A stretch of 57,956 bases of DNA. It comes from Modestobacter altitudinis (GTDB lineage Bacteria > Actinomycetota > Actinomycetes > Mycobacteriales > Geodermatophilaceae). Below, piece after piece: positions 1 through 57,956 of the stretch. Each line of letters starts with the position of its first letter. The first letter of the stretch is position 1. The notes under the pieces are model-generated. The model made no database searches and was not told the origin of the DNA. It saw only the letters and a program-made list of their open reading frames with translations. The stretch covers positions 1 to 57,956 of the forward strand of contig NZ_SJEW01000027.1 of assembly GCF_005930475.1 (NCBI RefSeq). The letters run 5' to 3'. A program made the position numbers and the translations under genes.

Positions 1-165
1 CTCCTGGGCGGGGTCTTCGCCGGGCTGCTCGTGGGCGCGTTCGGGTCGGTGCTGCTGATCGCCCTCGGCCGGGCCGGCTGGCGCACCCGGGTGCCGTTCG
101 GCCCGCCGCTGCTGGTGGGCGCCTACGTGGCGCTATGGCTCGCCGGACCGCTGCCGGTCAGCTGA
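1..165 (+). CDS. Prepilin peptidase (A24 family), C-terminal fragment
   Basis: Only the last 54 residues are inside the window; the 5' part is cut off by the window edge. The fragment is very hydrophobic: one membrane segment over residues 3-21 (GGVFAGLLVGAFGSVLLIAL) and a second near the C-terminus. Between them lies R-VPFGPPLLVGAYVALW, which resembles the conserved PFGP-x-L-x-x-GA stretch near the end of type IV prepilin peptidases. Such a gene is commonly found just upstream of aroC in actinomycetes. The catalytic aspartates would lie outside the window, so the family call rests on this short tail and the context. The stop is 51 bases before aroC. Confidence 0.6.
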   Translation, partial: LLGGVFAGLLVGAFGSVLLIALGRAGWRTRVPFGPPLLVGAYVALWLAGPLPVS

Positions 166-203
166 TCCGTGGGTGCCGGGGCAGCGCCCGACGGGGCTGC
201 TGG

Positions 204-209
204 CAGAAT
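204..209 (+). promoter_or_regulatory. Candidate -10 element for leaderless aroC
   Basis: CAGAAT lies 7 bases before the aroC ATG, the spacing at which transcription would start on the start codon itself. No Shine-Dalgarno sequence is seen before this ATG. The same layout recurs before eight other genes in the window. No clear -35 is visible. Confidence 0.4.
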
Positions 210-216
210 CGCGCGC

Positions 217-1395
217 ATGTTGCGCTGGCTGACCGCAGGTGAGTCGCACGGTCAGCAGCTCACCGCCGTGCTGGACGGGCTGCCGGCCGGGGTGCAGGTG
301 CAGACCGCCGACGTGGACCTCCAGCTGGCCCGGCGCCGGCTCGGCCACGGCCGCGGCGCCCGGATGAGCTTCGAGACCGACGAGGTCACGATCACCGGCG
401 GGGTGCGCCACGGCGTCACCCAGGGCGGCCCGATCGCGATCCAGGTCGGCAACACCGAGTGGCCCAAGTGGTCGACGGTGATGGCGGCGGACCCGGTCGA
501 CGCCGAGGTGCTCGCCGGTCAGGCCCGCAACGCCCCGCTGACCCGGCCCCGGCCCGGCCACGCGGACCTGCCCGGGATGCAGAAGTACGGCTTCGACGAC
601 GCCCGCCCGGTGCTCGAACGGGCCAGCGCCCGGGAGACCGCCGCGCGGGTGGCGCTGGGCACGGTCGCCCAGGCGTTCCTGCACCAGGTGCTCGGCGTCC
701 GGGTGGTCAGCCACGTGGTCGCGATCGGACCGGTCGTCGTCCCCGACGGGGTGCTGCCCGGGCCGGAGGACAACCCGCGGCTCGACGAGGACCCGGTGCG
801 CTGCGCCGACCCGGCGACCAGCGAGCGGATGACCGCGGAGATCGACGACGCCCGCCGGTCCGGCGACACCCTCGGCGGGGTGATCGAGGTCGTCGTGCAC
901 GGCCTGCCGCCGGGCCTGGGCAGCCACGTGCACTGGGACCGCCGGCTGGACTCGCGGCTGGCCGGTGCGCTGATGGGCGTGCAGTCGGTGAAGGCCGTCG
1001 AGGTGGGCGACGGGCTGGAGACCTCGCGGCGCCGCGGCTCGGTGGCCCACGACGAGATCGACGTGATCGAGGGCGAGCTGTCCCGCCGCACCGACCGGGC
1101 CGGCGGCATCGAGGGCGGCATGACCAACGGCGAGGTGCTGCGGGTCCGGGCCGCGATGAAGCCGATCAGCACCGTGCCCCGCGCGCTGGCCACCGTCGAC
1201 ACCGCCACCGGAGAGGCCGCGGTCGCGATCAACCAGCGCAGCGATGCCTGCGCCGTCCCCCGGGGCAGTGTCGTGATGGAGGCGATGGTGGCCCTGGTGC
1301 TCGCCGACGCGGTGCTGGAGAAGTTCGGCGGTGACTCGGTGCCCGAGACCCGGCGCAACGTCGCGGGCTACCTCGACGGGCTCAGCTACCGGTGA
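217..1395 (+). CDS. aroC: Chorismate synthase
   Basis: Converts 5-enolpyruvylshikimate-3-phosphate to chorismate using reduced FMN, the last common step of aromatic amino acid synthesis in the cytosol. The protein is 392 residues, normal for the family. Visible signatures are the N-terminal GESHG (residues 8-12), the [15 protein letters not shown] stretch, the [13 protein letters not shown] region, EGGMTNGE and the C-terminal QRSDACAVP. An upstream in-frame GTG at 169 would add 16 low-complexity residues, but homologues begin with M[11 protein letters not shown]. The ATG at 217 is therefore preferred, and a -10-like CAGAAT 7 bases before it fits. It is the first gene of the aroC-aroK-aroB-aroQ-pepQ-efp-nusB run and overlaps aroK by four bases. 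Confidence 0.97.
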
Positions 1396-1922
1396 CCGGG
1401 CCCGCCCTCGTCGTCGTCGGCCCGCCTGCCTCGGGCAAGACCACGGTCGGGACGGCGGTCGCGGCCGCGCTCGGCCTGGCGTTCCGGGACACCGACGCCG
1501 ACGTCGAGGCCGAGACCGGCACGACCGTCGCCGACCTGTTCGTCTCCTCCGGCGAGCCGCACTTCCGGGCCCTGGAGGAGCGCGCGGTCGCCCGGGCGCT
1601 CGCCGAGCACGACGGCGTGCTGGCCCTCGGCGGCGGTGCGGTGACCAGCGCGGCGACCCGGCAGCTGCTGGTCGCCGCCGGTCGTGCCGGGAGCGAGGTC
1701 CTCTGGCTGGACGTCGACGTGGCCTCGGCGGCCAAGCGCGCCGGGCTCTCCCGGGACCGGCCGCTGCTCGCGGTCAACCCACGCGCCATGCTGCGCACCA
1801 TGCTCGAGGCCCGCGCCCCGCTGTACGCCGAGGTCGCCACCGTGACCGTCTCCACCTCCGGCCGCCCGGTCACCGACGTGGTGGCCGAGGTGCTGGCCGC
1901 CGTCGGGTCGGTGCAGCGGTGA
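1392..1922 (+). CDS. aroK: Shikimate kinase
   Basis: Phosphorylates shikimate at the 3-OH with ATP. The 176-residue protein has the P-loop GPPASGKT at residues 10-17, the shikimate-binding [13 protein letters not shown] motif (the D-x-D pair binds substrate and Mg), and the GGGAV motif in the middle. Later R-x-x-L-Y-x-E-V-A, typical of the family's C-terminus, is also present. The GTG start overlaps the aroC stop as GTGA, and the stop overlaps aroB in the same way, so translation of the three genes is probably coupled. Nothing unusual is seen. Confidence 0.95.
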
Positions 1923-2983
1923 CCGCGCGGCGGATCACGGTGGCCGGCGACCGGCCCTACGACGTCCTCATCGGCCCCGGCGTGCAGGCGCAGCTCGGGC
2001 TCGTGCTCGACGGCACCGCCCGGGCCGCCGTGGTGCACAGCCGTGCCCTGGTCGCCGCGGCCGGCGCGGCGGTGGAGACCCTGCAGCAGTCCGGGATCGC
2101 CGCCGAGGCGGTCGTCGTCCCCGACGGCGAGGCCGCCAAGACCGCCGAGGTGGCCGCCGGTGCGTGGGAGCAGTTCGGCCGGCTCGGGCTGACCCGCTCC
2201 GACGCGGTCGTCGGCATCGGCGGGGGAGCGGTGACCGACCTGGCCGGCTTCCTCGCCGCCACCTGGCTGCGCGGCGTGCGGGTGGTGCAGGTGCCGACCA
2301 GCCTGCTCGGCATGGTCGACGCGGCCGTGGGCGGCAAGACCGGCATCAACACCGCCGCCGGGAAGAACCTGGTGGGCGCGTTCCACCCGCCTGCTGCCGT
2401 CCTGGCCGACACCGACGCACTCGCCGGGCTGCCCGGGGCGGAGTTCCGGTCCGGGCTCGCCGAGGTCGTCAAGTGCGGCTTCATCGCCGACGGGCGGGTG
2501 CTGGAGCTGCTCGAGGCCGACCCGACCGGGCGCGCCGACACCGCCGAGCTCATCGCCCGGGCGGTGCAGGTCAAGGCCGACGCCGTCGGCGAGGACCTCT
2601 ACGACACCGGCCGCCGCGAGTTCCTCAACTACGGCCACACGCTCGCGCACGCCATCGAGCGGGTCGAGGACTTCGGCTGGCGGCACGGCGAGGCCGTCGC
2701 GGTCGGCCTGGTCTTCGCCGCCGAGCTGGCCGCGGCCGCCGGGCGGCTGAGCCGGGCCGATGCCGACCGGCACCGCGAGCTGGTCGCCGCGATGGGCCTG
2801 CCGACGAGCTACCGAGGCGACTGGGCGGCCCTGCAGTCGGTGATGCGGATCGACAAGAAGGCCCGCGGTGCGTCGCTGCGCTTCGTCGTCCTCGACGGGC
2901 TCGGCAACCCCACGATCCTGACCGACCCCGACCAGGCCTGGCTCGACGCCGCCTGGGCAGCCGTCAACGGAGAGGCCGCATGA
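1919..2983 (+). CDS. aroB: 3-dehydroquinate synthase
   Basis: Converts 3-deoxy-D-arabino-heptulosonate 7-phosphate to 3-dehydroquinate using NAD and a divalent metal. With the GTG at 1919 the protein has 354 residues, the usual size. NAD-binding [11 protein letters not shown] starts at residue 101. It is followed by [29 protein letters not shown] and the E-V-V-K segment. Metal-ligand segments [11 protein letters not shown] and [10 protein letters not shown] are present. The reading frame is open upstream through aroK, but the family N-terminus and the GTGA overlap with aroK fix the start at 1919. The stop overlaps the aroQ ATG. Confidence 0.95.
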
Positions 2984-3414
2984 CCATCCAGGTGCTGAAC
3001 GGCGCCAACCTCGGCCGGCTCGGCAGCCGCGAGCCGCTGATCTACGGCGACACGACGTACCCCGAGCTGGTCGGGCTCATCGAGGCCGCCGCCGCGGAAC
3101 TCGGGCTGGACGTCGTCGTCCGGCAGACCGACTCCGAGGCCGAGCTGCTCGGCTGGGTGCACGACGCCGCCGACGCCGGGGACGCCGTGGTGATCAACCC
3201 CGGCGGCTGGTCGCACACCTCGGTGGTGCTGGCCGACGCGCTCGCCGCGCTGACCGGGCCGCTGGTCGAGGTGCACATCAGCAACATCCACCGCCGGGAG
3301 GCCTTCCGGCACCACTCCTACGTCTCGGGCGTCGCCGACGGCGTGATCGCCGGGCTGGGCATCGCCGGGTACGAGCTGGCGCTGCGCTACCTGGCCGGAA
3401 AGGGCGTCCGATGA
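2980..3414 (+). CDS. aroQ: Type II 3-dehydroquinate dehydratase
   Basis: Dehydrates 3-dehydroquinate to 3-dehydroshikimate by the type II (trans-elimination) route. The protein has 144 residues, typical of the dodecameric enzyme. The active-site loop lies in [18 protein letters not shown] near the N-terminus (N, R and the catalytic Tyr). [10 protein letters not shown] and [15 protein letters not shown] follow, the latter carrying the catalytic His. ATG 2980 overlaps the aroB stop by four bases and the stop overlaps pepQ by four. Shikimate dehydrogenase and DAHP synthase are not in this window. Confidence 0.95.
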
Positions 3415-4514
3415 CCCGGGAGGCAGGGCGCCGCGACCGGCTGCGGGCCACCGCTGCGGAGGCGGGGCTGGACGCCGTCCTGGTCACCAACCTGCTCAAC
3501 GTCCGCTACCTGACCGGGTTCACCGGGTCCAACGGTGCGCTGCTGCTGCGCACCGACGGAGCGGACCTGTTCGGGACCGACGGCCGGTACACGACCCAGG
3601 CCGGCACCCAGGTGCCCGACGTCGAGCTGCTGGTCGACCGGGCCACCACCTCGGCGCTGGCGGCCGAGGCGGTGCGGCGCGGTTCCGGGCGCATCGGCTA
3701 CGAGTCCCACGACGTGACCGTCGACGGGCTGCGGGGGCTCGAGCGGGTGCTCACCGACACCGCCGGCAGCGGCCGGGCCGCCGAGCTGGTGAGCATCCGG
3801 CGGGCGGTCGAGGCGCTGCGCGCGGTCAAGGACGACGCCGAGATCGAGGCGCTGCGCCAGGCGTGCGCGGTCGCCGACCGGGCGCTGGCCGAGCTCGCCG
3901 CCGAGGGCGCGCTCCGGCCGGGCCGCAGCGAGCTGGAGGTCGGCCGGGAGCTGGACGCCCGGATGCTCACCCTGGGCGCCGAGGCCCCCAGCTTCGAGAC
4001 CATCGTGGCGACCGGGGCGAACTCGGCGATCCCGCACCACCGACCCGACACCTCCGTGCTCCGCGACGGCGACCTCCTGAAGCTCGACTTCGGTGCCACC
4101 GTCGCCGGCTACCACTCCGACATGACCCGCACGCTGGTCCTCGGGCACGCCGCGGACTGGCAGCGCGAGGTGTACGAGCTGGTCGCGGCGTCGCAGGCCG
4201 CCGGCCGCGCGGCGCTGGCGGTGGGAGCCGACGTCATCGCCGTCGACGCCGCGTCCCGCGACGTGATCGTCGAGGCCGGTCACGGCGACCACTTCACCCA
4301 CGGCCTCGGGCACGGGGTGGGCCTGGAGATCCACGAGGCACCGGGCATCTCCGCGCTCGGCGCAGGTACCCTGAGCGCTGGCATGGCCGTCACCGTGGAG
4401 CCTGGCGTCTACCTGCCCGGCCACGGCGGTGTCCGGATCGAGGACACCCTGGTGGTCACGGACGACGAGCCCGAGTTGTTGACCCTCACGAGCAAGGAAC
4501 TGCTGGTCCTCTAG
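3411..4514 (+). CDS. pepQ: Xaa-Pro peptidase, M24 family
   Basis: A cytosolic aminopeptidase P / prolidase-type metallopeptidase of 367 residues. The N-terminal creatinase-like domain covers about residues 1-130 ([17 protein letters not shown] is typical). The C-terminal pita-bread domain supplies the five dinuclear-metal ligands: Asp in KLDFGA, Asp in HSDMTRT, His in [14 protein letters not shown], Glu in TVEPGVY and Glu in RIEDT. The gene sits directly between aroQ and efp, a classic position, and overlaps aroQ by four bases. Its stop codon is immediately followed by the efp ATG. Whether it acts on dipeptides or longer peptides cannot be told from the sequence. Confidence 0.9.
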
Positions 4515-5075
4515 ATGGCTACCACCAACGACCTCAAGAACGGCACCGTCCTCAACCTGGACGGGCAGCTGTGGACCGTGACCGACTTCCAGCACGTGAA
4601 GCCGGGCAAGGGCGGCGCCTTCGTGCGCACCACCCTCAAGAACGTGCTCTCGGGCAAGGTCGTCGACCGCACCTTCAACGCCGGCACCAAGGTCGAGACG
4701 GCGAACGTCGACAAGCGCTCGATGACCTACCTGTACGCCGACGGCACCGACTACGTCTTCATGGACGGCGACACCTTCGAGCAGATCTACGTCCCGGCCG
4801 CCACCCTCGGCGACGGCGCGAGCTACCTGCTGGAGAACACCGAGGTCGTCGTGGCGGTGCACGACGACACCCCCCTGTACGTCGAGCTGCCGGTGACCAT
4901 GGAGCTCGTGGTGCAGCACACCGACCCGGGTCTGCAGGGCGACCGCTCCACCGGTGGCACCAAGCCCGCCACCCTGGAGACCGGCGCGGAGATCCAGGTC
5001 CCGCTGTTCATCACCACCGGCGAGAAGCTGAAGGTGGACACCCGCGACGGTCGTTACCTCGGCCGGGTCAGCTGA
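4515..5075 (+). CDS. efp: Translation elongation factor P
   Basis: Binds between the P and E sites of the ribosome and relieves stalling at consecutive prolines. The 186-residue protein has the three beta-barrel layout (KOW-like, OB, C-terminal OB). The loop reaching the peptidyl-transferase centre carries KPGKGGAF with Lys at residue 32. The C-terminal signature runs through [13 protein letters not shown] see no linked lysyl-modification genes (epmA/epmB) or deoxyhypusine-type genes here, so the lysine may be unmodified, as reported for actinobacterial EF-P. Its ATG directly follows the pepQ stop codon, and nusB starts four bases after its stop. Confidence 0.96.
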
Positions 5076-5079
5076 CCTC

Positions 5080-5487
5080 GTGAGCGCTCGTTCCAAGGCG
5101 CGCAAGCGCGCGGTCGACGTCCTCTACGAGGCCGACCTGCGCCGCAACGACCCGCTCGCCGTGCTGCGCGACCGCATCGCCGACGGCAACCCCCCGGTGC
5201 CCGACCACGCCGTCCGGTTGGTCGAGGGCGCGGTCGAGCAGGGCGCCCGGATAGACGAGCTGATCGAGGAGCACGCGCAGGGCTGGTCGCTGGACCGGCT
5301 GCCCGACGTGGACCGCGCGATCCTGCGGATGGCGGTCTACGAGCTGCTGTGGGTCGACGACGTCCCCGATGCGGTGGTCATCGACGAGGCGGTGGAGCTG
5401 GCCAAGGCGCTCTCGACCGACGACTCCCCGGCCTACGTCAACGGCGTGCTCGGCGGCATCGTCAAGGCCGAGATCCCCACCCAGTAG
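5080..5487 (+). CDS. nusB: Transcription antitermination factor NusB
   Basis: With S10 (NusE), binds boxA of rRNA leader RNA and supports antitermination. The protein is 135 residues and all-helical. Family hallmarks are ARSKARKRAVDVLYEADLR at the N-terminus, DRLPDVDRAILRMAVYEL in the middle, and PDAVVIDEAVELAK followed by PAYVNGVLGGI. The GTG start lies four bases after the efp stop with no separate promoter, so it belongs to the upstream operon. The next genes run the other way and a strong hairpin separates them. Confidence 0.94.
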   Translation: MSARSKARKRAVDVLYEADLRRNDPLAVLRDRIADGNPPVPDHAVRLVEGAVEQGARIDELIEEHAQGWSLDRLPDVDRAILRMAVYELLWVDDVPDAVVIDEAVELAKALSTDDSPAYVNGVLGGIVKAEIPTQ

Positions 5488-5501
5488 GGATCCCTCCCGC
5501 T

Positions 5502-5533
5502 CGCCCCGGTCCCGTGCGGGAGCCACCGGGGCG
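5502..5533. terminator. Hairpin between convergent nusB and methyltransferase genes
   Basis: A 9-base perfect inverted repeat (CGCCCCGGT at 5502-5510 and ACCGGGGCG at 5525-5533) encloses a second small stem (CCCG/CGGG). It lies between the stop of nusB and the stop of the minus-strand gene, so it can serve both strands. No U-tract follows, as is usual in high-GC actinomycetes. Confidence 0.55.
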
Positions 5534-5535
5534 CG

Positions 5536-6381
5536 TCATGGACGACGGGCGGTGACGAGCCAGGCCGACGAGCCGTAGGCGACCCGGTCCCCGTCCCGGT
5601 GCTCCTCCAGGCTGATCCGGAGCCGACCGCGGGCCTCGGCCCGTCCGGCGTCGTCCAGCCCGTCGAGCAGCCAGCCGAGGAAGCCGAGCACGAAGCGCTC
5701 CGCGTCGTCCGGGTCCCGTCCGAGGACCAGCGGCGCGCTGACCTGCTCCAGGCGACGGTCGGTGTAGCCGGCCCCGGCGAGCAGACCGTGCACGCGCTCG
5801 GGGTCGCTGAGCGAGAACGGTCCCGGCGCGTCCGGCGCGGGTGCCGGCAGCGCCCGGCCGGCGAGGGCACCGGCGAGCGCGGGCAGCCACTCGTTCGCCT
5901 GCAGGGGACCCCACACCAGCTGGACGAGCCGGCCACCCGAGCGGGTGGCCCGGGCGAGGTTCGCGAACGCGGCCGGCGGGTTCCCGAAGAACATCGTCCC
6001 GGTCCGGCTGAGGACCAGGTCGACGGACGCCTCGGGGAACGGGTGGACCTGCGCGTCCGCCTGGAGGAAACGGGCGCCGGGCAGGCCCTCCTGCCGAGCC
6101 AGGTCACGGGCGACCTCGATCATCCGGGCGGACAGGTCCACGCCGAGGGCGGACGACGCGCCGTCACGCACGGCATCGCGCGTCACCTGGCCGGTGCCGC
6201 AGCCCACGTCGAGGACGGCGCCCCCGGCAGGCACGGCGGCCGCCGCCCGGAGGGCCTCGCGGTAGCCGCTGACGCTGGTGTCGAAGCGCTGCGCCTCCGC
6301 GGCCCACGTGGCGCCCGCCGTCCCGTTCCAGGCGTGCGCCTGCTCCCGGTTCGACGGGTCCACGGTCACGTCCTGCGACAT
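5536..6381 (-). CDS. Class I SAM-dependent methyltransferase
   Basis: A 281-residue soluble methyltransferase. The SAM-binding motif I is AVLDVGCGTGQVTRDA, about a third of the way in. GVDLSARMIEVA then provides the acidic residue that contacts the ribose. FLQADAQVHPF and VDLVLSRTGTMFFGNP match motifs II/III. The fold resembles UbiE/Methyltransf_11-type small-molecule enzymes; the substrate is not readable from sequence. The start was placed at the ATG at 6381 because a GGAGGAG lies just before it and the open frame upstream only covers the P450 gene in another frame. It ends the P450-methyltransferase pair (32-base gap), suggesting the two modify the same small molecule. Confidence 0.88.
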   Translation of the reverse strand: MSQDVTVDPSNREQAHAWNGTAGATWAAEAQRFDTSVSGYREALRAAAAVPAGGAVLDVGCGTGQVTRDAVRDGASSALGVDLSARMIEVARDLARQEGLPGARFLQADAQVHPFPEASVDLVLSRTGTMFFGNPPAAFANLARATRSGGRLVQLVWGPLQANEWLPALAGALAGRALPAPAPDAPGPFSLSDPERVHGLLAGAGYTDRRLEQVSAPLVLGRDPDDAERFVLGFLGWLLDGLDDAGRAEARGRLRISLEEHRDGDRVAYGSSAWLVTARRP

Positions 6382-6413
6382 GCGCTCCTCCTGGAGGCCG
6401 GCGGCGGGATCGG

Positions 6414-7628
6414 TCAGCCCGGGCGGGACACCGCCACGGGGAGCGAGGTCAGCCCGTGCATGAGCATGCTCGGGCGGAGCAGCAGGCGGTCCGGGTCGGT
6501 GGCCAGCCGCAGGTCGGGACACCGGCCGAGCAGACGCTCGAGGGCGATCCGCCCTTCCAGCCGGGCGAGCGGTGCGCCCAGGCAGTGGTGCACCCCGTGC
6601 CCGAACGCCGTGTGGGGCAGCGGCGGCCTCCGCCGCGGCTGGAACACATCGGCCCCTCGGTGGCGCGGGTCGCGGCCGGCGGCCAGCACGGACGGGACGA
6701 CGACGTCGCCCGGGGCGATCGGGGTGCCTGCGAGCTCGACCGGGGCGGCGGCGATCCGAGGGGTGGCGACCTGCACCGGTCCCTCGTAGCGCAACACCTC
6801 TTCCACCACCGCGGGCAGCAGGGTCGCGTCGGTGCGGACGGCCGCCAGTTCCTCGGGGTGCACGAGCAGGGTGAGCGTGCCGTTGGCGATCAGGTTCACC
6901 GTCGTCTCCTGCCCGGCGATCAGCAGCAGGAAGACCATGCTGGTCAGCTCGTCCTCGCTGAGCCGGTCCGTCCCGTCGCGCGCCGCGACCAGCGCATCGA
7001 GCAGGTCGTCGGCCGGCGTCCGTCGTCTGCGGTCGAGGAGGTCCCGGACGTAGCCGACCAACGCGGTGGCCGAGTGCACCCAGTCGGAGACGGGCGCGAG
7101 CGAGCCGCTGATCAGCGTGGTCGACCAGCCGCGGAACGCGGGTGCGTCGTCGGCGGGTATGCCCAGCAGCTCGCACAGGACGGTCATGGGCAGCGGGAAG
7201 GCGTACGCCGCGATCAGGTCGGTCTCCGACGCGGCGTCGGCCAGCATCCGGTCCAGCAGCTCGTCGGCGACCTGCTCGATCCGCGGGCCGAGGGCCTCCA
7301 CCCGTGGCCGGGTGAAGGCCGACGACACCAGCCGACGGAGCCGGGTGTGGTCGGGAGGATCGAGGTGCAGCAGGTCGCTCATCATGGCGTGGTGCACGTC
7401 GGCGGGCAGCGGCTGGCCGGGCACCACGGGCGGCGGCCCGCCCTTGACCAGACGCGGGTCGGCGAGTGCCTGCCGCACCTCGTCGTAGCCGGTCACCAGC
7501 CACGCCGGCTCGCCGTCCGGCAGGCGGACACGGTGCACCGTGCCGCTGGCCGCGAGGTCGGCGTGGACCTCGTGGCGCTCGGCGAGGGTGGTCGCGGCGA
7601 AGGGAGTGCGCGCGCTGTCCGTGGTCAT
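6414..7628 (-). CDS. Cytochrome P450
   Basis: A 404-residue bacterial class I P450, expected to need a separate ferredoxin and reductase (none is seen nearby). All hallmark motifs are present: the I-helix oxygen-activation motif AGQETT at residues 238-243, the K-helix E277-x-x-R280, and the heme loop FGHGVHHCLG with Cys349 as axial thiolate. LHLDPPDHTRLRRLV early in the protein is typical of CYP105/107-like macrolide and secondary-metabolite P450s. It is the first gene of the minus-strand pair and is followed by the methyltransferase. Both interrupt the usual nusB-bldD adjacency. Substrate unknown. Confidence 0.93.
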   Translation of the reverse strand: MTTDSARTPFAATTLAERHEVHADLAASGTVHRVRLPDGEPAWLVTGYDEVRQALADPRLVKGGPPPVVPGQPLPADVHHAMMSDLLHLDPPDHTRLRRLVSSAFTRPRVEALGPRIEQVADELLDRMLADAASETDLIAAYAFPLPMTVLCELLGIPADDAPAFRGWSTTLISGSLAPVSDWVHSATALVGYVRDLLDRRRRTPADDLLDALVAARDGTDRLSEDELTSMVFLLLIAGQETTVNLIANGTLTLLVHPEELAAVRTDATLLPAVVEEVLRYEGPVQVATPRIAAAPVELAGTPIAPGDVVVPSVLAAGRDPRHRGADVFQPRRRPPLPHTAFGHGVHHCLGAPLARLEGRIALERLLGRCPDLRLATDPDRLLLRPSMLMHGLTSLPVAVSRPG

Positions 7629-7717
7629 GGCGGTCCCGTGGGTGCGGCGGCGGTCGACGGTGCCCAGCGTGCTCGCTCCGGGCCCTCGGGAACACCCTGC
7701 TCCGGCCCCTGGTGCCG

Positions 7718-7747
7718 GCCCCGCCGCAGACCTGCAGGCGGTGGGGC
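7718..7747 (-). terminator. Candidate terminator downstream of bldD
   Basis: Ten-base arms (7718-7727 and 7738-7747) with a single mismatch on the minus-strand RNA and a 10-base loop. It begins 8 bases after the bldD stop codon. It would insulate bldD from the co-oriented P450 gene downstream. Confidence 0.45.
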
Positions 7748-7754
7748 CCTCCGG

Positions 7755-8297
7755 TCAGCGCGGGGAGCGGCGGCGATCGCCCCAGGCGGGCTCGTCGTCG
7801 TCGACGTCGGCGTAGATGCTGCCGTCGGCGCCGGGGGAGAGCACGCCCCACTCGATGAGCCGGGTGGTCAGCTCGTCGGGGCTCATGTCGTAGATGATCG
7901 CCAGGGACTTGAGGTCCTCGGCGCGGATCGACAGCACCTTGCCGTTGTAGTCGTGCCGCTGCGCCTGGATCGTCGAGGCGTAGCGCGCGAGCGGGCCGGC
8001 CTCGTCGGCGGGCAGCGAGCCCAGCGACTCCAGGTTCAGCACGATCTTGGTGCTCTTGGTGACCGCGGAGCTGGGCCGCGGGTCGGGCAGGAGCTCGGAG
8101 ACCGGCACGCCGTAGAACACGGCGAGCTCGGAGAGCCGCTGCACGGTGACAGCACGGTCGCCGCGCTCGTACGAGCCGACGACGACGGCCTTCCACCGGC
8201 CGTGGGACTTGTCCTCCACGCCCTGCAACGACAGTCCTTGCTGGTTGCGGATGGCCCGCAGGCGGGCGCCAAGCGCCCTGGAGTAGTCGGTGCTCAT
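7755..8297 (-). CDS. bldD: Developmental regulator BldD (c-di-GMP-binding)
   Basis: Homologue of the Streptomyces master repressor of development. The 180-residue protein has an N-terminal XRE-type helix-turn-helix (about residues 6-68: ALGARLRAIRNQQGLSLQGVE, then GSYERGDRAVTVQRL). Its C-terminal c-di-GMP-binding domain follows. The Streptomyces motif is RGD-x8-RQDD; here it reads R114-H-D116, eight residues, then R125-A-E-D128, so charge pattern and spacing are kept. The ATG at 8297 was chosen because it matches the BldD N-terminus; upstream in-frame sequence is low-complexity. It is divergent from pyrR, and a BldD-box-like sequence lies in its own upstream region, suggesting autoregulation. 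Confidence 0.93.
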   Translation of the reverse strand: MSTDYSRALGARLRAIRNQQGLSLQGVEDKSHGRWKAVVVGSYERGDRAVTVQRLSELAVFYGVPVSELLPDPRPSSAVTKSTKIVLNLESLGSLPADEAGPLARYASTIQAQRHDYNGKVLSIRAEDLKSLAIIYDMSPDELTTRLIEWGVLSPGADGSIYADVDDDEPAWGDRRRSPR

Positions 8298-8340
8298 GAC
8301 CCTCTGCTCACTGACTGTCGTCGTATCGGGACGGTACTGG

Positions 8341-8353
8341 TGACGCAGAGTAC
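8341..8353. promoter_or_regulatory. Candidate BldD box upstream of bldD
   Basis: TGACGCAGAGTAC matches the published BldD consensus TNACNC(A/T)GNGTNA at all but the last position on the plus strand, and likewise on the minus strand, because the site is nearly palindromic. It lies 44 bases upstream of the bldD ATG. Streptomyces BldD is known to bind its own promoter. Confidence 0.55.
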
Positions 8354-8509
8354 TGGTTGCGGGGTGGCGGCAACAGTCAGGTGGCCCCGATGGGTCAGAT
8401 CTCTCACCAGGACCGGGTGAACGGGCGCGAGCGGGGTCACAACGCGCTGTGCAGTACCGTCGTCCGCGGTCCACACCGCCGCCGGCGCAGCCGCGTCGAC
8501 GACGGCCCA

Positions 8510-8546
8510 CTCCTTTAACGACCCGTCCCGTGAGGCGGGGAAGGAG
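8510..8546 (+). promoter_or_regulatory. PyrR-binding hairpin sequestering the pyrR Shine-Dalgarno
   Basis: The left arm CTCCTT (8510-8515) pairs with AAGGAG (8541-8546), which is part of the ribosome binding site AAGGAGG five to six bases before the pyrR ATG. Between the arms lie TTAAC, GTCCCGTGAGGC and a short inner CCC/GGG stem. Order and sequence match the Bacillus PyrR binding loop (CCTTTAA, GTCC-x-GAGAGGC, AAGGA). Binding of UMP-PyrR would stabilise the stem and block translation, as described for mycobacterial pyrR leaders. Confidence 0.75.
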
Positions 8547-8552
8547 GCTGCG

Positions 8553-9116
8553 ATGACCGAGTCATCCGCGCTGCCCGTCGAACCGTCGCCCGCTCCGCTG
8601 CTGTCCGCCGAGGACCTGGCCCGGGTGGTCGACCGGATCGCCCACCAGCTGATCGAGAAGGCGGGGCCGGACCTCGCCGGGCTCGTGCTCGTCGGCATCC
8701 CGACCCGCGGTGCCCCGCTGGCCCGCCGGCTCGCCGCCCGGATCGAGGCGTTCAGTGGCGTGCAGGTCGACGTCGGCACCGTCGACATCACCCTCTACCG
8801 CGACGACCTGCGGCTGCGCGGGGTGCGGGCGCTGGAGGACACCCGGCTGCCCGAGACCGGCATCGACGGCCGGCTGGTCGTGCTCGTCGACGACGTGCTC
8901 TTCTCCGGCCGCTCGGTGCGCGCCGCGCTGGACGCGCTGCGCGACCTCGGCCGGCCCCGCGCCGTGCAGCTGGCGGTGCTGGTCGACCGCGGCCACCGGG
9001 AGCTGCCGATCCGCGCGGACTACGTCGGCAAGAACGTGCCGACGTCCCGCAGCCAGTCGGTGAAGGTGCGCCTCGCCGAGGTCGACGGTGCCGACTCGGT
9101 GACGGTCACCCAGTGA
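8553..9116 (+). CDS. pyrR: Bifunctional pyr operon regulator / uracil phosphoribosyltransferase
   Basis: Senses UMP/UTP versus PRPP and binds pyr mRNA. It also has low uracil phosphoribosyltransferase activity. The 187-residue protein has the type I PRTase PRPP-binding loop [31 protein letters not shown] lies near the N-terminus and [15 protein letters not shown] in the middle, both PyrR-typical. The C-terminal [19 protein letters not shown] is also a PyrR signature. The ATG follows AAGGAGG that is itself folded into the PyrR-binding hairpin, so the gene is very likely autoregulated at translation together with the overlapping downstream genes. Its stop overlaps pyrB. Confidence 0.96.
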
Positions 9117-10039
9117 AGCGGCACCTGCTGGAGGCCGCCGACCTGGACCGGGACGACGCCACCCTGGTGCTCGACACCGCGGCGCAGATCGAGTCCGCGC
9201 TGGCCGGCCGCGAGGTCAAGAAGCTGCCCACGCTGCGCGGCCGTACCGTGGTCAACCTCTTCTACGAGGACTCCACCCGCACCCGGATCTCCTTCGAGCT
9301 GGCCGCCAAGCGACTGAGCGCCGACGTCATCAACTTCTCCGCCAAGGGCAGCAGCGTCTCCAAGGGCGAGAGCCTCAAAGACACCGCGCTGACCCTGGAG
9401 GCGATGGGCAGCGACGCGATCGTGGTGCGGCACGGCGCCTCCGGGGCCCCGCACCGGCTGGCGCAGTGGGTGCAGGGGAGCGTGGTCAACGCCGGCGACG
9501 GCACCCACGAGCACCCCACGCAGGCGCTGCTGGACGCGTACACGATCCGGCAGCGGCTGGGCCGGCTCGACGGCATCCGGGTGGTGGTCGTCGGCGACGT
9601 GCTGCACAGCCGGGTGGCCCGGTCCAACGTCTGGCTGCTCGCCACGCTGGGCGCCGAGGTCACCCTGGTCGCCCCGCCGACGCTGCTGCCGGTCGGCGTC
9701 GGGAGCTGGCCGGTGCAGGTCGGCTACGACCTGGACGCCGTCCTGCCCAAGGCCGACGTGGTGATGATGCTGCGGGTCCAGGCGGAGCGGATGAACGCCT
9801 CGTTCTTCCCTAGCGCCCGCGAGTACAGCCGCCGCTACGGCCTCGACGGCCGGCGGATGGGCGCGCTGCCCGACGACGCGATCGTCATGCACCCGGGGCC
9901 GATGAACCGGGGCATGGAGATCGCCGCCGTGGTGGCCGACTCCGCGCGCTCCACGATCGTCGACCAGGTCGGCAACGGCGTCTCCGTGCGCATGGCCGTC
10001 CTGTACCTGCTGCTGGGAGGCGCATCCGCAAGTGAGTGA
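9113..10039 (+). CDS. pyrB: Aspartate carbamoyltransferase catalytic subunit
   Basis: Condenses carbamoyl phosphate and aspartate to carbamoylaspartate. The 308-residue protein shows the carbamoyl-phosphate motif [10 protein letters not shown], the [11 protein letters not shown] loop, [14 protein letters not shown], the [13 protein letters not shown] segment and C-terminal [11 protein letters not shown]. No pyrI regulatory subunit follows. The GTG start overlaps the pyrR stop as GTGA, so pyrB translation is probably coupled to pyrR and shares its PyrR control. Confidence 0.96.
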
Positions 10040-10108
10040 GCATCGAGTGAGCGCCAGCGAGCGAGGCGCGGAGCGAACGACGAGCGCCAGCGAGGCGGGG
10101 GTCGGAGC
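10040..10108 (+). repeat. Intergenic GAGCGA-rich repeat, pyrB-pyrC spacer
   Basis: A spacer built from repeated GAGCGA/GCGAG words. Positions 10078-10095 hold an 18-base sequence (CGACGAGCGCCAGCGAGG) that recurs exactly at 17856-17873 before pyrF. A word GAGTGAGCATCG is shared with the pyrC-carA spacer. No coding potential is seen. Function is unknown; dispersed low-complexity repeat is my reading. Confidence 0.6.
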
Positions 10109-11395
10109 ATGAGCACGCTGATCAAGGGCGCCCGCCCGTACGGCGAGGACGCCGTCGACATCCTCGTCACGGGCGGCCGGATCGCCGCGGTCGGCGACGA
10201 GCTGACCGTGCCCGGCGCCGACGTCGTCGAGGCCGCCGGGCTGGTCGCCCTGCCCGGCCTGGTCGACCTGCACACGCACCTGCGCGAGCCGGGCCGGGAG
10301 GACGCCGAGACCGTCGAGACCGGCAGCCGCGCCGCCGCGCTGGGCGGGTACACCGCGGTCCACGCGATGGCCAACACCGACCCGGTCGCCGACACCGCCG
10401 GCGTCGTCGAGCAGGTCTGGCGGCTGGGCCGCCACGCCGGCCTGGTCGACGTCGTCCCGGTCGGTGCGGTGACCGTCGGCCTGCGCGGTGAGCGGCTGGC
10501 CGAGCTCGGCGCGATGGCCGACTCCGCCGCCCGGGTCCGGGTCTTCTCCGACGACGGGCACTGCGTGGCCGACCCGGCGCTGATGCGCCGCGCGCTGGAG
10601 TACGTCAAGGCGCTGGACGGCGTGGTCGCGCAGCACGCCGAGGAGCCCCGGCTCACCGTCGGCGCGCAGATGAACGAGGGCGACCGATCCGCCCGGCTCG
10701 GCCTGACCGGCTGGCCGGCCGCCGCCGAGGAGGCGGTGATCGCCCGCGACGTGCTGCTCGCCGGGCACGTCGGCGCCCGGCTGCACGTCTGCCACGTGTC
10801 GACGGCGGGCTCGGTGGAGATCCTGCGCTGGGCGAAGAGCCGCGGCGTGCAGGTCACCGCCGAGGTCACCCCGCACCACCTGCTGCTCACCGACGAGTGC
10901 GCCGAGGGCTACGACCCCGTGTACAAGGTCAACCCGCCGCTGCGCACCGAGGCCGACGTGCAGGCGCTGCGGGCCGGGCTGGCCGACGGCACGATCGACG
11001 CCGTCGCCACCGACCACGCGCCGCACGCGGTGGAGGACAAGGAGAGCGAGTGGGCCTCGGCCCGCCCGGGGATGCTCGGCCTCGAGCAGGCGCTGGCCGT
11101 GGTCGTGCAGACCATGGTCGAGCCCGGGCTCCTCGACTGGCGCGGTGTCGCCGAGCGGATGTCGGTCGCCCCCGCGGCGATCGGCCGGCTCGAGTCCCAC
11201 GGCCGCCCGCTCGCCGTCGGCGAGCCGGCCAACCTGCTGCTGCTGGACCCCGCGCACCGGGCCACCGTCGACCCGGCCGCGCTGGCCAGCCGCAGCTGCA
11301 ACAGCCCCTATGCCGGCCGGGAGCTCCCCGGCCGCGTCGTCCACACGTTCCTGAGAGGAGCACCGACGGTGCTCGACGGAAAGGCACAACGGTGA
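10109..11395 (+). CDS. pyrC: Dihydroorotase
   Basis: Cyclises carbamoylaspartate to dihydroorotate. The protein is a 428-residue class I (bacterial, multidomain-type) amidohydrolase. The metal-binding HTHLREPG is near residue 60. NTDPVADT, the His of QHAEEPRL, the HVSTAGS segment and the Asp in ATDHAPH complete the active site. [17 protein letters not shown] at the C-terminus is the family signature closing over the active site. The ATG follows GGAGC. Repeat-like spacers separate it from pyrB and carA, unlike the overlapping junctions elsewhere in the operon. Confidence 0.95.
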
Positions 11396-11447
11396 ACCGG
11401 CAGCGAGTGAGCATCGCAGCGAGGAACGAGCGAGGAGCGGAGCGAGC
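11396..11447 (+). repeat. Intergenic GAGCGA-rich repeat, pyrC-carA spacer
   Basis: Same word composition as the pyrB-pyrC spacer: GAGTGAGCATCG followed by repeated GCGAGGA/GAGCGGAGCGAGCG. It has no Shine-Dalgarno of its own other than purine-rich repeat sequence and no open reading frame. It may extend to about 11468, depending on which carA start is used. Confidence 0.5.
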
Positions 11448-11468
11448 GTGGCCGGGAACGGTGGCATC

Positions 11469-12625
11469 GTGACCGCGATCTTGGTGCTCGAGGACGGGCG
11501 CACGTTCCGTGGCGAGACCTACGGCGCTCCCGGCACGACGGTCGGCGAGGCGGTGTTCTCCACCGGGATGACCGGTTACCAGGAGACCCTCACCGACCCC
11601 AGCTACGCCGGCCAGATCGTCGCGATGACCGCACCGCACGTCGGCAACACCGGCGTGAACGGCGAGGACGACGAGAGCCGCCGGATGTGGGTGGCCGGCT
11701 TCGTCGTCCGCGACCCCGCCCGCCGCCCGGCGAACTGGCGGGCCACCGGCAGCCTGGACGACGAGCTGGTCGCCCAGGGCGTGGTCGGGATCAGCGGCAT
11801 CGACACCCGGGCGCTGACCCGGCACCTGCGCGACCGCGGCGCCATGCGCGCGGGCATCAGCACCGAGCTGGGGGCCGAGGAGCTGCTGGCGCAGGTCACC
11901 GGCAGCCCGAGCATGAGCGGCGCCGACCTCGCTCCCAGCGTCAGCGCGAGCGAGCCCTACGTCGTCCCGGCGGTGGGGGAGAAGCGGTTCACGATCGCCG
12001 CGCTGGACCTGGGCATCAAGACCGCCACCCCGCGCGCCCTGGCCGAGCTCGGGGTGGAGACCCACGTGCTCCCCGCGCGGGCGACCGCCGAGCAGCTGCT
12101 CGAGGCGGGCATCGACGGGGTCTTCGTCTCCAACGGCCCCGGCGACCCGGCGGCCGCCGACTACGCGGTCGAGGCGGTGCGTGGGGTGCTCGAGGCCCGT
12201 CGGCCGCTGTTCGGCATCTGCTTCGGCAACCAGATCCTGGGCCGCGCGCTCGGGCTGGGCACCTACAAGCTGCGCTTCGGCCACCGCGGCCTGAACCAGC
12301 CGGTGCTGGACCGGGTCAGCGGCACCGTCCGGGTCACCAGCCACAACCACGGCTTCGCCGTCGACGCCCCGCTGGACCGCCCGGTGGACACCCCGTTCGG
12401 CCCGGTCGAGGTCAGCCACGTCGGCTTGAACGACGACGTGGTCGAGGGCCTGCGGCTCACCGGGGCGCCGGCGTTCAGCGTCCAGTTCCACCCCGAGGCC
12501 GCCGCCGGCCCGCACGACGCCAACCCGCTGTTCGGCCGGTTCGTCGACCTGATGGCGGCGACCAGGGAAGGCAGCGCGGTGACCCCAGCACCCGTCGTCG
12601 ACTCGAGCACGGGGGAGAAGGCCTG

Positions 12626-12626
<1 letters not shown>
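11469..12626 (+). CDS. carA: Carbamoyl phosphate synthase small subunit
   Basis: Glutamine amidotransferase subunit that feeds ammonia to CarB. With GTG 11469 the protein has 385 residues. The N-terminal CarA domain ([17 protein letters not shown], then [10 protein letters not shown]) is followed by a class I glutamine amidotransferase domain. That domain has the catalytic Cys in [15 protein letters not shown] and the His/Glu in [12 protein letters not shown]. An alternative GTG at 11448 adds seven residues (VAGNGGI); homologues start close to A-I-L-V-L-E-D-G, so 11469 is preferred but not proven. The stop shares one base with the carB ATG. Confidence 0.94.
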
Positions 12627-15936
<3,310 letters not shown>

Positions 15937-15940
<4 letters not shown>

Positions 15941-16845
15941 CCGACCCCGGGGGCCATGTCGGCCACCATGGCCCCTTGCTGACCGAGCCGGCGCCGCGGG
16001 CGCCGAGCGCGCCGGTGCAGCGGGTGGTCGAGGTGGTCGGCCGCCGGCCGGTCGGCGCGTACGTGGAGCTCACCTTCGACGCTCCGGAGGTGGCCGCCCG
16101 CGCGGTGCCTGGGCAGTTCGTCGCGTTCGCCGTCGGCGGCCGGGAGTCGGCGATGCTGCTGCGCCGCTCGATCGCGATCGCCGGCACCGGCGAGGGGCGG
16201 CTGACCGTCGTGGTCGCCCCGCACGGACCCGGGTCGACCTGGTTGGCCGGGCAGCAGCCGGGCGCCACCGTGGACGTCGTCGGCCCGCTGGGCCGCCCGT
16301 TCCCGCTCCCGGAGCCCGGCACGCCTGCGCTGCTGGTCGGCGGGGGCTACGGCGCGGCCGCGCTGGTCGGGCTCGCGGCGGCGCTGCGCGAGCGCGGCTC
16401 GGACGTCGCCGCCGTCACCGGCGCCGCCTCGGCCGACCGGCTCTGCTCGGTCGACGAGCTCACCGCGCTGGCCGACGTGACCGTGCTGACCGACGACGGC
16501 AGCGCCGGCCGCCGAGGCTGGGTCACCGACGCCGTCGCCGAGCTGGTCGGCGAGGTCGGCGTCGTCTACGCCTGCGGGCCGATGGGGATGCTCCGCGCGG
16601 TCGCAGAGCTGGCCACCGCGGCCGGGGTGCCGTCCTACGTCGCGGTGGAGGAGTCGATGGCCTGCGGGATCGGGGTCTGCATGACGTGCGTGCTGCCGGT
16701 CGTCGGCGCCGACGGGCGCACCCGGTTCAGCCGGTCCTGCACCGAGGGGCCGGTGTTCGGTGGCGACCGGGTCAGGTTCGCCGACGTCGGCACGCTGACC
16801 GCCGACGTCGTCGGCGCCGCCGCGATGGGGGTGCTGCCGGCATGA
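15937..16845 (+). CDS. pyrK: Dihydroorotate dehydrogenase electron transfer subunit (PyrK type)
   Basis: A FAD and [2Fe-2S] protein that passes electrons from class 1B dihydroorotate dehydrogenase to NAD. The 302-residue form starts at GTG 15937, overlapping carB. The ferredoxin-reductase-like FAD domain carries [10 protein letters not shown]. The NAD domain includes [15 protein letters not shown] and [11 protein letters not shown]. The C-terminal iron-sulfur motif is CGIGVCMTC followed by a fourth Cys in FSRSCTEGP. The first 13 residues are encoded by a hairpin-forming sequence, so a TTG start at 15976 is possible. It sits directly before pyrD and together they form the heterotetrameric 1B enzyme. 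Confidence 0.92.
15950..15975 (+). repeat. Inverted repeat inside the 5' end of pyrK
   Basis: GGGGCCAT (15950-15957) and ATGGCCCC (15968-15975) form an 8-base perfect stem with a 10-base loop, 13 bases after the annotated GTG. It could be a small palindromic element inserted at the carB-pyrK junction or a translational control stem. It encodes the His/Gly-rich start of PyrK (GGHVGHHGP), which is not part of the FAD fold. Confidence 0.45.
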
Positions 16846-17807
16846 CCGTCGTCCAAGCCCGCCACAGTGGCCACAAAGGCGAACCGGACGTCGACATGGG
16901 GACGGCGCTGGCGTTCGCGCCGATCCCGAGCCCGGTGCTCACCGCCTCGGGGTGCTCGGCGTTCGGTCAGGAGCTCGAGCCCTTCGTCGACCTCGGCGCG
17001 CTCGGCGCGGTGGTCACCAAGTCGGTCCAGCTGCAGCCGCGCTCGGGCCGCCCCACCCCGCGGATGGCCGAGACGCCCAGCGGGATGCTCAACTCCATCG
17101 GCCTGCAGGGGCCGGGCATCGACGGCCTGCTCGCCGACGAGCTGCCCTGGCTGGCCCGGCGCGGCGCCCGGGCGTTCGTCTCCATCGCCGGCACCCGGGT
17201 CGAGCACTTCGCCGAGCTGGCGGGCCGGCTGCGCGGCGTGCCCGGCGTGCTGGGCCTGGAGGTCAACATCTCCTGCCCGAACGTCGAGAGCCGCGGCGAG
17301 GTCTTCGCCTGCGACCCCGTCGCCGCCGCCGACGTGGTGGCCGCGGTGCGGGAGGCGGCGGACCCGGCCCAGCCGGTCTTCGCCAAGCTCAGCCCCGACG
17401 TCACCGACATCGTCTCGATCGCACGGTCGGTCACCGCCGCCGGTGCCGACGGGCTGTCGATGATCAACACCCTGCTCGGGCTGGTCATCGACCCCGACAC
17501 CATGCGCCCGGTGCTGGGCGGGGTCACCGGCGGGCTGTCCGGCCCGGCGATCCGCCCGGTCGCGCTGCGGTGCGTCTGGCAGGTGCACCAGGCGCTGCCC
17601 GAGGTGCCCGTCCTCGGCATGGGCGGCATCCGCAGCGGCCTGGACGCCCTGCAGTTCGTGCTCGCCGGCGCCAGCGCCGTGTCGGTCGGGACGGCGGTCT
17701 TCCACGACCCCTCCGCCCCGGCCCGGGTCCACGCCGAGCTCGCCGAGGCGCTGGCCGCCCGCGGCTTCGGGACGCTCTCCGACGCCGTCGGGTACGCGCA
17801 CCGATGA
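16842..17807 (+). CDS. pyrD: Dihydroorotate dehydrogenase, class 1B catalytic subunit
   Basis: FMN enzyme oxidising dihydroorotate to orotate, with NAD as final acceptor through PyrK. The 321-residue protein has VNISCPNVESRG, in which the Cys is the catalytic base of class 1 enzymes (class 2 uses Ser). NSIGLQGPG and the FMN-phosphate motifs GGLSGPAIRP and GMGGIRSG are present. It has no N-terminal membrane-binding helix, so it is soluble. ATG 16842 overlaps the pyrK stop. The first about 15 residues are poorly conserved-looking. Mycobacterial PyrD is class 2 (quinone-linked), so the 1B type here is a lineage difference worth noting. Confidence 0.94.
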   Translation: MTVVQARHSGHKGEPDVDMGTALAFAPIPSPVLTASGCSAFGQELEPFVDLGALGAVVTKSVQLQPRSGRPTPRMAETPSGMLNSIGLQGPGIDGLLADELPWLARRGARAFVSIAGTRVEHFAELAGRLRGVPGVLGLEVNISCPNVESRGEVFACDPVAAADVVAAVREAADPAQPVFAKLSPDVTDIVSIARSVTAAGADGLSMINTLLGLVIDPDTMRPVLGGVTGGLSGPAIRPVALRCVWQVHQALPEVPVLGMGGIRSGLDALQFVLAGASAVSVGTAVFHDPSAPARVHAELAEALAARGFGTLSDAVGYAHR

Positions 17808-17855
17808 CCGAGCTCGCGAGGTCGTCCAGGAGCACAGCAACGGCGGTCGCGAGGC

Positions 17856-17873
17856 CGACGAGCGCCAGCGAGG
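17856..17873 (+). repeat. 18-base repeat copy before pyrF
   Basis: Exact second copy of the 18-base sequence at 10078-10095. It lies in the 73-base pyrD-pyrF spacer, which is otherwise composed of GCGAGG words, and just before the pyrF Shine-Dalgarno GGAGGA. Confidence 0.6.
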
Positions 17874-17880
17874 AGGACGA

Positions 17881-18759
17881 GTGAACGCCCCGTTCGGCGA
17901 GCGGCTGGCCGACGCCGTCGCCGCCCGCGGCCCGCTGTGCGTGGGCATCGACCCGCACGTGCCGCTGCTGGCCGACTGGGGGCTGCCGGACAGCCCTGAC
18001 GGTCTGGCCCGGTTCACCGACGCCGTCGTCGACGCCCTGGCCGGGCAGGTCGCCGTCCTGAAGCCGCAGCTGGCGTTCTACGAGCGGCACGGCTCCCGGG
18101 GGCTGGCCGTGCTGGAGGACGCCGTGGCGCGCGCCCGCGCCGCCGGGGCCCTCGTCCTGCTGGACGCCAAGCGCGGTGACATCGGCTCGACGATGGACGC
18201 CTACGCCGACTACCTGCGCCCGGAGCACCCGCTGGCGGTCGACGCGCTGACGGTCAGCCCCTACCTGGGCCCGGGGTCGCTGCAGCCGGCCGTGGACACC
18301 GCACGGCTCACCGGCGGCGGGTTGTTCCTGCTCGCGCGGACGTCGAACCCCGACGCCGGCACCTTCCAGCACGCCCTGGTGGGGGAGCGGACCGTCGCCC
18401 AGGCCGTGGTCGACACCGTGCGCGGCTGGAACACCCCGGCGTGGGTGGTGGGCGACCCGCTGCCCGACATCGGCGCCGTCCGGGACGTCGCTGGGCGTTG
18501 GGGCCCCTCCACCGGGTCCTTCGGCGTCGTGGTCGGTGCCACCCTCCCCGAGCTGGACGTCGAGCTCGACGGGCTGGGCGGCCCGGTGCTCGCCCCGGGG
18601 CTGGGCGCGCAGGGCGGGTCGGTCGCCGACCTCCGCAGGCTGTTCGGTGCCGGCCGCGCCGTCGTCCCCACCGTCTCCCGGGACGTGCTCCGGGCCGGGC
18701 CGGACGTCGCCGCGCTGCGTGCTGCCGCCGACCGCTGGACGGCCGAGCTCACCGCGTGA
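17881..18759 (+). CDS. pyrF: Orotidine 5'-phosphate decarboxylase
   Basis: Decarboxylates OMP to UMP, the last step of the pathway. The 292-residue protein is the long (type 2) form common in actinobacteria. The catalytic tetrad lies in LLDAKRGDIGSTMDAYAD (Lys and two Asp). The N-terminal substrate segment is VGIDPH, and the phosphate-binding segments are LAPGLGAQGG and the final VSRDVL. GTG 17881 has GGAGGA upstream. It is the last pyr gene: a 309-base gap follows before mihF. Confidence 0.94.
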   Translation: MNAPFGERLADAVAARGPLCVGIDPHVPLLADWGLPDSPDGLARFTDAVVDALAGQVAVLKPQLAFYERHGSRGLAVLEDAVARARAAGALVLLDAKRGDIGSTMDAYADYLRPEHPLAVDALTVSPYLGPGSLQPAVDTARLTGGGLFLLARTSNPDAGTFQHALVGERTVAQAVVDTVRGWNTPAWVVGDPLPDIGAVRDVAGRWGPSTGSFGVVVGATLPELDVELDGLGGPVLAPGLGAQGGSVADLRRLFGAGRAVVPTVSRDVLRAGPDVAALRAAADRWTAELTA

Positions 18760-19068
18760 GGCGGGCTGGCTGCTGGGCGGTGACACCCGCGCTGTGGACG
18801 CTGGGTGACGGCCGGGTGACGGGGAGGTGGCGGGTAGGGGACGGCTCGCTGACCAGCGGTGATGCTGTGGTTACGGCACCGTACGGTCCGCCGTCCGGGA
18901 GGGTGAGCACACGCATCGACGGCTGAGACAGCGGGGTACCGGGTGACCAGCCCGTTCGAGGTGACTAGGTTGACGCCAGGTTCGCAAACGAGCCGTTCGG
19001 CAGCAGTGCCCCAGACCGAAGAACACCGCCGGGTACCACCACCGGCATGAACACGATTGGGTTGCTCC
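18760..19068 (+). other. Intergenic region upstream of mihF
   Basis: No convincing gene. Seen: two direct GGGTGACGG words near 18805-18822; a perfect 10-base palindrome ACCGTACGGT at 18878-18887; and TAGGTT at 18966 with GGTGAC 18 bases upstream, plus a TTGACG at 18971, either of which could be part of the mihF promoter. None of these is strong enough to assign firmly. A pyrF terminator was not recognised. Confidence 0.4.
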
Positions 19069-19425
19069 GTGCCCCTTCCCGAGTTGTCCCCCGAACAGCG
19101 CGCCGCAGCCCTGGAGAAGGCCGCTGCGGCCCGCAAGGCGCGTGCTGAGCTCCGCGAGAAGCTCAAGAGCAAGGGCACCACGGTCGGCGACGTCCTCAAG
19201 CAGGGCGAGACCGATGAGGTCATCGGCAAGATGCGCGTCTCCGCCGTCCTGGAGTCGCTCCCGGGCGTCGGCAAGGCCCGCGCGGCCAAGATCATGGAGC
19301 GACTGGAGATCTCGCCGACCCGTCGCGTCCGGGGGCTGGGCGCGAACCAGCGCAAGGCGCTCGAGGCCGAGTTCGCCGGCGAGCAGGTGCAGCCCGACCA
19401 GGTCCCGGCCGAGGGCCTCGTCTGA
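19069..19425 (+). CDS. mihF: Integration host factor, actinobacterial type (mIHF)
   Basis: A small nucleoid-associated protein that bends DNA and compacts the chromosome; essential in mycobacteria. The 118-residue protein matches mycobacterial mIHF throughout: N-terminal [20 protein letters not shown], then [20 protein letters not shown], and the DNA-binding H2TH-like [21 protein letters not shown] 19069 is chosen because it yields the family start; a TTG at 19057 would add GCS. A C-terminal extension after EFAGEQ is variable. It is the first gene after the pyr operon and is followed closely by gmk, the conserved arrangement. Confidence 0.93.
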
Positions 19426-19469
19426 GCACGTCGCTGTCCCGACCGACACCCGCCGCGAGGACGCCCGCA

Positions 19470-20045
19470 GTGGCCCGTCCGCAGGCCCGTCTGACGGTCC
19501 TGTCGGGTCCCTCCGGGGTCGGCAAGGGCACGGTCGTCGCCGAGGTCCGGCGCCGGCACCCCGCGGTCTGGGTGTCGGTGTCGGTCACCACCCGCAACCC
19601 GCGGCCCGGTGAGGTGGACGGCGAGCACTACTGGTTCGTCGACGACGAGCACTTCGACTGGCTGATCGCCCACGACGGCCTCCTGGAGTGGGCCGAGTTC
19701 GCCGGCAACCGGTACGGCACCCCGAAGGGGCCGGTGGAGGAGCAGCTGACCGCGGGGTCCCCGGCGCTGCTGGAGATCGAACTGCAGGGAGCGCGGCAGG
19801 TCCGGGAGCGGGCACCGGAGGCCCAGCTGGTCTTCCTGGCCCCGCCGTCGTGGGGCGAGCTGGTCAGCCGGCTGGCCGGCCGGGGCACCGAGCACCCGGA
19901 GGTCCAGGAGCGCCGGCTGGCCCTCGCGCAGGCCGAGCTGGACGCCGCCGGGGAGTTCGACGTGATCGTCGTCAACGACGACGTGGCCAGAGCTGCCGAC
20001 GAGTTGGTAGGCTTGCTGACTGCGCCTCCGCCCGCTGGTCCCTGA
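19470..20045 (+). CDS. gmk: Guanylate kinase
   Basis: Phosphorylates GMP and dGMP with ATP. The 191-residue protein has the P-loop GPSGVGKGT near the N-terminus, and the GMP-binding segments [21 protein letters not shown] and [14 protein letters not shown]. The lid arginine region is R-x-x-x-R-G-T-E. Start at GTG 19470, 44 bases after mihF; upstream in-frame residues do not resemble the family. The C-terminus ends in a short proline-rich tail. It probably shares the mihF transcript and leads into rpoZ. Confidence 0.94.
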
Positions 20046-20129
20046 CCGCTGCCGAGGGCGCACCCGAGGCGACCGTGCGGAGCACATCCGCCGCCCGCCC
20101 GCACACCGAGTTGAGGAGCACGCCCGCCC

Positions 20130-20393
20130 GTGTCCGGAGTCGCACCCGCCCCTGAGGGCATCACCAACCCGCCCATCGACGAGCTGCTCGAGCGCACCAG
20201 CAGCAAGTACGGGCTGGTCATCTACGCCGCCAAGCGCGCGCGTCAGATCAACGCCTACTACAGCCAGCTCTCCGAGGGCCTGCTGGAGTACGTCGGCCCG
20301 CTGGTCGACACCGCGCCCCAGGAGAAGCCGCTCTCGATCGCCCTGCGCGAGATCAACGAGGGCCTGCTGACCCACACCGCCGGCGAGAACTGA
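20130..20393 (+). CDS. rpoZ: RNA polymerase omega subunit
   Basis: Assists folding and assembly of the beta' subunit. The 87-residue protein has the family core [20 protein letters not shown], then [17 protein letters not shown], followed by [13 protein letters not shown]. The GTG start is preceded by GAGGAG at a normal distance. It follows gmk by 84 bases. Immediately after its stop lies one copy of the structured repeat described separately, so this is probably the end of the mihF-gmk-rpoZ transcript. Confidence 0.93.
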
Positions 20394-20455
20394 GAGGACC
20401 ACCCTTCCCCCCACGCCTCGCAGGCTCGGCGCGGGCCCCTGAAGGGTGGCCGTTC
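20394..20455 (+). repeat. Structured repeat, copy 1 (after rpoZ)
   Basis: Begins on the base after the rpoZ stop. Outer stem CCACCCTTC (20399-20407) with GAAGGGTGG (20441-20449). The inner core contains CCCACGCC, CGCAGGCTCG and GCGCGGGCCCCT. The core is shared with copies after hisG and pucR, while the outer stem sequence differs in each copy but stays complementary. It may act as a terminator or be a small mobile palindromic element. Confidence 0.7.
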
Positions 20456-20471
20456 CAGCTCGTTGTGATGA

Positions 20472-20498
20472 CGCCTCCGGCACCTGGTGCCGGGGGCG
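20472..20498 (+). terminator. Hairpin between rpoZ and coaBC
   Basis: Twelve-base stem (20472-20483 with 20487-20498, one G-U pair) closed by a CTG loop. It is flanked by a further complementary pair (ATGAC 20468-20472 and GTCAT 20501-20505). Position and strength fit a terminator for the upstream transcript, or a leader structure for coaBC, whose ATG is 28 bases downstream. Confidence 0.5.
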
Positions 20499-20525
20499 CT
20501 GTCATGTGCACGGGAGGATGACCGC

Positions 20526-21746
20526 ATGAGCAGGATCGTGCTGGGCGTCGGCGGCGGCGTGGCCGCGTACAAGTCCGCGCTGCTGCTGCGCGCCCTCACC
20601 GAGCGCGGCCACGACGTGCGGGTGGTGCCCACCGCGTCCGCGCTGCGCTTCGTCGGCGCGGCGACGTTCGAGGCGCTGAGCGGCAACCCCGTCGCCACCG
20701 AGGTCTGGGACGACGTCCCCGAGGTGGCACACGTGCGGATCGGGCAGATGGCCGACCTGGTCCTGGTCAACCCGGCCACCGCCGACCTGCTCGCCCGCGC
20801 CGCCGCCGGCCGGGCCGACGACCTGCTCACCGCCACCCTGCTCACCGCGCACTGCCCGGTCGTGTTCGTGCCCGCCATGCACACCGAGATGTGGCTGCAC
20901 CCGGCCACCCAGGACAACGTCGCCACCCTCCGCCGCCGCGGCGCGGTCGTGCTGCCGCCCGCCGTCGGCCGGCTCACCGGCCCGGACTCCGGTCCCGGCC
21001 GGCTGCCCGAACCCGCGGACGTCGCCGCGCTGGCCGAGGTGGTCCTCACCGCCGGTGCCCCGGCGCTGCGGCAGGACCTCGCCGGCCGCCGGGTCGTCAT
21101 CAGCGCCGGCGGCACCCGCGAGCCGCTGGACCCGGTGCGCTTCCTGGGCAACCGCTCCTCGGGCATGCAGGGCTGGGCACTGGCCCGGGTCGCCGCCGCC
21201 CGCGGCGCCGAGGTCGTGCTGGTCGCCGCGAACGTGGAGGCGCCGGCGCCGTTCGGGGTGCGCGTCGTCCCGGTCGGCTCCGCCGAGGAGCTGCGGACCG
21301 CCGTGCACACCGAGGCCGCGGCGGCCGACGTGGTCGTGATGGCCGCCGCGGTCGCCGACTTCCGCCCCGGCACGGTCGCCGCCAGCAAGCTCAAGAAGGG
21401 CAGCGCGGGCGAGCCGACGTCGGTCGACCTGGTCCGCAACCCCGACGTCCTCGTCGAGCTGGTGGCCGCCCGCCGGGCCGGGCAGCGGGTCGTCGGCTTC
21501 GCTGCCGAGACCGGCGACGCCGAGGGCGACGTGCTCGCCCACGCCCGCGCCAAGCTGGCCCGCAAGGGCGTCGACCTGCTCGTGGTCAACGACGTCTCGG
21601 CCGGGCAGGTCTTCGGCCGCGCCGACAACGAGGTCACGGTGCTCGCCGCCGACGGCACCGTCACGCCCGTCCCGGCAGCTCCCAAGGACGTCGTCGCGGC
21701 GGGCATCTGGGACGCGGTCACCGCAGACCCCACCGGTTCGGGCTGA
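20526..21746 (+). CDS. coaBC: Phosphopantothenoylcysteine decarboxylase / phosphopantothenate-cysteine ligase
   Basis: Bifunctional enzyme for two steps of coenzyme A synthesis. In the 406-residue protein, residues about 1-180 are the FMN-binding CoaC domain: GVGGGVAAYKS, catalytic His in VAHVRIG, NPATADLLARAAAGRADDLL, PAMHTEMW. The flap reads GRLTGPDSGPGRLPEP, without the Cys found in the E. coli ACGD motif. The C-terminal CoaB domain has ISAGGTREPLDPVRFLGNRSSG, AAAVADFRP, SKLKKG with the conserved Lys, and VVGFAAETGD. The ATG at 20526 is preceded by GGGAGGA; an upstream in-frame TTG/GTG region lies in the hairpin and is rejected as start. Confidence 0.94.
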   Translation: MSRIVLGVGGGVAAYKSALLLRALTERGHDVRVVPTASALRFVGAATFEALSGNPVATEVWDDVPEVAHVRIGQMADLVLVNPATADLLARAAAGRADDLLTATLLTAHCPVVFVPAMHTEMWLHPATQDNVATLRRRGAVVLPPAVGRLTGPDSGPGRLPEPADVAALAEVVLTAGAPALRQDLAGRRVVISAGGTREPLDPVRFLGNRSSGMQGWALARVAAARGAEVVLVAANVEAPAPFGVRVVPVGSAEELRTAVHTEAAAADVVVMAAAVADFRPGTVAASKLKKGSAGEPTSVDLVRNPDVLVELVAARRAGQRVVGFAAETGDAEGDVLAHARAKLARKGVDLLVVNDVSAGQVFGRADNEVTVLAADGTVTPVPAAPKDVVAAGIWDAVTADPTGSG

Positions 21747-21885
21747 CCGCCCCACCGCACCGCCCGTCCACACCGCTCGGCCGCGCCGGACGCCTGCCGG
21801 TCAGCGCCGGTAACCTCAGCCGACGGGGCCACCCATCAACCGGACGCGACCACCGCGTGCGGCCGCCGATCGCAGGGAGAACCGA

Positions 21886-23109
21886 GTGCCACGCCGTCTC
21901 TTCACCTCCGAGTCGGTGACCGAGGGCCACCCCGACAAGATCGCCGACCAGATCAGCGACTCGATCCTGGACGCGATGCTCGAGCAGGACCCCCGCAGCC
22001 GGGTGGCCGTCGAGACCCTCATCACCACCGGCCAGGTGCACATCGCCGGTGAGGTCACCACCTCCGGCTACGTGGACATCGCCGACATCGTCCGCCGGAC
22101 GATCCTCGCCATCGGCTACGACTCCTCGCGCAAGGGCTTCGACGGCGCCTCCTGCGGCGTCAGCGTCTCCCTCGGCGCGCAGTCCCCGGACATCGCCCAG
22201 GGCGTCGACACCGCCTACGAGGCGCGCACCGCCGGCCTCAGCGACGACGAGCACCGCGCGGCGGTCGTCGACGACCTGATCGAGCGGCAGGGCGCCGGGG
22301 ACCAGGGCCTGATGTTCGGCTACGCCTCCGACGAGACGCCCGAGCTGATGCCGCTGCCGATCGCGCTGGCCCACCGGCTGGCGCGCCGGCTGTCGGCGGT
22401 GCGCAAGGACGGGTCCGTGCCCTACCTGCGCCCGGACGGCAAGGTCCAGGCCACCGTCGTGTACGAGGACGACCGCCCGGTCGCGGTCGACACCGTGGTG
22501 GTCTCCAGCCAGCACGCCGAGGACATCTCGATCGACACCCTGCTCGCCCCCGACGTGCAGGAGCTCGTCGTGGAGCCGGAGCTGGCCGCGCTCGGCCTGC
22601 CCACCACCGGCTACCGGCTGCTGGTGAACCCGACCGGCAAGTTCGTCATCGGCGGCCCGATGGGCGACGCCGGGCTGACCGGCCGCAAGATCATCGTTGA
22701 CACCTACGGCGGTATGGCCCGGCACGGCGGCGGCGCCTTCTCCGGCAAGGACCCCTCCAAGGTCGACCGGTCCGGCGCCTACGCGATGCGCTGGGTCGCC
22801 AAGAACGTCGTCGCGGCGGGCCTGGCGCGCCGCTGCGAGGTGCAGGTCGCCTACGCGATCGGCGCGGCCCACCCGGTCGGGTTGTTCGTGGAGACCTTCG
22901 GCACCAACACGGTGCCCGAGGAGCAGCTGGAGAAGGCGATCAGCTCGGTGTTCGACCTGCGCCCCGGCGCGATCGTGCGCGACCTGGACCTGCTCCGCCC
23001 CATCTACGCGCCGACCGCGGCCTACGGCCACTTCGGCCGCACCGACGTCGAGCTGCCCTGGGAGCGGCTCGACCGCGTCGACGTGCTGCGCGACGCCGTG
23101 GGGGCCTGA
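21886..23109 (+). CDS. metK: S-adenosylmethionine synthase
   Basis: Makes SAM from methionine and ATP. The 407-residue protein carries [20 protein letters not shown] (His and Asp of the active site), [12 protein letters not shown] and [19 protein letters not shown] (P-loop-like). The [16 protein letters not shown] segment precedes the C-terminus. GTG 21886 has GGGAGA upstream. The 139-base region before it was inspected for a SAM riboswitch and none was recognised. It is followed 56 bases later by priA. Confidence 0.96.
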
Positions 23110-23165
23110 CGGCGCTGAGTCAGCAGGAGCTCGCGACCGACGACCCGGGGACCCGAACGACTCGA

Positions 23166-25112
23166 GTGGCCCGGGTCGTCGTCGACGTGCCCCTGGCGCA
23201 CCTGGACCGGCCCTTCGACTACGCGGTCCCGGACGAGCTGGCCGAGCAGGTGGTGGCCGGCTGCCGCGTCCGGGTGCGGTTCGCCGGCAAGCTGGTGGAC
23301 GGCGTCGTCGTCGAGCTGGCCGGCAGCACCGACCACACCGGCAAGCTCGCTCCGCTGGCCAAGGTGGTCTCCGCCGAGCCGGTCCTCACCCCCGAGGTCG
23401 CCGAGCTGGCCCGGTCGGTCGCCGACCGCTACGCCGGGTCGATGACCGACGTGCTGCGGCTGGCCCTGCCGCCCCGCCGGGGCGCGCCGGAGAAGAAGCA
23501 GCGGCTCGACCCGCCCCCGCCGCCGGCGGCTCCCGACCCGGCGGGGTTCGCCCGCTACCCGACCGGCCCTGAGCTGCTCGGCGCCGTCGCCGGGGGGCAT
23601 CCCGCCCGGGCGGTGTGGACCGCGCTGCCGGGGGAGGACTGGCCCACCCGGCTGGCCGAGCTGGCCCAGGCGGCGCTGTCCGGTGGCCGGGGGGCGCTGG
23701 TCGTCGTCCCCGACGGCAAGGACCTGGACCGGCTGGCCGCCGCGGCCGAGCGGCTGCTGCCGGCCGGGTCGGTCGCGGTGCTGCGCGCCGACGCCGCCCC
23801 CGACACCCGCTACGGGCGCTTCCTGTCGGCCTCCCGGGGCACCGCGCAGGTCGTGCTGGGCACCCGCGGGGCGGTGTTCGCGCCGGTCCGCGACCTCGGC
23901 CTGGTGGTGATCTGGGACGACGGCGACGATCTGCACGCCGAACCGCGCGCCCCCTACCCGCACGCCCGGGACGTGCTGGTGCACCGGGCGCACCTGGCGT
24001 CCTGCGCCGCCGTGGTCGCCGGCACCGCCCGCACCGCCGAGGCCGCGCTGCTGGTGGAGTCCGGCTGGGCGCACGAGCTGGTCGCCGACCGCGCCACGCT
24101 GCGGGCGGCCGCGCCCCGGGTGGAGGCGCTGGGCAGCGACTTCGAGCTCGCCCGGGACCCGGGCGCGCGGTCCGCCCGGCTGCCCACCCTCGGGTTCGCC
24201 GCCGCCCGCCGGGCGCTGGCCGACGGGACGCCGGTGCTGATCCAGGTGCCCCGGTCCGGCTACGTCCCCTCGCTGGTCTGCGACCGCTGCCGGGCGCCGG
24301 CCCGCTGCGCGCACTGCGCCGGACCGCTCGGGATCGCGCCGTCGCCCGGGGCCGGCGGGGTGCGGATCGCCGCGTGCCGCTGGTGCGCGCGGCCGGCGGC
24401 GACCTTCGACTGCCCGCACTGCCACGGCACCAAGCTCCGGGCCGCCGTCATCGGCGCCTCCCGCACCGCGGAGGAGCTGGGCCGGGCGTTCCCGGGCGCC
24501 GCCGTGCGGGTGTCCGGCCGGACCTCCGGGGTGCTGGCCACGGTCCCCGGCGGCGCGGCGATCGTCGTCGCCACCCCGGGGGCCGAGCCGGTCGCCGAGG
24601 GCGGCTACGGCGCCGCCCTGCTGCTGGACTCCTGGGCGCTGCTCGGCCGCGCCGACCTGCGGGCGGGGGAGGAGACGATGCGCCGCTGGATGAACGCGGC
24701 CGCGCTGGTCCGCCCCGGCGGTCAGGTGGTGGTCGCCGCCGACGCCGCCCACCCGGTGGTGCAGGCCCTGGTGCGCTGGGACCCGGCCGGGCTGGCCACG
24801 CGGGAGCTGGCCGACCGGCGGGAGCTGGGCTTCCCGCCGGTCACCCGGATGGCCTCGCTGTCGGCGTCGCCGGCGGCGCTCGCCGAGTTCCTGGCGGCGT
24901 TGCGGCTGCCCGAGGGGGCCGACGTCCTCGGGCCGGTGCCCGAGCCGCCGCGCCCGGGGCAGGAGGGCGAGCGCGAGCGGTACCTGGTGCGGGTGCGGCG
25001 CAGCGACGGGGTGGCGCTGGCCCGGGCGCTGCACGAGGTGCAAGGGGTCCGCAGTGCGAAGAAGGCACCCGAGCACGTCCGCGTGCAGCTGGACCCGCTC
25101 GAGCTGGCCTAA
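23166..25112 (+). CDS. priA: PriA-like replication restart protein without helicase motifs
   Basis: A 648-residue actinobacterial PriA. The N-terminal 3'-DNA-binding domain (VVVDVPLAHLDRPFDYAVP) is intact. Four CxxC pairs (CDRC, CAHC, CRWC, CPHC, about residues 378-422) form the two zinc sites. The Walker A position reads ALPGEDWPTRLAELA, with no GxGKT, and the DEEH box position reads WDDGDDLH. The ATPase site is therefore lost, a known feature of actinobacterial PriA, which is annotated as probably lacking helicase activity. The C-terminal domain ends VRVQLDPLELA. GTG 23166 is the first start that gives the family N-terminus. Confidence 0.9.
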   Translation: MARVVVDVPLAHLDRPFDYAVPDELAEQVVAGCRVRVRFAGKLVDGVVVELAGSTDHTGKLAPLAKVVSAEPVLTPEVAELARSVADRYAGSMTDVLRLALPPRRGAPEKKQRLDPPPPPAAPDPAGFARYPTGPELLGAVAGGHPARAVWTALPGEDWPTRLAELAQAALSGGRGALVVVPDGKDLDRLAAAAERLLPAGSVAVLRADAAPDTRYGRFLSASRGTAQVVLGTRGAVFAPVRDLGLVVIWDDGDDLHAEPRAPYPHARDVLVHRAHLASCAAVVAGTARTAEAALLVESGWAHELVADRATLRAAAPRVEALGSDFELARDPGARSARLPTLGFAAARRALADGTPVLIQVPRSGYVPSLVCDRCRAPARCAHCAGPLGIAPSPGAGGVRIAACRWCARPAATFDCPHCHGTKLRAAVIGASRTAEELGRAFPGAAVRVSGRTSGVLATVPGGAAIVVATPGAEPVAEGGYGAALLLDSWALLGRADLRAGEETMRRWMNAAALVRPGGQVVVAADAAHPVVQALVRWDPAGLATRELADRRELGFPPVTRMASLSASPAALAEFLAALRLPEGADVLGPVPEPPRPGQEGERERYLVRVRRSDGVALARALHEVQGVRSAKKAPEHVRVQLDPLELA

Positions 25113-25125
25113 CCGGCTGACCTGG

Positions 25126-25146
25126 GCGGTTTACAACGTAAACCGC
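25126..25146. promoter_or_regulatory. Perfect inverted repeat, possible operator
   Basis: GCGGTTTAC (25126-25134), AAC, GTAAACCGC (25138-25146): nine-base arms with a 3-base centre. It is AT-rich for this genome and sits between the priA stop and the start of the next gene, 17 bases before its ATG. It resembles a repressor operator more than a terminator. The regulator is unknown. Confidence 0.5.
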
Positions 25147-25163
25147 TCGGGTAGCCGGACGGC

Positions 25164-25769
25164 ATGCGGGCAGCCGGCGCGACGCGGGTCGACGGCGAGC
25201 CGACGGGTCGCCGGAGGAGCTTGGCCCTCCTGGTCGCCGGCCTGGTGCTGGCCGTGGTCCTGCTGCTCCTGCTGCTGGCCCGCTGCGGCGGCGAAGAGCC
25301 CGCCGGGGGCTCCGCGGCGGGCGCCGGCGCGACCACCCCGGCGGGCAGCGCCCCGCCGGCGTCCACGTCGGTGTCCCGAGCGAGCGGACGGCCCAGCAGT
25401 CTCGTCGCCGCCGACGGCACGGCCGTGCTCGACCCCGCGGCCCCAGCCGACCCCACCGTCGTCCTGTCCCGGGTCTCCGGCCAGACCGTCACCGGGACTG
25501 CGGTGCAGGTGCTCTCGGTCCCGGCCGACGAGGGCTTCTGGATCGGCCGCTCGACCAGTCAGCGGCTCTGGGTCCAGCTGACCGGCCCGGCCGGCGGGTC
25601 CCCGGACCCGGTGCGTCAGGGGGACCTGGTCGACCTCACCGGCACGGTCGTCGCGCACGACGCCGGCTTCGCCGCGGCAGCCGGCGTGGACGACGCCGGG
25701 GGAGCAGCCCAGCTGGTCGCGCAGGGCCAGCACGTCGAGGTCGACCGAGCGGACCTCCAGCTGTCCTGA
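25164..25769 (+). CDS. Hypothetical membrane-anchored protein
   Basis: A 201-residue protein of unknown function. A basic N-terminus (RRR at 16-18) is followed by a single Leu/Val-rich membrane segment at about residues 19-39, then a Gly/Ala/Pro/Thr-rich linker (about 43-80). A compact extracellular domain follows in which beta-rich segments such as TVTGTAVQVLSVPADEGFWIG and GDLVDLTGTVV suggest an OB-like fold. The sequence at the end of the membrane segment (L-A-R-C) does not fit a lipobox, so anchoring by the helix is likelier. ATG 25164 lies 17 bases after a perfect inverted repeat that may control it. Confidence 0.75.
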   Translation: MRAAGATRVDGEPTGRRRSLALLVAGLVLAVVLLLLLLARCGGEEPAGGSAAGAGATTPAGSAPPASTSVSRASGRPSSLVAADGTAVLDPAAPADPTVVLSRVSGQTVTGTAVQVLSVPADEGFWIGRSTSQRLWVQLTGPAGGSPDPVRQGDLVDLTGTVVAHDAGFAAAAGVDDAGGAAQLVAQGQHVEVDRADLQLS

Positions 25770-25801
25770 CGGACCAACCCGTCCTCCTCGACGGATCCGG
25801 C

Positions 25802-26296
25802 TCAGTTGGTCGGTGAGTCCAGCAACGCCGCGAGCTCGTCGTCCAGCGTCGCCGTCCCGCGGTCGGTGAGGGCGCGCATGGTGGCCTGCCGCCAGCGGGC
25901 CGGCAGCGTCGAGACAGCGGTGGCCAGGCCGACGGCCACCCCGAGCAGCAGGTGCGGGCGCCGCGCGCCGCGCTCCCGCAGCAGCCGGGCCAGCGGCCCG
26001 TCGGCCACGGTGACCGCCAGTCCCCAGGCGCCGGTGACCAGCCCCTGGTCCAGCCAGTTCGCCAGCTCGCCGGGGCTCACCGGCTCTGGTTCCACCCCGC
26101 GCACCGCGAGCCGGAGCGTGGGCAGCTCCTGGACCGCGGCGTCGAGGGTCGCGGCGGCACCGGCGGCCAGGTACAGCCGCCGGCGGGCGGGCGATCGGGC
26201 CGGGTGGTCGAGGGCCGCCTCGGCCAGTCCGACCGACAGGCCGTCGACCGTGCTGCTCACCAGGGCGCGGGCGTGATGGGCCGTGAACGGGGTCAC
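25802..26296 (-). CDS. Conserved actinobacterial hypothetical protein
   Basis: A 164-residue, Ala/Leu/Arg-rich, mostly helical protein with no motif I can name. Segments [15 protein letters not shown] and [17 protein letters not shown] are moderately hydrophobic but short for membrane spans. The GTG at 26296 gives [15 protein letters not shown]; the longer open frame upstream only mirrors def. It is divergent from def with a 60-base gap that holds the def -10 element. Function unknown. Confidence 0.65.
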
Positions 26297-26344
26297 CGGA
26301 GAACCGTAGCGACGTCGCCCTGCGGAGGCGCGCGGCGCGGCACC

Positions 26345-26350
26345 TACGAT
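26345..26350 (+). promoter_or_regulatory. Candidate -10 element for leaderless def
   Basis: TACGAT six bases before the def GTG. The surrounding CACCTACGATC is identical to that before rpe (29946-29956). Spacing implies transcription starts on the GTG. Confidence 0.5.
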
Positions 26351-26356
26351 CGTCCG

Positions 26357-26914
26357 GTGAGCGTCACCCCCATCCGGATCATGGGCGACCCGGTGCTGCG
26401 CACCCCGGCCGCCCCCGTCGTCGACTTCGACGCGGAGCTGCGCCAGCTCGTCGCCGACCTGACCGACACCATGCACGCCGCCGGCGGGGCGGGCATCGCC
26501 GCGCCCCAGATCGGCGTCGGCCTGCGCGTCTTCACCTGGTACGTCGACGGCGAGGTCGGTCACCTGGTCAACCCCGACGTCACGCCGGTGGGCGAGGAGA
26601 CCGAGGAGGACGCCGAGGGCTGCCTGTCGATCCCCGGCTTCCGCTTCGACTGCCGTCGGCACCTCTACGTGGCCGCCACCGGCTGGAACATGCACGGCGA
26701 GCCCATCCGGGTCGAGGGCTCGCACAAGCTGGCCCGCGCGATCCAGCACGAGACCGACCACCTCGACGGCGTGCTGTTCGTCGACCGGCTGGACGCCGAG
26801 GCCCGCGAGGCGGCGCTGTCGGTGCTGCAGGGTGCTCCGTGGCAGGGGGAGCAGGCCTACCTGCCCGACGGCTCGCCCCTCCCGGCGCCGGTCGTGAAGG
26901 TGAGCCCCCACTGA
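26357..26914 (+). CDS. def: Peptide deformylase
   Basis: Removes the N-formyl group from nascent proteins. The 185-residue metalloenzyme has all three motifs: [10 protein letters not shown] (motif 1), EGCLSIPG with the metal Cys (motif 2) and QHETDHLDG with the two metal His and catalytic Glu (motif 3). The GTG at 26357 gives [13 protein letters not shown], the usual N-terminus. A long in-frame extension upstream crosses the divergent gene and is rejected. The stop overlaps the probable CTG start of fmt, so the deformylase and formyltransferase are co-translated. Confidence 0.95.
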
Positions 26915-27852
26915 GGCTCCTGTTCGCCGGCACCCCCGCCCCGGCCGTGGTGGCGCTGGACGCGCTGCTCGGGTCGGACCACGAGGTGGTCGCCGTCCTC
27001 ACCCGGCCCGACGCACCAGCCGGTCGGGGCCGGCGGACCAGCCGCTCCCCGGTGGCCGAGCGGGCCGACGCCGCCGGCATCCCCGTGCTCCAGCCGCGGT
27101 CCCCCCGCGAGCCGGAGTTCCTGGAGGCCCTGCGCGACCTCGCCGTCGACTGCGCCCCGGTGGTGGCCTACGGCGCGCTGGTGCCCCCGGCCGCGCTGGA
27201 CCTGCCCCGGCACGGCTGGGTCAACCTGCACTTCTCCCTGCTGCCCGCCTGGCGCGGTGCTGCCCCGGTGCAGCACGCGGTCATGGCCGGTGACGAGGTC
27301 ACCGGCGCGGCGACGTTCCAACTGGAGGCCGGCCTGGACACCGGCCCGGTCTTCGGCGTCGTCACCGAGCCGATCGGTGCCCGGGACACCGCCGGCGACC
27401 TGCTCGACCGGCTCGCGGTCAGCGGCGCCGGACTGCTCGTCGCCACGCTCGACGGCATCGCCGACGGATCGCTGCGCGCCGAGCCCCAGCCGGCCGAGGG
27501 GGTGAGCCTCGCACCGCGGATCGGGACGGCGGACGCGCGGGTCGACTGGACGCTGCCGGCCCACGTGGTCGACCGCCGGGTCCGCGGGGTCACCCCGGCG
27601 CCCGGTGCCTGGACCACCTGGCGCGGCGACCGGCTGCGGCTGGCACCGGTCGAGCCGCTGTCGTCCTCGCTGTCGCTGGAGCCGGGCGAGCTGTCGGTCG
27701 GCCCGACCGGGGTGCTGGTGGGCACCGGGCGGGGCGCGGTGCGGCTGACCGAGGTCCAGCCGGCGGGCAAGCGGATGCTGCCCGCCCTCGACTGGGCCCG
27801 CGGTGCGCGGCCCGAGGCCGGCGAGCGACTGGGCGAGCAGGTGGTCGCATGA
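26911..27852 (+). CDS. fmt: Methionyl-tRNA formyltransferase
   Basis: Formylates initiator Met-tRNA with 10-formyl-THF. The catalytic domain contains the Asn/His pair and the family signature in [19 protein letters not shown], with the catalytic Asp in [10 protein letters not shown]-terminal OB-like tRNA-binding domain starts near residue 205 ([15 protein letters not shown]). Homologues begin M-R-L-L-F-A-G-T-P. In this frame the codon at that position is CTG (26911), overlapping the def stop as CTGA. The nearest ATG/GTG/TTG in frame is GTG 26839, which would overlap def by 76 bases and add 24 atypical residues. CTG initiation is therefore the best reading; the protein is then 313 residues. 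Confidence 0.9.
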
Positions 27853-29264
27853 CCGGCCCGGCCCGGCGCGCCGGTTCCAAGCGGCGCAACGACCCCGGCA
27901 CCGGCAACCAGCGGCCGCAGTCCCGGCGGCACCGGCCGGTCCTGGACGGTGCCCGGCTCACCGCCTACGACGTGCTCGACGGCGTCTCCAGCCGGGACGC
28001 CTACGCCAACCTGCTGCTGCCCCAGCTGCTGCGCGAGCGCCGGCTGGAGCCGCGCGACGCCGCCTTCGCCACCCAGCTCGCCTACGGCGCGCTGCGGGCC
28101 ACCGGCACCCTGGACGCCGTGCTCACCACCCTGGTCTCCCGGCCGCTGGCCGAGCTGGACCCCAAGGTGCTGGACCTGCTGCGGCTGGGCGCCTACCAGC
28201 TCATCGACCTGCGGGTCCCGGCGCACGCTGCGGTCGACACCACGGTGGCGCTCACCCGGGCGATCGTCGGCACCGGTGCCTCGGGCCTGGTGAACGCGGT
28301 GCTGCGGAAGGTGGCCGCGGGCGGCGACCGGGCCGCCTGGCTGGAGCGGCTCGCCCCGGCCGACGAGGACGCACGGCTGTCGCTGAGCACCGACCACCCG
28401 CGCTGGATCGTCGAGGCCTGGCGGGAGGCGCTGGACGACCCAGCCGAGGTCGAGGCAGCGCTGCTCGCCGACGACGCCGCACCCGAGGTCCACCTGGTCG
28501 CCCGGCACGTCGACCGCGACGAGCTGGCCACCGCCTCGGGCGGGGAGCCCGGTCCGTGGTCGCCCTACGCGGTGCGGCTGCCCAGCGGTGACCCCGGCAA
28601 GCTGGCCGCCGTCCGGTCCGGGACCGCGGCGGTGCAGGACGAGGGCAGCCAGCTCGCCGCGCTCGCGCTGGTCCGCGCGCCGCTGGAGGGGCCGGACGCC
28701 GCCTGGCTCGACATGTGCGCCGGCCCCGGCGGCAAGGCCGGGCTGCTGGCCGCCGTCCGCCCGGCGGGGGTGCGGCTCACCGCCGCCGACCGCAGCGAGC
28801 ACCGTGCCGAGCTCGTGCGCAACTCCCTCACCGGGGAGGACGACGTCGAGGTGCTGGTCGCCGACGGCACCGAGCCGAGCTGGCCCGCGGGCTCCTTCGA
28901 CCGGGTGCTGCTCGACGCGCCCTGCACCGGGCTCGGTGCCTTGCGCCGCCGGCCCGAGGTGCGCTGGCGGCGCACCGCGGCCGACGTCGCGCCGCTGGCC
29001 GACCTGCAGCGCCGGTTGCTGGACAGCGCGCTGGCCTCGGTGCGGCCCGGGGGAGTGGTGGCCTACGTGACCTGCTCGCCGCACGACGCCGAGACCGTGG
29101 ACGTCGTGGCGGCGGCCGCGGCGCGCGACGACGTCGAGGTGCTGCCCGTGGCGCCGCTGTTCCCCGAGGTGCCCGGGCTGGCGCGCGGGGCTTCTGCGCA
29201 GCTCTGGCCGCACCGGCACGGCACCGACGCGATGTTCATGGCCCTGCTGCGCCGGAGGGCCTGA
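27849..29264 (+). CDS. rsmB: 16S rRNA (cytosine-5) methyltransferase, RsmB/Sun family
   Basis: Expected to methylate C967 (E. coli numbering) of 16S rRNA. The 471-residue protein has a basic N-terminal tail and a NusB-like RNA-binding domain (about 40-175: [33 protein letters not shown]). A SAM domain follows, with [16 protein letters not shown] and the two motif cysteines in DAPCTGLG and [13 protein letters not shown] 27849 overlaps the fmt stop. The gene ends the def-fmt-rsmB group. A hairpin lies about 100 bases downstream. Confidence 0.93.
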
Positions 29265-29362
29265 GCCAGGACTTCCACCGCCTGCGGGTCGCCGGCGACC
29301 ACGTCCGGTCCCGCGCGCGGACGCAGCGCAGTCGAGCGCGCGCGCCGAGTCACGCCTCCCGC

Positions 29363-29392
29363 CCGGGTCCCCGCAGGCAGGTTTGCCGGGAC
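29363..29392 (+). terminator. Candidate terminator after rsmB
   Basis: GGGTCCC (29363-29369) pairs with GGGACCC (29386-29392). The loop holds a second small stem (GGCA/TGCC). It lies in the 191-base gap between rsmB and the next gene; the rest of the gap shows no gene. Confidence 0.4.
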
Positions 29393-29455
29393 CCCCGCCC
29401 GCCGATGCAACGAGCCCGCCCAGCAGTCGGCGCGGGCCGCGGACCGGGGGTGGCG

Positions 29456-29917
29456 ATGGCGGACGGGTTCACCGTGGAGGTGCGCCACCGCGACGGTGTC
29501 GTGGTGGTGGCCGCCCACGGCGACCTGCGCGGGGACGCCGGGGCGCTGAGCGACCTGGTCGGCCTCGCGGTGCGGGCGCTGGACGACCAGCCCGCGGTCA
29601 TCTCGATCTGCGACGTCTACGTCCACCACGCCGAGGGCCTGGCCGCCCTGCGCTGGCTGCTGCGCCAGCGGCCGGCGGGGGCGCCGACCGTCGTCATCGC
29701 CCGGTCCGCGCAGCGGCGCCGGTTGCACGGGGTCTTCGGCAGCCAGGTGGCCTGGTACCCGGCCGAGCTGCACACCCCGTGGATCGGGGTGACGGCGTCG
29801 CTGTCCCACCGGCGGCGGCACCTCAACGGGGACCAGGTCACCGACCCCCACGAGGAGCAGATCAGCCGGCTGCTGTGGGCGGCCGCGCGCGAGCGGGCCG
29901 TCGTCCGCGCGGGCTGA
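29456..29917 (+). CDS. STAS-like domain protein, function unknown
   Basis: A 153-residue soluble protein. The first about 110 residues follow a STAS/anti-sigma-antagonist pattern: [20 protein letters not shown], a helix, [21 protein letters not shown], then [19 protein letters not shown]. The conserved phosphorylatable Ser of SpoIIAA-type proteins is not evident (the loop reads V-H-H-A-E-G-L), so partner switching by phosphorylation is doubtful. A basic C-terminal tail ([12 protein letters not shown]) follows. Starts at 29405, 29450 and 29456 are all possible; ATG 29456 is taken because residues before it are low-complexity. Confidence 0.6.
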
Positions 29918-29949
29918 CGCGCTCGACGGGGTGGCGGGCACGGGCCACC

Positions 29950-29955
29950 TACGAT
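29950..29955 (+). promoter_or_regulatory. Candidate -10 element for leaderless rpe operon
   Basis: TACGAT six bases before the rpe GTG, in the same CACCTACGATC context as def. No Shine-Dalgarno precedes the GTG. This would be the promoter for the entire rpe-rib-his run. Confidence 0.5.
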
Positions 29956-29961
29956 CTCCCC

Positions 29962-30621
29962 GTGCCCCGGGAACCCATGATCGCGCCCAGCCTGCTGTCC
30001 GCGGACTTCGCCCGGCTCGCCGACGAGGTCCAGCGGATCGCCGCCGCCGACTGGGTGCACGTCGACGTCATGGACGCCCACTTCGTGCCCAACCTGACCC
30101 TGGGCCTGCCGGTCGTGCAGGCGATCCAGCGGGTCAGCCCGGTGCCGCTGGACTGCCACCTGATGATCACCGACCCCGAGCGCTGGGCCCCGGGCTACGC
30201 CGAGGCCGGCGCGCGCAACGTCACGGTGCACGCCGAGGCGTGCACGGACCCGCGCGCCGTGGCGCGCGACCTCAGGGCCGCCGGGGCCCTCGCCGGGCTG
30301 GCGCTCAAGCCGGGCACCCCGCTGGAGACCTACCTCGACGTGCTGCCGGAGTTCGACACCCTGCTGGTGATGACCGTCGAACCCGGCTTCGGTGGCCAGT
30401 CCTTCCGGCCCGAGGTGCTCCCGAAGGTCCGGGAGGCCCGCCGGCTGGTGCAGACCGGTCACCTGCGGCTCTTCCTCGAGGTCGACGGCGGCATCAACGC
30501 CGACACGATCGCCGAGGCCGCCGAGGCCGGGGCCGACGTCTTCGTGGCGGGGTCGGCCGTCTACGGCGCCGAGGACCCGGCCGCGGCGATCGCCGGACTG
30601 CGGGCACTGGCCGCCCGGTGA
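29962..30621 (+). CDS. rpe: Ribulose-phosphate 3-epimerase
   Basis: Interconverts ribulose 5-phosphate and xylulose 5-phosphate. Ribulose 5-phosphate is the substrate of RibBA encoded downstream. The 219-residue TIM barrel shows [30 protein letters not shown] with the metal Asp, the [10 protein letters not shown] His, [13 protein letters not shown] and the final VDGGIN and AGSAVYG phosphate loops. GTG 29962 is preceded by TACGAT at leaderless spacing. The stop overlaps ribD as GTGA. Confidence 0.95.
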
Positions 30622-31673
30622 CCCCCGCCGAGCAGGCGGCGATGGCCCGGGCCCGCGAGCTCGGGCTCCGGGTGCTGGGCACCACGAGCCCCAACCCGCC
30701 GGTCGGTGCGGTGCTGCTCGACGCCGCCGGCACCGTGGTGGGGGAGGGTGCCACGTCGCCCCCGGGTGGACCGCACGCGGAGGTGCAGGCACTGGCGCAG
30801 GCCGGCGAGCGCGCCCGCGGCGGCACCGCCGTGGTCACCCTCGAGCCCTGCGCGCACACCGGCCGCACCGGGCCCTGCGCCGACGCCCTGGTCGCCGCCG
30901 GGGTCGCCCGGGTGGTCGTCGCCGTCCCCGAGCCGACCCGGCTCGCCGGTGGCGGGGCCACCCGGCTGCGCGCGGCCGGCATCGACGTCGAGCTCGGCGT
31001 CGAGCAGGCCGAGGCGGAGGTCGGTGCGCTCGCCGCCTGGCTCACCGGCGTCACCGAGCACCGGCCGCACGTGGTGTGGAAGGTGGCCAGCACCCTCGAC
31101 GGCCGGGTCGCCGCGGCCGACGGCTCCAGCCGGTGGATCACCGGACCCGAGGCCCGGGCCGAGGTGCACCGGCTGCGGTCCGGCTGCGACGCCGTGCTGG
31201 TCGGCTCCGGGACGGCGCTGGCCGACGACCCGCAGCTCACCGTCCGCGACGCCGACGGCCGCAACGTCGAGCGCCAGCCACTGCGGGTGGTCCTCGACCG
31301 CCGCGGCCGGGTGCCGGCCACCGCCCGGGTGCACGACGACGCCGCCCCGACCCTGGTCAGCCGCGCGCCGGACCCCGCCGCCCTGCTCGCCGAGCTCCAC
31401 GACCGCGACGTCCGCCGGGTGCTGCTCGAGGGCGGTCCCACGCTGGCCGCCGCCTTTCTCGCCGCGGGCCTGGTCGACGAGGCCGTGGTGCACGTCGCAC
31501 CGCAGCTGCTGGGCGCCGGCGCCTCGCTGGTGGGGGACCTGGGAATCAGCACGATCAGCTCCGCGCTGCACCTGCACGTCACCGATGTCACCCGCCTGGG
31601 CGGGGACGTGCAGATCCGGTTGCGGTCCACCCGGCACACTGGGGGACCAGGGACGACCGGCGGAGGGAGCTGA
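30618..31673 (+). CDS. ribD: Bifunctional riboflavin deaminase/reductase
   Basis: Carries out the deamination and side-chain reduction steps of riboflavin synthesis. The 351-residue protein has an N-terminal deaminase domain with zinc ligands and catalytic Glu in PHAEVQAL and [11 protein letters not shown]. The C-terminal reductase domain starts near [17 protein letters not shown], with [21 protein letters not shown] and [16 protein letters not shown] 30618 overlaps the rpe stop. ribE starts just after the stop. Confidence 0.95.
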
Positions 31674-31674
31674 G

Positions 31675-32315
31675 GTGTTCACCGGGATCGTGGAAGAGGT
31701 CGGCAGCCTGGTCGTGCGCGAGGACGGCGCGGACAGCGCCGTGCTGCGCATCCGGGCTCGCAAGGCGCTGGAGGGGGTCGCGCTGGGCGACTCGATCGCG
31801 GTCAACGGCGTCTGCCTCACCGTCACCGGTGTGCAGCCCGATCCGGGCGCCACCGACGGGGCGAGCGTCTGGAGCACCGACGTCATGGCCGAGACGCTGC
31901 GGCGCAGCAGCCTGGGCGCCGTGCAGGCCGGTGACCCGGTCAACCTCGAGCGCGCCGTCACCCCGCAGACCCGGCTGGGCGGCCACATCGTGCAGGGCCA
32001 CGTCGACGGGGTGGGCACCGTGGTGTCCCGCACGCCCGGCGACGACTGGGAGGTCGTGCGGATCGCCGTCCCGGCCGACCTGGCCCGCTACGTGGTGGAG
32101 AAGGGCTCGATCACCGTCGACGGCGTCTCACTGACGGTGAGCGGTCTGGGCGGGGACGGGCCGACGGACCCAGACCCGGAGCCGTGGTTCGAGGTCAGCC
32201 TGATCCCCACCACGCTGCGTGAGACCACCCTGGGCGAGCGCGCTCCCGGTGACACCGTCAACCTGGAGGTGGACGTGATCGCGAAGTACGTCGAGCGACT
32301 GTTGGGAGCACGCCG

Positions 32316-32319
<4 letters not shown>
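31675..32319 (+). CDS. ribE: Riboflavin synthase, alpha chain
   Basis: Dismutates two 6,7-dimethyl-8-ribityllumazine molecules to riboflavin. The 214-residue protein has the diagnostic N-terminus [10 protein letters not shown] and two tandem lumazine-binding barrels (about 1-97 and 98-205). Each has a conserved repeat: [13 protein letters not shown] in the first and [13 protein letters not shown] in the second. [13 protein letters not shown] links them. The GTG at 31675 has CGGAGGGAG in front. Its stop overlaps ribBA by four bases. Confidence 0.95.
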
Positions 32320-34380
<2,061 letters not shown>

Positions 34381-34413
34381 TTACCGCCCGCAACCCCCGC
34401 TAGGAGCTCCCTC

Positions 34414-35280
34414 GTGCTGCGCGTCGCCGTCCCGAACAAGGGCGTCCTGAGCGAACCCGCGGCGGCGATGCTCGCCGAGAGCGGGTACCGGCAGCGCCGC
34501 ACCACCAGCGAGCTGGCGGTGTACGACCCGGAGAACGACACCGAGTTCTTCTACCTCCGGCCGCGGGACATCGCCGTCTACGTCGCCGCCGGCACCCTGG
34601 ACGTCGGGATCACCGGGCGCGACATGCTGCTGGAGACCACGCGGACCGACGGCGAGGGCACGGTCGCCGCCGAGGTCATGCCGCTGGGCTTCGGCCGCTC
34701 GTCCTTCCGCTTCGCCAGCCCGGCCGACTCCCCGGTCGACGAGGTCGCCAAGCTCGAGGGCAGGCGGATCGCCACCGCCTACCCGGGGCTGCTGCAGCGC
34801 TTCCTGGACGAGACGGGCATGAAGGCCTCGGTGGTCAAGCTGGACGGCGCGGTGGAGACCGCCTGCCGGCTCGGTGTCGCCGACGCGGTCTGCGACGTCG
34901 TGGAGACCGGGACGACGCTGCGCGCCGCCGGCCTGCGGATCATCGGCGACCCGGTGCTGGCCAGCGAGGCGGTGCTGGTCCGCCGGGCTGGTGCCGAGGA
35001 CGTCCCCGCCGTCGCCCAGCTGCGCCGCCGGCTGCAGGGCGTCCTGGTCGCCCGGCGCTACGTGATGCTCGACTACGACTGCCCGGACGAGATCCTGGCC
35101 CAGGCCACCGCCATCACCCCCGGTCTCGAGGGGCCGACGGTCAGCCCGCTGCAGACCGAGAACTGGTCCGCCGTGCGCGCCATGGTGCTCAAGGACGACA
35201 CCAACCGGGTGATGGACGAGCTGTGGGAGCTCGGCGCGCGGGCGATCCTGGTCACCAGCATCGCCGCCTCCCGCATCTGA
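34414..35280 (+). CDS. hisG: ATP phosphoribosyltransferase, long form
   Basis: First enzyme of histidine synthesis, feedback-inhibited by histidine. At 288 residues this is the long form with a C-terminal ACT-like regulatory domain (from about residue 215: DYDCPDEILAQATAITPGLEGPTVSPL). The catalytic domain begins LRVAVPNKGVLSEPA. It has the PRPP-binding loop in DAVCDVVETGTTLRAAGL. GTG 34414 follows AGGAG. Directly after the stop lies a doubled structured repeat. Confidence 0.95.
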   Translation: MLRVAVPNKGVLSEPAAAMLAESGYRQRRTTSELAVYDPENDTEFFYLRPRDIAVYVAAGTLDVGITGRDMLLETTRTDGEGTVAAEVMPLGFGRSSFRFASPADSPVDEVAKLEGRRIATAYPGLLQRFLDETGMKASVVKLDGAVETACRLGVADAVCDVVETGTTLRAAGLRIIGDPVLASEAVLVRRAGAEDVPAVAQLRRRLQGVLVARRYVMLDYDCPDEILAQATAITPGLEGPTVSPLQTENWSAVRAMVLKDDTNRVMDELWELGARAILVTSIAASRI

Positions 35281-35392
35281 AAGGACCCCCGTGCCCCCCG
35301 CCACTCGCAGGCTCGCGGCGGGACCCTGCACGGGGGCCGCCGTGCCCCCCGCCACTCGCAGGCTCGCGGCGGGACCCTGCACGGGGGCCGGC
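35281..35392 (+). repeat. Structured repeat, copy 2, tandemly duplicated (after hisG)
   Basis: Starts one base after the hisG stop. A 51-base unit is present twice in tandem (35291 and 35342 start the same words). The outer stem of the first unit is CCCCCGTGC (35286-35294) with GCACGGGGG (35328-35336). The inner core holds CCCCGCC, CTCGCAGGCTCG and GGCGGGACCCTG. It is homologous to the copies after rpoZ and pucR. The repeat runs into the next open reading frame. Confidence 0.75.
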
Positions 35393-35857
35393 GGGGCCCT
35401 GGAGCACCGTTCCCGCACGTCACCGGGCATCCCGGCGGCCGTGGTCCTCGGCGCGCTGACCGTGCTGCTCTCCGCCTGCGGGTCGGACGGCGGCACCGCC
35501 GCGGGGCCGTCGTCGGCTCCGTCGTCCACCGCGCCGGCGACCGGGGAGCTGGTCGTCGTCCTGGACCGCGGGGAGGGTGCGCAGCCCGAGCGCTACACGC
35601 TGAGCTGCGCCGAGCCGGTGACCGGCGACCTGCCGGACCCGGCCGGGACCTGTGCCCACCTGCAGGGCCTGGCCGACCCCTTCGCGGCCATCCCCGGCGA
35701 CCAGGTGTGCAGCCAGCAGTACGGCGGGCCGCAGACCGCGCACGTCACCGGCCGGTGGGCCGGGGACGACGTCGACCTGCTGCTCGCCCGCACCAACGGC
35801 TGCCAGCTGGCGCAGTGGGCCTCCCTGGGCCCGCTGCTCCCCGGCCCGGGCGGCTGA
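35291..35857 (+). CDS. SSI-like (subtilisin-inhibitor family) lipoprotein
   Basis: The mature part resembles the Streptomyces subtilisin inhibitor family. It has four Cys in the expected order (TLSC, GTCAHL, DQVC, NGC), with QQYGGPQTAHVTGRW and the R-x-NGC-x-x-A-x-W segment near the C-terminus. A lipobox LLSAC precedes a Gly/Ser/Thr linker, so the product is probably exported and lipid-anchored. The start is unresolved. GTG 35291 has AAAGGA at good distance, but it and GTG 35342 lie in the tandem repeat and encode two copies of a 17-residue Pro/Ala/Arg sequence. A CTG at 35399 would give a normal signal peptide. Target protease unknown. Confidence 0.65.
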   Translation: MPPATRRLAAGPCTGAAVPPATRRLAAGPCTGAGGALEHRSRTSPGIPAAVVLGALTVLLSACGSDGGTAAGPSSAPSSTAPATGELVVVLDRGEGAQPERYTLSCAEPVTGDLPDPAGTCAHLQGLADPFAAIPGDQVCSQQYGGPQTAHVTGRWAGDDVDLLLARTNGCQLAQWASLGPLLPGPGG

Positions 35858-35872
35858 CCCGGGCCGCTGCGG

Positions 35873-36880
35873 TCAGCGCGGGCGGGTGGTGCGGTCCACC
35901 AGGTCGATGGCGGTGCACAGCCCCAGCCCGAGAGCCCGGCCGCTGGTCGAACCGGTCGCCAGCAGCGCCCGGATCGCCGGGGCGAGCGCCCCGTCGCCGA
36001 CCAGTCCGCGGAGCACCGCGGCGAACTCGCCACTGACCCGACCGGCCGCGGCGTGCCGCAGCAGTGCCCGGGAGAGCTCGGTGGTCCGGCCGGCGGCCAG
36101 CGCGGTCACCCCGGCGCCGAAGCGCTCGGCCGCCGGATGGCCGAGCAGCACCAGGCCGGCGGTGGTCCCGGCCAGCACGTCGTCGCCGGCCGGGGTCAGC
36201 CCGGGGCCGAGCCCGACGAGCCGGGTGGCGGTGCGCAGCGCGGCGTCGAGGTCGGCGCGGCGAACCGCGCCCCGCAGCGCTGCGAGCGGGCCGCTGGGGC
36301 CGCTGGGCAAGCCGGGCAGCACGAACGCGCTGTGCGGCACGCCCTCGCCGTAGAGCGCCGCGCGCAACTGGCGCACGCCCTCGGGCAGCAGCGCCGGCTG
36401 CGCGGTGGGCAGCTTGGGCCGGGGGTCCCACCAGGACGCGGCGCTCACCGTCAGGTCGCCGACGACCAGCCGGCCACCGCCCACCTGCGCGGGTGCGCCA
36501 CTGGGCACCGACACCAGTGGCCGCCCGTTCGAGGGCCGGAACAGCACGCAGCCCAGCGGCAGCCGGGCCGCGTCGGAGGTCAGCACGCCGACGACGTCGG
36601 GACCTGCGGGCGTCTGCACCGTGAGGTACACCGCGGCCGGGACGCTGAGCAGCACCCGGGCCGACCGGACGGGGCCACGGAGCAGTTCGGCGATGCCGGT
36701 GCTGGCCTGGGCGGGCACGGAAGCCCGGCCGGGGCCCGATCCGTGCCGCTCCGTCGTGTGTGGCAGGTGGATCGTGGGTACACCCGCCCGCGACGCCCGC
36801 CCGGAGTGCGGAGTGCCGTGGGTCGTGGTCTGCTGGGTACCCGCGGCCGTCTGTCCGCCGGTGCTCTCGTAGGTGCGCAT
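35873..36880 (-). CDS. AllH-family protein (DUF2877)
   Basis: A 335-residue protein with the DUF2877/AllH signature LVGLGPGLTPAGDDVLAG and an acid/amide-binding style C-terminal half (VSGEFAAVLRGLVGDG, LLATGSTSG). AllH is a subunit of oxamate carbamoyltransferase (AllFGH) in allantoin breakdown; the partner subunits FdrA/AllG are not seen here. The first about 55 residues are low-complexity. ATG 36880 has GGAGGG just before it. The gene is divergent from a PucR-type purine-catabolism regulator and near an NCS2 permease, which supports a nitrogen or purine salvage role. The exact reaction is not provable from one subunit. Confidence 0.75.
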   Translation of the reverse strand: MRTYESTGGQTAAGTQQTTTHGTPHSGRASRAGVPTIHLPHTTERHGSGPGRASVPAQASTGIAELLRGPVRSARVLLSVPAAVYLTVQTPAGPDVVGVLTSDAARLPLGCVLFRPSNGRPLVSVPSGAPAQVGGGRLVVGDLTVSAASWWDPRPKLPTAQPALLPEGVRQLRAALYGEGVPHSAFVLPGLPSGPSGPLAALRGAVRRADLDAALRTATRLVGLGPGLTPAGDDVLAGTTAGLVLLGHPAAERFGAGVTALAAGRTTELSRALLRHAAAGRVSGEFAAVLRGLVGDGALAPAIRALLATGSTSGRALGLGLCTAIDLVDRTTRPR

Positions 36881-37081
36881 GTGCCCTCCACCCGTGCGGT
36901 CGACGGAGCCCTTCTCGGGCTGACCCCGTCCCGGTCCTCTCCGCCGGACGGTGGTCGACCGACCCGCGGGAACACAGGCGGCCTACCATCCGAGCCGGCA
37001 CAGGTCCCGGGCAACGAACCTAGGTGGCGCGTCCCCGATGCCTGTATGGCGATTCTCGCCAAGCTCGGCTACTGCCGTCCA

Positions 37082-37114
37082 GAGACGTCTGACAGAATCT
37101 CGCGCAGATGTCTC
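37082..37114. promoter_or_regulatory. Inverted repeat around a -10-like element upstream of pucR
   Basis: GAGACGTCTG (37082-37091) and CAGATGTCTC (37105-37114) are inverted copies with one mismatch, 13 bases apart. The spacer contains CAGAAT (37093-37098), which looks like a -10 element. Placement 28 bases before the PucR GTG fits an autoregulatory operator in the divergent allH-pucR region (36881-37141), the rest of which shows no gene. Confidence 0.45.
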
Positions 37115-37141
37115 GTGCGCGGTGTTTTGGGGGTACGTACA

Positions 37142-39103
37142 GTGACTGAACGTGAGGCATCCGTGATCTACGCCGCTCAGAGCGATCGAGCAGCTACTTT
37201 CAGTACCGTGTCAGCGTCCGCGGAACCGGTGCTGTCGCAGGTCGCCCCGGCGGACCGGAGCACCCTGCAGGACAGCATGGGGCTGACCGTCGACCAGCTG
37301 CTGGAGCTCCCCGGCCTCGAGGGCTCGATCGTCGTCGGCGGCGCCACGGGCACCCGGCGGATCGTGCGGCACGTCGCCGTCGACGACCCGGCGCAGCCGC
37401 TGGCCGGGGCCGGCCCGGACGTGCTGGTCGTGCTGGCCGGCCGGTTGCCGCAGGCGGACCCGGCGCAGAGCCGGGCGCTCATCGAGCGGTTGCACCGCGG
37501 CGGCAACGGCGCGCTGGCCTACCGCTCGGAGGTCGGTGCGGCCAGCGTGGCGGGGGAGATGCCGGCCGAGGTCCTCGCCGAGGCCGACCGCCGCGGTTTC
37601 CCGGTGCTCGCGCTGCCCAGCAGCACCCGGCTCGACGAGGTCGTGGCCGAGGTGCTCGGCGCGATCATCGACAAGCAGACCCAGGCGCTCTCGCTCGCCA
37701 ACCGGATGCACAACCAGTTCATCGACGTCGCGCTGTCCGGTGGGGGGCTGGCCGAGGTGACCGCCCAGGCGTCCACCATCCTCGCCGGCGCCGCGGTGCT
37801 GGGGCTCGGGCCGGACCGCGAGGTCGCGTTCAGCGCCGGACCGCCGGAGGAGGTCACGGAGATCCGTGACTGGCTGTGGCTGCTGGACGCGGCGGCGGAC
37901 GACGCCTTCGCCGACCTGACGCCGTCCCGGCGGCTGTCGGGCAACCGGGCCGACCAGAGCGTGGTCACCCCGGCGGACGTGCTCGCCGACGCCGACCTGT
38001 CGCCCGCTGACGGCATCCTGCTCGTCCCCGGGCACCACGAGCTGCCCGGCGGTACCGGCGAGTACGCCGTCGCGCCGATCATGGCCGGTGAGCAGCGGCA
38101 CGGCTGGCTGGTCGCGGTCAACCGGCACGGCCCGATGCTGCTGGGTGCGGGGGCGGTCCTCGAGCAGGCCGCTGTCATCGCCGCGCTGTCGGAGATCCGC
38201 TCGCAGGCCGTGCACTCGGTCGAGCTGCGCTTCCAGGGTGACCTGGTGCGCCGGCTGGTCGGCGGCGTCGTCGGGCACACCGAGCGGACCCTGGCCTACA
38301 CCCGGTCCTTCGGCTGGCGGCTGGACGGACCGGTCGTGGTCCTGGTGAGCGGCACCGAGACGGTGGCCGATGCCAGCGCCGACCCGACCCGGGCCCTGGA
38401 CGTGCTCGACCGCCTCGCCGACGGCTGGCGCGCCGCGGTGGACGCCGAGGTGGCCGGCGCTGCGGTGGCCGGGCTGGCGACCGAGATCGTCACCGTGCTG
38501 CCGCTGGACGGGCGCAGCCCCGAGGAGCTCTCCGCCCTGGTCGCCGCGGTCACCGCCCGGGTCAACGCGCGACTGCGCCGGGTCGGCCGGTTGCTGGGCA
38601 CCGGCATCGGGCGCCCGGCGGAGTCGCTGTCCGCGCTGGCCGAGGCCTACCAGCAGGCGCAGCGCGCGCTGGTCGTGGGCCAGGAGATCCACGGCGGGCA
38701 CGCCGTCACCCACTTTGACCAGCTCGGGGTGTTCCGGCTGCTGTCGCTGATCCCGGACAGCAACGAGCTGCGCTCCTACGTCGACGAGGTGCTCGGGCCG
38801 TTGGCCGACTCCGGTGACGCGGACTCGACCGACCTGCGGGACACGCTGCGGGTGCTGCTGGAGACCAACCTCAACGTCGCGGAGTCCGCGCGCCGGCTGC
38901 ACTTCCACTACAACACGATGCGGTACCGGATCGGCAAGCTGGAGCGGCTGCTCGGGCCCTTCACCACCGACCCCACGCTACGGCTGAACCTGCTGCTCGC
39001 CCTGCACGCGGCACGCATGCGCGGGCTGGACCAGCCGCACCGTCCACCGGTGGAGAGCATCGCGGCCCTGGTGCTGGACGACGGCCTGGAGTCCCTGGTC
39101 TGA
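37142..39103 (+). CDS. PucR-family transcriptional regulator
   Basis: A 653-residue regulator. The N-terminal PucR purine-catabolism domain begins at about residue 40 (GLTVDQLLELPGLEGSIVVGG, then VRHVAVDDP). A CdaR-type GGDEF-like middle region follows. At 575-605 is the PucR C-terminal helix-turn-helix: NVAESARRLHFHYNTMRYRI, then GKLERLLG. GTG 37142 is taken; later starts at 37163 or the ATG of MGLTVDQ (37259) are also possible. The family controls purine/ureide or amino-acid use, matching the divergent AllH gene and downstream NCS2 permease. A structured repeat follows its stop. Confidence 0.88.
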   Translation: MTEREASVIYAAQSDRAATFSTVSASAEPVLSQVAPADRSTLQDSMGLTVDQLLELPGLEGSIVVGGATGTRRIVRHVAVDDPAQPLAGAGPDVLVVLAGRLPQADPAQSRALIERLHRGGNGALAYRSEVGAASVAGEMPAEVLAEADRRGFPVLALPSSTRLDEVVAEVLGAIIDKQTQALSLANRMHNQFIDVALSGGGLAEVTAQASTILAGAAVLGLGPDREVAFSAGPPEEVTEIRDWLWLLDAAADDAFADLTPSRRLSGNRADQSVVTPADVLADADLSPADGILLVPGHHELPGGTGEYAVAPIMAGEQRHGWLVAVNRHGPMLLGAGAVLEQAAVIAALSEIRSQAVHSVELRFQGDLVRRLVGGVVGHTERTLAYTRSFGWRLDGPVVVLVSGTETVADASADPTRALDVLDRLADGWRAAVDAEVAGAAVAGLATEIVTVLPLDGRSPEELSALVAAVTARVNARLRRVGRLLGTGIGRPAESLSALAEAYQQAQRALVVGQEIHGGHAVTHFDQLGVFRLLSLIPDSNELRSYVDEVLGPLADSGDADSTDLRDTLRVLLETNLNVAESARRLHFHYNTMRYRIGKLERLLGPFTTDPTLRLNLLLALHAARMRGLDQPHRPPVESIAALVLDDGLESLV

Positions 39104-39165
39104 CGAAGGACCTCGTCCCTCCCCACGCCACGCTGCGCGCGCCGCGGGCCCCTGGGACGAGGCCG
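39104..39165 (+). repeat. Structured repeat, copy 3 (after pucR)
   Basis: Starts on the base after the pucR stop. The outer stem is CCTCGTCCC (39111-39119) with GGGACGAGG (39154-39162). The core words CCCCACGCC and GCGGGCCCCTG are shared with the rpoZ copy. The outer stem is unlike both other copies but perfectly paired. Confidence 0.7.
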
Positions 39166-39296
39166 TGGTCGGGAGCCCGTCGCTGGACGAAACAGGAACG
39201 TGACACCAGGCCTCTGGTGTCGGCGCGTCCGGTCTGCCACTGTGCGATTCCTCAGCGCTGAGCTACTTGGCTCAGCGTCCGCTCGAGGAGGACCTG

Positions 39297-40745
39297 ATGG
39301 CGTTGGGCTGGAAGCTGTACGGGGATGGCAAGACCCCGCCGGTAGGGGAGTCGGTGGCGCCGGACGAACGGCTCTCCTGGCCGCGCACGATCGGGATCGG
39401 CGCCCAGCACGTCGTCGCGATGTTCGGTGCGACGTTCGTCTTCCCGCTGATCATGGGGCTGGACCCAAACCTCGCGATCATGATGAGCGGTGTCGCGACC
39501 ATCGTCTTCCTGCTCGTCGTCAAGGGGCAGGTGCCCTCCTACCTGGGCACCAGCGCCGCCTTCGTCGGCGGCGTGCTGGCGATCCGGGCCAACGGCGGGA
39601 GCTCCGGCGACGTCGTGGGGGCGATCCTCGTCTCCGGCGTCGTGCTCGCGCTGGTCGGCCTGCTCATCCAGGCCGCCGGGCCGCGGCTGGTCAACAAGGT
39701 CCTGCCGCCGGCGGTGACCGGCGCCGTCGTGCTCATCATCGGGTTCAACCTGGCGCCGGTCGTCGCCAACACCTACTGGCCGCAGGACCAGTGGGTCGGG
39801 CTGGCGACGATGGTCTTCGTCATCCTCGCCTCGCTGCTGCTGCGCGGCTTCTGGGCCCGCATCTCGATCCTGCTCGGCCTGGTCTTCGGGTACCTGCTCT
39901 CCGCCCTGCTGGACGCCACGGCAGGTCCGATCACGTCGGTCCTCGGGGGCGCCACCGAGGCGACCACGCACGACCGGCTGGACCTCTCCGGCGTCGGGTC
40001 GGCGGACTGGGTCGGGCTGCCGGACTTCACCGCGCCGCACTTCTCGGTGAACTTCAGCCTGCTGGTGCTGCCGGCGGTCATCGCGTTGATCGCGGAGAAC
40101 GCCGGTCACGTCAAGGCGGTCGCGGCGATGACCAAGCGCGACCTCGACCCGGTGATGGGCCGGGCGATCTTCGCCGACGGTCTGGGCACCGTCATCGCGA
40201 CCTCGGTGGGTGGGTCGCCGACCACCACGTACGCGGAGAACATCGGCGTCATGGCCGCTACCCGGGTCTACTCCACCGCGGCCTACTACGTCGCCGCGGT
40301 CGTGGCGCTGCTGCTCGGCCTCTGCCCGAAGTTCGGTGCGCTGGTCAACGCGATCCCCGGTGGGGTGCTCGGCGGGATCACCGTCGTCCTCTACGGGATG
40401 ATCGGCCTGCTCGGCGCCAAGATCTGGAAGGAGAACCGGGTCGACTTCGCCAACCCGATCAACCTGGTGCCGCTGGCGGCCGGGATCATCATCGGGATCG
40501 GCAACGTCAACCTGGTCTTCAGCGACGAGTACTCCCTCGGCGGCATCGCGCTCGGGTCGATCGTCGCGGTGGCGGGCTGGCACCTGGCACGGTCCGTCGC
40601 GCCAGCCGAGATGCGGGCGGCGCTCGCCGCCGAGGACGGCTTCGCGGGCGGCACCGGGCCGGCTCTGGGCTCCTCCGGCCGGCACACGGTGGACGCGGGC
40701 GGGGCGGACCCCTCCGACCTCGACCGGCAGGACCACCGGCGCTGA
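39297..40745 (+). CDS. Uracil/xanthine permease, NCS2 family
   Basis: A 482-residue membrane protein with about 12-14 hydrophobic segments. NCS2 hallmarks: IGAQHVVAMFGATFVFPLIMG near the N-terminus, the substrate-site Glu in LPAVIALIAENAGHVKAV, and the second signature GGSPTTTYAENIGVMAATRV. Those carry the acidic residues that bind the base in E. coli UraA. The uracil-type signature is closer than the xanthine type, so uracil proton symport is likely. The TTG at 39267 gives a longer frame, but ATG 39297 has GAGGAGGA at ideal spacing. Its location after pucR suggests nucleobase uptake under PucR. A strong terminator follows. Confidence 0.9.
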   Translation: MALGWKLYGDGKTPPVGESVAPDERLSWPRTIGIGAQHVVAMFGATFVFPLIMGLDPNLAIMMSGVATIVFLLVVKGQVPSYLGTSAAFVGGVLAIRANGGSSGDVVGAILVSGVVLALVGLLIQAAGPRLVNKVLPPAVTGAVVLIIGFNLAPVVANTYWPQDQWVGLATMVFVILASLLLRGFWARISILLGLVFGYLLSALLDATAGPITSVLGGATEATTHDRLDLSGVGSADWVGLPDFTAPHFSVNFSLLVLPAVIALIAENAGHVKAVAAMTKRDLDPVMGRAIFADGLGTVIATSVGGSPTTTYAENIGVMAATRVYSTAAYYVAAVVALLLGLCPKFGALVNAIPGGVLGGITVVLYGMIGLLGAKIWKENRVDFANPINLVPLAAGIIIGIGNVNLVFSDEYSLGGIALGSIVAVAGWHLARSVAPAEMRAALAAEDGFAGGTGPALGSSGRHTVDAGGADPSDLDRQDHRR

Positions 40746-40758
40746 TCGTCCGTCCCAG

Positions 40759-40792
40759 CCGGCCCGGCTCCCGTCCCCGGGAGCCGGGCCGG
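40759..40792 (+). terminator. Terminator of the permease gene
   Basis: Perfect 15-base inverted repeat (CCGGCCCGGCTCCCG at 40759-40773; its complement at 40778-40792) with loop TCCC, beginning 13 bases after the permease stop. The strongest simple hairpin in the window. Confidence 0.8.
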
Positions 40793-41002
40793 TCCGTGTC
40801 CGGAGGAGGACGCCAGGACCGCGGGGATCGACGAGCCGGACCGCCGGGGACGCACCGGCCTGGACCGGGTGGGCCGGGACCTCACCGCAACGGCGTCCGG
40901 GTGCGGGACGTCGAGCTGCTGCACTTCTACGCCGGGCCCTGCAGCGCCGGCGCCGGCGCCCGCGCCACCGACGGCGGCGGCCTGGTCCCGCTGAACGCGG
41001 GA
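40793..41002. other. Intergenic stretch between the permease and phosphatase terminators
   Basis: About 210 bases. A frame can be opened through here, with a purine-rich GGAGGAGGA near 40801, but the product is Gly/Arg/Pro-rich, resembles no family and runs into the antisense of the phosphatase. I see no gene, repeat or regulatory signal I would assign. Confidence 0.4.
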
Positions 41003-41033
41003 GGGGCCGCCCCGGTGTCCCCGGGGCGGCCCC
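41003..41033. terminator. Terminator of the alkaline phosphatase gene
   Basis: Thirteen-base perfect arms (GGGGCCGCCCCGG 41003-41015 and 41021-41033) with a 5-base loop, just past the phosphatase stop on the minus strand. Symmetrical, so usable from both directions. Confidence 0.75.
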
Positions 41034-41037
41034 GTGC

Positions 41038-42372
41038 TCAGCGGCCGAACAGCGCCTCGTGCACCACGTCGTGCAGGTGCGTGTTCGGGTGGTAGCCGAC
41101 CAGGGCGTCGCTGCCGACGCCCTCGGCGGTGACCACGGTCGGGACGCCGGTGTGGCCGGACGTCGTCCAGTCCAGGACGAACTCCTCGTCGCTGTCGGCG
41201 ACCGCGAACGGGCCGTCCTCACCGGAGATCTGGTCCTCGACGGCCGGGGTGCCGTCCAGCGTCCCGCCGGGGCCGCTCTCGTCGGCGTCGTCGACGTCCT
41301 CGACGGTCAGGCCGCCGCACTCGTGGTCACCGGTGACGATGAGCAGGGTGTCCGGGTGCTCGGCGACGTAGTCCCGGGCGACCTGCACCGCGTCGTCCAG
41401 CGCGGCCATGGCCTGCAGCATGCGGGTGGCGTTGTTGGCGTGGGACATCTCGTCCACCGCCTCCTCCTCGACCAGCAGGAAGAAGCCGTCGCGGTCCGCG
41501 GAGAGGGTGTCCAGCGCCTTCGAGGTCATGTCGGCCAGCGGCACGACCGGGTCGTACTCGTCGCCCTCGCCCTCCGGGCGCTGCTGGAACATCTCCTCGT
41601 TGGAGAAGAGGCCGAGCAGCTGGTCGCCCTCGGCCGCCTCGAGCGAGGCGGCGTCGGTGACGTACTCGTAGCCCAGGCCCTGCGCCTCGGCGACCAGGTC
41701 GCCCCGGGTGCTGCGGCTGACCTCCGGGTCGGTCTCGCTGCCCTGCTCCGCCGCGGTGCGCGGGGCGTAGACGCCCTCGTTGCCGGCGGGCAGCCACCAG
41801 TCCTCGCCGCCACCCAGGATGACCTCGGGCTTGGTGACCTCGAGGTACTGCTCGGCGATCTGGTCCTGCAGGCCGCGGTCGGGGGTGTTGGCGAAGAAGG
41901 CGGCGGGGGAGGCGTCGGTGACCTGGGCGGTGGTCACGATGCCGGTGGCCTTGCCTGCGGCCTCCGCCTCGGCGCCCAGGGTGACCAGCGGGTTGCCGTC
42001 CACGTCGACGCTGATCGCCCCGTTGTAGGTCTTCTCACCGGTCGCCCACGCGGTCGCCGCAGCGGCGGAGTCGGTGATCGTGTCGTCCGGGTCCCGCGGG
42101 TCGGTGGTCTCCAGGCCGGTCACCGGCAGGGAGTCCATCGCCAGGTCGCCCTCGAAGCCGGCCAGGGCGAGCCGCGCGGCCTCCCGGTGGGCGGCGCCCA
42201 TGCCATCGCCGTTGACGAAGATGACGTTGCGCGGGTGCCCGTGGCCGTGGCCGTTGTCGTTTCCGCCGGCCAGGGCGGTGGTGGGCAGTGCGACCGCGAC
42301 GGCAGCGCCGACGAGTGCGGCAGCCAGGGCGGCGGGCACGGCCCGCCGACGGGCGATCCGGTTGATCGACAT
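41038..42372 (-). CDS. phoA: Secreted alkaline phosphatase (PhoA type)
   Basis: A 444-residue exported phosphomonoesterase. A signal peptide ends at about A33-L-A35 (IARRRAVPAALAAALVGA then TTALA). His/Gly-rich residues follow. The catalytic core is intact: metal Asp in VNGDGMG, nucleophile Ser102 in TITDSAAAATAW, EEEAVDEMSHANNATRM, VTGDHECGGLT and the zinc His in TTSGHTGVPTV. The Arg-x-Arg-Arg before the hydrophobic core is only Tat-like; E. coli PhoA uses Sec. ATG 42372 has GGAGAGGA in front. A four-unit PHO box ends 55 bases upstream, indicating PhoP control under phosphate starvation. Confidence 0.93.
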   Translation of the reverse strand: MSINRIARRRAVPAALAAALVGAAVAVALPTTALAGGNDNGHGHGHPRNVIFVNGDGMGAAHREAARLALAGFEGDLAMDSLPVTGLETTDPRDPDDTITDSAAAATAWATGEKTYNGAISVDVDGNPLVTLGAEAEAAGKATGIVTTAQVTDASPAAFFANTPDRGLQDQIAEQYLEVTKPEVILGGGEDWWLPAGNEGVYAPRTAAEQGSETDPEVSRSTRGDLVAEAQGLGYEYVTDAASLEAAEGDQLLGLFSNEEMFQQRPEGEGDEYDPVVPLADMTSKALDTLSADRDGFFLLVEEEAVDEMSHANNATRMLQAMAALDDAVQVARDYVAEHPDTLLIVTGDHECGGLTVEDVDDADESGPGGTLDGTPAVEDQISGEDGPFAVADSDEEFVLDWTTSGHTGVPTVVTAEGVGSDALVGYHPNTHLHDVVHEALFGR

Positions 42373-42426
42373 CAGGTCCTCTCCGCGCCGGGCCCCGCGC
42401 CCGGTCGCACCGGCGACGCTGTGCGA

Positions 42427-42470
42427 GAGCTGCGAACGGGATGTGAGCCAGTGCTGGACACCTGGTGAAC
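42427..42470 (-). promoter_or_regulatory. PHO box (PhoP direct repeats) upstream of phoA
   Basis: On the minus strand four 11-base units follow one another without gaps: GTTCACCAGGT (42460-42470), GTCCAGCACTG, GCTCACATCCC and GTTCGCAGCTC (42427-42437). The first seven bases of each approximate GTTCACC, the Streptomyces PhoP direct-repeat core, with the same 11-base period. It lies 55-98 bases upstream of the phoA ATG. The remaining part of the 42373-42613 divergent region also contains GTTGCT-CTC-AGCAAC at 42515-42529, an inverted repeat facing the SDR gene. Confidence 0.7.
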
Positions 42471-42613
42471 AGCCGGGTGGACCCCGCTCGGCGGGCACGG
42501 TGTGCGGCTGGTTCGTTGCTCTCAGCAACCTGCTCTGGATGCCGGTGTGCCAGGTCGGCGCCGGTCCCGCAGAGTGGACGACGGCCGCACCCTGCGGCGG
42601 AGGAGAGGCACCC

Positions 42614-43372
42614 ATGACCGAGAGCAGCTCACCGCTTGCCGGGAAGGTCGCCCTGGTCACCGGAGCGTCGTCGGGGATCGGTGCGGCGACGGCGGTCGCG
42701 CTGGCCGGGGCCGGTGCCGCCGTGGCGATCGGGGCCCGGCGCCGGGACCGGCTGGACGCGCTGGCGGCCGAGCTCCGCGACGGCGGTGCGCACGTGCTGC
42801 AGCTGGACCTCGACGTGACCGACGAGCACGCCTGCACGGCTGCGGTGGCGCGCACCCGGGCAGAGCTCGGTGGGCTCGACGTCCTGGTCAACAACGCCGG
42901 GGTCATGCTGCTGGGCACGATCGTCGGCGCGGACACCGAGGACTGGCGCCGGATGCTGCAGACCAACGTCATGGGCGTGCTCTACATGACCGCGGCGGCG
43001 ATCGACGGCATGGTCGCGCAGGGGTCGGGCGACATCGTGAACATGTCCAGCGTCGCCGGCCGGCAGGCCCGCGCAGGCGCCGGGGTCTACAACGCCAGCA
43101 AGTGGGCGGTCAACGCGTTCAGCGAGTCGCTCCGCCAGGAGGTCACCCAGCGCGGCGTGCGGGTGGGCCTGGTCGAGCCCGGCGCCGTGGCCACCGAGCT
43201 GACCGACCACATCACCCAGCCCGACGCCAAGGCCGGCGCGCAGCGGATGTACACCGACATGGTGCCCCTCCAGGCCGAGGACATCGCCCGCGCGGTGCTC
43301 TACCTGGTCACCCAGCCGGCGCACGTGGCGGTCAACGAGGTGCTCGTCCGCCCCACCGCCCAGCAGCGCTGA
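42614..43372 (+). CDS. Short-chain dehydrogenase/reductase
   Basis: A 252-residue classical SDR. NADP-binding TGASSGIG is near residue 18 and NNAG near residue 95. The catalytic Ser is in NMSSVAGRQ and YNASK supplies the catalytic Tyr and Lys. ARRRDR after the first beta-alpha-beta unit suggests NADP preference. Similar proteins include YdfG-like serine/3-hydroxy acid dehydrogenases and clavaldehyde-type SDRs; the substrate is unknown. ATG 42614 has GGAGGAGAGG upstream. It is convergent with the following gene, with only 6 bases between stops. Confidence 0.9.
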   Translation: MTESSSPLAGKVALVTGASSGIGAATAVALAGAGAAVAIGARRRDRLDALAAELRDGGAHVLQLDLDVTDEHACTAAVARTRAELGGLDVLVNNAGVMLLGTIVGADTEDWRRMLQTNVMGVLYMTAAAIDGMVAQGSGDIVNMSSVAGRQARAGAGVYNASKWAVNAFSESLRQEVTQRGVRVGLVEPGAVATELTDHITQPDAKAGAQRMYTDMVPLQAEDIARAVLYLVTQPAHVAVNEVLVRPTAQQR

Positions 43373-43378
43373 GCCCGC

Positions 43379-43777
43379 TCAGCCGGCCTCGAGCACCCGC
43401 TTGAGGGTGGCGAGGTCGGCGGTCACGGCACTGATGTCGGCCGACCACGCGTCGTCGCTGACGCCCGGCTGGCGCCGCAGCGTGAACACCACCTCACTGG
43501 TCCCGCCGTCGGCGAGCACCCGTACCGGGTTGGTCGTCACGGACCCGTCGGGCGCGACGACGTCGTGGTCGAGGACGCCGTACTCGTTGACCGGGACGAA
43601 CCGCACCAGGACCCGGCCCATCGGGGAGTCGGCCACCCACTCGCCGCGCTCCCGGCGGATCCCCGCGGCCAGGCCGGCCGCCCACTCCGGCAGGTGGGCA
43701 GGGTCCCGGACGTAGGCGTACACCTGGCCCGCCGGTCGCTGGATGGACACGGTCAGGTGGCGGGACTCCGTCGGCAT
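43379..43777 (-). CDS. SRPBCC-family protein
   Basis: A 132-residue START/Bet v1-like helix-grip protein. Recognisable features: an opening beta strand HLTVSIQRPAGQVYAYVRDP followed by HLPEWAAGL, then alternating strands (VLVRFVPVNEYGVLDHDVV, SEVVFTLRRQPG) and a long C-terminal helix (DISAVTADLATLKRVLEAG). Such proteins bind hydrophobic ligands or act as polyketide cyclase-like enzymes; the ligand is unknown. The ATG at 43777 gives the conserved start. No operon partner. Confidence 0.8.
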   Translation of the reverse strand: MPTESRHLTVSIQRPAGQVYAYVRDPAHLPEWAAGLAAGIRRERGEWVADSPMGRVLVRFVPVNEYGVLDHDVVAPDGSVTTNPVRVLADGGTSEVVFTLRRQPGVSDDAWSADISAVTADLATLKRVLEAG

Positions 43778-43903
43778 GCCGGCATGGTGCCGCACGGCAC
43801 CGACAGCCCGGGGGGACCGCAACGATCCGGCCGATGTCCGGGGCAGGACGGCCAGCCGCAGTGCCACGGCCGGAAACCGCCGGTCCCCGTCGGGGGGTGT
43901 CCC

Positions 43904-43909
43904 TAGGGT
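43904..43909 (+). promoter_or_regulatory. Candidate -10 element for leaderless EamA transporter gene
   Basis: TAGGGT seven bases before the GTG start; no ribosome binding site. Same layout as other leaderless candidates here. Confidence 0.35.
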
Positions 43910-43916
43910 CCTCCTC

Positions 43917-44834
43917 GTGCCCACCGCGACCCGCGCCCCGCTGACCCTGCTCGCCGTCGCGGTCACCGTGCTGGCCTGGGCGTCGGCGTTCATCGGCATC
44001 CGGGCGGTGGGGGAGGACCTCTCGCCCGGCGCACTGGCGTTGGGCAGGCTCGCCGTCGGCACGGTCGTGCTCGGCGCGCTGCTCGCCCCGCGGGGCTGGA
44101 CCCGGCCCACCGCCGGGGAGTGGCGGCTGCTGGCCGTCTGCGGGGTCGGCTGGTTCGGCATCTACAACCTGGCGCTCAACGCCGCCGAGCAGCACCTCGA
44201 CGCCGGAACCACCGCGATGCTGGTGAACATCGGTCCGGTGCTCATCGCGGTCTTCGCCGGGCTGCTGCTGGGTGAGGGCTTCCCGCGCTGGCTGGTCGTG
44301 GGGCTCGGCGTCGCGTTCTGCGGGGTCCTGCTCATCGGCTTCGCCACCCGGGACGCCGGGGCCGACCTCGCCGGCGTCGTGCTCTGCGTGGTCGCCGCGG
44401 TCACCTACGCCGGTGGGGTGGTCGCGCAGAAGCCGCTGCTGCGCCGGCTCCCGCCGCTGCAGGTGACCTTCACCGCCTGCGCGATGGGGGCGGTGTGCTG
44501 CCTGCCGTGGGCCGGTGCCCTGGTCGACGACCTGGGATCGTCGCCCGCCTCCTCGATCTGGGGGATGGTCTACCTCGGCGCCGTCCCCACGGCCCTGGCC
44601 TTCAGCACCTGGGCCTACGCGCTGTCCCGGATGAACGCCGGCCGGCTGGGCGCGACGACGTACCTGGTGCCCCCGATCGTCGTGCTGCTCGGCTGGTGGC
44701 TGCTCGACGAGGTGCCGCCGGCGCTCGCCGTCGTCGGCGGGGTGGTCTGCCTCGCCGGTGTCGCGCTCTCCCGCCGGCGCGGGCGGGTGCCCGCGCCGGT
44801 CGCGGTGCCCCAGGAGGCCGGCTCCACCGTCTGA
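43917..44834 (+). CDS. EamA/DMT-family transporter
   Basis: A 305-residue integral membrane protein with ten hydrophobic segments arranged as two five-helix EamA repeats (about 10-140 and 150-285). Typical segments are LAWASAFIGIRAVGEDLSPG in the first repeat and YLGAVPTALAFSTWAYALSR in the second, followed by YLVPPIVVLLGWWLLDE. Members export amino acids, nucleosides or other metabolites; substrate unknown. It precedes a CodA-like amidohydrolase by 39 bases on the same strand, but that gene has its own leaderless promoter signature. Confidence 0.9.
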   Translation: MPTATRAPLTLLAVAVTVLAWASAFIGIRAVGEDLSPGALALGRLAVGTVVLGALLAPRGWTRPTAGEWRLLAVCGVGWFGIYNLALNAAEQHLDAGTTAMLVNIGPVLIAVFAGLLLGEGFPRWLVVGLGVAFCGVLLIGFATRDAGADLAGVVLCVVAAVTYAGGVVAQKPLLRRLPPLQVTFTACAMGAVCCLPWAGALVDDLGSSPASSIWGMVYLGAVPTALAFSTWAYALSRMNAGRLGATTYLVPPIVVLLGWWLLDEVPPALAVVGGVVCLAGVALSRRRGRVPAPVAVPQEAGSTV

Positions 44835-44861
44835 GGACACCGGGACGACATCTGCGCCTGT

Positions 44862-44867
44862 TACGAC
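44862..44867 (+). promoter_or_regulatory. Candidate -10 element for leaderless amidohydrolase gene
   Basis: TACGAC six bases before the GTG at 44874, followed by TGTCCG. This closely resembles the def layout (TACGAT, CGTCCG, GTG). It implies an independent promoter within the short spacer after the EamA gene. Confidence 0.45.
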
Positions 44868-44873
44868 TGTCCG

Positions 44874-46088
44874 GTGACCACCTCCGCCGGTGCCGGGTCC
44901 CTGATCGTGACCGAGGCGCGGCTGCGCGACGGGACCGTCGTCGACGTCCGGTGCGCGGACGGGCTGGTGGCCGCGCTCGCCCCCGCCGGGGAGCTGCCCC
45001 GGACGGCCGGGGTCCCGGTGGTCGACGCCGCCGGCGGGCTGGTCACCGAGCCGTTCGTGGACGCGCACCTGCACCTGGACAAGGTGCGCACGCTGCCGTG
45101 GGTCGGTGACGCGGCGCTGCAGGCCTACACCGGCGACGGGATGGCCGACTCCGCCCGCGGCATCGACCTGGCCCGGGCGGTCAAGGCGCAGTACAGCGTC
45201 GAGCGGCTGCTGCCCGCCGTCCGGCAGGCGCTCGCCGACGGCGCACGGCACGGCGTGCTGCACGTCCAGGCCTTCGCCGACGTCGACACCGCTGCCGGGC
45301 TGGTGGGCGTGCAGGCGGTGCTCGCCGCACGCGAGGAGTTCCGCGGCCGGGTGGACGTCTCGGTGGTCGCCTTCCCGCAGGACGGCGTGCTCCGCGACCC
45401 GGGTGCCGACGACCTGGTGGAGGAGGCGCTCGCGCTCGGGGCCGACGTCGTCGGCGGGATCCCGTGGATCGAGGCGACCGTGGCCGATCAGGAGGCGCAC
45501 GTCGAGTGGGCGTGCGCGCTCGCCGCCCGGCTGGGCCGGCGGGTCGCCATGCTCACCGACGACGCCTCCGACCCGGCCTCGGACACGACCCGGATGCTGG
45601 CCGAGGCCCTGCGGCGGCACGGACTGCAGGGCCGCGGCGTGGCCTGTCACGCCCGCGCGCTGGGCCACTACGACCCCGCGCGGCAGACCGCGGTGCTCGA
45701 ACTCGCCCGCGAGGTCGGGCTGGGGCTGGTCAGCGACCCGCACACCGGTCCGGTGGCGCTGCCGGTCGAGCGCGCGGTCGCGCTGGGTGTCGACGTCGCG
45801 CTGGGGCAGGACGACATCGAGGACGCCTACTACCCGTTCGGCCGGCACAGCCTGCTGGAGGTCGCCTTCCTGGCCGCGCACCTGCTCGACATGCGCACCG
45901 CGCGGCAGCAGGAGGTGCTCGTCGACCTGGTGACGACGTCGGCCGCCCGGGTGCTCGGGCTGCCGTCCTACGGGCTGCGCGTCGGCGGCCCCGCCGACCT
46001 GCTCGTGCACGACGCGACCCGCACGGTCGACCTGCTGGCGCACCACGCCCCGCCACGGGTGGTGGTGCGCGGCGGCAGGGTGCTGTGA
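44874..46088 (+). CDS. CodA-like amidohydrolase with altered metal site
   Basis: A 404-residue amidohydrolase related to E. coli cytosine deaminase along its length: HLHLDK with H65 and H67, VDVSVVAFPQDGVL (the CodA FPQ substrate loop), GADVVGGIPWIE, CHARALGHYD with H259, and LGQDDIEDAYYPFG with the metal Asp. Where CodA has its iron-ligand His and catalytic Glu (VHCDE), this protein reads MLTDD (residues 226-230), so both appear replaced. It may act on another substrate with a different metal arrangement, or be inactive. Alignment is by eye. It ends one base from the convergent arsR. Confidence 0.85.
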   Translation: MTTSAGAGSLIVTEARLRDGTVVDVRCADGLVAALAPAGELPRTAGVPVVDAAGGLVTEPFVDAHLHLDKVRTLPWVGDAALQAYTGDGMADSARGIDLARAVKAQYSVERLLPAVRQALADGARHGVLHVQAFADVDTAAGLVGVQAVLAAREEFRGRVDVSVVAFPQDGVLRDPGADDLVEEALALGADVVGGIPWIEATVADQEAHVEWACALAARLGRRVAMLTDDASDPASDTTRMLAEALRRHGLQGRGVACHARALGHYDPARQTAVLELAREVGLGLVSDPHTGPVALPVERAVALGVDVALGQDDIEDAYYPFGRHSLLEVAFLAAHLLDMRTARQQEVLVDLVTTSAARVLGLPSYGLRVGGPADLLVHDATRTVDLLAHHAPPRVVVRGGRVL

Positions 46089-46089
46089 C

Positions 46090-46452
46090 TCAGCGCCCGC
46101 CGGGGAGCGCGTCGGTCACGCGGGCCAGTGCGCCGGGGACGAGCGAGTAGTACGCCCAGACACCTCGCTTGTCCCGCTGCAGGAACCCGGCGTCGACGAG
46201 CACCTTCAGGTGGTGGGAGACCGTCGGCTGGGACAGTCCCAGCGGGTCGGTGAGGTCGCAGACGCAGACCTCGCGCCCGTCGTTGCCGGCGACCAGGGAC
46301 AGCACCCGCAGCCGCGCGGGGTCGGCCAGCGCCTTGAGCGTGCGGGCGAGGTCGCCGGCCCGTTCGGCGTCCATCGCCCTGGTGACCTCGGCAGGGGAGC
46401 AGGCGGTGCTCGGCCGCTCCAGGAGCGGCAACTCTGTTCGCCTGTTGTCCAC
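46090..46452 (-). CDS. arsR: Arsenic-responsive repressor ArsR (CVCDL type)
   Basis: A winged-helix repressor of 120 residues. The As(III) site CVCDL (C63, C65) lies at the start of the recognition region, followed by the DNA-binding LSQPTVSHHLKVL and LQRDKRGVWAYYSL wing. The GTG at 46452 is chosen because GATACT (-10) lies six bases upstream with TCGACA 17 bases further, a leaderless arrangement. The open frame continues upstream to 46515 but that part covers the promoter. Divergent from acr3; released by arsenite or antimonite. Confidence 0.92.
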   Translation of the reverse strand: MDNRRTELPLLERPSTACSPAEVTRAMDAERAGDLARTLKALADPARLRVLSLVAGNDGREVCVCDLTDPLGLSQPTVSHHLKVLVDAGFLQRDKRGVWAYYSLVPGALARVTDALPGGR

Positions 46453-46458
46453 CAGGCC

Positions 46459-46487
46459 AGTATCAGCCGGACATTGACGACTGTCGA
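46459..46487 (-). promoter_or_regulatory. arsR promoter, leaderless
   Basis: On the minus strand: TCGACA (46487-46482), 17-base spacer, GATACT (46464-46459), six bases, then the GTG. This is the best complete -35/-10 pair in the window. The -35 overlaps a TGTCGATA word that recurs in the nearby operator. Confidence 0.6.
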
Positions 46488-46510
46488 TACCCCAGGCATC
46501 CTCGTCCGCA

Positions 46511-46526
46511 GACATCGATCGATGTC
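46511..46526. promoter_or_regulatory. Candidate ArsR operator
   Basis: GACATCGATCGATGTC is a perfect 16-base palindrome between arsR and acr3, followed by a further GATG. A related word TGTCGATA occurs at 46482-46489 over the arsR -35. Two linked sites would let ArsR repress both divergent genes. Confidence 0.55.
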
Positions 46527-46551
46527 GATGACCTGGAGGAGTGCTCCCTGC

Positions 46552-47682
46552 ATGAGTGACACCGTTGCCGAGAGCCCCCGGTCCGGTACCGATCTGACGA
46601 CCCCGGTCCTCGCCCGGCTGTCCACGCTGGACCGCTTCCTGCCGGTCTGGATCATCGTGGCGATGGCCGCCGGCCTGCTGCTCGGCCGGCTCATCCCCGG
46701 CCTGGACGACGCACTCGAGGCGGTGCAGGTCGGTGACGTGAGCCTGCCCATCGCGATCGGGCTGCTGCTGATGATGTACCCCGTACTGGCCAAGGTGCGG
46801 TACTCCGAGCTCGACCGGGTGACCGGTGACCGGAAGCTGCTGGTCGCCTCGCTGGTGCTGAACTGGCTGATCGGCCCGGCGCTGATGTTCGGCCTGGCGT
46901 GGGCGCTGCTGCCCGACCTGCCCGAGTACCGGACCGGGCTGATCATCGTGGGGCTGGCCCGCTGCATCGCCATGGTGCTGATCTGGAACGACCTGTCCTG
47001 CGGTGACCGGGAGGCCGCTGCGGTCCTGGTCGCGATCAACTCGGTGTTCCAGATCGTCGCCTTCGCCGCGCTCGGCTGGTTCTACCTGCAGGTGCTGCCC
47101 GGCTGGCTGGGGCTGTCGACGACGTCGGCGGACTTCAGCGTCTGGGCCATCGTGCTGTCGGTGCTGGTGTTCCTCGGCATCCCGCTGGTCGCGGGCTTCC
47201 TGACTCGGACGATCGGGGAGCGCACCAAGGGCCGCACCTGGTACGAGAGCCGCTTCCTGCCGAGGATCGGGCCGGTCGCGCTGTACGGGCTGCTGTTCAC
47301 CATCGTCATGCTCTTCGCGCTGCAGGGCGACGCCATCACCTCCCAGCCCTGGGACGTCGTCCGGATCGCGCTGCCGCTGCTGGCCTACTTCGCGCTGATG
47401 TTCGGCGGCTCGTTCCTGCTCGGCATGCGGCTGCGGCTGGGCTACGCCAAGACCGCGACCCTGGCCTTCACCGCCGCTGGCAACAACTTCGAGCTCGCCA
47501 TCGCGGTCGCGATCGGCACCTTCGGCGTCACTTCCGGCCAGGCGCTGGCCGGTGTCGTCGGCCCGCTGATCGAGGTGCCGGTCCTGGTGGCGCTCGTCTA
47601 CGTCTCGCTCTGGGCCGCCCGGCGCTGGTTCCCCGGTGACCCGACCGTCCCGGCCCGCATCGACGAGGGAGCGTCCCGATGA
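46552..47682 (+). CDS. acr3: Arsenite efflux transporter ACR3
   Basis: A 376-residue, ten-segment membrane protein of the BASS superfamily that expels arsenite. The two essential residues of the family are present: Cys138 in GLARCIAMVLIWNDL and Glu314 in NNFELAIAVAIG. LPIAIGLLLMMYPVLAKVRY is also typical. ATG 46552 has GGAGGAG upstream, about ten bases away. The stop overlaps the first arsC by four bases, so efflux and reduction are co-translated. Confidence 0.95.
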   Translation: MSDTVAESPRSGTDLTTPVLARLSTLDRFLPVWIIVAMAAGLLLGRLIPGLDDALEAVQVGDVSLPIAIGLLLMMYPVLAKVRYSELDRVTGDRKLLVASLVLNWLIGPALMFGLAWALLPDLPEYRTGLIIVGLARCIAMVLIWNDLSCGDREAAAVLVAINSVFQIVAFAALGWFYLQVLPGWLGLSTTSADFSVWAIVLSVLVFLGIPLVAGFLTRTIGERTKGRTWYESRFLPRIGPVALYGLLFTIVMLFALQGDAITSQPWDVVRIALPLLAYFALMFGGSFLLGMRLRLGYAKTATLAFTAAGNNFELAIAVAIGTFGVTSGQALAGVVGPLIEVPVLVALVYVSLWAARRWFPGDPTVPARIDEGASR

Positions 47683-48329
47683 CCCAGACCGACCAGACCG
47701 CCGGCTTCCCCGGACTGCTGGATCCCAACCTGGTGCTGCGGCGCCACGTCGAGGACCTCTCGGCCCGCTTCACGGGGATGGTGAGCCCCGAGACCGTCGA
47801 GCGGATGGTGTTCGAGTCCTACGCCGCACTCGGCCGCACCGCCAAGGTCAAGGCCCACCTGCCGGTGCTCACCTGTCGCTTCGCGACCGAGCGGCTCACC
47901 GCCCTCGCGCAGGCCAAGGGAGTGCTGGCCAAGGAAGCCCCCGAGGTCCTGTTCATCTGCGTGCAGAACGCCGGGCGCTCGCAGCTGGCCGCCGCCATGG
48001 TGGAGCACCTCTCGGAGGGGCGCGTGCACGTCCGATCCGCCGGGTCCATGCCCGCCGACGAGATCGACCCCGTCGTCCTCGAGGTGCTGACCGCCCGCGG
48101 GATGGTGGTGACCGACGCCTTTCCCAAGCCGCTCACCGACGACGTCGTCCAGGCCGCCGACGTGGTCATCACCATGGGCTGCGGCGATGCCTGCCCGGTC
48201 TACCCCGGCAAGCGCTACCTGGACTGGGACGTTCCCGACCCGGCCGGCCAGGACCCGGCTGCGGTCGACGCGATCGCCACCGACATCGAGACCCGCGTCC
48301 GGGGGCTCCTCTCCGAGCTCGGCGCATGA
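47679..48329 (+). CDS. arsC: Arsenate reductase (LMW-phosphatase type) with N-terminal helical domain
   Basis: Reduces arsenate, probably with mycothiol/mycoredoxin. Of 216 residues, about 1-85 form an added all-helical domain (DPNLVLRRHVEDLSARFTGM, ERLTALAQAKGVL) of the three-helix-bundle dimerisation type found in actinobacterial ArsC. The catalytic P-loop is C94-VQNAG-R100. The acidic loop [20 protein letters not shown] contains the CGDAC cysteines of arsenate-mycothiol transferases. ATG 47679 overlaps acr3. Confidence 0.9.
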   Translation: MTQTDQTAGFPGLLDPNLVLRRHVEDLSARFTGMVSPETVERMVFESYAALGRTAKVKAHLPVLTCRFATERLTALAQAKGVLAKEAPEVLFICVQNAGRSQLAAAMVEHLSEGRVHVRSAGSMPADEIDPVVLEVLTARGMVVTDAFPKPLTDDVVQAADVVITMGCGDACPVYPGKRYLDWDVPDPAGQDPAAVDAIATDIETRVRGLLSELGA

Positions 48330-48692
48330 GCCGCCGGCTGGTCGTCGTCGGCGGCAGCGACGCCGGCATCTCCGCCGGCCTGCGCGCCCGCGAGCTCGAC
48401 CCGACCGCTGAGGTCACGCGACACCGGTCGGCTGCTCGGCGCGCAACTGGTCGGCCGGCTGGGCAGCGAGATCGCCAAGCGGGCCGATGTCTTCGCCACG
48501 GCGCTGTTCCATGCCATGACCGTGGAGGGCATGGCCGACCTGGACCTGGCCTACACCCCGCCGCTGGGTTCACCCTGGGACGCAGTCCAGATCGCCGCCC
48601 AGGCCTGGAGCCGTGAACACCGACCGCCCAGCATCGACGCCCTGCCGTCGGTTCTCAGCCGAACCGACGCCGTGAGCAAGGAGACCCCGTGA
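48326..48692 (+). pseudogene. FAD/NAD-dependent oxidoreductase remnant (internal deletion)
   Basis: ATG 48326 overlaps the arsC stop and opens with a flavoprotein dinucleotide-binding start (SRRLVVVGGSDAGISAGLRA, then RELDPTAEVT). At about 48417-48420 the reading jumps to the third codon phase, which then encodes the C-terminus of the same protein type: GRLLGAQLVGRLGSEIAKRA, then ALFHAMTVEGMADLDLAYTP and SPWDAVQIAAQAW, ending with TGA 48690-48692. The central 300 or so residues (rest of the FAD domain, NAD domain) are missing. The N- and C-terminal ends still keep the GTGA-type overlaps with both neighbours, showing that the intact gene once sat in this operon. It resembles CoA-disulfide-reductase-like enzymes. 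Confidence 0.85.
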
Positions 48693-49111
48693 GTGACCGC
48701 CCCAGCGTCCTGTTCGTCTGCGTGCACAACGCCGGCCGCTCCCAGATGGCCGCCGGCTGGCTCCGGCACCTGGCCGGCGACGCCGTCGAGGTGCGCTCCG
48801 CCGGCTCGGTCCCCGGGGACCAGGTCAACCCCTCTGCCGTGGCGGCGATGGCCGAGGTCGGCATCGACATCTCCGACCAGCGCCCCAAGGTGCTCACCAC
48901 CGACGCCGTCGAGGCCTCCGACGTCGTCATCACCATGGGCTGCGGCGACGCCTGCCCGGTCTTCCCCGGGAAGCGGTACCTGGACTGGGCGCTGGAGGAC
49001 CCGGCGGGCAAGGGCGTGGAGTCCGTCCGCCCCATCCGCGACGAGATCGAGGGCCGCATCCGCGGCCTGCTCGCCGAGCTGCAGGTGCCCGGCGTCAGCA
49101 ATGCCTTGTGA
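48689..49111 (+). CDS. arsC: Arsenate reductase / arsenate-mycothiol transferase
   Basis: A 140-residue LMW-phosphatase-fold ArsC without the helical extension. P-loop C11-VHNAG-R17-[18 protein letters not shown], and [20 protein letters not shown] with the CGDAC cysteines. All residues expected of mycothiol-dependent ArsC are present. GTG 48689 overlaps the pseudogene stop and its own stop overlaps the next arsC-like gene. Highly similar to the catalytic part of the 47679 copy, so duplication is likely. Confidence 0.92.
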
Positions 49112-49560
49112 CGGGCAGGCCCAGCGTCCTGTTCGTCTGCGTGCACAACGCCGGCAAGTCCCAGATGGCCGCCGGCCTGATGGAGGACCTGGCCGGGGAC
49201 GCCATCGACGTCCACTCCGCCGGCACCGCACCCGGTGACGCGGTCAACGAGCAGTCCGCCCGGTCCCTCGCCGAGCTCGGCATCGACATCTCCGGTGCGC
49301 GCCCCAGGCCGATCAGCCCCGAGCTGGTGCGCGGCGTCGACGTCGTGGTGACCCTCGGCCTCGAGGCGCAGGTCGAACCGGTCGAGGGCACGCGCTTCGA
49401 GACCTGGGACACCGACGAGCCCTCGGCACGCGGCATCGAGGGCATGGAGCGGATGCGGCTGGTCCGCGACGACATCGCCGCCCGGGTGCGGTCCCTGGCC
49501 GCCGAACTGGGTGTGCAGCCCGACGTGGCACGCGATCGGGAGGGAGAGCTGTCCGGCTAG
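49108..49560 (+). CDS. ArsC-like LMW phosphatase-family protein, Lys variant
   Basis: A 150-residue paralogue with the start almost identical to the preceding gene ([20 protein letters not shown]). The P-loop Arg is Lys17, giving C-x5-K rather than C-x5-R. The CGDAC loop is replaced by [20 protein letters not shown], so the resolving cysteines of ArsC are absent. The C-terminus contains [20 protein letters not shown]. Reductase or phosphatase chemistry by the known mechanism is therefore doubtful. GTG 49108 overlaps the previous stop. The TAG stop overlaps the TAG of the convergent MFS gene. Confidence 0.88.
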
Positions 49561-50765
49561 GGCCGGGCGCTGAACGCGGCGGCGCCGGCTGCCGCAGCCA
49601 CGACCACGGTCAGCCCGGCGAACATCGCGGGATAGCTGCCGAGGGACTCCGCCAGCGCCGTCCCCGCCCACGGGGCGAGGGCGGCCGCGCCGGTGATCGG
49701 CGCGCTGAACCAGCCCGACAGCGCCCCGTACCGGGCGGTGCCCCACCGGTCGGCGACGGCGGTCGCCTGCAGCAGGGTGCCGGCGCCGCGGGCCGCACCG
49801 GTGAGCACCGCGAGCACCACCAGCAGCCCGCTCGGACCGGGGACCGCGGCCAGCAGCCCGATCGCCACCGCCGAGGCGGCCAGGACGGTGACCGTCCGGG
49901 TGGTGGGGGTGGTGCGGGCGGTCAGCGGCGCGTAGCCCACCCGGCCGAGCAGCTGCCCGGCGCCCAGCAGCCCCAGCGTGGTGGCGGCCAGCGACGCGGA
50001 CATGCCCCGCCCGGTGAGCAGCGGGATCAGCGTCAGGCTCGCCGCGTAGAGGCCGAAGGCGGTGACGGTCAGCGAGCCGGAGAGCAGCAGGAAGGCGCGG
50101 CTGCGCACGACGGACCGCACCGACGACGGGGCGCCGTCCCGGTGCCGGTCCTCCGGGGCCGGGGTCCACGGCGGCGTGAGCAGGAAGGCGTGCAGCGGCA
50201 CCGTCACCACGGCCAGGACGACGGCCAGCACCAGGTACGTGGCCCGCCAGCTCAGCTGCTCGAGCAGCAGGCTGGTCAGCGGCGCGAAGACCGTGCTGGA
50301 CAGGCCGGCGGCCAGGGTCAACGTGGTCAGCGCCCGCACCCGGGCCGGGCCGTACCAGCGGGTGAGCGCGGCGAACGCGGCCTGGTAGAAGACCGCGGCC
50401 ATCGCGACCCCGGCGATCAGCCAGGCGGTGACGAACCACGCGAAGCTCGGCGCCAGCCCGACCCCCGCCGCGGCCGGTGCAGCCAGCAGGGAGCCGGCGG
50501 TCATCACCCGCCGCGGCCCCGCGCGGTCCAGCCACCGCCCGACCGGGATGCCGGCCAGCGCGGAGACCACCAGCCCCGCGGAGAACGCCGCGGTGGCCGC
50601 CGAGGCCGACCAGCCGGTGTCGGCGGTGATCGAGGACAGCGCGACCGGGAAGGCGTAGTACAGGACGCCCCAGCTGACCACCTCGGTGAGGCACAGCGCC
50701 GCCAGCACCCGCCGGGGTGGCTGCCGGGCGACCTCCACGCCGGTGGTGTCGGGCCGGTCGCTCAC
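49557..50765 (-). CDS. MFS transporter linked to ArsO-like flavoprotein
   Basis: A 402-residue, twelve-segment major facilitator. The first half opens with [20 protein letters not shown] and has [13 protein letters not shown] as the motif A loop. The second half follows the central loop [17 protein letters not shown]. It is translated from a GTG overlapping the stop of the flavoprotein gene, so the two act together. No GAPDH gene is adjacent, so it is not the classic ArsJ pair. The exported substrate (inorganic or organic arsenical, or something else) cannot be read from sequence. Confidence 0.88.
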
Positions 50766-52186
50766 CGCCCCGCGGCCGGGGCCCCGATGCTCACCGGCTG
50801 CGGGGCCGGGCCGCAGCAGGCGGCCGGCTCTGGCTCCAGTTCCGGTCCCTCGGCCGAGTACCCGTGCTCGCTGCCGGTGGCGAACCCGACGCCGGTGCTC
50901 TCGGCCGCCTCCCGGGCACCCAGGTCGGTGCTGCAGACCCCGGTCGAGGGCAGCTGCAGCTGGACGGAGCCCGCCGCCTCGACGTCCCCGGCCAGCGCGG
51001 CGGCGATCGAGCGGACCTGCTCATAGCCGGTGGCCAGCAGGAACGTCGGAGCACGGCCGTAGGACTTCATGCCGACCAGGTAGAGGCCCTCGTCGGGGTG
51101 GGCGAGGTCGCGGTGCCCGTGCGGGGGCACGGTGCCGCAGGAGTGCAGGTTCGGGTCGATCAGCGGAGCCAGCCGCGCGGGGGCCTCCACGCCGGGGTCC
51201 AGGTCCAGCCGGACCTCGCGCAGCATGTCCAGGTCGGGACGGAACCCGGTTGCGGCGGCCAGGGCGTCGACGGTCAACCTCAGCGGCGCCTCGTCGCGGC
51301 CGGTGCCGGTCACCTGCAGCTGCCCGCCTGCCGTCGGGGTCAACCGGGTGAGGGTCACCTCGCGGTGCAGCTCGACGTGCCCGGCCTGCACCGCGGTCCT
51401 CAGCGTGGAGCCGAGCAGCCCGCGGGCGGGCAGGCCGTCGGCGTCCCCGCCGCCGTAGAGCCGCGCCGGGGAGCGGCCGCGGATGGCCCAGCTGACCCGG
51501 GTGCCCGGCTCGTCCTGCTGCAGCTCGACCAGCGCGAGCAGGGTGTTGGCCGCGGAGTGGCCCATGCCGACCACCAGTGTGTGTCGGCCGGCGAAGCGGG
51601 CCCGGTCGGCGCCGAGCACGTCGGGCAGAGGTCCGACCAGCCACGGGGCTGCCTCGGCCTCGCCGACCGCGGGCAGGCCGGCGGCACCCAGCGGGTTCGG
51701 CTGACCCCACGTGCCGGAGGCGTCGACGACCGCCCGGGCGGTCAGGTCGAGCACCCGGCCGTCGGCGACGGTGCGCACCAGGTAGGCGCGACCCTCGCGG
51801 CCCACCGTGCGGGTCTTGTCCACCCCGACCCGGGACACCGCGACCACCCGCGTCCCGGTGCGGATCCGCCCGGACAGCTGTGCCGTCGCGGCCAACGGCG
51901 CCAGGTAGCGGTCGACCAGCTCGGCGCCGGTGGGCAGCGCGTCCCGGTCGGGGAGCTCCCAGCCGGTCGCCTCCAGGAGCCGGGCCGCCGCGGCGTCCAC
52001 GTCGTACTCCCACGGGGAGAACAGCCGGACGTGGCCCCAGGAGCGCACCGCGGCGCCCGGCTGGTCGCCGGCCTCCAGCACCAGCGGCTCCAGGCCGCGC
52101 TCGAGCAGGTGCGCGGCAGCGGCCAGGCCGACCGGCCCGGCACCGATCACCACGACCGGCAGGGACTCCGTGCGGTACGCGCTCAT
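50762..52186 (-). CDS. ArsO-like flavin-dependent monooxygenase/oxidoreductase
   Basis: A 474-residue two-dinucleotide-domain flavoprotein. FAD motif PVVVIGAGPVGLAAAAHLLE is at the N-terminus. The NADP motif is HTLVVGMGHSAANTLLAL in the middle, and ATGFRPDL and LYLVGMKSYGRAPTFLL occur later. There is no CxxC disulfide as in thioredoxin reductase. The C-terminal tail contains a vicinal Cys pair (EPAACCGPAPQP) beyond the catalytic fold, a possible As(III)-binding or delivery site. Comparable arsO genes are known from Streptomyces arsenic clusters. ATG 52186 is divergent from a second arsR; the MFS gene follows in the same transcript. Confidence 0.85.
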   Translation of the reverse strand: MSAYRTESLPVVVIGAGPVGLAAAAHLLERGLEPLVLEAGDQPGAAVRSWGHVRLFSPWEYDVDAAAARLLEATGWELPDRDALPTGAELVDRYLAPLAATAQLSGRIRTGTRVVAVSRVGVDKTRTVGREGRAYLVRTVADGRVLDLTARAVVDASGTWGQPNPLGAAGLPAVGEAEAAPWLVGPLPDVLGADRARFAGRHTLVVGMGHSAANTLLALVELQQDEPGTRVSWAIRGRSPARLYGGGDADGLPARGLLGSTLRTAVQAGHVELHREVTLTRLTPTAGGQLQVTGTGRDEAPLRLTVDALAAATGFRPDLDMLREVRLDLDPGVEAPARLAPLIDPNLHSCGTVPPHGHRDLAHPDEGLYLVGMKSYGRAPTFLLATGYEQVRSIAAALAGDVEAAGSVQLQLPSTGVCSTDLGAREAAESTGVGFATGSEHGYSAEGPELEPEPAACCGPAPQPVSIGAPAAGR

Positions 52187-52235
52187 GCCGTGCTCCGTCC
52201 TCGTGCACCGTTGTCCACCAATGCCGAGGGACGTT

Positions 52236-52276
52236 AACAGCCGATGCTGTTGTCAGCAACGTCCGTGTGGCACAAT
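52236..52276 (+). promoter_or_regulatory. Second arsR promoter with operator-like palindrome
   Basis: AACAGC-CGAT-GCTGTT (52236-52251) overlaps TTGTCA (52250-52255, -35-like). CACAAT (52271-52276, -10-like) follows 15 bases later and lies six bases before the arsR ATG. The palindrome over the -35 fits ArsR autorepression and could also control the divergent flavoprotein gene. Confidence 0.5.
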
Positions 52277-52282
52277 CCGACC

Positions 52283-52642
52283 ATGCCCCAGGCCCTGGAC
52301 GTCCGCCTGCTCGACGTCGACGAGCTCACCTCGCCGGCGGACCGCGCGCGCCTGCTCGCCCCCCAGCTGAAGGCCCTCGCCGACCCCAACCGGCTGCACC
52401 TGGTGCTGCTGCTGGCCGAGGGGCCGCGCACGGTCCGCGAGCTCACCGACGCCGCCGGCATGAGCCAGACGCTCGTCAGCCACCACCTCGCGCCGCTGCG
52501 CGAGCAGGGCCTGGTCACGATCACGCCGAGGGGGCGCAGCAACGTCTACGCGCTGTGCTGCGAGGCGCTGGCCGGGCCGGTGAGGGCGCTTGCCACGATC
52601 GCCGCGCTCACCCCCGAGGGTGCCGACGCCTGCTGCTCCTGA
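52283..52642 (+). CDS. arsR: ArsR/SmtB-family repressor with CC pairs
   Basis: A 119-residue winged-helix repressor (LKALADPNRLHLVLLLAEGP, helix-turn-helix MSQTLVSHHLAPLREQGL, wing TPRGRSNVYAL). It lacks the CVCDL motif of the first ArsR. Instead, cysteines occur as C92-C93 after the wing and C117-C118 at the very C-terminus (GADACCS), reminiscent of ArsR proteins that bind As(III) outside the recognition helix. ATG 52283 is leaderless-type (CACAAT six bases upstream); an upstream TTG/ATG frame through the promoter is rejected. Probably controls the divergent MFS-flavoprotein pair. Confidence 0.9.
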   Translation: MPQALDVRLLDVDELTSPADRARLLAPQLKALADPNRLHLVLLLAEGPRTVRELTDAAGMSQTLVSHHLAPLREQGLVTITPRGRSNVYALCCEALAGPVRALATIAALTPEGADACCS

Positions 52643-52789
52643 CCCGGTCGTCCGGTGACGTCGTGGCCGGTGGTGCCCGGCCAGGCTGCGGGGACGGACG
52701 ACCGGCGACGGTCGCGCTGCACGGCCTTCCTCGCGGCCGGGGTCCGGCGGCACCGCTGAGGCGAGCTGCCGCGCGTCCTGGCTCACCGG

Positions 52790-52831
52790 GCGTGCTCCTG
52801 GCTCACTCGACACGCTGAGCCAGGAGCACGC
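52790..52831. terminator. Bidirectional terminator between arsR and DUF998 genes
   Basis: Sixteen-base perfect inverted repeat (GCGTGCTCCTGGCTCA 52790-52805; complement 52816-52831) with a 10-base loop, between convergent genes. A partial copy of its left arm (CCTGGCTCACC) lies just upstream near 52777. The rest of 52643-52861 shows no gene. Confidence 0.75.
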
Positions 52832-52861
52832 GCGATCAGGTCGGCTGATCCCGGGACGCGG

Positions 52862-53680
52862 TCAGCGGCGGCGAGGGGCCCAGGGGTCGTCGGGGTCGAA
52901 GTCGTCCTCGTCGTCGGCCGGGGCGGTCGACGACGAGGCGGGGGGCGCCGGGGCCGCGGGCCGCCCGGCGGCGCGGCGGGCGGCCTCCTCCAGCGCGGCG
53001 TCCCGCTCGGCCGCCCGCAGGGCGCGCTCGACCCGGGCGTCCTCCCGCAGCTGCCGGCGGCTGGGGGTCCCGTCGGCGTTGGTCAGCTCGAGCCAGTCGT
53101 CCTTCTGCCGCCACAGCGCGGCTCCGGCCAGCACCAGCCCGACCGGGATGACGTAGGCGGCGACCCGTTCCATGCCGCCCTCGCCGAGACCGAGGAAGAC
53201 CGCCGAGCCGAAGAAGATGGTGCCGATGACGCCGACCAGGCCGAGGACGGCGAGGGTGGTGCCCAGGCCCTCCGACCGCGGCCGGACCGCGTAGGCCACC
53301 GCGATCAGCCCGACCGCACCGGCGAGCAGGTGGGTGCCGGCGGCGATCTGGTGCACCGTGGCGTTGCCGTCGGAGGGGAACAGCCCCACCAGCAGCACAC
53401 CGAGGCCGGCGAGCACGAGCAGCACCCGGGCCAGCCGCCCACCGCTGCCGGCGAGCCCGGGCCCCAGCAGCAGGACGCCGGCGGCGATGAGCACCCCCTG
53501 CAGCACGAACGAGCCGTTCATGAGCAGCCGGGCGGCGGAGTCCGCCGTCCCCAGGTCGCTGATCACGTCCGCCGAGTAGGAGTAGCCGCCGTACCGCGCG
53601 GCCGCGATCGCCTCCACGACGAAGAACTGACACGTCAGGACCCAGGCGAGTCCGCCCCACCGGTACCGGCTGTCTGTCAC
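52862..53680 (-). CDS. DUF998-family membrane protein
   Basis: A 272-residue protein with about six membrane segments in the first 190 residues. DUF998-like features: [18 protein letters not shown] after the first helix, [20 protein letters not shown] and YAVRP. After the last helix comes a charged, probably helical segment (residues about 195-235: [20 protein letters not shown]) and an acidic/Pro-Ala tail ending DDPWAPRRR. The GTG at 53680 is chosen because GACGAT lies eight bases upstream and longer in-frame extensions cross the divergent ynfA-like gene. Function unknown. Confidence 0.82.
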
Positions 53681-53716
53681 GGGGAGCCATCGTCCCAGCC
53701 GCAGCTGTGCAGGCGG

Positions 53717-53722
53717 CAGAGT
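53717..53722 (+). promoter_or_regulatory. Candidate -10 element for leaderless YnfA gene
   Basis: CAGAGT seven bases before GTG 53730. It supports that GTG rather than the GTG at 53721 as the start. Confidence 0.35.
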
Positions 53723-53729
53723 GTCCCGG

Positions 53730-54062
53730 GTGACCGCCCGTTCCATCGCCCTGTTCCTGCTCGCCGCGGTCCTGGAGATCGGCGGCGCCTGGCTGGTCTG
53801 GCAGGGCCTCCGGGAGCACCGCGGGTGGGCGTGGGTGGGCGCCGGGGCCGTGGCGCTGGTCCTGTACGGCGTGGTGGCCACCGCGCAGCCCGACGCCGCG
53901 TTCGGCCGGGTGCTCGCCGCCTACGGCGGGGTCTTCATCGCCGGGTCGCTGGTCTGGGCGGCGGTGGCCGACGGCTTCCGGCCCGACCGGTGGGACGTCG
54001 GCGGCGCGCTGGTCTGCCTGGTCGGCGTCGCGCTGATCATGTACGCGCCGCGGGGCTCCTGA
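53730..54062 (+). CDS. YnfA-family (UPF0060) small membrane protein
   Basis: A 110-residue protein with four membrane segments, the standard UPF0060 layout. The signature [20 protein letters not shown] opens the protein. [26 protein letters not shown] and [17 protein letters not shown] follow. Some members are SMR-like drug exporters; the role here is unknown. GTG 53730 is preferred; GTG 53721 would add MSR. The 3' end overlaps the convergent EVE-like gene by 26 bases. Confidence 0.9.
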
Positions 54063-54477
54063 CCGGGCCGAGGAGGTCGAGGACGGCGGCGTACTGGGCG
54101 GCGGACAGCCACGAGGGGTTGCTGCCGGCCGGCATCCGCAGCACCTCCGCGTCCCGGGCCGCCGGGTGGGCCAGCAGCTCGGCGCGGGCCACCGGTTCGG
54201 CGAGCCGGGTCAGCCGGACGCCGACGACCGGGCCGTCGTCGCCCTCGGCCACGGCGGCGGTCACCTCGCCCAGCGCGTGCACCCCTGGCAGGTGGACGCC
54301 GCTGACCCAGAGCAGGCAGGGCTGGCCCGGGGCCATCAGCTCCAGCCGGTAGGAGCGGCGGACGCACCGGTCGAGCGCGTGGTCGCTGCCCGGTGTCCAG
54401 CCGGGTGCGATCACCTCTGGCGCGGATCGGCTCTTGAGCACCCAGCAGGCGACGTCCCCGGGCTCCAGTCGTGGCAC
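54037..54477 (-). CDS. EVE/PUA-like domain protein
   Basis: A 146-residue soluble protein. Its opening [17 protein letters not shown] and the [19 protein letters not shown] segment with aromatic and Gly residues resemble EVE (PUA-superfamily) domains that read modified nucleic acid bases. [22 protein letters not shown] at the end is conserved among actinobacterial relatives, as I recall. Family assignment is by eye and moderately secure. The GTG at 54477 is used; the open frame upstream overlaps the divergent ligase promoter. Convergent overlap with the YnfA gene is 26 bases. Confidence 0.75.
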
Positions 54478-54572
54478 CCGCCCAGCCAACCAGCCCGTCG
54501 CCGGCAGCGACCACCGCGGCCATCCGGTTGCGCGCGTCCGGATCTCGCGCTGCCGACCAGCGAGTTCCCCTC

Positions 54573-54578
54573 TAGCCT
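54573..54578 (+). promoter_or_regulatory. Candidate -10 element for leaderless Mur-ligase gene
   Basis: TAGCCT seven bases before GTG 54586, with no Shine-Dalgarno. It lies in the 108-base divergent region with the EVE-like gene. Confidence 0.35.
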
Positions 54579-54585
54579 TCCCTGG

Positions 54586-56103
54586 GTGGTGTTCCCCCCG
54601 GTCCCCTGGCAGGCCGTCGAGCAGCGCGCGCGGACGGTGGCCGCCGGGCCGGTGACCTCCTCGGGGGCGGTCGACGGCCTGGTGCTGCGCCGGCTCGTCA
54701 CCGACTCCCGGGCGGTGACGCCGGGCTGCCTGTTCGGCTGCGTGCGCGGGCAGGGGAGCGACGGGCACCGCTTCGCCGAGCAGGCGCTGGCCGCCGGTGC
54801 CGCTGCGCTGCTCGTCGACCGTCCGGTGAGCGGGGGAGCGCCGCAGCTGCTGGTGCCCTCGGTGCGCGCCGTGCTCGGCCGGCTCGGCGCCCTGCTCGCC
54901 GGCGACCCGGCCGACCAGCTGCGGCTGGTCGGGGTCACCGGCAGCAACGGCAAGACGACGACGAGCACGCTGGTCCGCGGCGTGCTGGCCGCCGCGGGCG
55001 AGTGCGCTGGGCTGGTCACCACCCTGGGTGCGCGGGTCGGTGGCCAGCAGCGCAGCACCCGGCTGACCACGCCGGAGGCGCCCGAGCTGCACGGCCTGCT
55101 GCGCTGGATGCTCGACGCGGGCGCGACCAGCGCCGTGCTGGAGGCGTCCTCGATCGCGCTCGACGTCGGCCGGGTGGACGGCGTGCACGTCCAGGTGGCG
55201 GTCTTCACCGGCTTCGAGGAGGACCACCTCGACCACCACGGCACCATCGAGCAGTACTGGGCCAGCAAGGCGCGGCTGTTCAGCCCCGAGCGGGCCGACC
55301 GCGCCGTCGTGGTCGTCGACGAGCCGTGGGGCCGGCGGCTGGCCGACCAGGCGCGCATCCCGGTGACCCGGGTCAGCACCGACCCCACCGCGGACGCCGA
55401 CGTCCGGGTGGTCGGCTGGCGCACCGGCGCGGAGGGCACCAGCGTGGTCGTCGAGGACCCCGACGGCCGGCACTGGATCGGCTCGCCGCTGGTCGGCCGG
55501 GTGCACGTGGGCAACCTCGCCGCCGCCTGGGCCACCGGCCGTGTGCTGGGCCTGCGCCCGGACACGGTCGCCGCCGGGATCGCCCGCACCGCACCGCCCG
55601 CCGGCCGGAACACCCTGCTGCGCAGCCCGGACGGCCCGCTGGTGGTGGTCGACTACGCGCACACGCCCGGCGCGCTGGCCGCCGCCTTGCAGACGGCGCG
55701 GGAGCTGACCGGCCCGGCCGGCCGCGTGCACCTCGTGCTGGGCGCGCGCGGGCGGCGGGACCGGTACAAGCGCCAGGGGCTCGGTGTCTCGGCCCGCGCC
55801 GCCGACGAGGTGTGGCTGACCAACGAGGGCAGCCACGGGGAGCGGCCGGAGGCCATCGTCGAGGAGCTGCGGGTGGGGCTGGTCGGCAGCGAGGCGACCG
55901 TGCGGACCGTGCTGGACCGCCGGGAGGCGATCAGCGGGGCCGTGCTGGCCGCCGGCCCGCGGGACGTCGTGCTCGTCGTCGGCCGCGGCCACGAGACGAC
56001 GATGACCGACGACGGCGCCCCGGTGCCCTTCGACGACGCCGCGGTGGCCCGCGCGGCGCTGGAGTCGGTCACGCTGGACCTGGTCACCGAGCAGGCCTCC
56101 TGA
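54586..56103 (+). CDS. MurE-like Mur ligase lacking the DNPR motif
   Basis: A 505-residue ATP-dependent amide ligase with the three Mur domains. N-terminal UDP-binding region (LVTDSRAVTPGCLFGCVRG), P-loop VGVTGSNGKTTT at 115-126, EASSIALDVGRV, carbamylated Lys228 in EQYWASKARLF after DHLDHHGT, and YAHTPGALAAAL at the start of the C-terminal domain. In meso-diaminopimelate MurE the C-terminal domain carries DNPR. Here residues 411-420 read LTNEGSHGER and the nearby GGDRDKGKR-type loop reads GARGRRDRYKR. It stands alone, outside any cell-division cluster, so it is likely a paralogue with a different amino-acid or cell-wall substrate. Confidence 0.88.
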   Translation: MVFPPVPWQAVEQRARTVAAGPVTSSGAVDGLVLRRLVTDSRAVTPGCLFGCVRGQGSDGHRFAEQALAAGAAALLVDRPVSGGAPQLLVPSVRAVLGRLGALLAGDPADQLRLVGVTGSNGKTTTSTLVRGVLAAAGECAGLVTTLGARVGGQQRSTRLTTPEAPELHGLLRWMLDAGATSAVLEASSIALDVGRVDGVHVQVAVFTGFEEDHLDHHGTIEQYWASKARLFSPERADRAVVVVDEPWGRRLADQARIPVTRVSTDPTADADVRVVGWRTGAEGTSVVVEDPDGRHWIGSPLVGRVHVGNLAAAWATGRVLGLRPDTVAAGIARTAPPAGRNTLLRSPDGPLVVVDYAHTPGALAAALQTARELTGPAGRVHLVLGARGRRDRYKRQGLGVSARAADEVWLTNEGSHGERPEAIVEELRVGLVGSEATVRTVLDRREAISGAVLAAGPRDVVLVVGRGHETTMTDDGAPVPFDDAAVARAALESVTLDLVTEQAS

Positions 56104-56146
56104 CCGCTGCCCGGGGTGGGCCGGCTCACAGGAGCAGTCTTCAGGT

Positions 56147-57358
56147 GTGACCGAGGAGTGGGCGGGCCACCGGGTGGGTGAGCCCGGGTTCCGGCGGGCG
56201 GCGGTCGCGGTCTTCCTGGCCGGCATCGCGGTGTTCGCGACGCTCTACGCCCCGCAGGCGCTGCTGCCGGAGCTGACCCGCTCCTTCGGGGTCTCCCCGG
56301 CGTCCTCGACGCTGGCCATCTCGATCAGCACCGGGGCGCTGGCCGTCGGGCTGCTGGTCCTCGGACCCGTCTCCGACCGGCGCGGCCGGACCGGCATCCT
56401 GCAGGCCGGCCTCGCCTCCGCCGCGGTGCTGGCGGTGCTCATCGCGCTGGCGCCGTCCTGGTGGGTGCTGCTGGTGCTGCGGGGCCTGCAGGGCTTCGCG
56501 CTGGCCGCGCTGCCGGCGGTGGCGGTGGCCTACCTGCGCGAGGAGCTGCACGCCGGGGTGAGCTCCCGGGCGATCGGCCTGTACGTCAGCGGCACCGCGA
56601 TCGGCGGGCTCTCCGGCCGGTTGATCAGCGGCTTCCTCACCGAGCTGGGCGGCTGGCGGACGGCGCTGGCCGGGGTGGCCGCCCTGGCGGTGGGCTGCGC
56701 GGTCGCCGTCCGGCTGCTGCTGCCGCCCTCCCGCCGGTTCACCCGGGTGCCGCGGGAGGGCCGGTTGCTGCGGCAGCTGGGTCAGGCGTTCACCGACCCG
56801 GCGCTGCTGGCGCTGTACGGCGTGGCGGCGCTGCTGATGGGCGGGTTCGTGGCGGTCTACAACGCGGCCACCTTCCGGCTGGAGTCCGCGCCGTACTCGC
56901 TGTCCCCGGCGCTGGTCGGGCTGGTGTTCCTGGCCTACCTGCTCGGCTCGGTGAGCTCGCCGGTCGCCGGCTGGCTGGCCGACCGGTCCGGTCGGCGGCT
57001 GGTCGTGCCCGGCACGGTGCTGCTGATGGGTGCCGGGATCGCGCTCACCCTGCCCGCTCCGCTGTGGTGCGTGATCGCCGGCCTGTGCGTGCTGACCGTC
57101 GGCTTCTTCGCCGCGCACGGCGTCGCGAGCGGCTGGGTGGCGGCGCGCGCCCAGCTCGGTGGCCGGGCGGTGGGGCAGGCGGCGTCGCTGTACTCGTTCT
57201 CGTACTACGTCGGGTCGTCGGTCGGCGGCACGCTCGCCGGGCGGGCGTGGTCCGACGCCGGGTGGTCCGGGGTGGCCGTGCTGGCCGGTGGGGCGACCCT
57301 CGGTGCGCTGGTGCTCAGCCTGGTGCTCGGCCGGACGCGCTCCCTGGGACGCCGCTGA
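56147..57358 (+). CDS. MFS transporter, YnfM-like
   Basis: A 403-residue, twelve-segment major facilitator. FLAGIAVFATLYAPQALLPE with FGVSPASSTLAIS in the first helices is typical of the YnfM/arabinose-efflux-like subgroup. The motif A loop is GPVSDRRGRTGI, repeated as GWLADRSGRRLV in the second half. The substrate is unknown. GTG 56147 has AGGAG about 12 bases upstream. It lies 43 bases after the Mur-ligase gene and may share its transcript. Confidence 0.9.
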   Translation: MTEEWAGHRVGEPGFRRAAVAVFLAGIAVFATLYAPQALLPELTRSFGVSPASSTLAISISTGALAVGLLVLGPVSDRRGRTGILQAGLASAAVLAVLIALAPSWWVLLVLRGLQGFALAALPAVAVAYLREELHAGVSSRAIGLYVSGTAIGGLSGRLISGFLTELGGWRTALAGVAALAVGCAVAVRLLLPPSRRFTRVPREGRLLRQLGQAFTDPALLALYGVAALLMGGFVAVYNAATFRLESAPYSLSPALVGLVFLAYLLGSVSSPVAGWLADRSGRRLVVPGTVLLMGAGIALTLPAPLWCVIAGLCVLTVGFFAAHGVASGWVAARAQLGGRAVGQAASLYSFSYYVGSSVGGTLAGRAWSDAGWSGVAVLAGGATLGALVLSLVLGRTRSLGRR

Positions 57359-57385
57359 GCCGCGGCGCCCCGGGGCGGAGGCCCG

Positions 57386-57589
57386 TCAGGCCTCGGTCGC
57401 GTCGTGCTCGTAGGCCCCGGCCGGGTCGGCGTCGTCGGACTGCACGGCCTGCCGCTCGAGCTCGGTGCGGTGCTCGAGCACCTCGTCGGACAGGTGCGGG
57501 TCCTTGGCGTGCTCGGTGCGGTCCCGGACCACCGGTTCCTCGGGGGCGATCACGTCGTCGAGCGTCGGTTCGTCGTGTGCGCTGGTCAT
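57386..57589 (-). CDS. Small acidic hypothetical protein
   Basis: A 67-residue, strongly acidic, hydrophilic protein (DEPTLDDVIAPEEPVVRDR, then EHAKDPHLSDEVLEHRTELE). Likely helical or disordered, with no known motif. ATG 57589 has GGGAGGGC before it, a good ribosome binding site that supports it as a real gene. Function unknown. Confidence 0.65.
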   Translation of the reverse strand: MTSAHDEPTLDDVIAPEEPVVRDRTEHAKDPHLSDEVLEHRTELERQAVQSDDADPAGAYEHDATEA

Positions 57590-57639
57590 GCCCTCCCGGT
57601 ATCCCGCAGTGGTGCCCCCGCAAACGGCGCCTGACCCGG

Positions 57640-57939
57640 TCAGCCCTGCTTCAGCTGCTCGGCCGGGAGCCACGCCTCCACCAGCACCGGGCCGTGGACC
57701 CCGACGACGGTGTAGGCGACCCGGCCGTGCCAGCCGTCCTCTCGGTGCCGCCACTCGACCAGCAGTCCCGGCCAGGTGCCCGGCGCGTCCGGCGGGTCGT
57801 GCACCCAGCAGTGCCGGCCGTGGCCCTGCCCGGCCGCCCGGCGGACCGGTGGTGGGTCCGGCGGTGGGGCGGGCGCGGCGGGCACCCCGGAACGGGCGGC
57901 GCGGTCGGCCAGCGACCTCCCGTGCTGCCCCCGGTTCAT
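57640..57939 (-). CDS. Hypothetical protein
   Basis: A 99-residue protein. The first half is Arg/Ala/Pro-rich and low-complexity. The second half, from HCWVHDPPDAPGTWPGLLVEW, looks like a small beta-rich domain with RHREDGWHGRVAYTVV and VLVEAWLPAEQL. The pattern is common in actinobacterial hypotheticals of unknown function. ATG 57939 is preferred; GTG 57951 would add four residues, and the window ends 17 bases beyond the ATG, so a longer upstream start cannot be excluded. Confidence 0.6.
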   Translation of the reverse strand: MNRGQHGRSLADRAARSGVPAAPAPPPDPPPVRRAAGQGHGRHCWVHDPPDAPGTWPGLLVEWRHREDGWHGRVAYTVVGVHGPVLVEAWLPAEQLKQG

Positions 57940-57956
57940 CCCGCCCGCCACCGCAC

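Follow-up and report, generated by a model that had tools for sequence, protein, structure and literature searches.

The repeat that follows the stop codons of three genes in a 57,956-nt stretch of Modestobacter altitudinis DNA (the whole stretch analysed here, hereafter the window) has many relatives in Geodermatophilaceae, and the explanation we favour, at somewhat less than even odds, is a family of ~60-bp non-autonomous mobile palindromes. We find many copies, most of them anchored on the coding strand just after stop codons, whose arms stay matched. At a given site, close relatives can have a copy or lack it, carry it inverted, or have the whole element replaced.

The original prediction had described three dispersed, structured copies on the same strand, directly after the stops of rpoZ, hisG and pucR. 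The sequences are as described, and the hisG-site feature is two copies, because a second tandem unit adjoins the first. Read directly from the window, the rpoZ TGA is followed by the repeat GAGGACCACCCTTC...GAAGGGTGGCC, the hisG TGA by AAAGGACCCCCGTGC...GCACGGGGGCC and then the second unit, and the stop of a PucR-like gene, after a gap of 1 base, by GAAGGACCTCGTCCC...GGGACGAGGCC. The window holds four copies in total, two of them in tandem 3' of hisG:

20130..20393, + strand: rpoZ (NCBIfam), host gene of copy 1
20393..20453, + strand: copy 1, 3' of the rpoZ stop; outer stem CCACCCTTC/GAAGGGTGG; 84.6 bits
34414..35280, + strand: hisG (NCBIfam), host gene of copies 2a and 2b
35280..35340, + strand: copy 2a, 3' of the hisG stop; outer stem CCCCCGTGC/GCACGGGGG; 82.3 bits
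35341..35391, + strand: copy 2b, tandem unit; right arm as in copy 2a, left arm different by 1 base; 50.2 bits, covering model positions 11-53 only
37496..39103, + strand: PucR-like regulator gene (Pfam), host of copy 3; 37496 is the start of the translated stretch, not a mapped start codon
39105..39166, + strand: copy 3, 1 base 3' of the PucR-like stop codon; outer stem CCTCGTCCC/GGGACGAGG; loop diverged; 73.0 bits

The PucR-like gene scores above the Pfam cut-off for HTH_30 and GGDEF_2 and below it for PucR, and it has no match in NCBIfam at 1e-10. A typical copy consists of the stop codon, N, GAAGGA, a 9-base arm starting with CC, CCCCCACC, a loop such as NCTCGCAGGCTCGN, GGCGGG, NCCCT, the matching arm and CC. 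Taken singly, the window copies have modest folding z-scores, ranging from -0.11 to -2.04 for the sense strand and from -1.34 to -3.15 for the template strand, and for the hisG copy the folding tool does not give the template strand the more extreme value. Elsewhere in the window, a weak model match on the minus strand at 7715-7752 (23.2 bits, E 0.085), lying 2 nt past a called stop, is a short hairpin with a GGAGGGCC head and possibly a degenerate copy of the repeat. A second, separate hairpin lies at ~20470-20510, between rpoZ and the gene that follows, coaBC-like on inspection by eye; it is also found in many family members (rpoZ loci L077, L078, L084-L088), and a similar one occurs in a Streptomyces. 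Direct repeats at 47928-49248 (a 300-nt pair at 72% and three 141-nt segments at 68-81%) are probably duplicated coding sequence.

The genome that holds the window (contig C81) is 5.18 Mb long and is called G000 below. A strict core pattern occurs at 38 places in it and the reversed pattern at none; 20 hits were fetched, one of which (L018) is a chance match in another context. The original prediction had suggested a covariance-model search, which would have spoken against it by finding no further copies or copies with unpaired outer arms. Our model R1, built on 12 copies in an alignment made from the pattern's own hits, returned many further copies, with arms that pair: at least 151 matches in G000, where the best 150 of 16590 first-look candidates were scored. 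At E <0.01 it gave 38 matches in 446 kb of G000 and 68 in 1.11 Mb of three relatives, a density that extrapolates to ~300-450 copies per genome, with the G000 stretches taken from contigs already known to hold copies.

Matches were found in all 23 genomes of the genus and in none of 16 genomes from other families in the same search, and they extend to 102 of the 112 Geodermatophilaceae genomes and 9 of the 12 genera. An order-wide sample gave matches in 54/298 genomes, 51 of them in this family and 3, with 1-2 copies each, in two other families. Copy-poor genomes sit in otherwise rich genera (G039 with 0 copies, G067 with 1, G055 with 2, G114 with 5 and G045 with 6), and stretches from other genera are mostly sparser, with 15 matches in 200 kb of G081, 2 in 100 kb of G062 and 3 plus 4 in 300 kb of G044. 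The model found no match in the 184 kb searched of G055. We rejected the idea that another repeat takes its place there; the commonest 9-mer after stops is found at 6/165 genes, and no AGGACC lies within 12 nt of a stop. A consensus-like copy used as query found no match in the phage or plasmid collections, and the window gave no Rfam match at gathering score. A loose search of two copies returned only eukaryotic families far below that score, and a known Rfam family was discarded as an explanation. The open-access literature that we searched contained no description of the repeat, which is not proof of absence. Among 16 named rpoZ loci, the DNA nearest to that of the window is from Modestobacter muralis (86.8% over 4.6 kb), whose rpoZ 3' region is the same as that of the genus mate G012. 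One record titled UNVERIFIED_ORG Bacillus sp. AZ43 (L083, SPQJ01000006.1) looks mislabelled, because its rpoZ locus is Geodermatophilaceae-like, with 98% protein identity.

We analysed the position of the copies relative to genes called with a home-made gene caller. In G000, the start lies between -4 and +3 nt of a called same-strand stop in 26 of 37 copies (a set that leaves out one partial match, L065:12080), 14 of these beginning exactly 1 nt past the stop; 4/37 lack a same-strand stop nearby. Across four genomes, a stop triplet lies 0-5 nt before AGG in 61 of 87 copies and a reverse stop at the other end in 7/87; for this count 11 of 98 copies were dropped, and 8/98 in another. Copies occupy 25/291 codirectional gaps of G000 (24/161 of those with at least 20 nt left over), 7/66 convergent gaps and 1/65 divergent gaps, the single divergent case probably reflecting a miscalled gene. 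Other hairpins also favour this position: in element-free genes, those of at least 8 bp are commoner 0-24 nt after stops (45 and 56 of 394 in the two 12-nt bins nearest the stop) than further out (14-20 per bin from 48 nt on). Two further ideas found no backing, namely that the element supplies its own stop codon (TGA accounts for 51/61 stops beside copies vs 377/426 in called genes) and that it carries a conserved 3' extension GTTCCAGCACGTCAC (GTTCC is present in 15/87 copies).

The outer arms vary and nevertheless pair. Eight of 16 pairs change on both sides among the 12 model copies, and 0/500 shuffles reach the covariation score. For a larger set, 252 rows were reduced to 211 distinct copies by dropping duplicates and rows shorter than 52 nt, and 32 of these failed the arm parser, leaving 179; the source alignments include weak matches (E up to 10), and orthologous copies are counted separately. 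All 8 outer-stem pairs are Watson-Crick in 133/179 copies, and so are 1366 of the 1432 cells, the remainder being 27 A-C, 16 G-U and 23 others. The claim that the outer stem is different each time while keeping its pairing stands as far as pairing is concerned. There are 60 arm types, and different copies can share a stem: the arms CCCCGCTG, CCCCCTCG, CCCCGTCC and CCCTCCTG occur 21, 18, 13 and 12 times, and stem types recur at unrelated sites, contrary to the proposed site-specific stem. No preference for A-C or G-U mismatches is established, because their counts differ at p 0.13; the G-U excess to be expected if mRNA pairing were the thing kept is lacking. Compensatory change had been taken to mean that structure is selected or generated, which is a fair alternative, from which selection on the RNA need not follow given these mismatches and the replacement of most stems together with cores. 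Matched but changing stems are here not proof of selection on RNA, and the data lean to arms that are generated or copied. A loop pseudoknot between CAGG and CCTG was set aside, as the loop centre varies among copies.

Comparison with relatives revealed a rapid turnover. Syntenic sites share a copy in 14/29 cases for G000/G006, 13/27 for G000/G007 and 6/28 for G000/G014, at a median upstream identity to G000 of 95% for G006 and G007 and 91% for G014; since sharing was judged by the model, a site that holds only a degenerate copy, as several visibly do, was scored as lacking one. Where arms are comparable, the left arm has at most one change in 5/8 (G006), 2/8 (G007) and 1/3 (G014) cases, and stem changes are mostly accompanied by core changes. 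One G000 copy sits within an older element that is whole in G006. At 110 element-free orthologous sites we found another hairpin in 32, an opposite-strand element in 15 and neither in 63. Among 16 named family records of the rpoZ site, 9 have a sense copy, Goekera deserti has an inverted one, one has a partial match and 5 have none by the model; two of these 5 (Blastococcus saxobsidens) carry a plain hairpin with similar outer arms. Within the genus, a match lies beside the rpoZ stop at 13/20 loci. The hisG site has a different stem in G010 and G007, and G006 keeps a stem there with the core gone; the PucR-like gene is followed by another stem in G010 and by no copy in G007. A motif look-up gave no output at 6/20 rpoZ and 5/20 hisG loci, and for G016 and G017 its hisG hits fall on the wrong strand; absence at hisG is therefore read from the other lines only. 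Other repeats were noticed as well. A dispersed repeat with core CGAGCATCGCAGGGAGCGCCAGCGACCGAGGAGCGGAA or close to it was listed in 10 copies (window ~10036 on the plus strand, L068:10867, L063, L064, L168, L262, L272, L281, L292 and L298); its L298 copy, flanked by GCCCCGG/CCGGGGC, follows a stop codon at a site that the hairpin element occupies in G000 (C84:34147). In G000, palindromes that are nearly perfect, such as GGAGTGCCAGGGCGCGG...CCGCGCCCCTGGCACTCC, stand beside stops at C73:52610, C73:57592, C84:8782 and C84:91898 (in L057, L064 and L068), three of the four being shared by converging genes.

We compared the two strands of the element. On the coding strand, the inner pair at model columns 21/41 is A-C in 124 of 156 copies (23/179 having been dropped beforehand), G-C in 18, A-U in 12 and A-A in 2, and the pair at 24/38 is A-C in 48/156; on the template strand these mismatches become G-U. 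The antisense RNA is predicted to be the more stable one in 174/179 copies (-38.5 vs -30.9 kcal/mol), partly because that strand is richer in G. After dinucleotide shuffles of 90 sampled copies the bias stays in 79 (z -3.57 vs -2.34), and 28 of 29 copies from other genera, a subset that largely overlaps the 179, agree with it. The bias could reflect either a single-stranded DNA hairpin used in spreading or a terminator directed against antisense transcription. In the latter case, which we consider improbable, the template-strand RNA would form a long hairpin, after which come UCCUUC and the stop codon's complement, and would stop antisense transcription at the gene 3' border, while the A-C mismatches and the missing U-tail would let the sense RNA polymerase pass. 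Such a device would explain both the anchoring at gene borders and the tolerance of copies within operons. At least 3 T are found in the 8 nt after the outer stem in 170/179 copies on the antisense strand vs 4/179 on the sense strand, so that a hairpin with a U-containing tail, as in an intrinsic terminator, is present in antisense and lacking in sense; at least 3 U in 8 nt corresponds to the U-rich class of Streptomyces clavuligerus 3' ends in the portion of PMC8269248 that defines it. However, the antisense tail is no U-run and is partly built in, because the copy filter requires the head. The tail may moreover not be needed in this genome, since most other 3'-end hairpins of G000 lack it (at least 3 T in 10/56 sense and 7/56 antisense, against a background of 8%). 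Convergent gaps are also not enriched (7/66 vs 24/161 codirectional gaps with at least 20 nt left over), and outer-stem mismatches in the copies from other genera are 5 G-U to 3 A-C. It is similarly unlikely that the two ideas combine, so that the family would be mobile and made up of one-way terminators sited at stop codons, weak in sense but with a strong antisense hairpin and U-containing tail, each copy shielding one gene from antisense transcription.

A role of the sense hairpin at mRNA 3' ends, be it as a U-less intrinsic terminator, as a barrier to exonucleases or as a brake on terminating ribosomes, appears to us slightly less improbable, although still doubtful. REPs close to stop codons can brake terminating ribosomes. 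The sense polarity and the place just after stops fit such a role, as do the enrichment of hairpins after stops in element-free genes, the other hairpin at 32/110 element-free orthologous sites, and the C-rich left and G-rich right arms, which resemble the S. clavuligerus ends as PMC8269248 characterizes them in part. Yet in G000 the successive genes nusG, rplK and rplA each have a copy behind them, and another separates sucC from sucD (NCBIfam names), where strong sense termination should be costly. G006, G007 and G014 have no copy at the nusG-rplK and sucC-sucD sites; in the rplK-rplA gap, G007 has an opposite-strand copy, and the model finds none in G006 and G014. For the nusG-rplK copy a gain is the simplest account, as the three relatives share a similar element-free spacer. 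The conserved A-C mismatch weakens the sense hairpin, a sense U-tail is rare, mismatches show no G-U excess and copies turn over rapidly. The operon-internal copies, the sharing of only about half of the copies at ~95% gene-end identity and the swapping of stems with cores together disfavour a strong sense terminator, and the plain terminator family of the original prediction is further weakened by the better template-strand hairpin. Because hairpins are common near stops and stand at some of the element-free sites, a partial terminator or an mRNA-end role is conceivable. A third alternative, which we regard as the least unlikely of the three, concerns the arms only and is compatible with the other readings: mutation itself, by template switching or hairpin repair, would rewrite one arm from the other and generate covariation without selection. 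Template switching can create and repair hairpins, as outlined in the part of PMC8794818 on this mechanism. Concerted changes of several pairs at a single site among relatives, such as CCCCGTTG to CCCCGCCG, and the near balance of C-G (83) and G-C (76) at stem position 5, with 10 mismatches, speak for it. It leaves polarity, anchoring and the conserved A-C unexplained, and the core changes that go with most stem changes, together with a chimeric G006 copy whose left arm is of the G000 type and whose right arm is of the G007 type, point instead to exchange between copies.

We compared the repeat to known systems. Integron attC sites are variable imperfect palindromes after stop codons that are folded on one strand, with complementary end boxes and an integron integrase. 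By description our repeat is alike in its variable imperfect palindrome after stops and its one-strand folding; it differs in that inspection of the listed copies by eye revealed no complementary end boxes and in that it follows chromosomal housekeeping genes. Mycobacterial interspersed repetitive units (MIRUs), set beside it by description only, are likewise actinobacterial repeats placed at stop codons; work by Supply in 1997 reportedly located them at overlapping stop/start codons (DTGA), with no strong dyad symmetry. The S. clavuligerus HS-U-lack ends, in the part of PMC8269248 that covers them, share a GC-rich hairpin near the stop, a C-rich 5' and G-rich 3' arm and no sense U-tail, whereas our repeat is one dispersed family with a better template-strand hairpin, copies inside operons and rapid turnover. 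REP/BIME elements with their RAYT transposases, as far as the REP sections of PMC2817692 describe them, resemble it as short imperfect GC-rich palindromes in more than 100 intergenic copies, with an invariant head on one side and one strand that folds better. The same sections include a GT(A/G)G head in the definition and place RAYTs fitting their criteria in gammaproteobacteria only. Our family does comprise many GC-rich imperfect palindromes (at least 151 matches, with the conserved A-C mismatch), yet its outer stem varies, it is anchored at stop codons, and its head in parsed copies is (G)AAGGA or GAGGA. A linked RAYT had also been suggested. PF01797 (RAYT/Y1 transposase) at E 0.001 matched 0/112 family genomes, while the control search was positive in 5/14 control genomes, and we reject a RAYT-driven REP on this result and the head motif. 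The REP-like mobile palindrome of the original prediction thus holds for a dispersed, structured, mobile-looking family with many copies, which is REP-like in behaviour and not REP by definition, because it has neither a RAYT-type transposase nor a GTRG head.

How might a mobile palindrome of this kind behave? The unit itself, or recombination between copies, would place new copies at gene 3' borders with arms already matched, and concerted events, more than stepwise selection on the mRNA, would re-match the arms. Spread may use a single-stranded hairpin on the template strand, as REP/IS200-like and attC systems do, which would fit because the hairpin is better on that strand; in the mRNA the element would be a tolerated hairpin and at most a partial terminator. 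Against mobility stand the lack of a mobilising enzyme in a search that covered PF01797 only, and the lack of a target-site duplication, expected of a MITE along with terminal inverted repeats, in six aligned sites, where element boundaries are unsure and arms vary. There is also no near-identical pair among 65 G000 copies at 64 sites (the best pair at different sites reaches 95%). Some copies are old, as the mdh-icd copy is common to four genomes and its stem decays. Stop-codon anchoring could finally reflect function rather than targeting. The near-exact placement after stops, the hundreds of estimated copies and the fast turnover, with no known REP transposase, raise the question of what moves the repeat or keeps it there. 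The repeat lends itself well to testing whether covariation in hairpins is a sign of selection or of mutation, and it offers a testable directional terminator. In these genomes, it can mislead terminator prediction and covariation-based RNA discovery.
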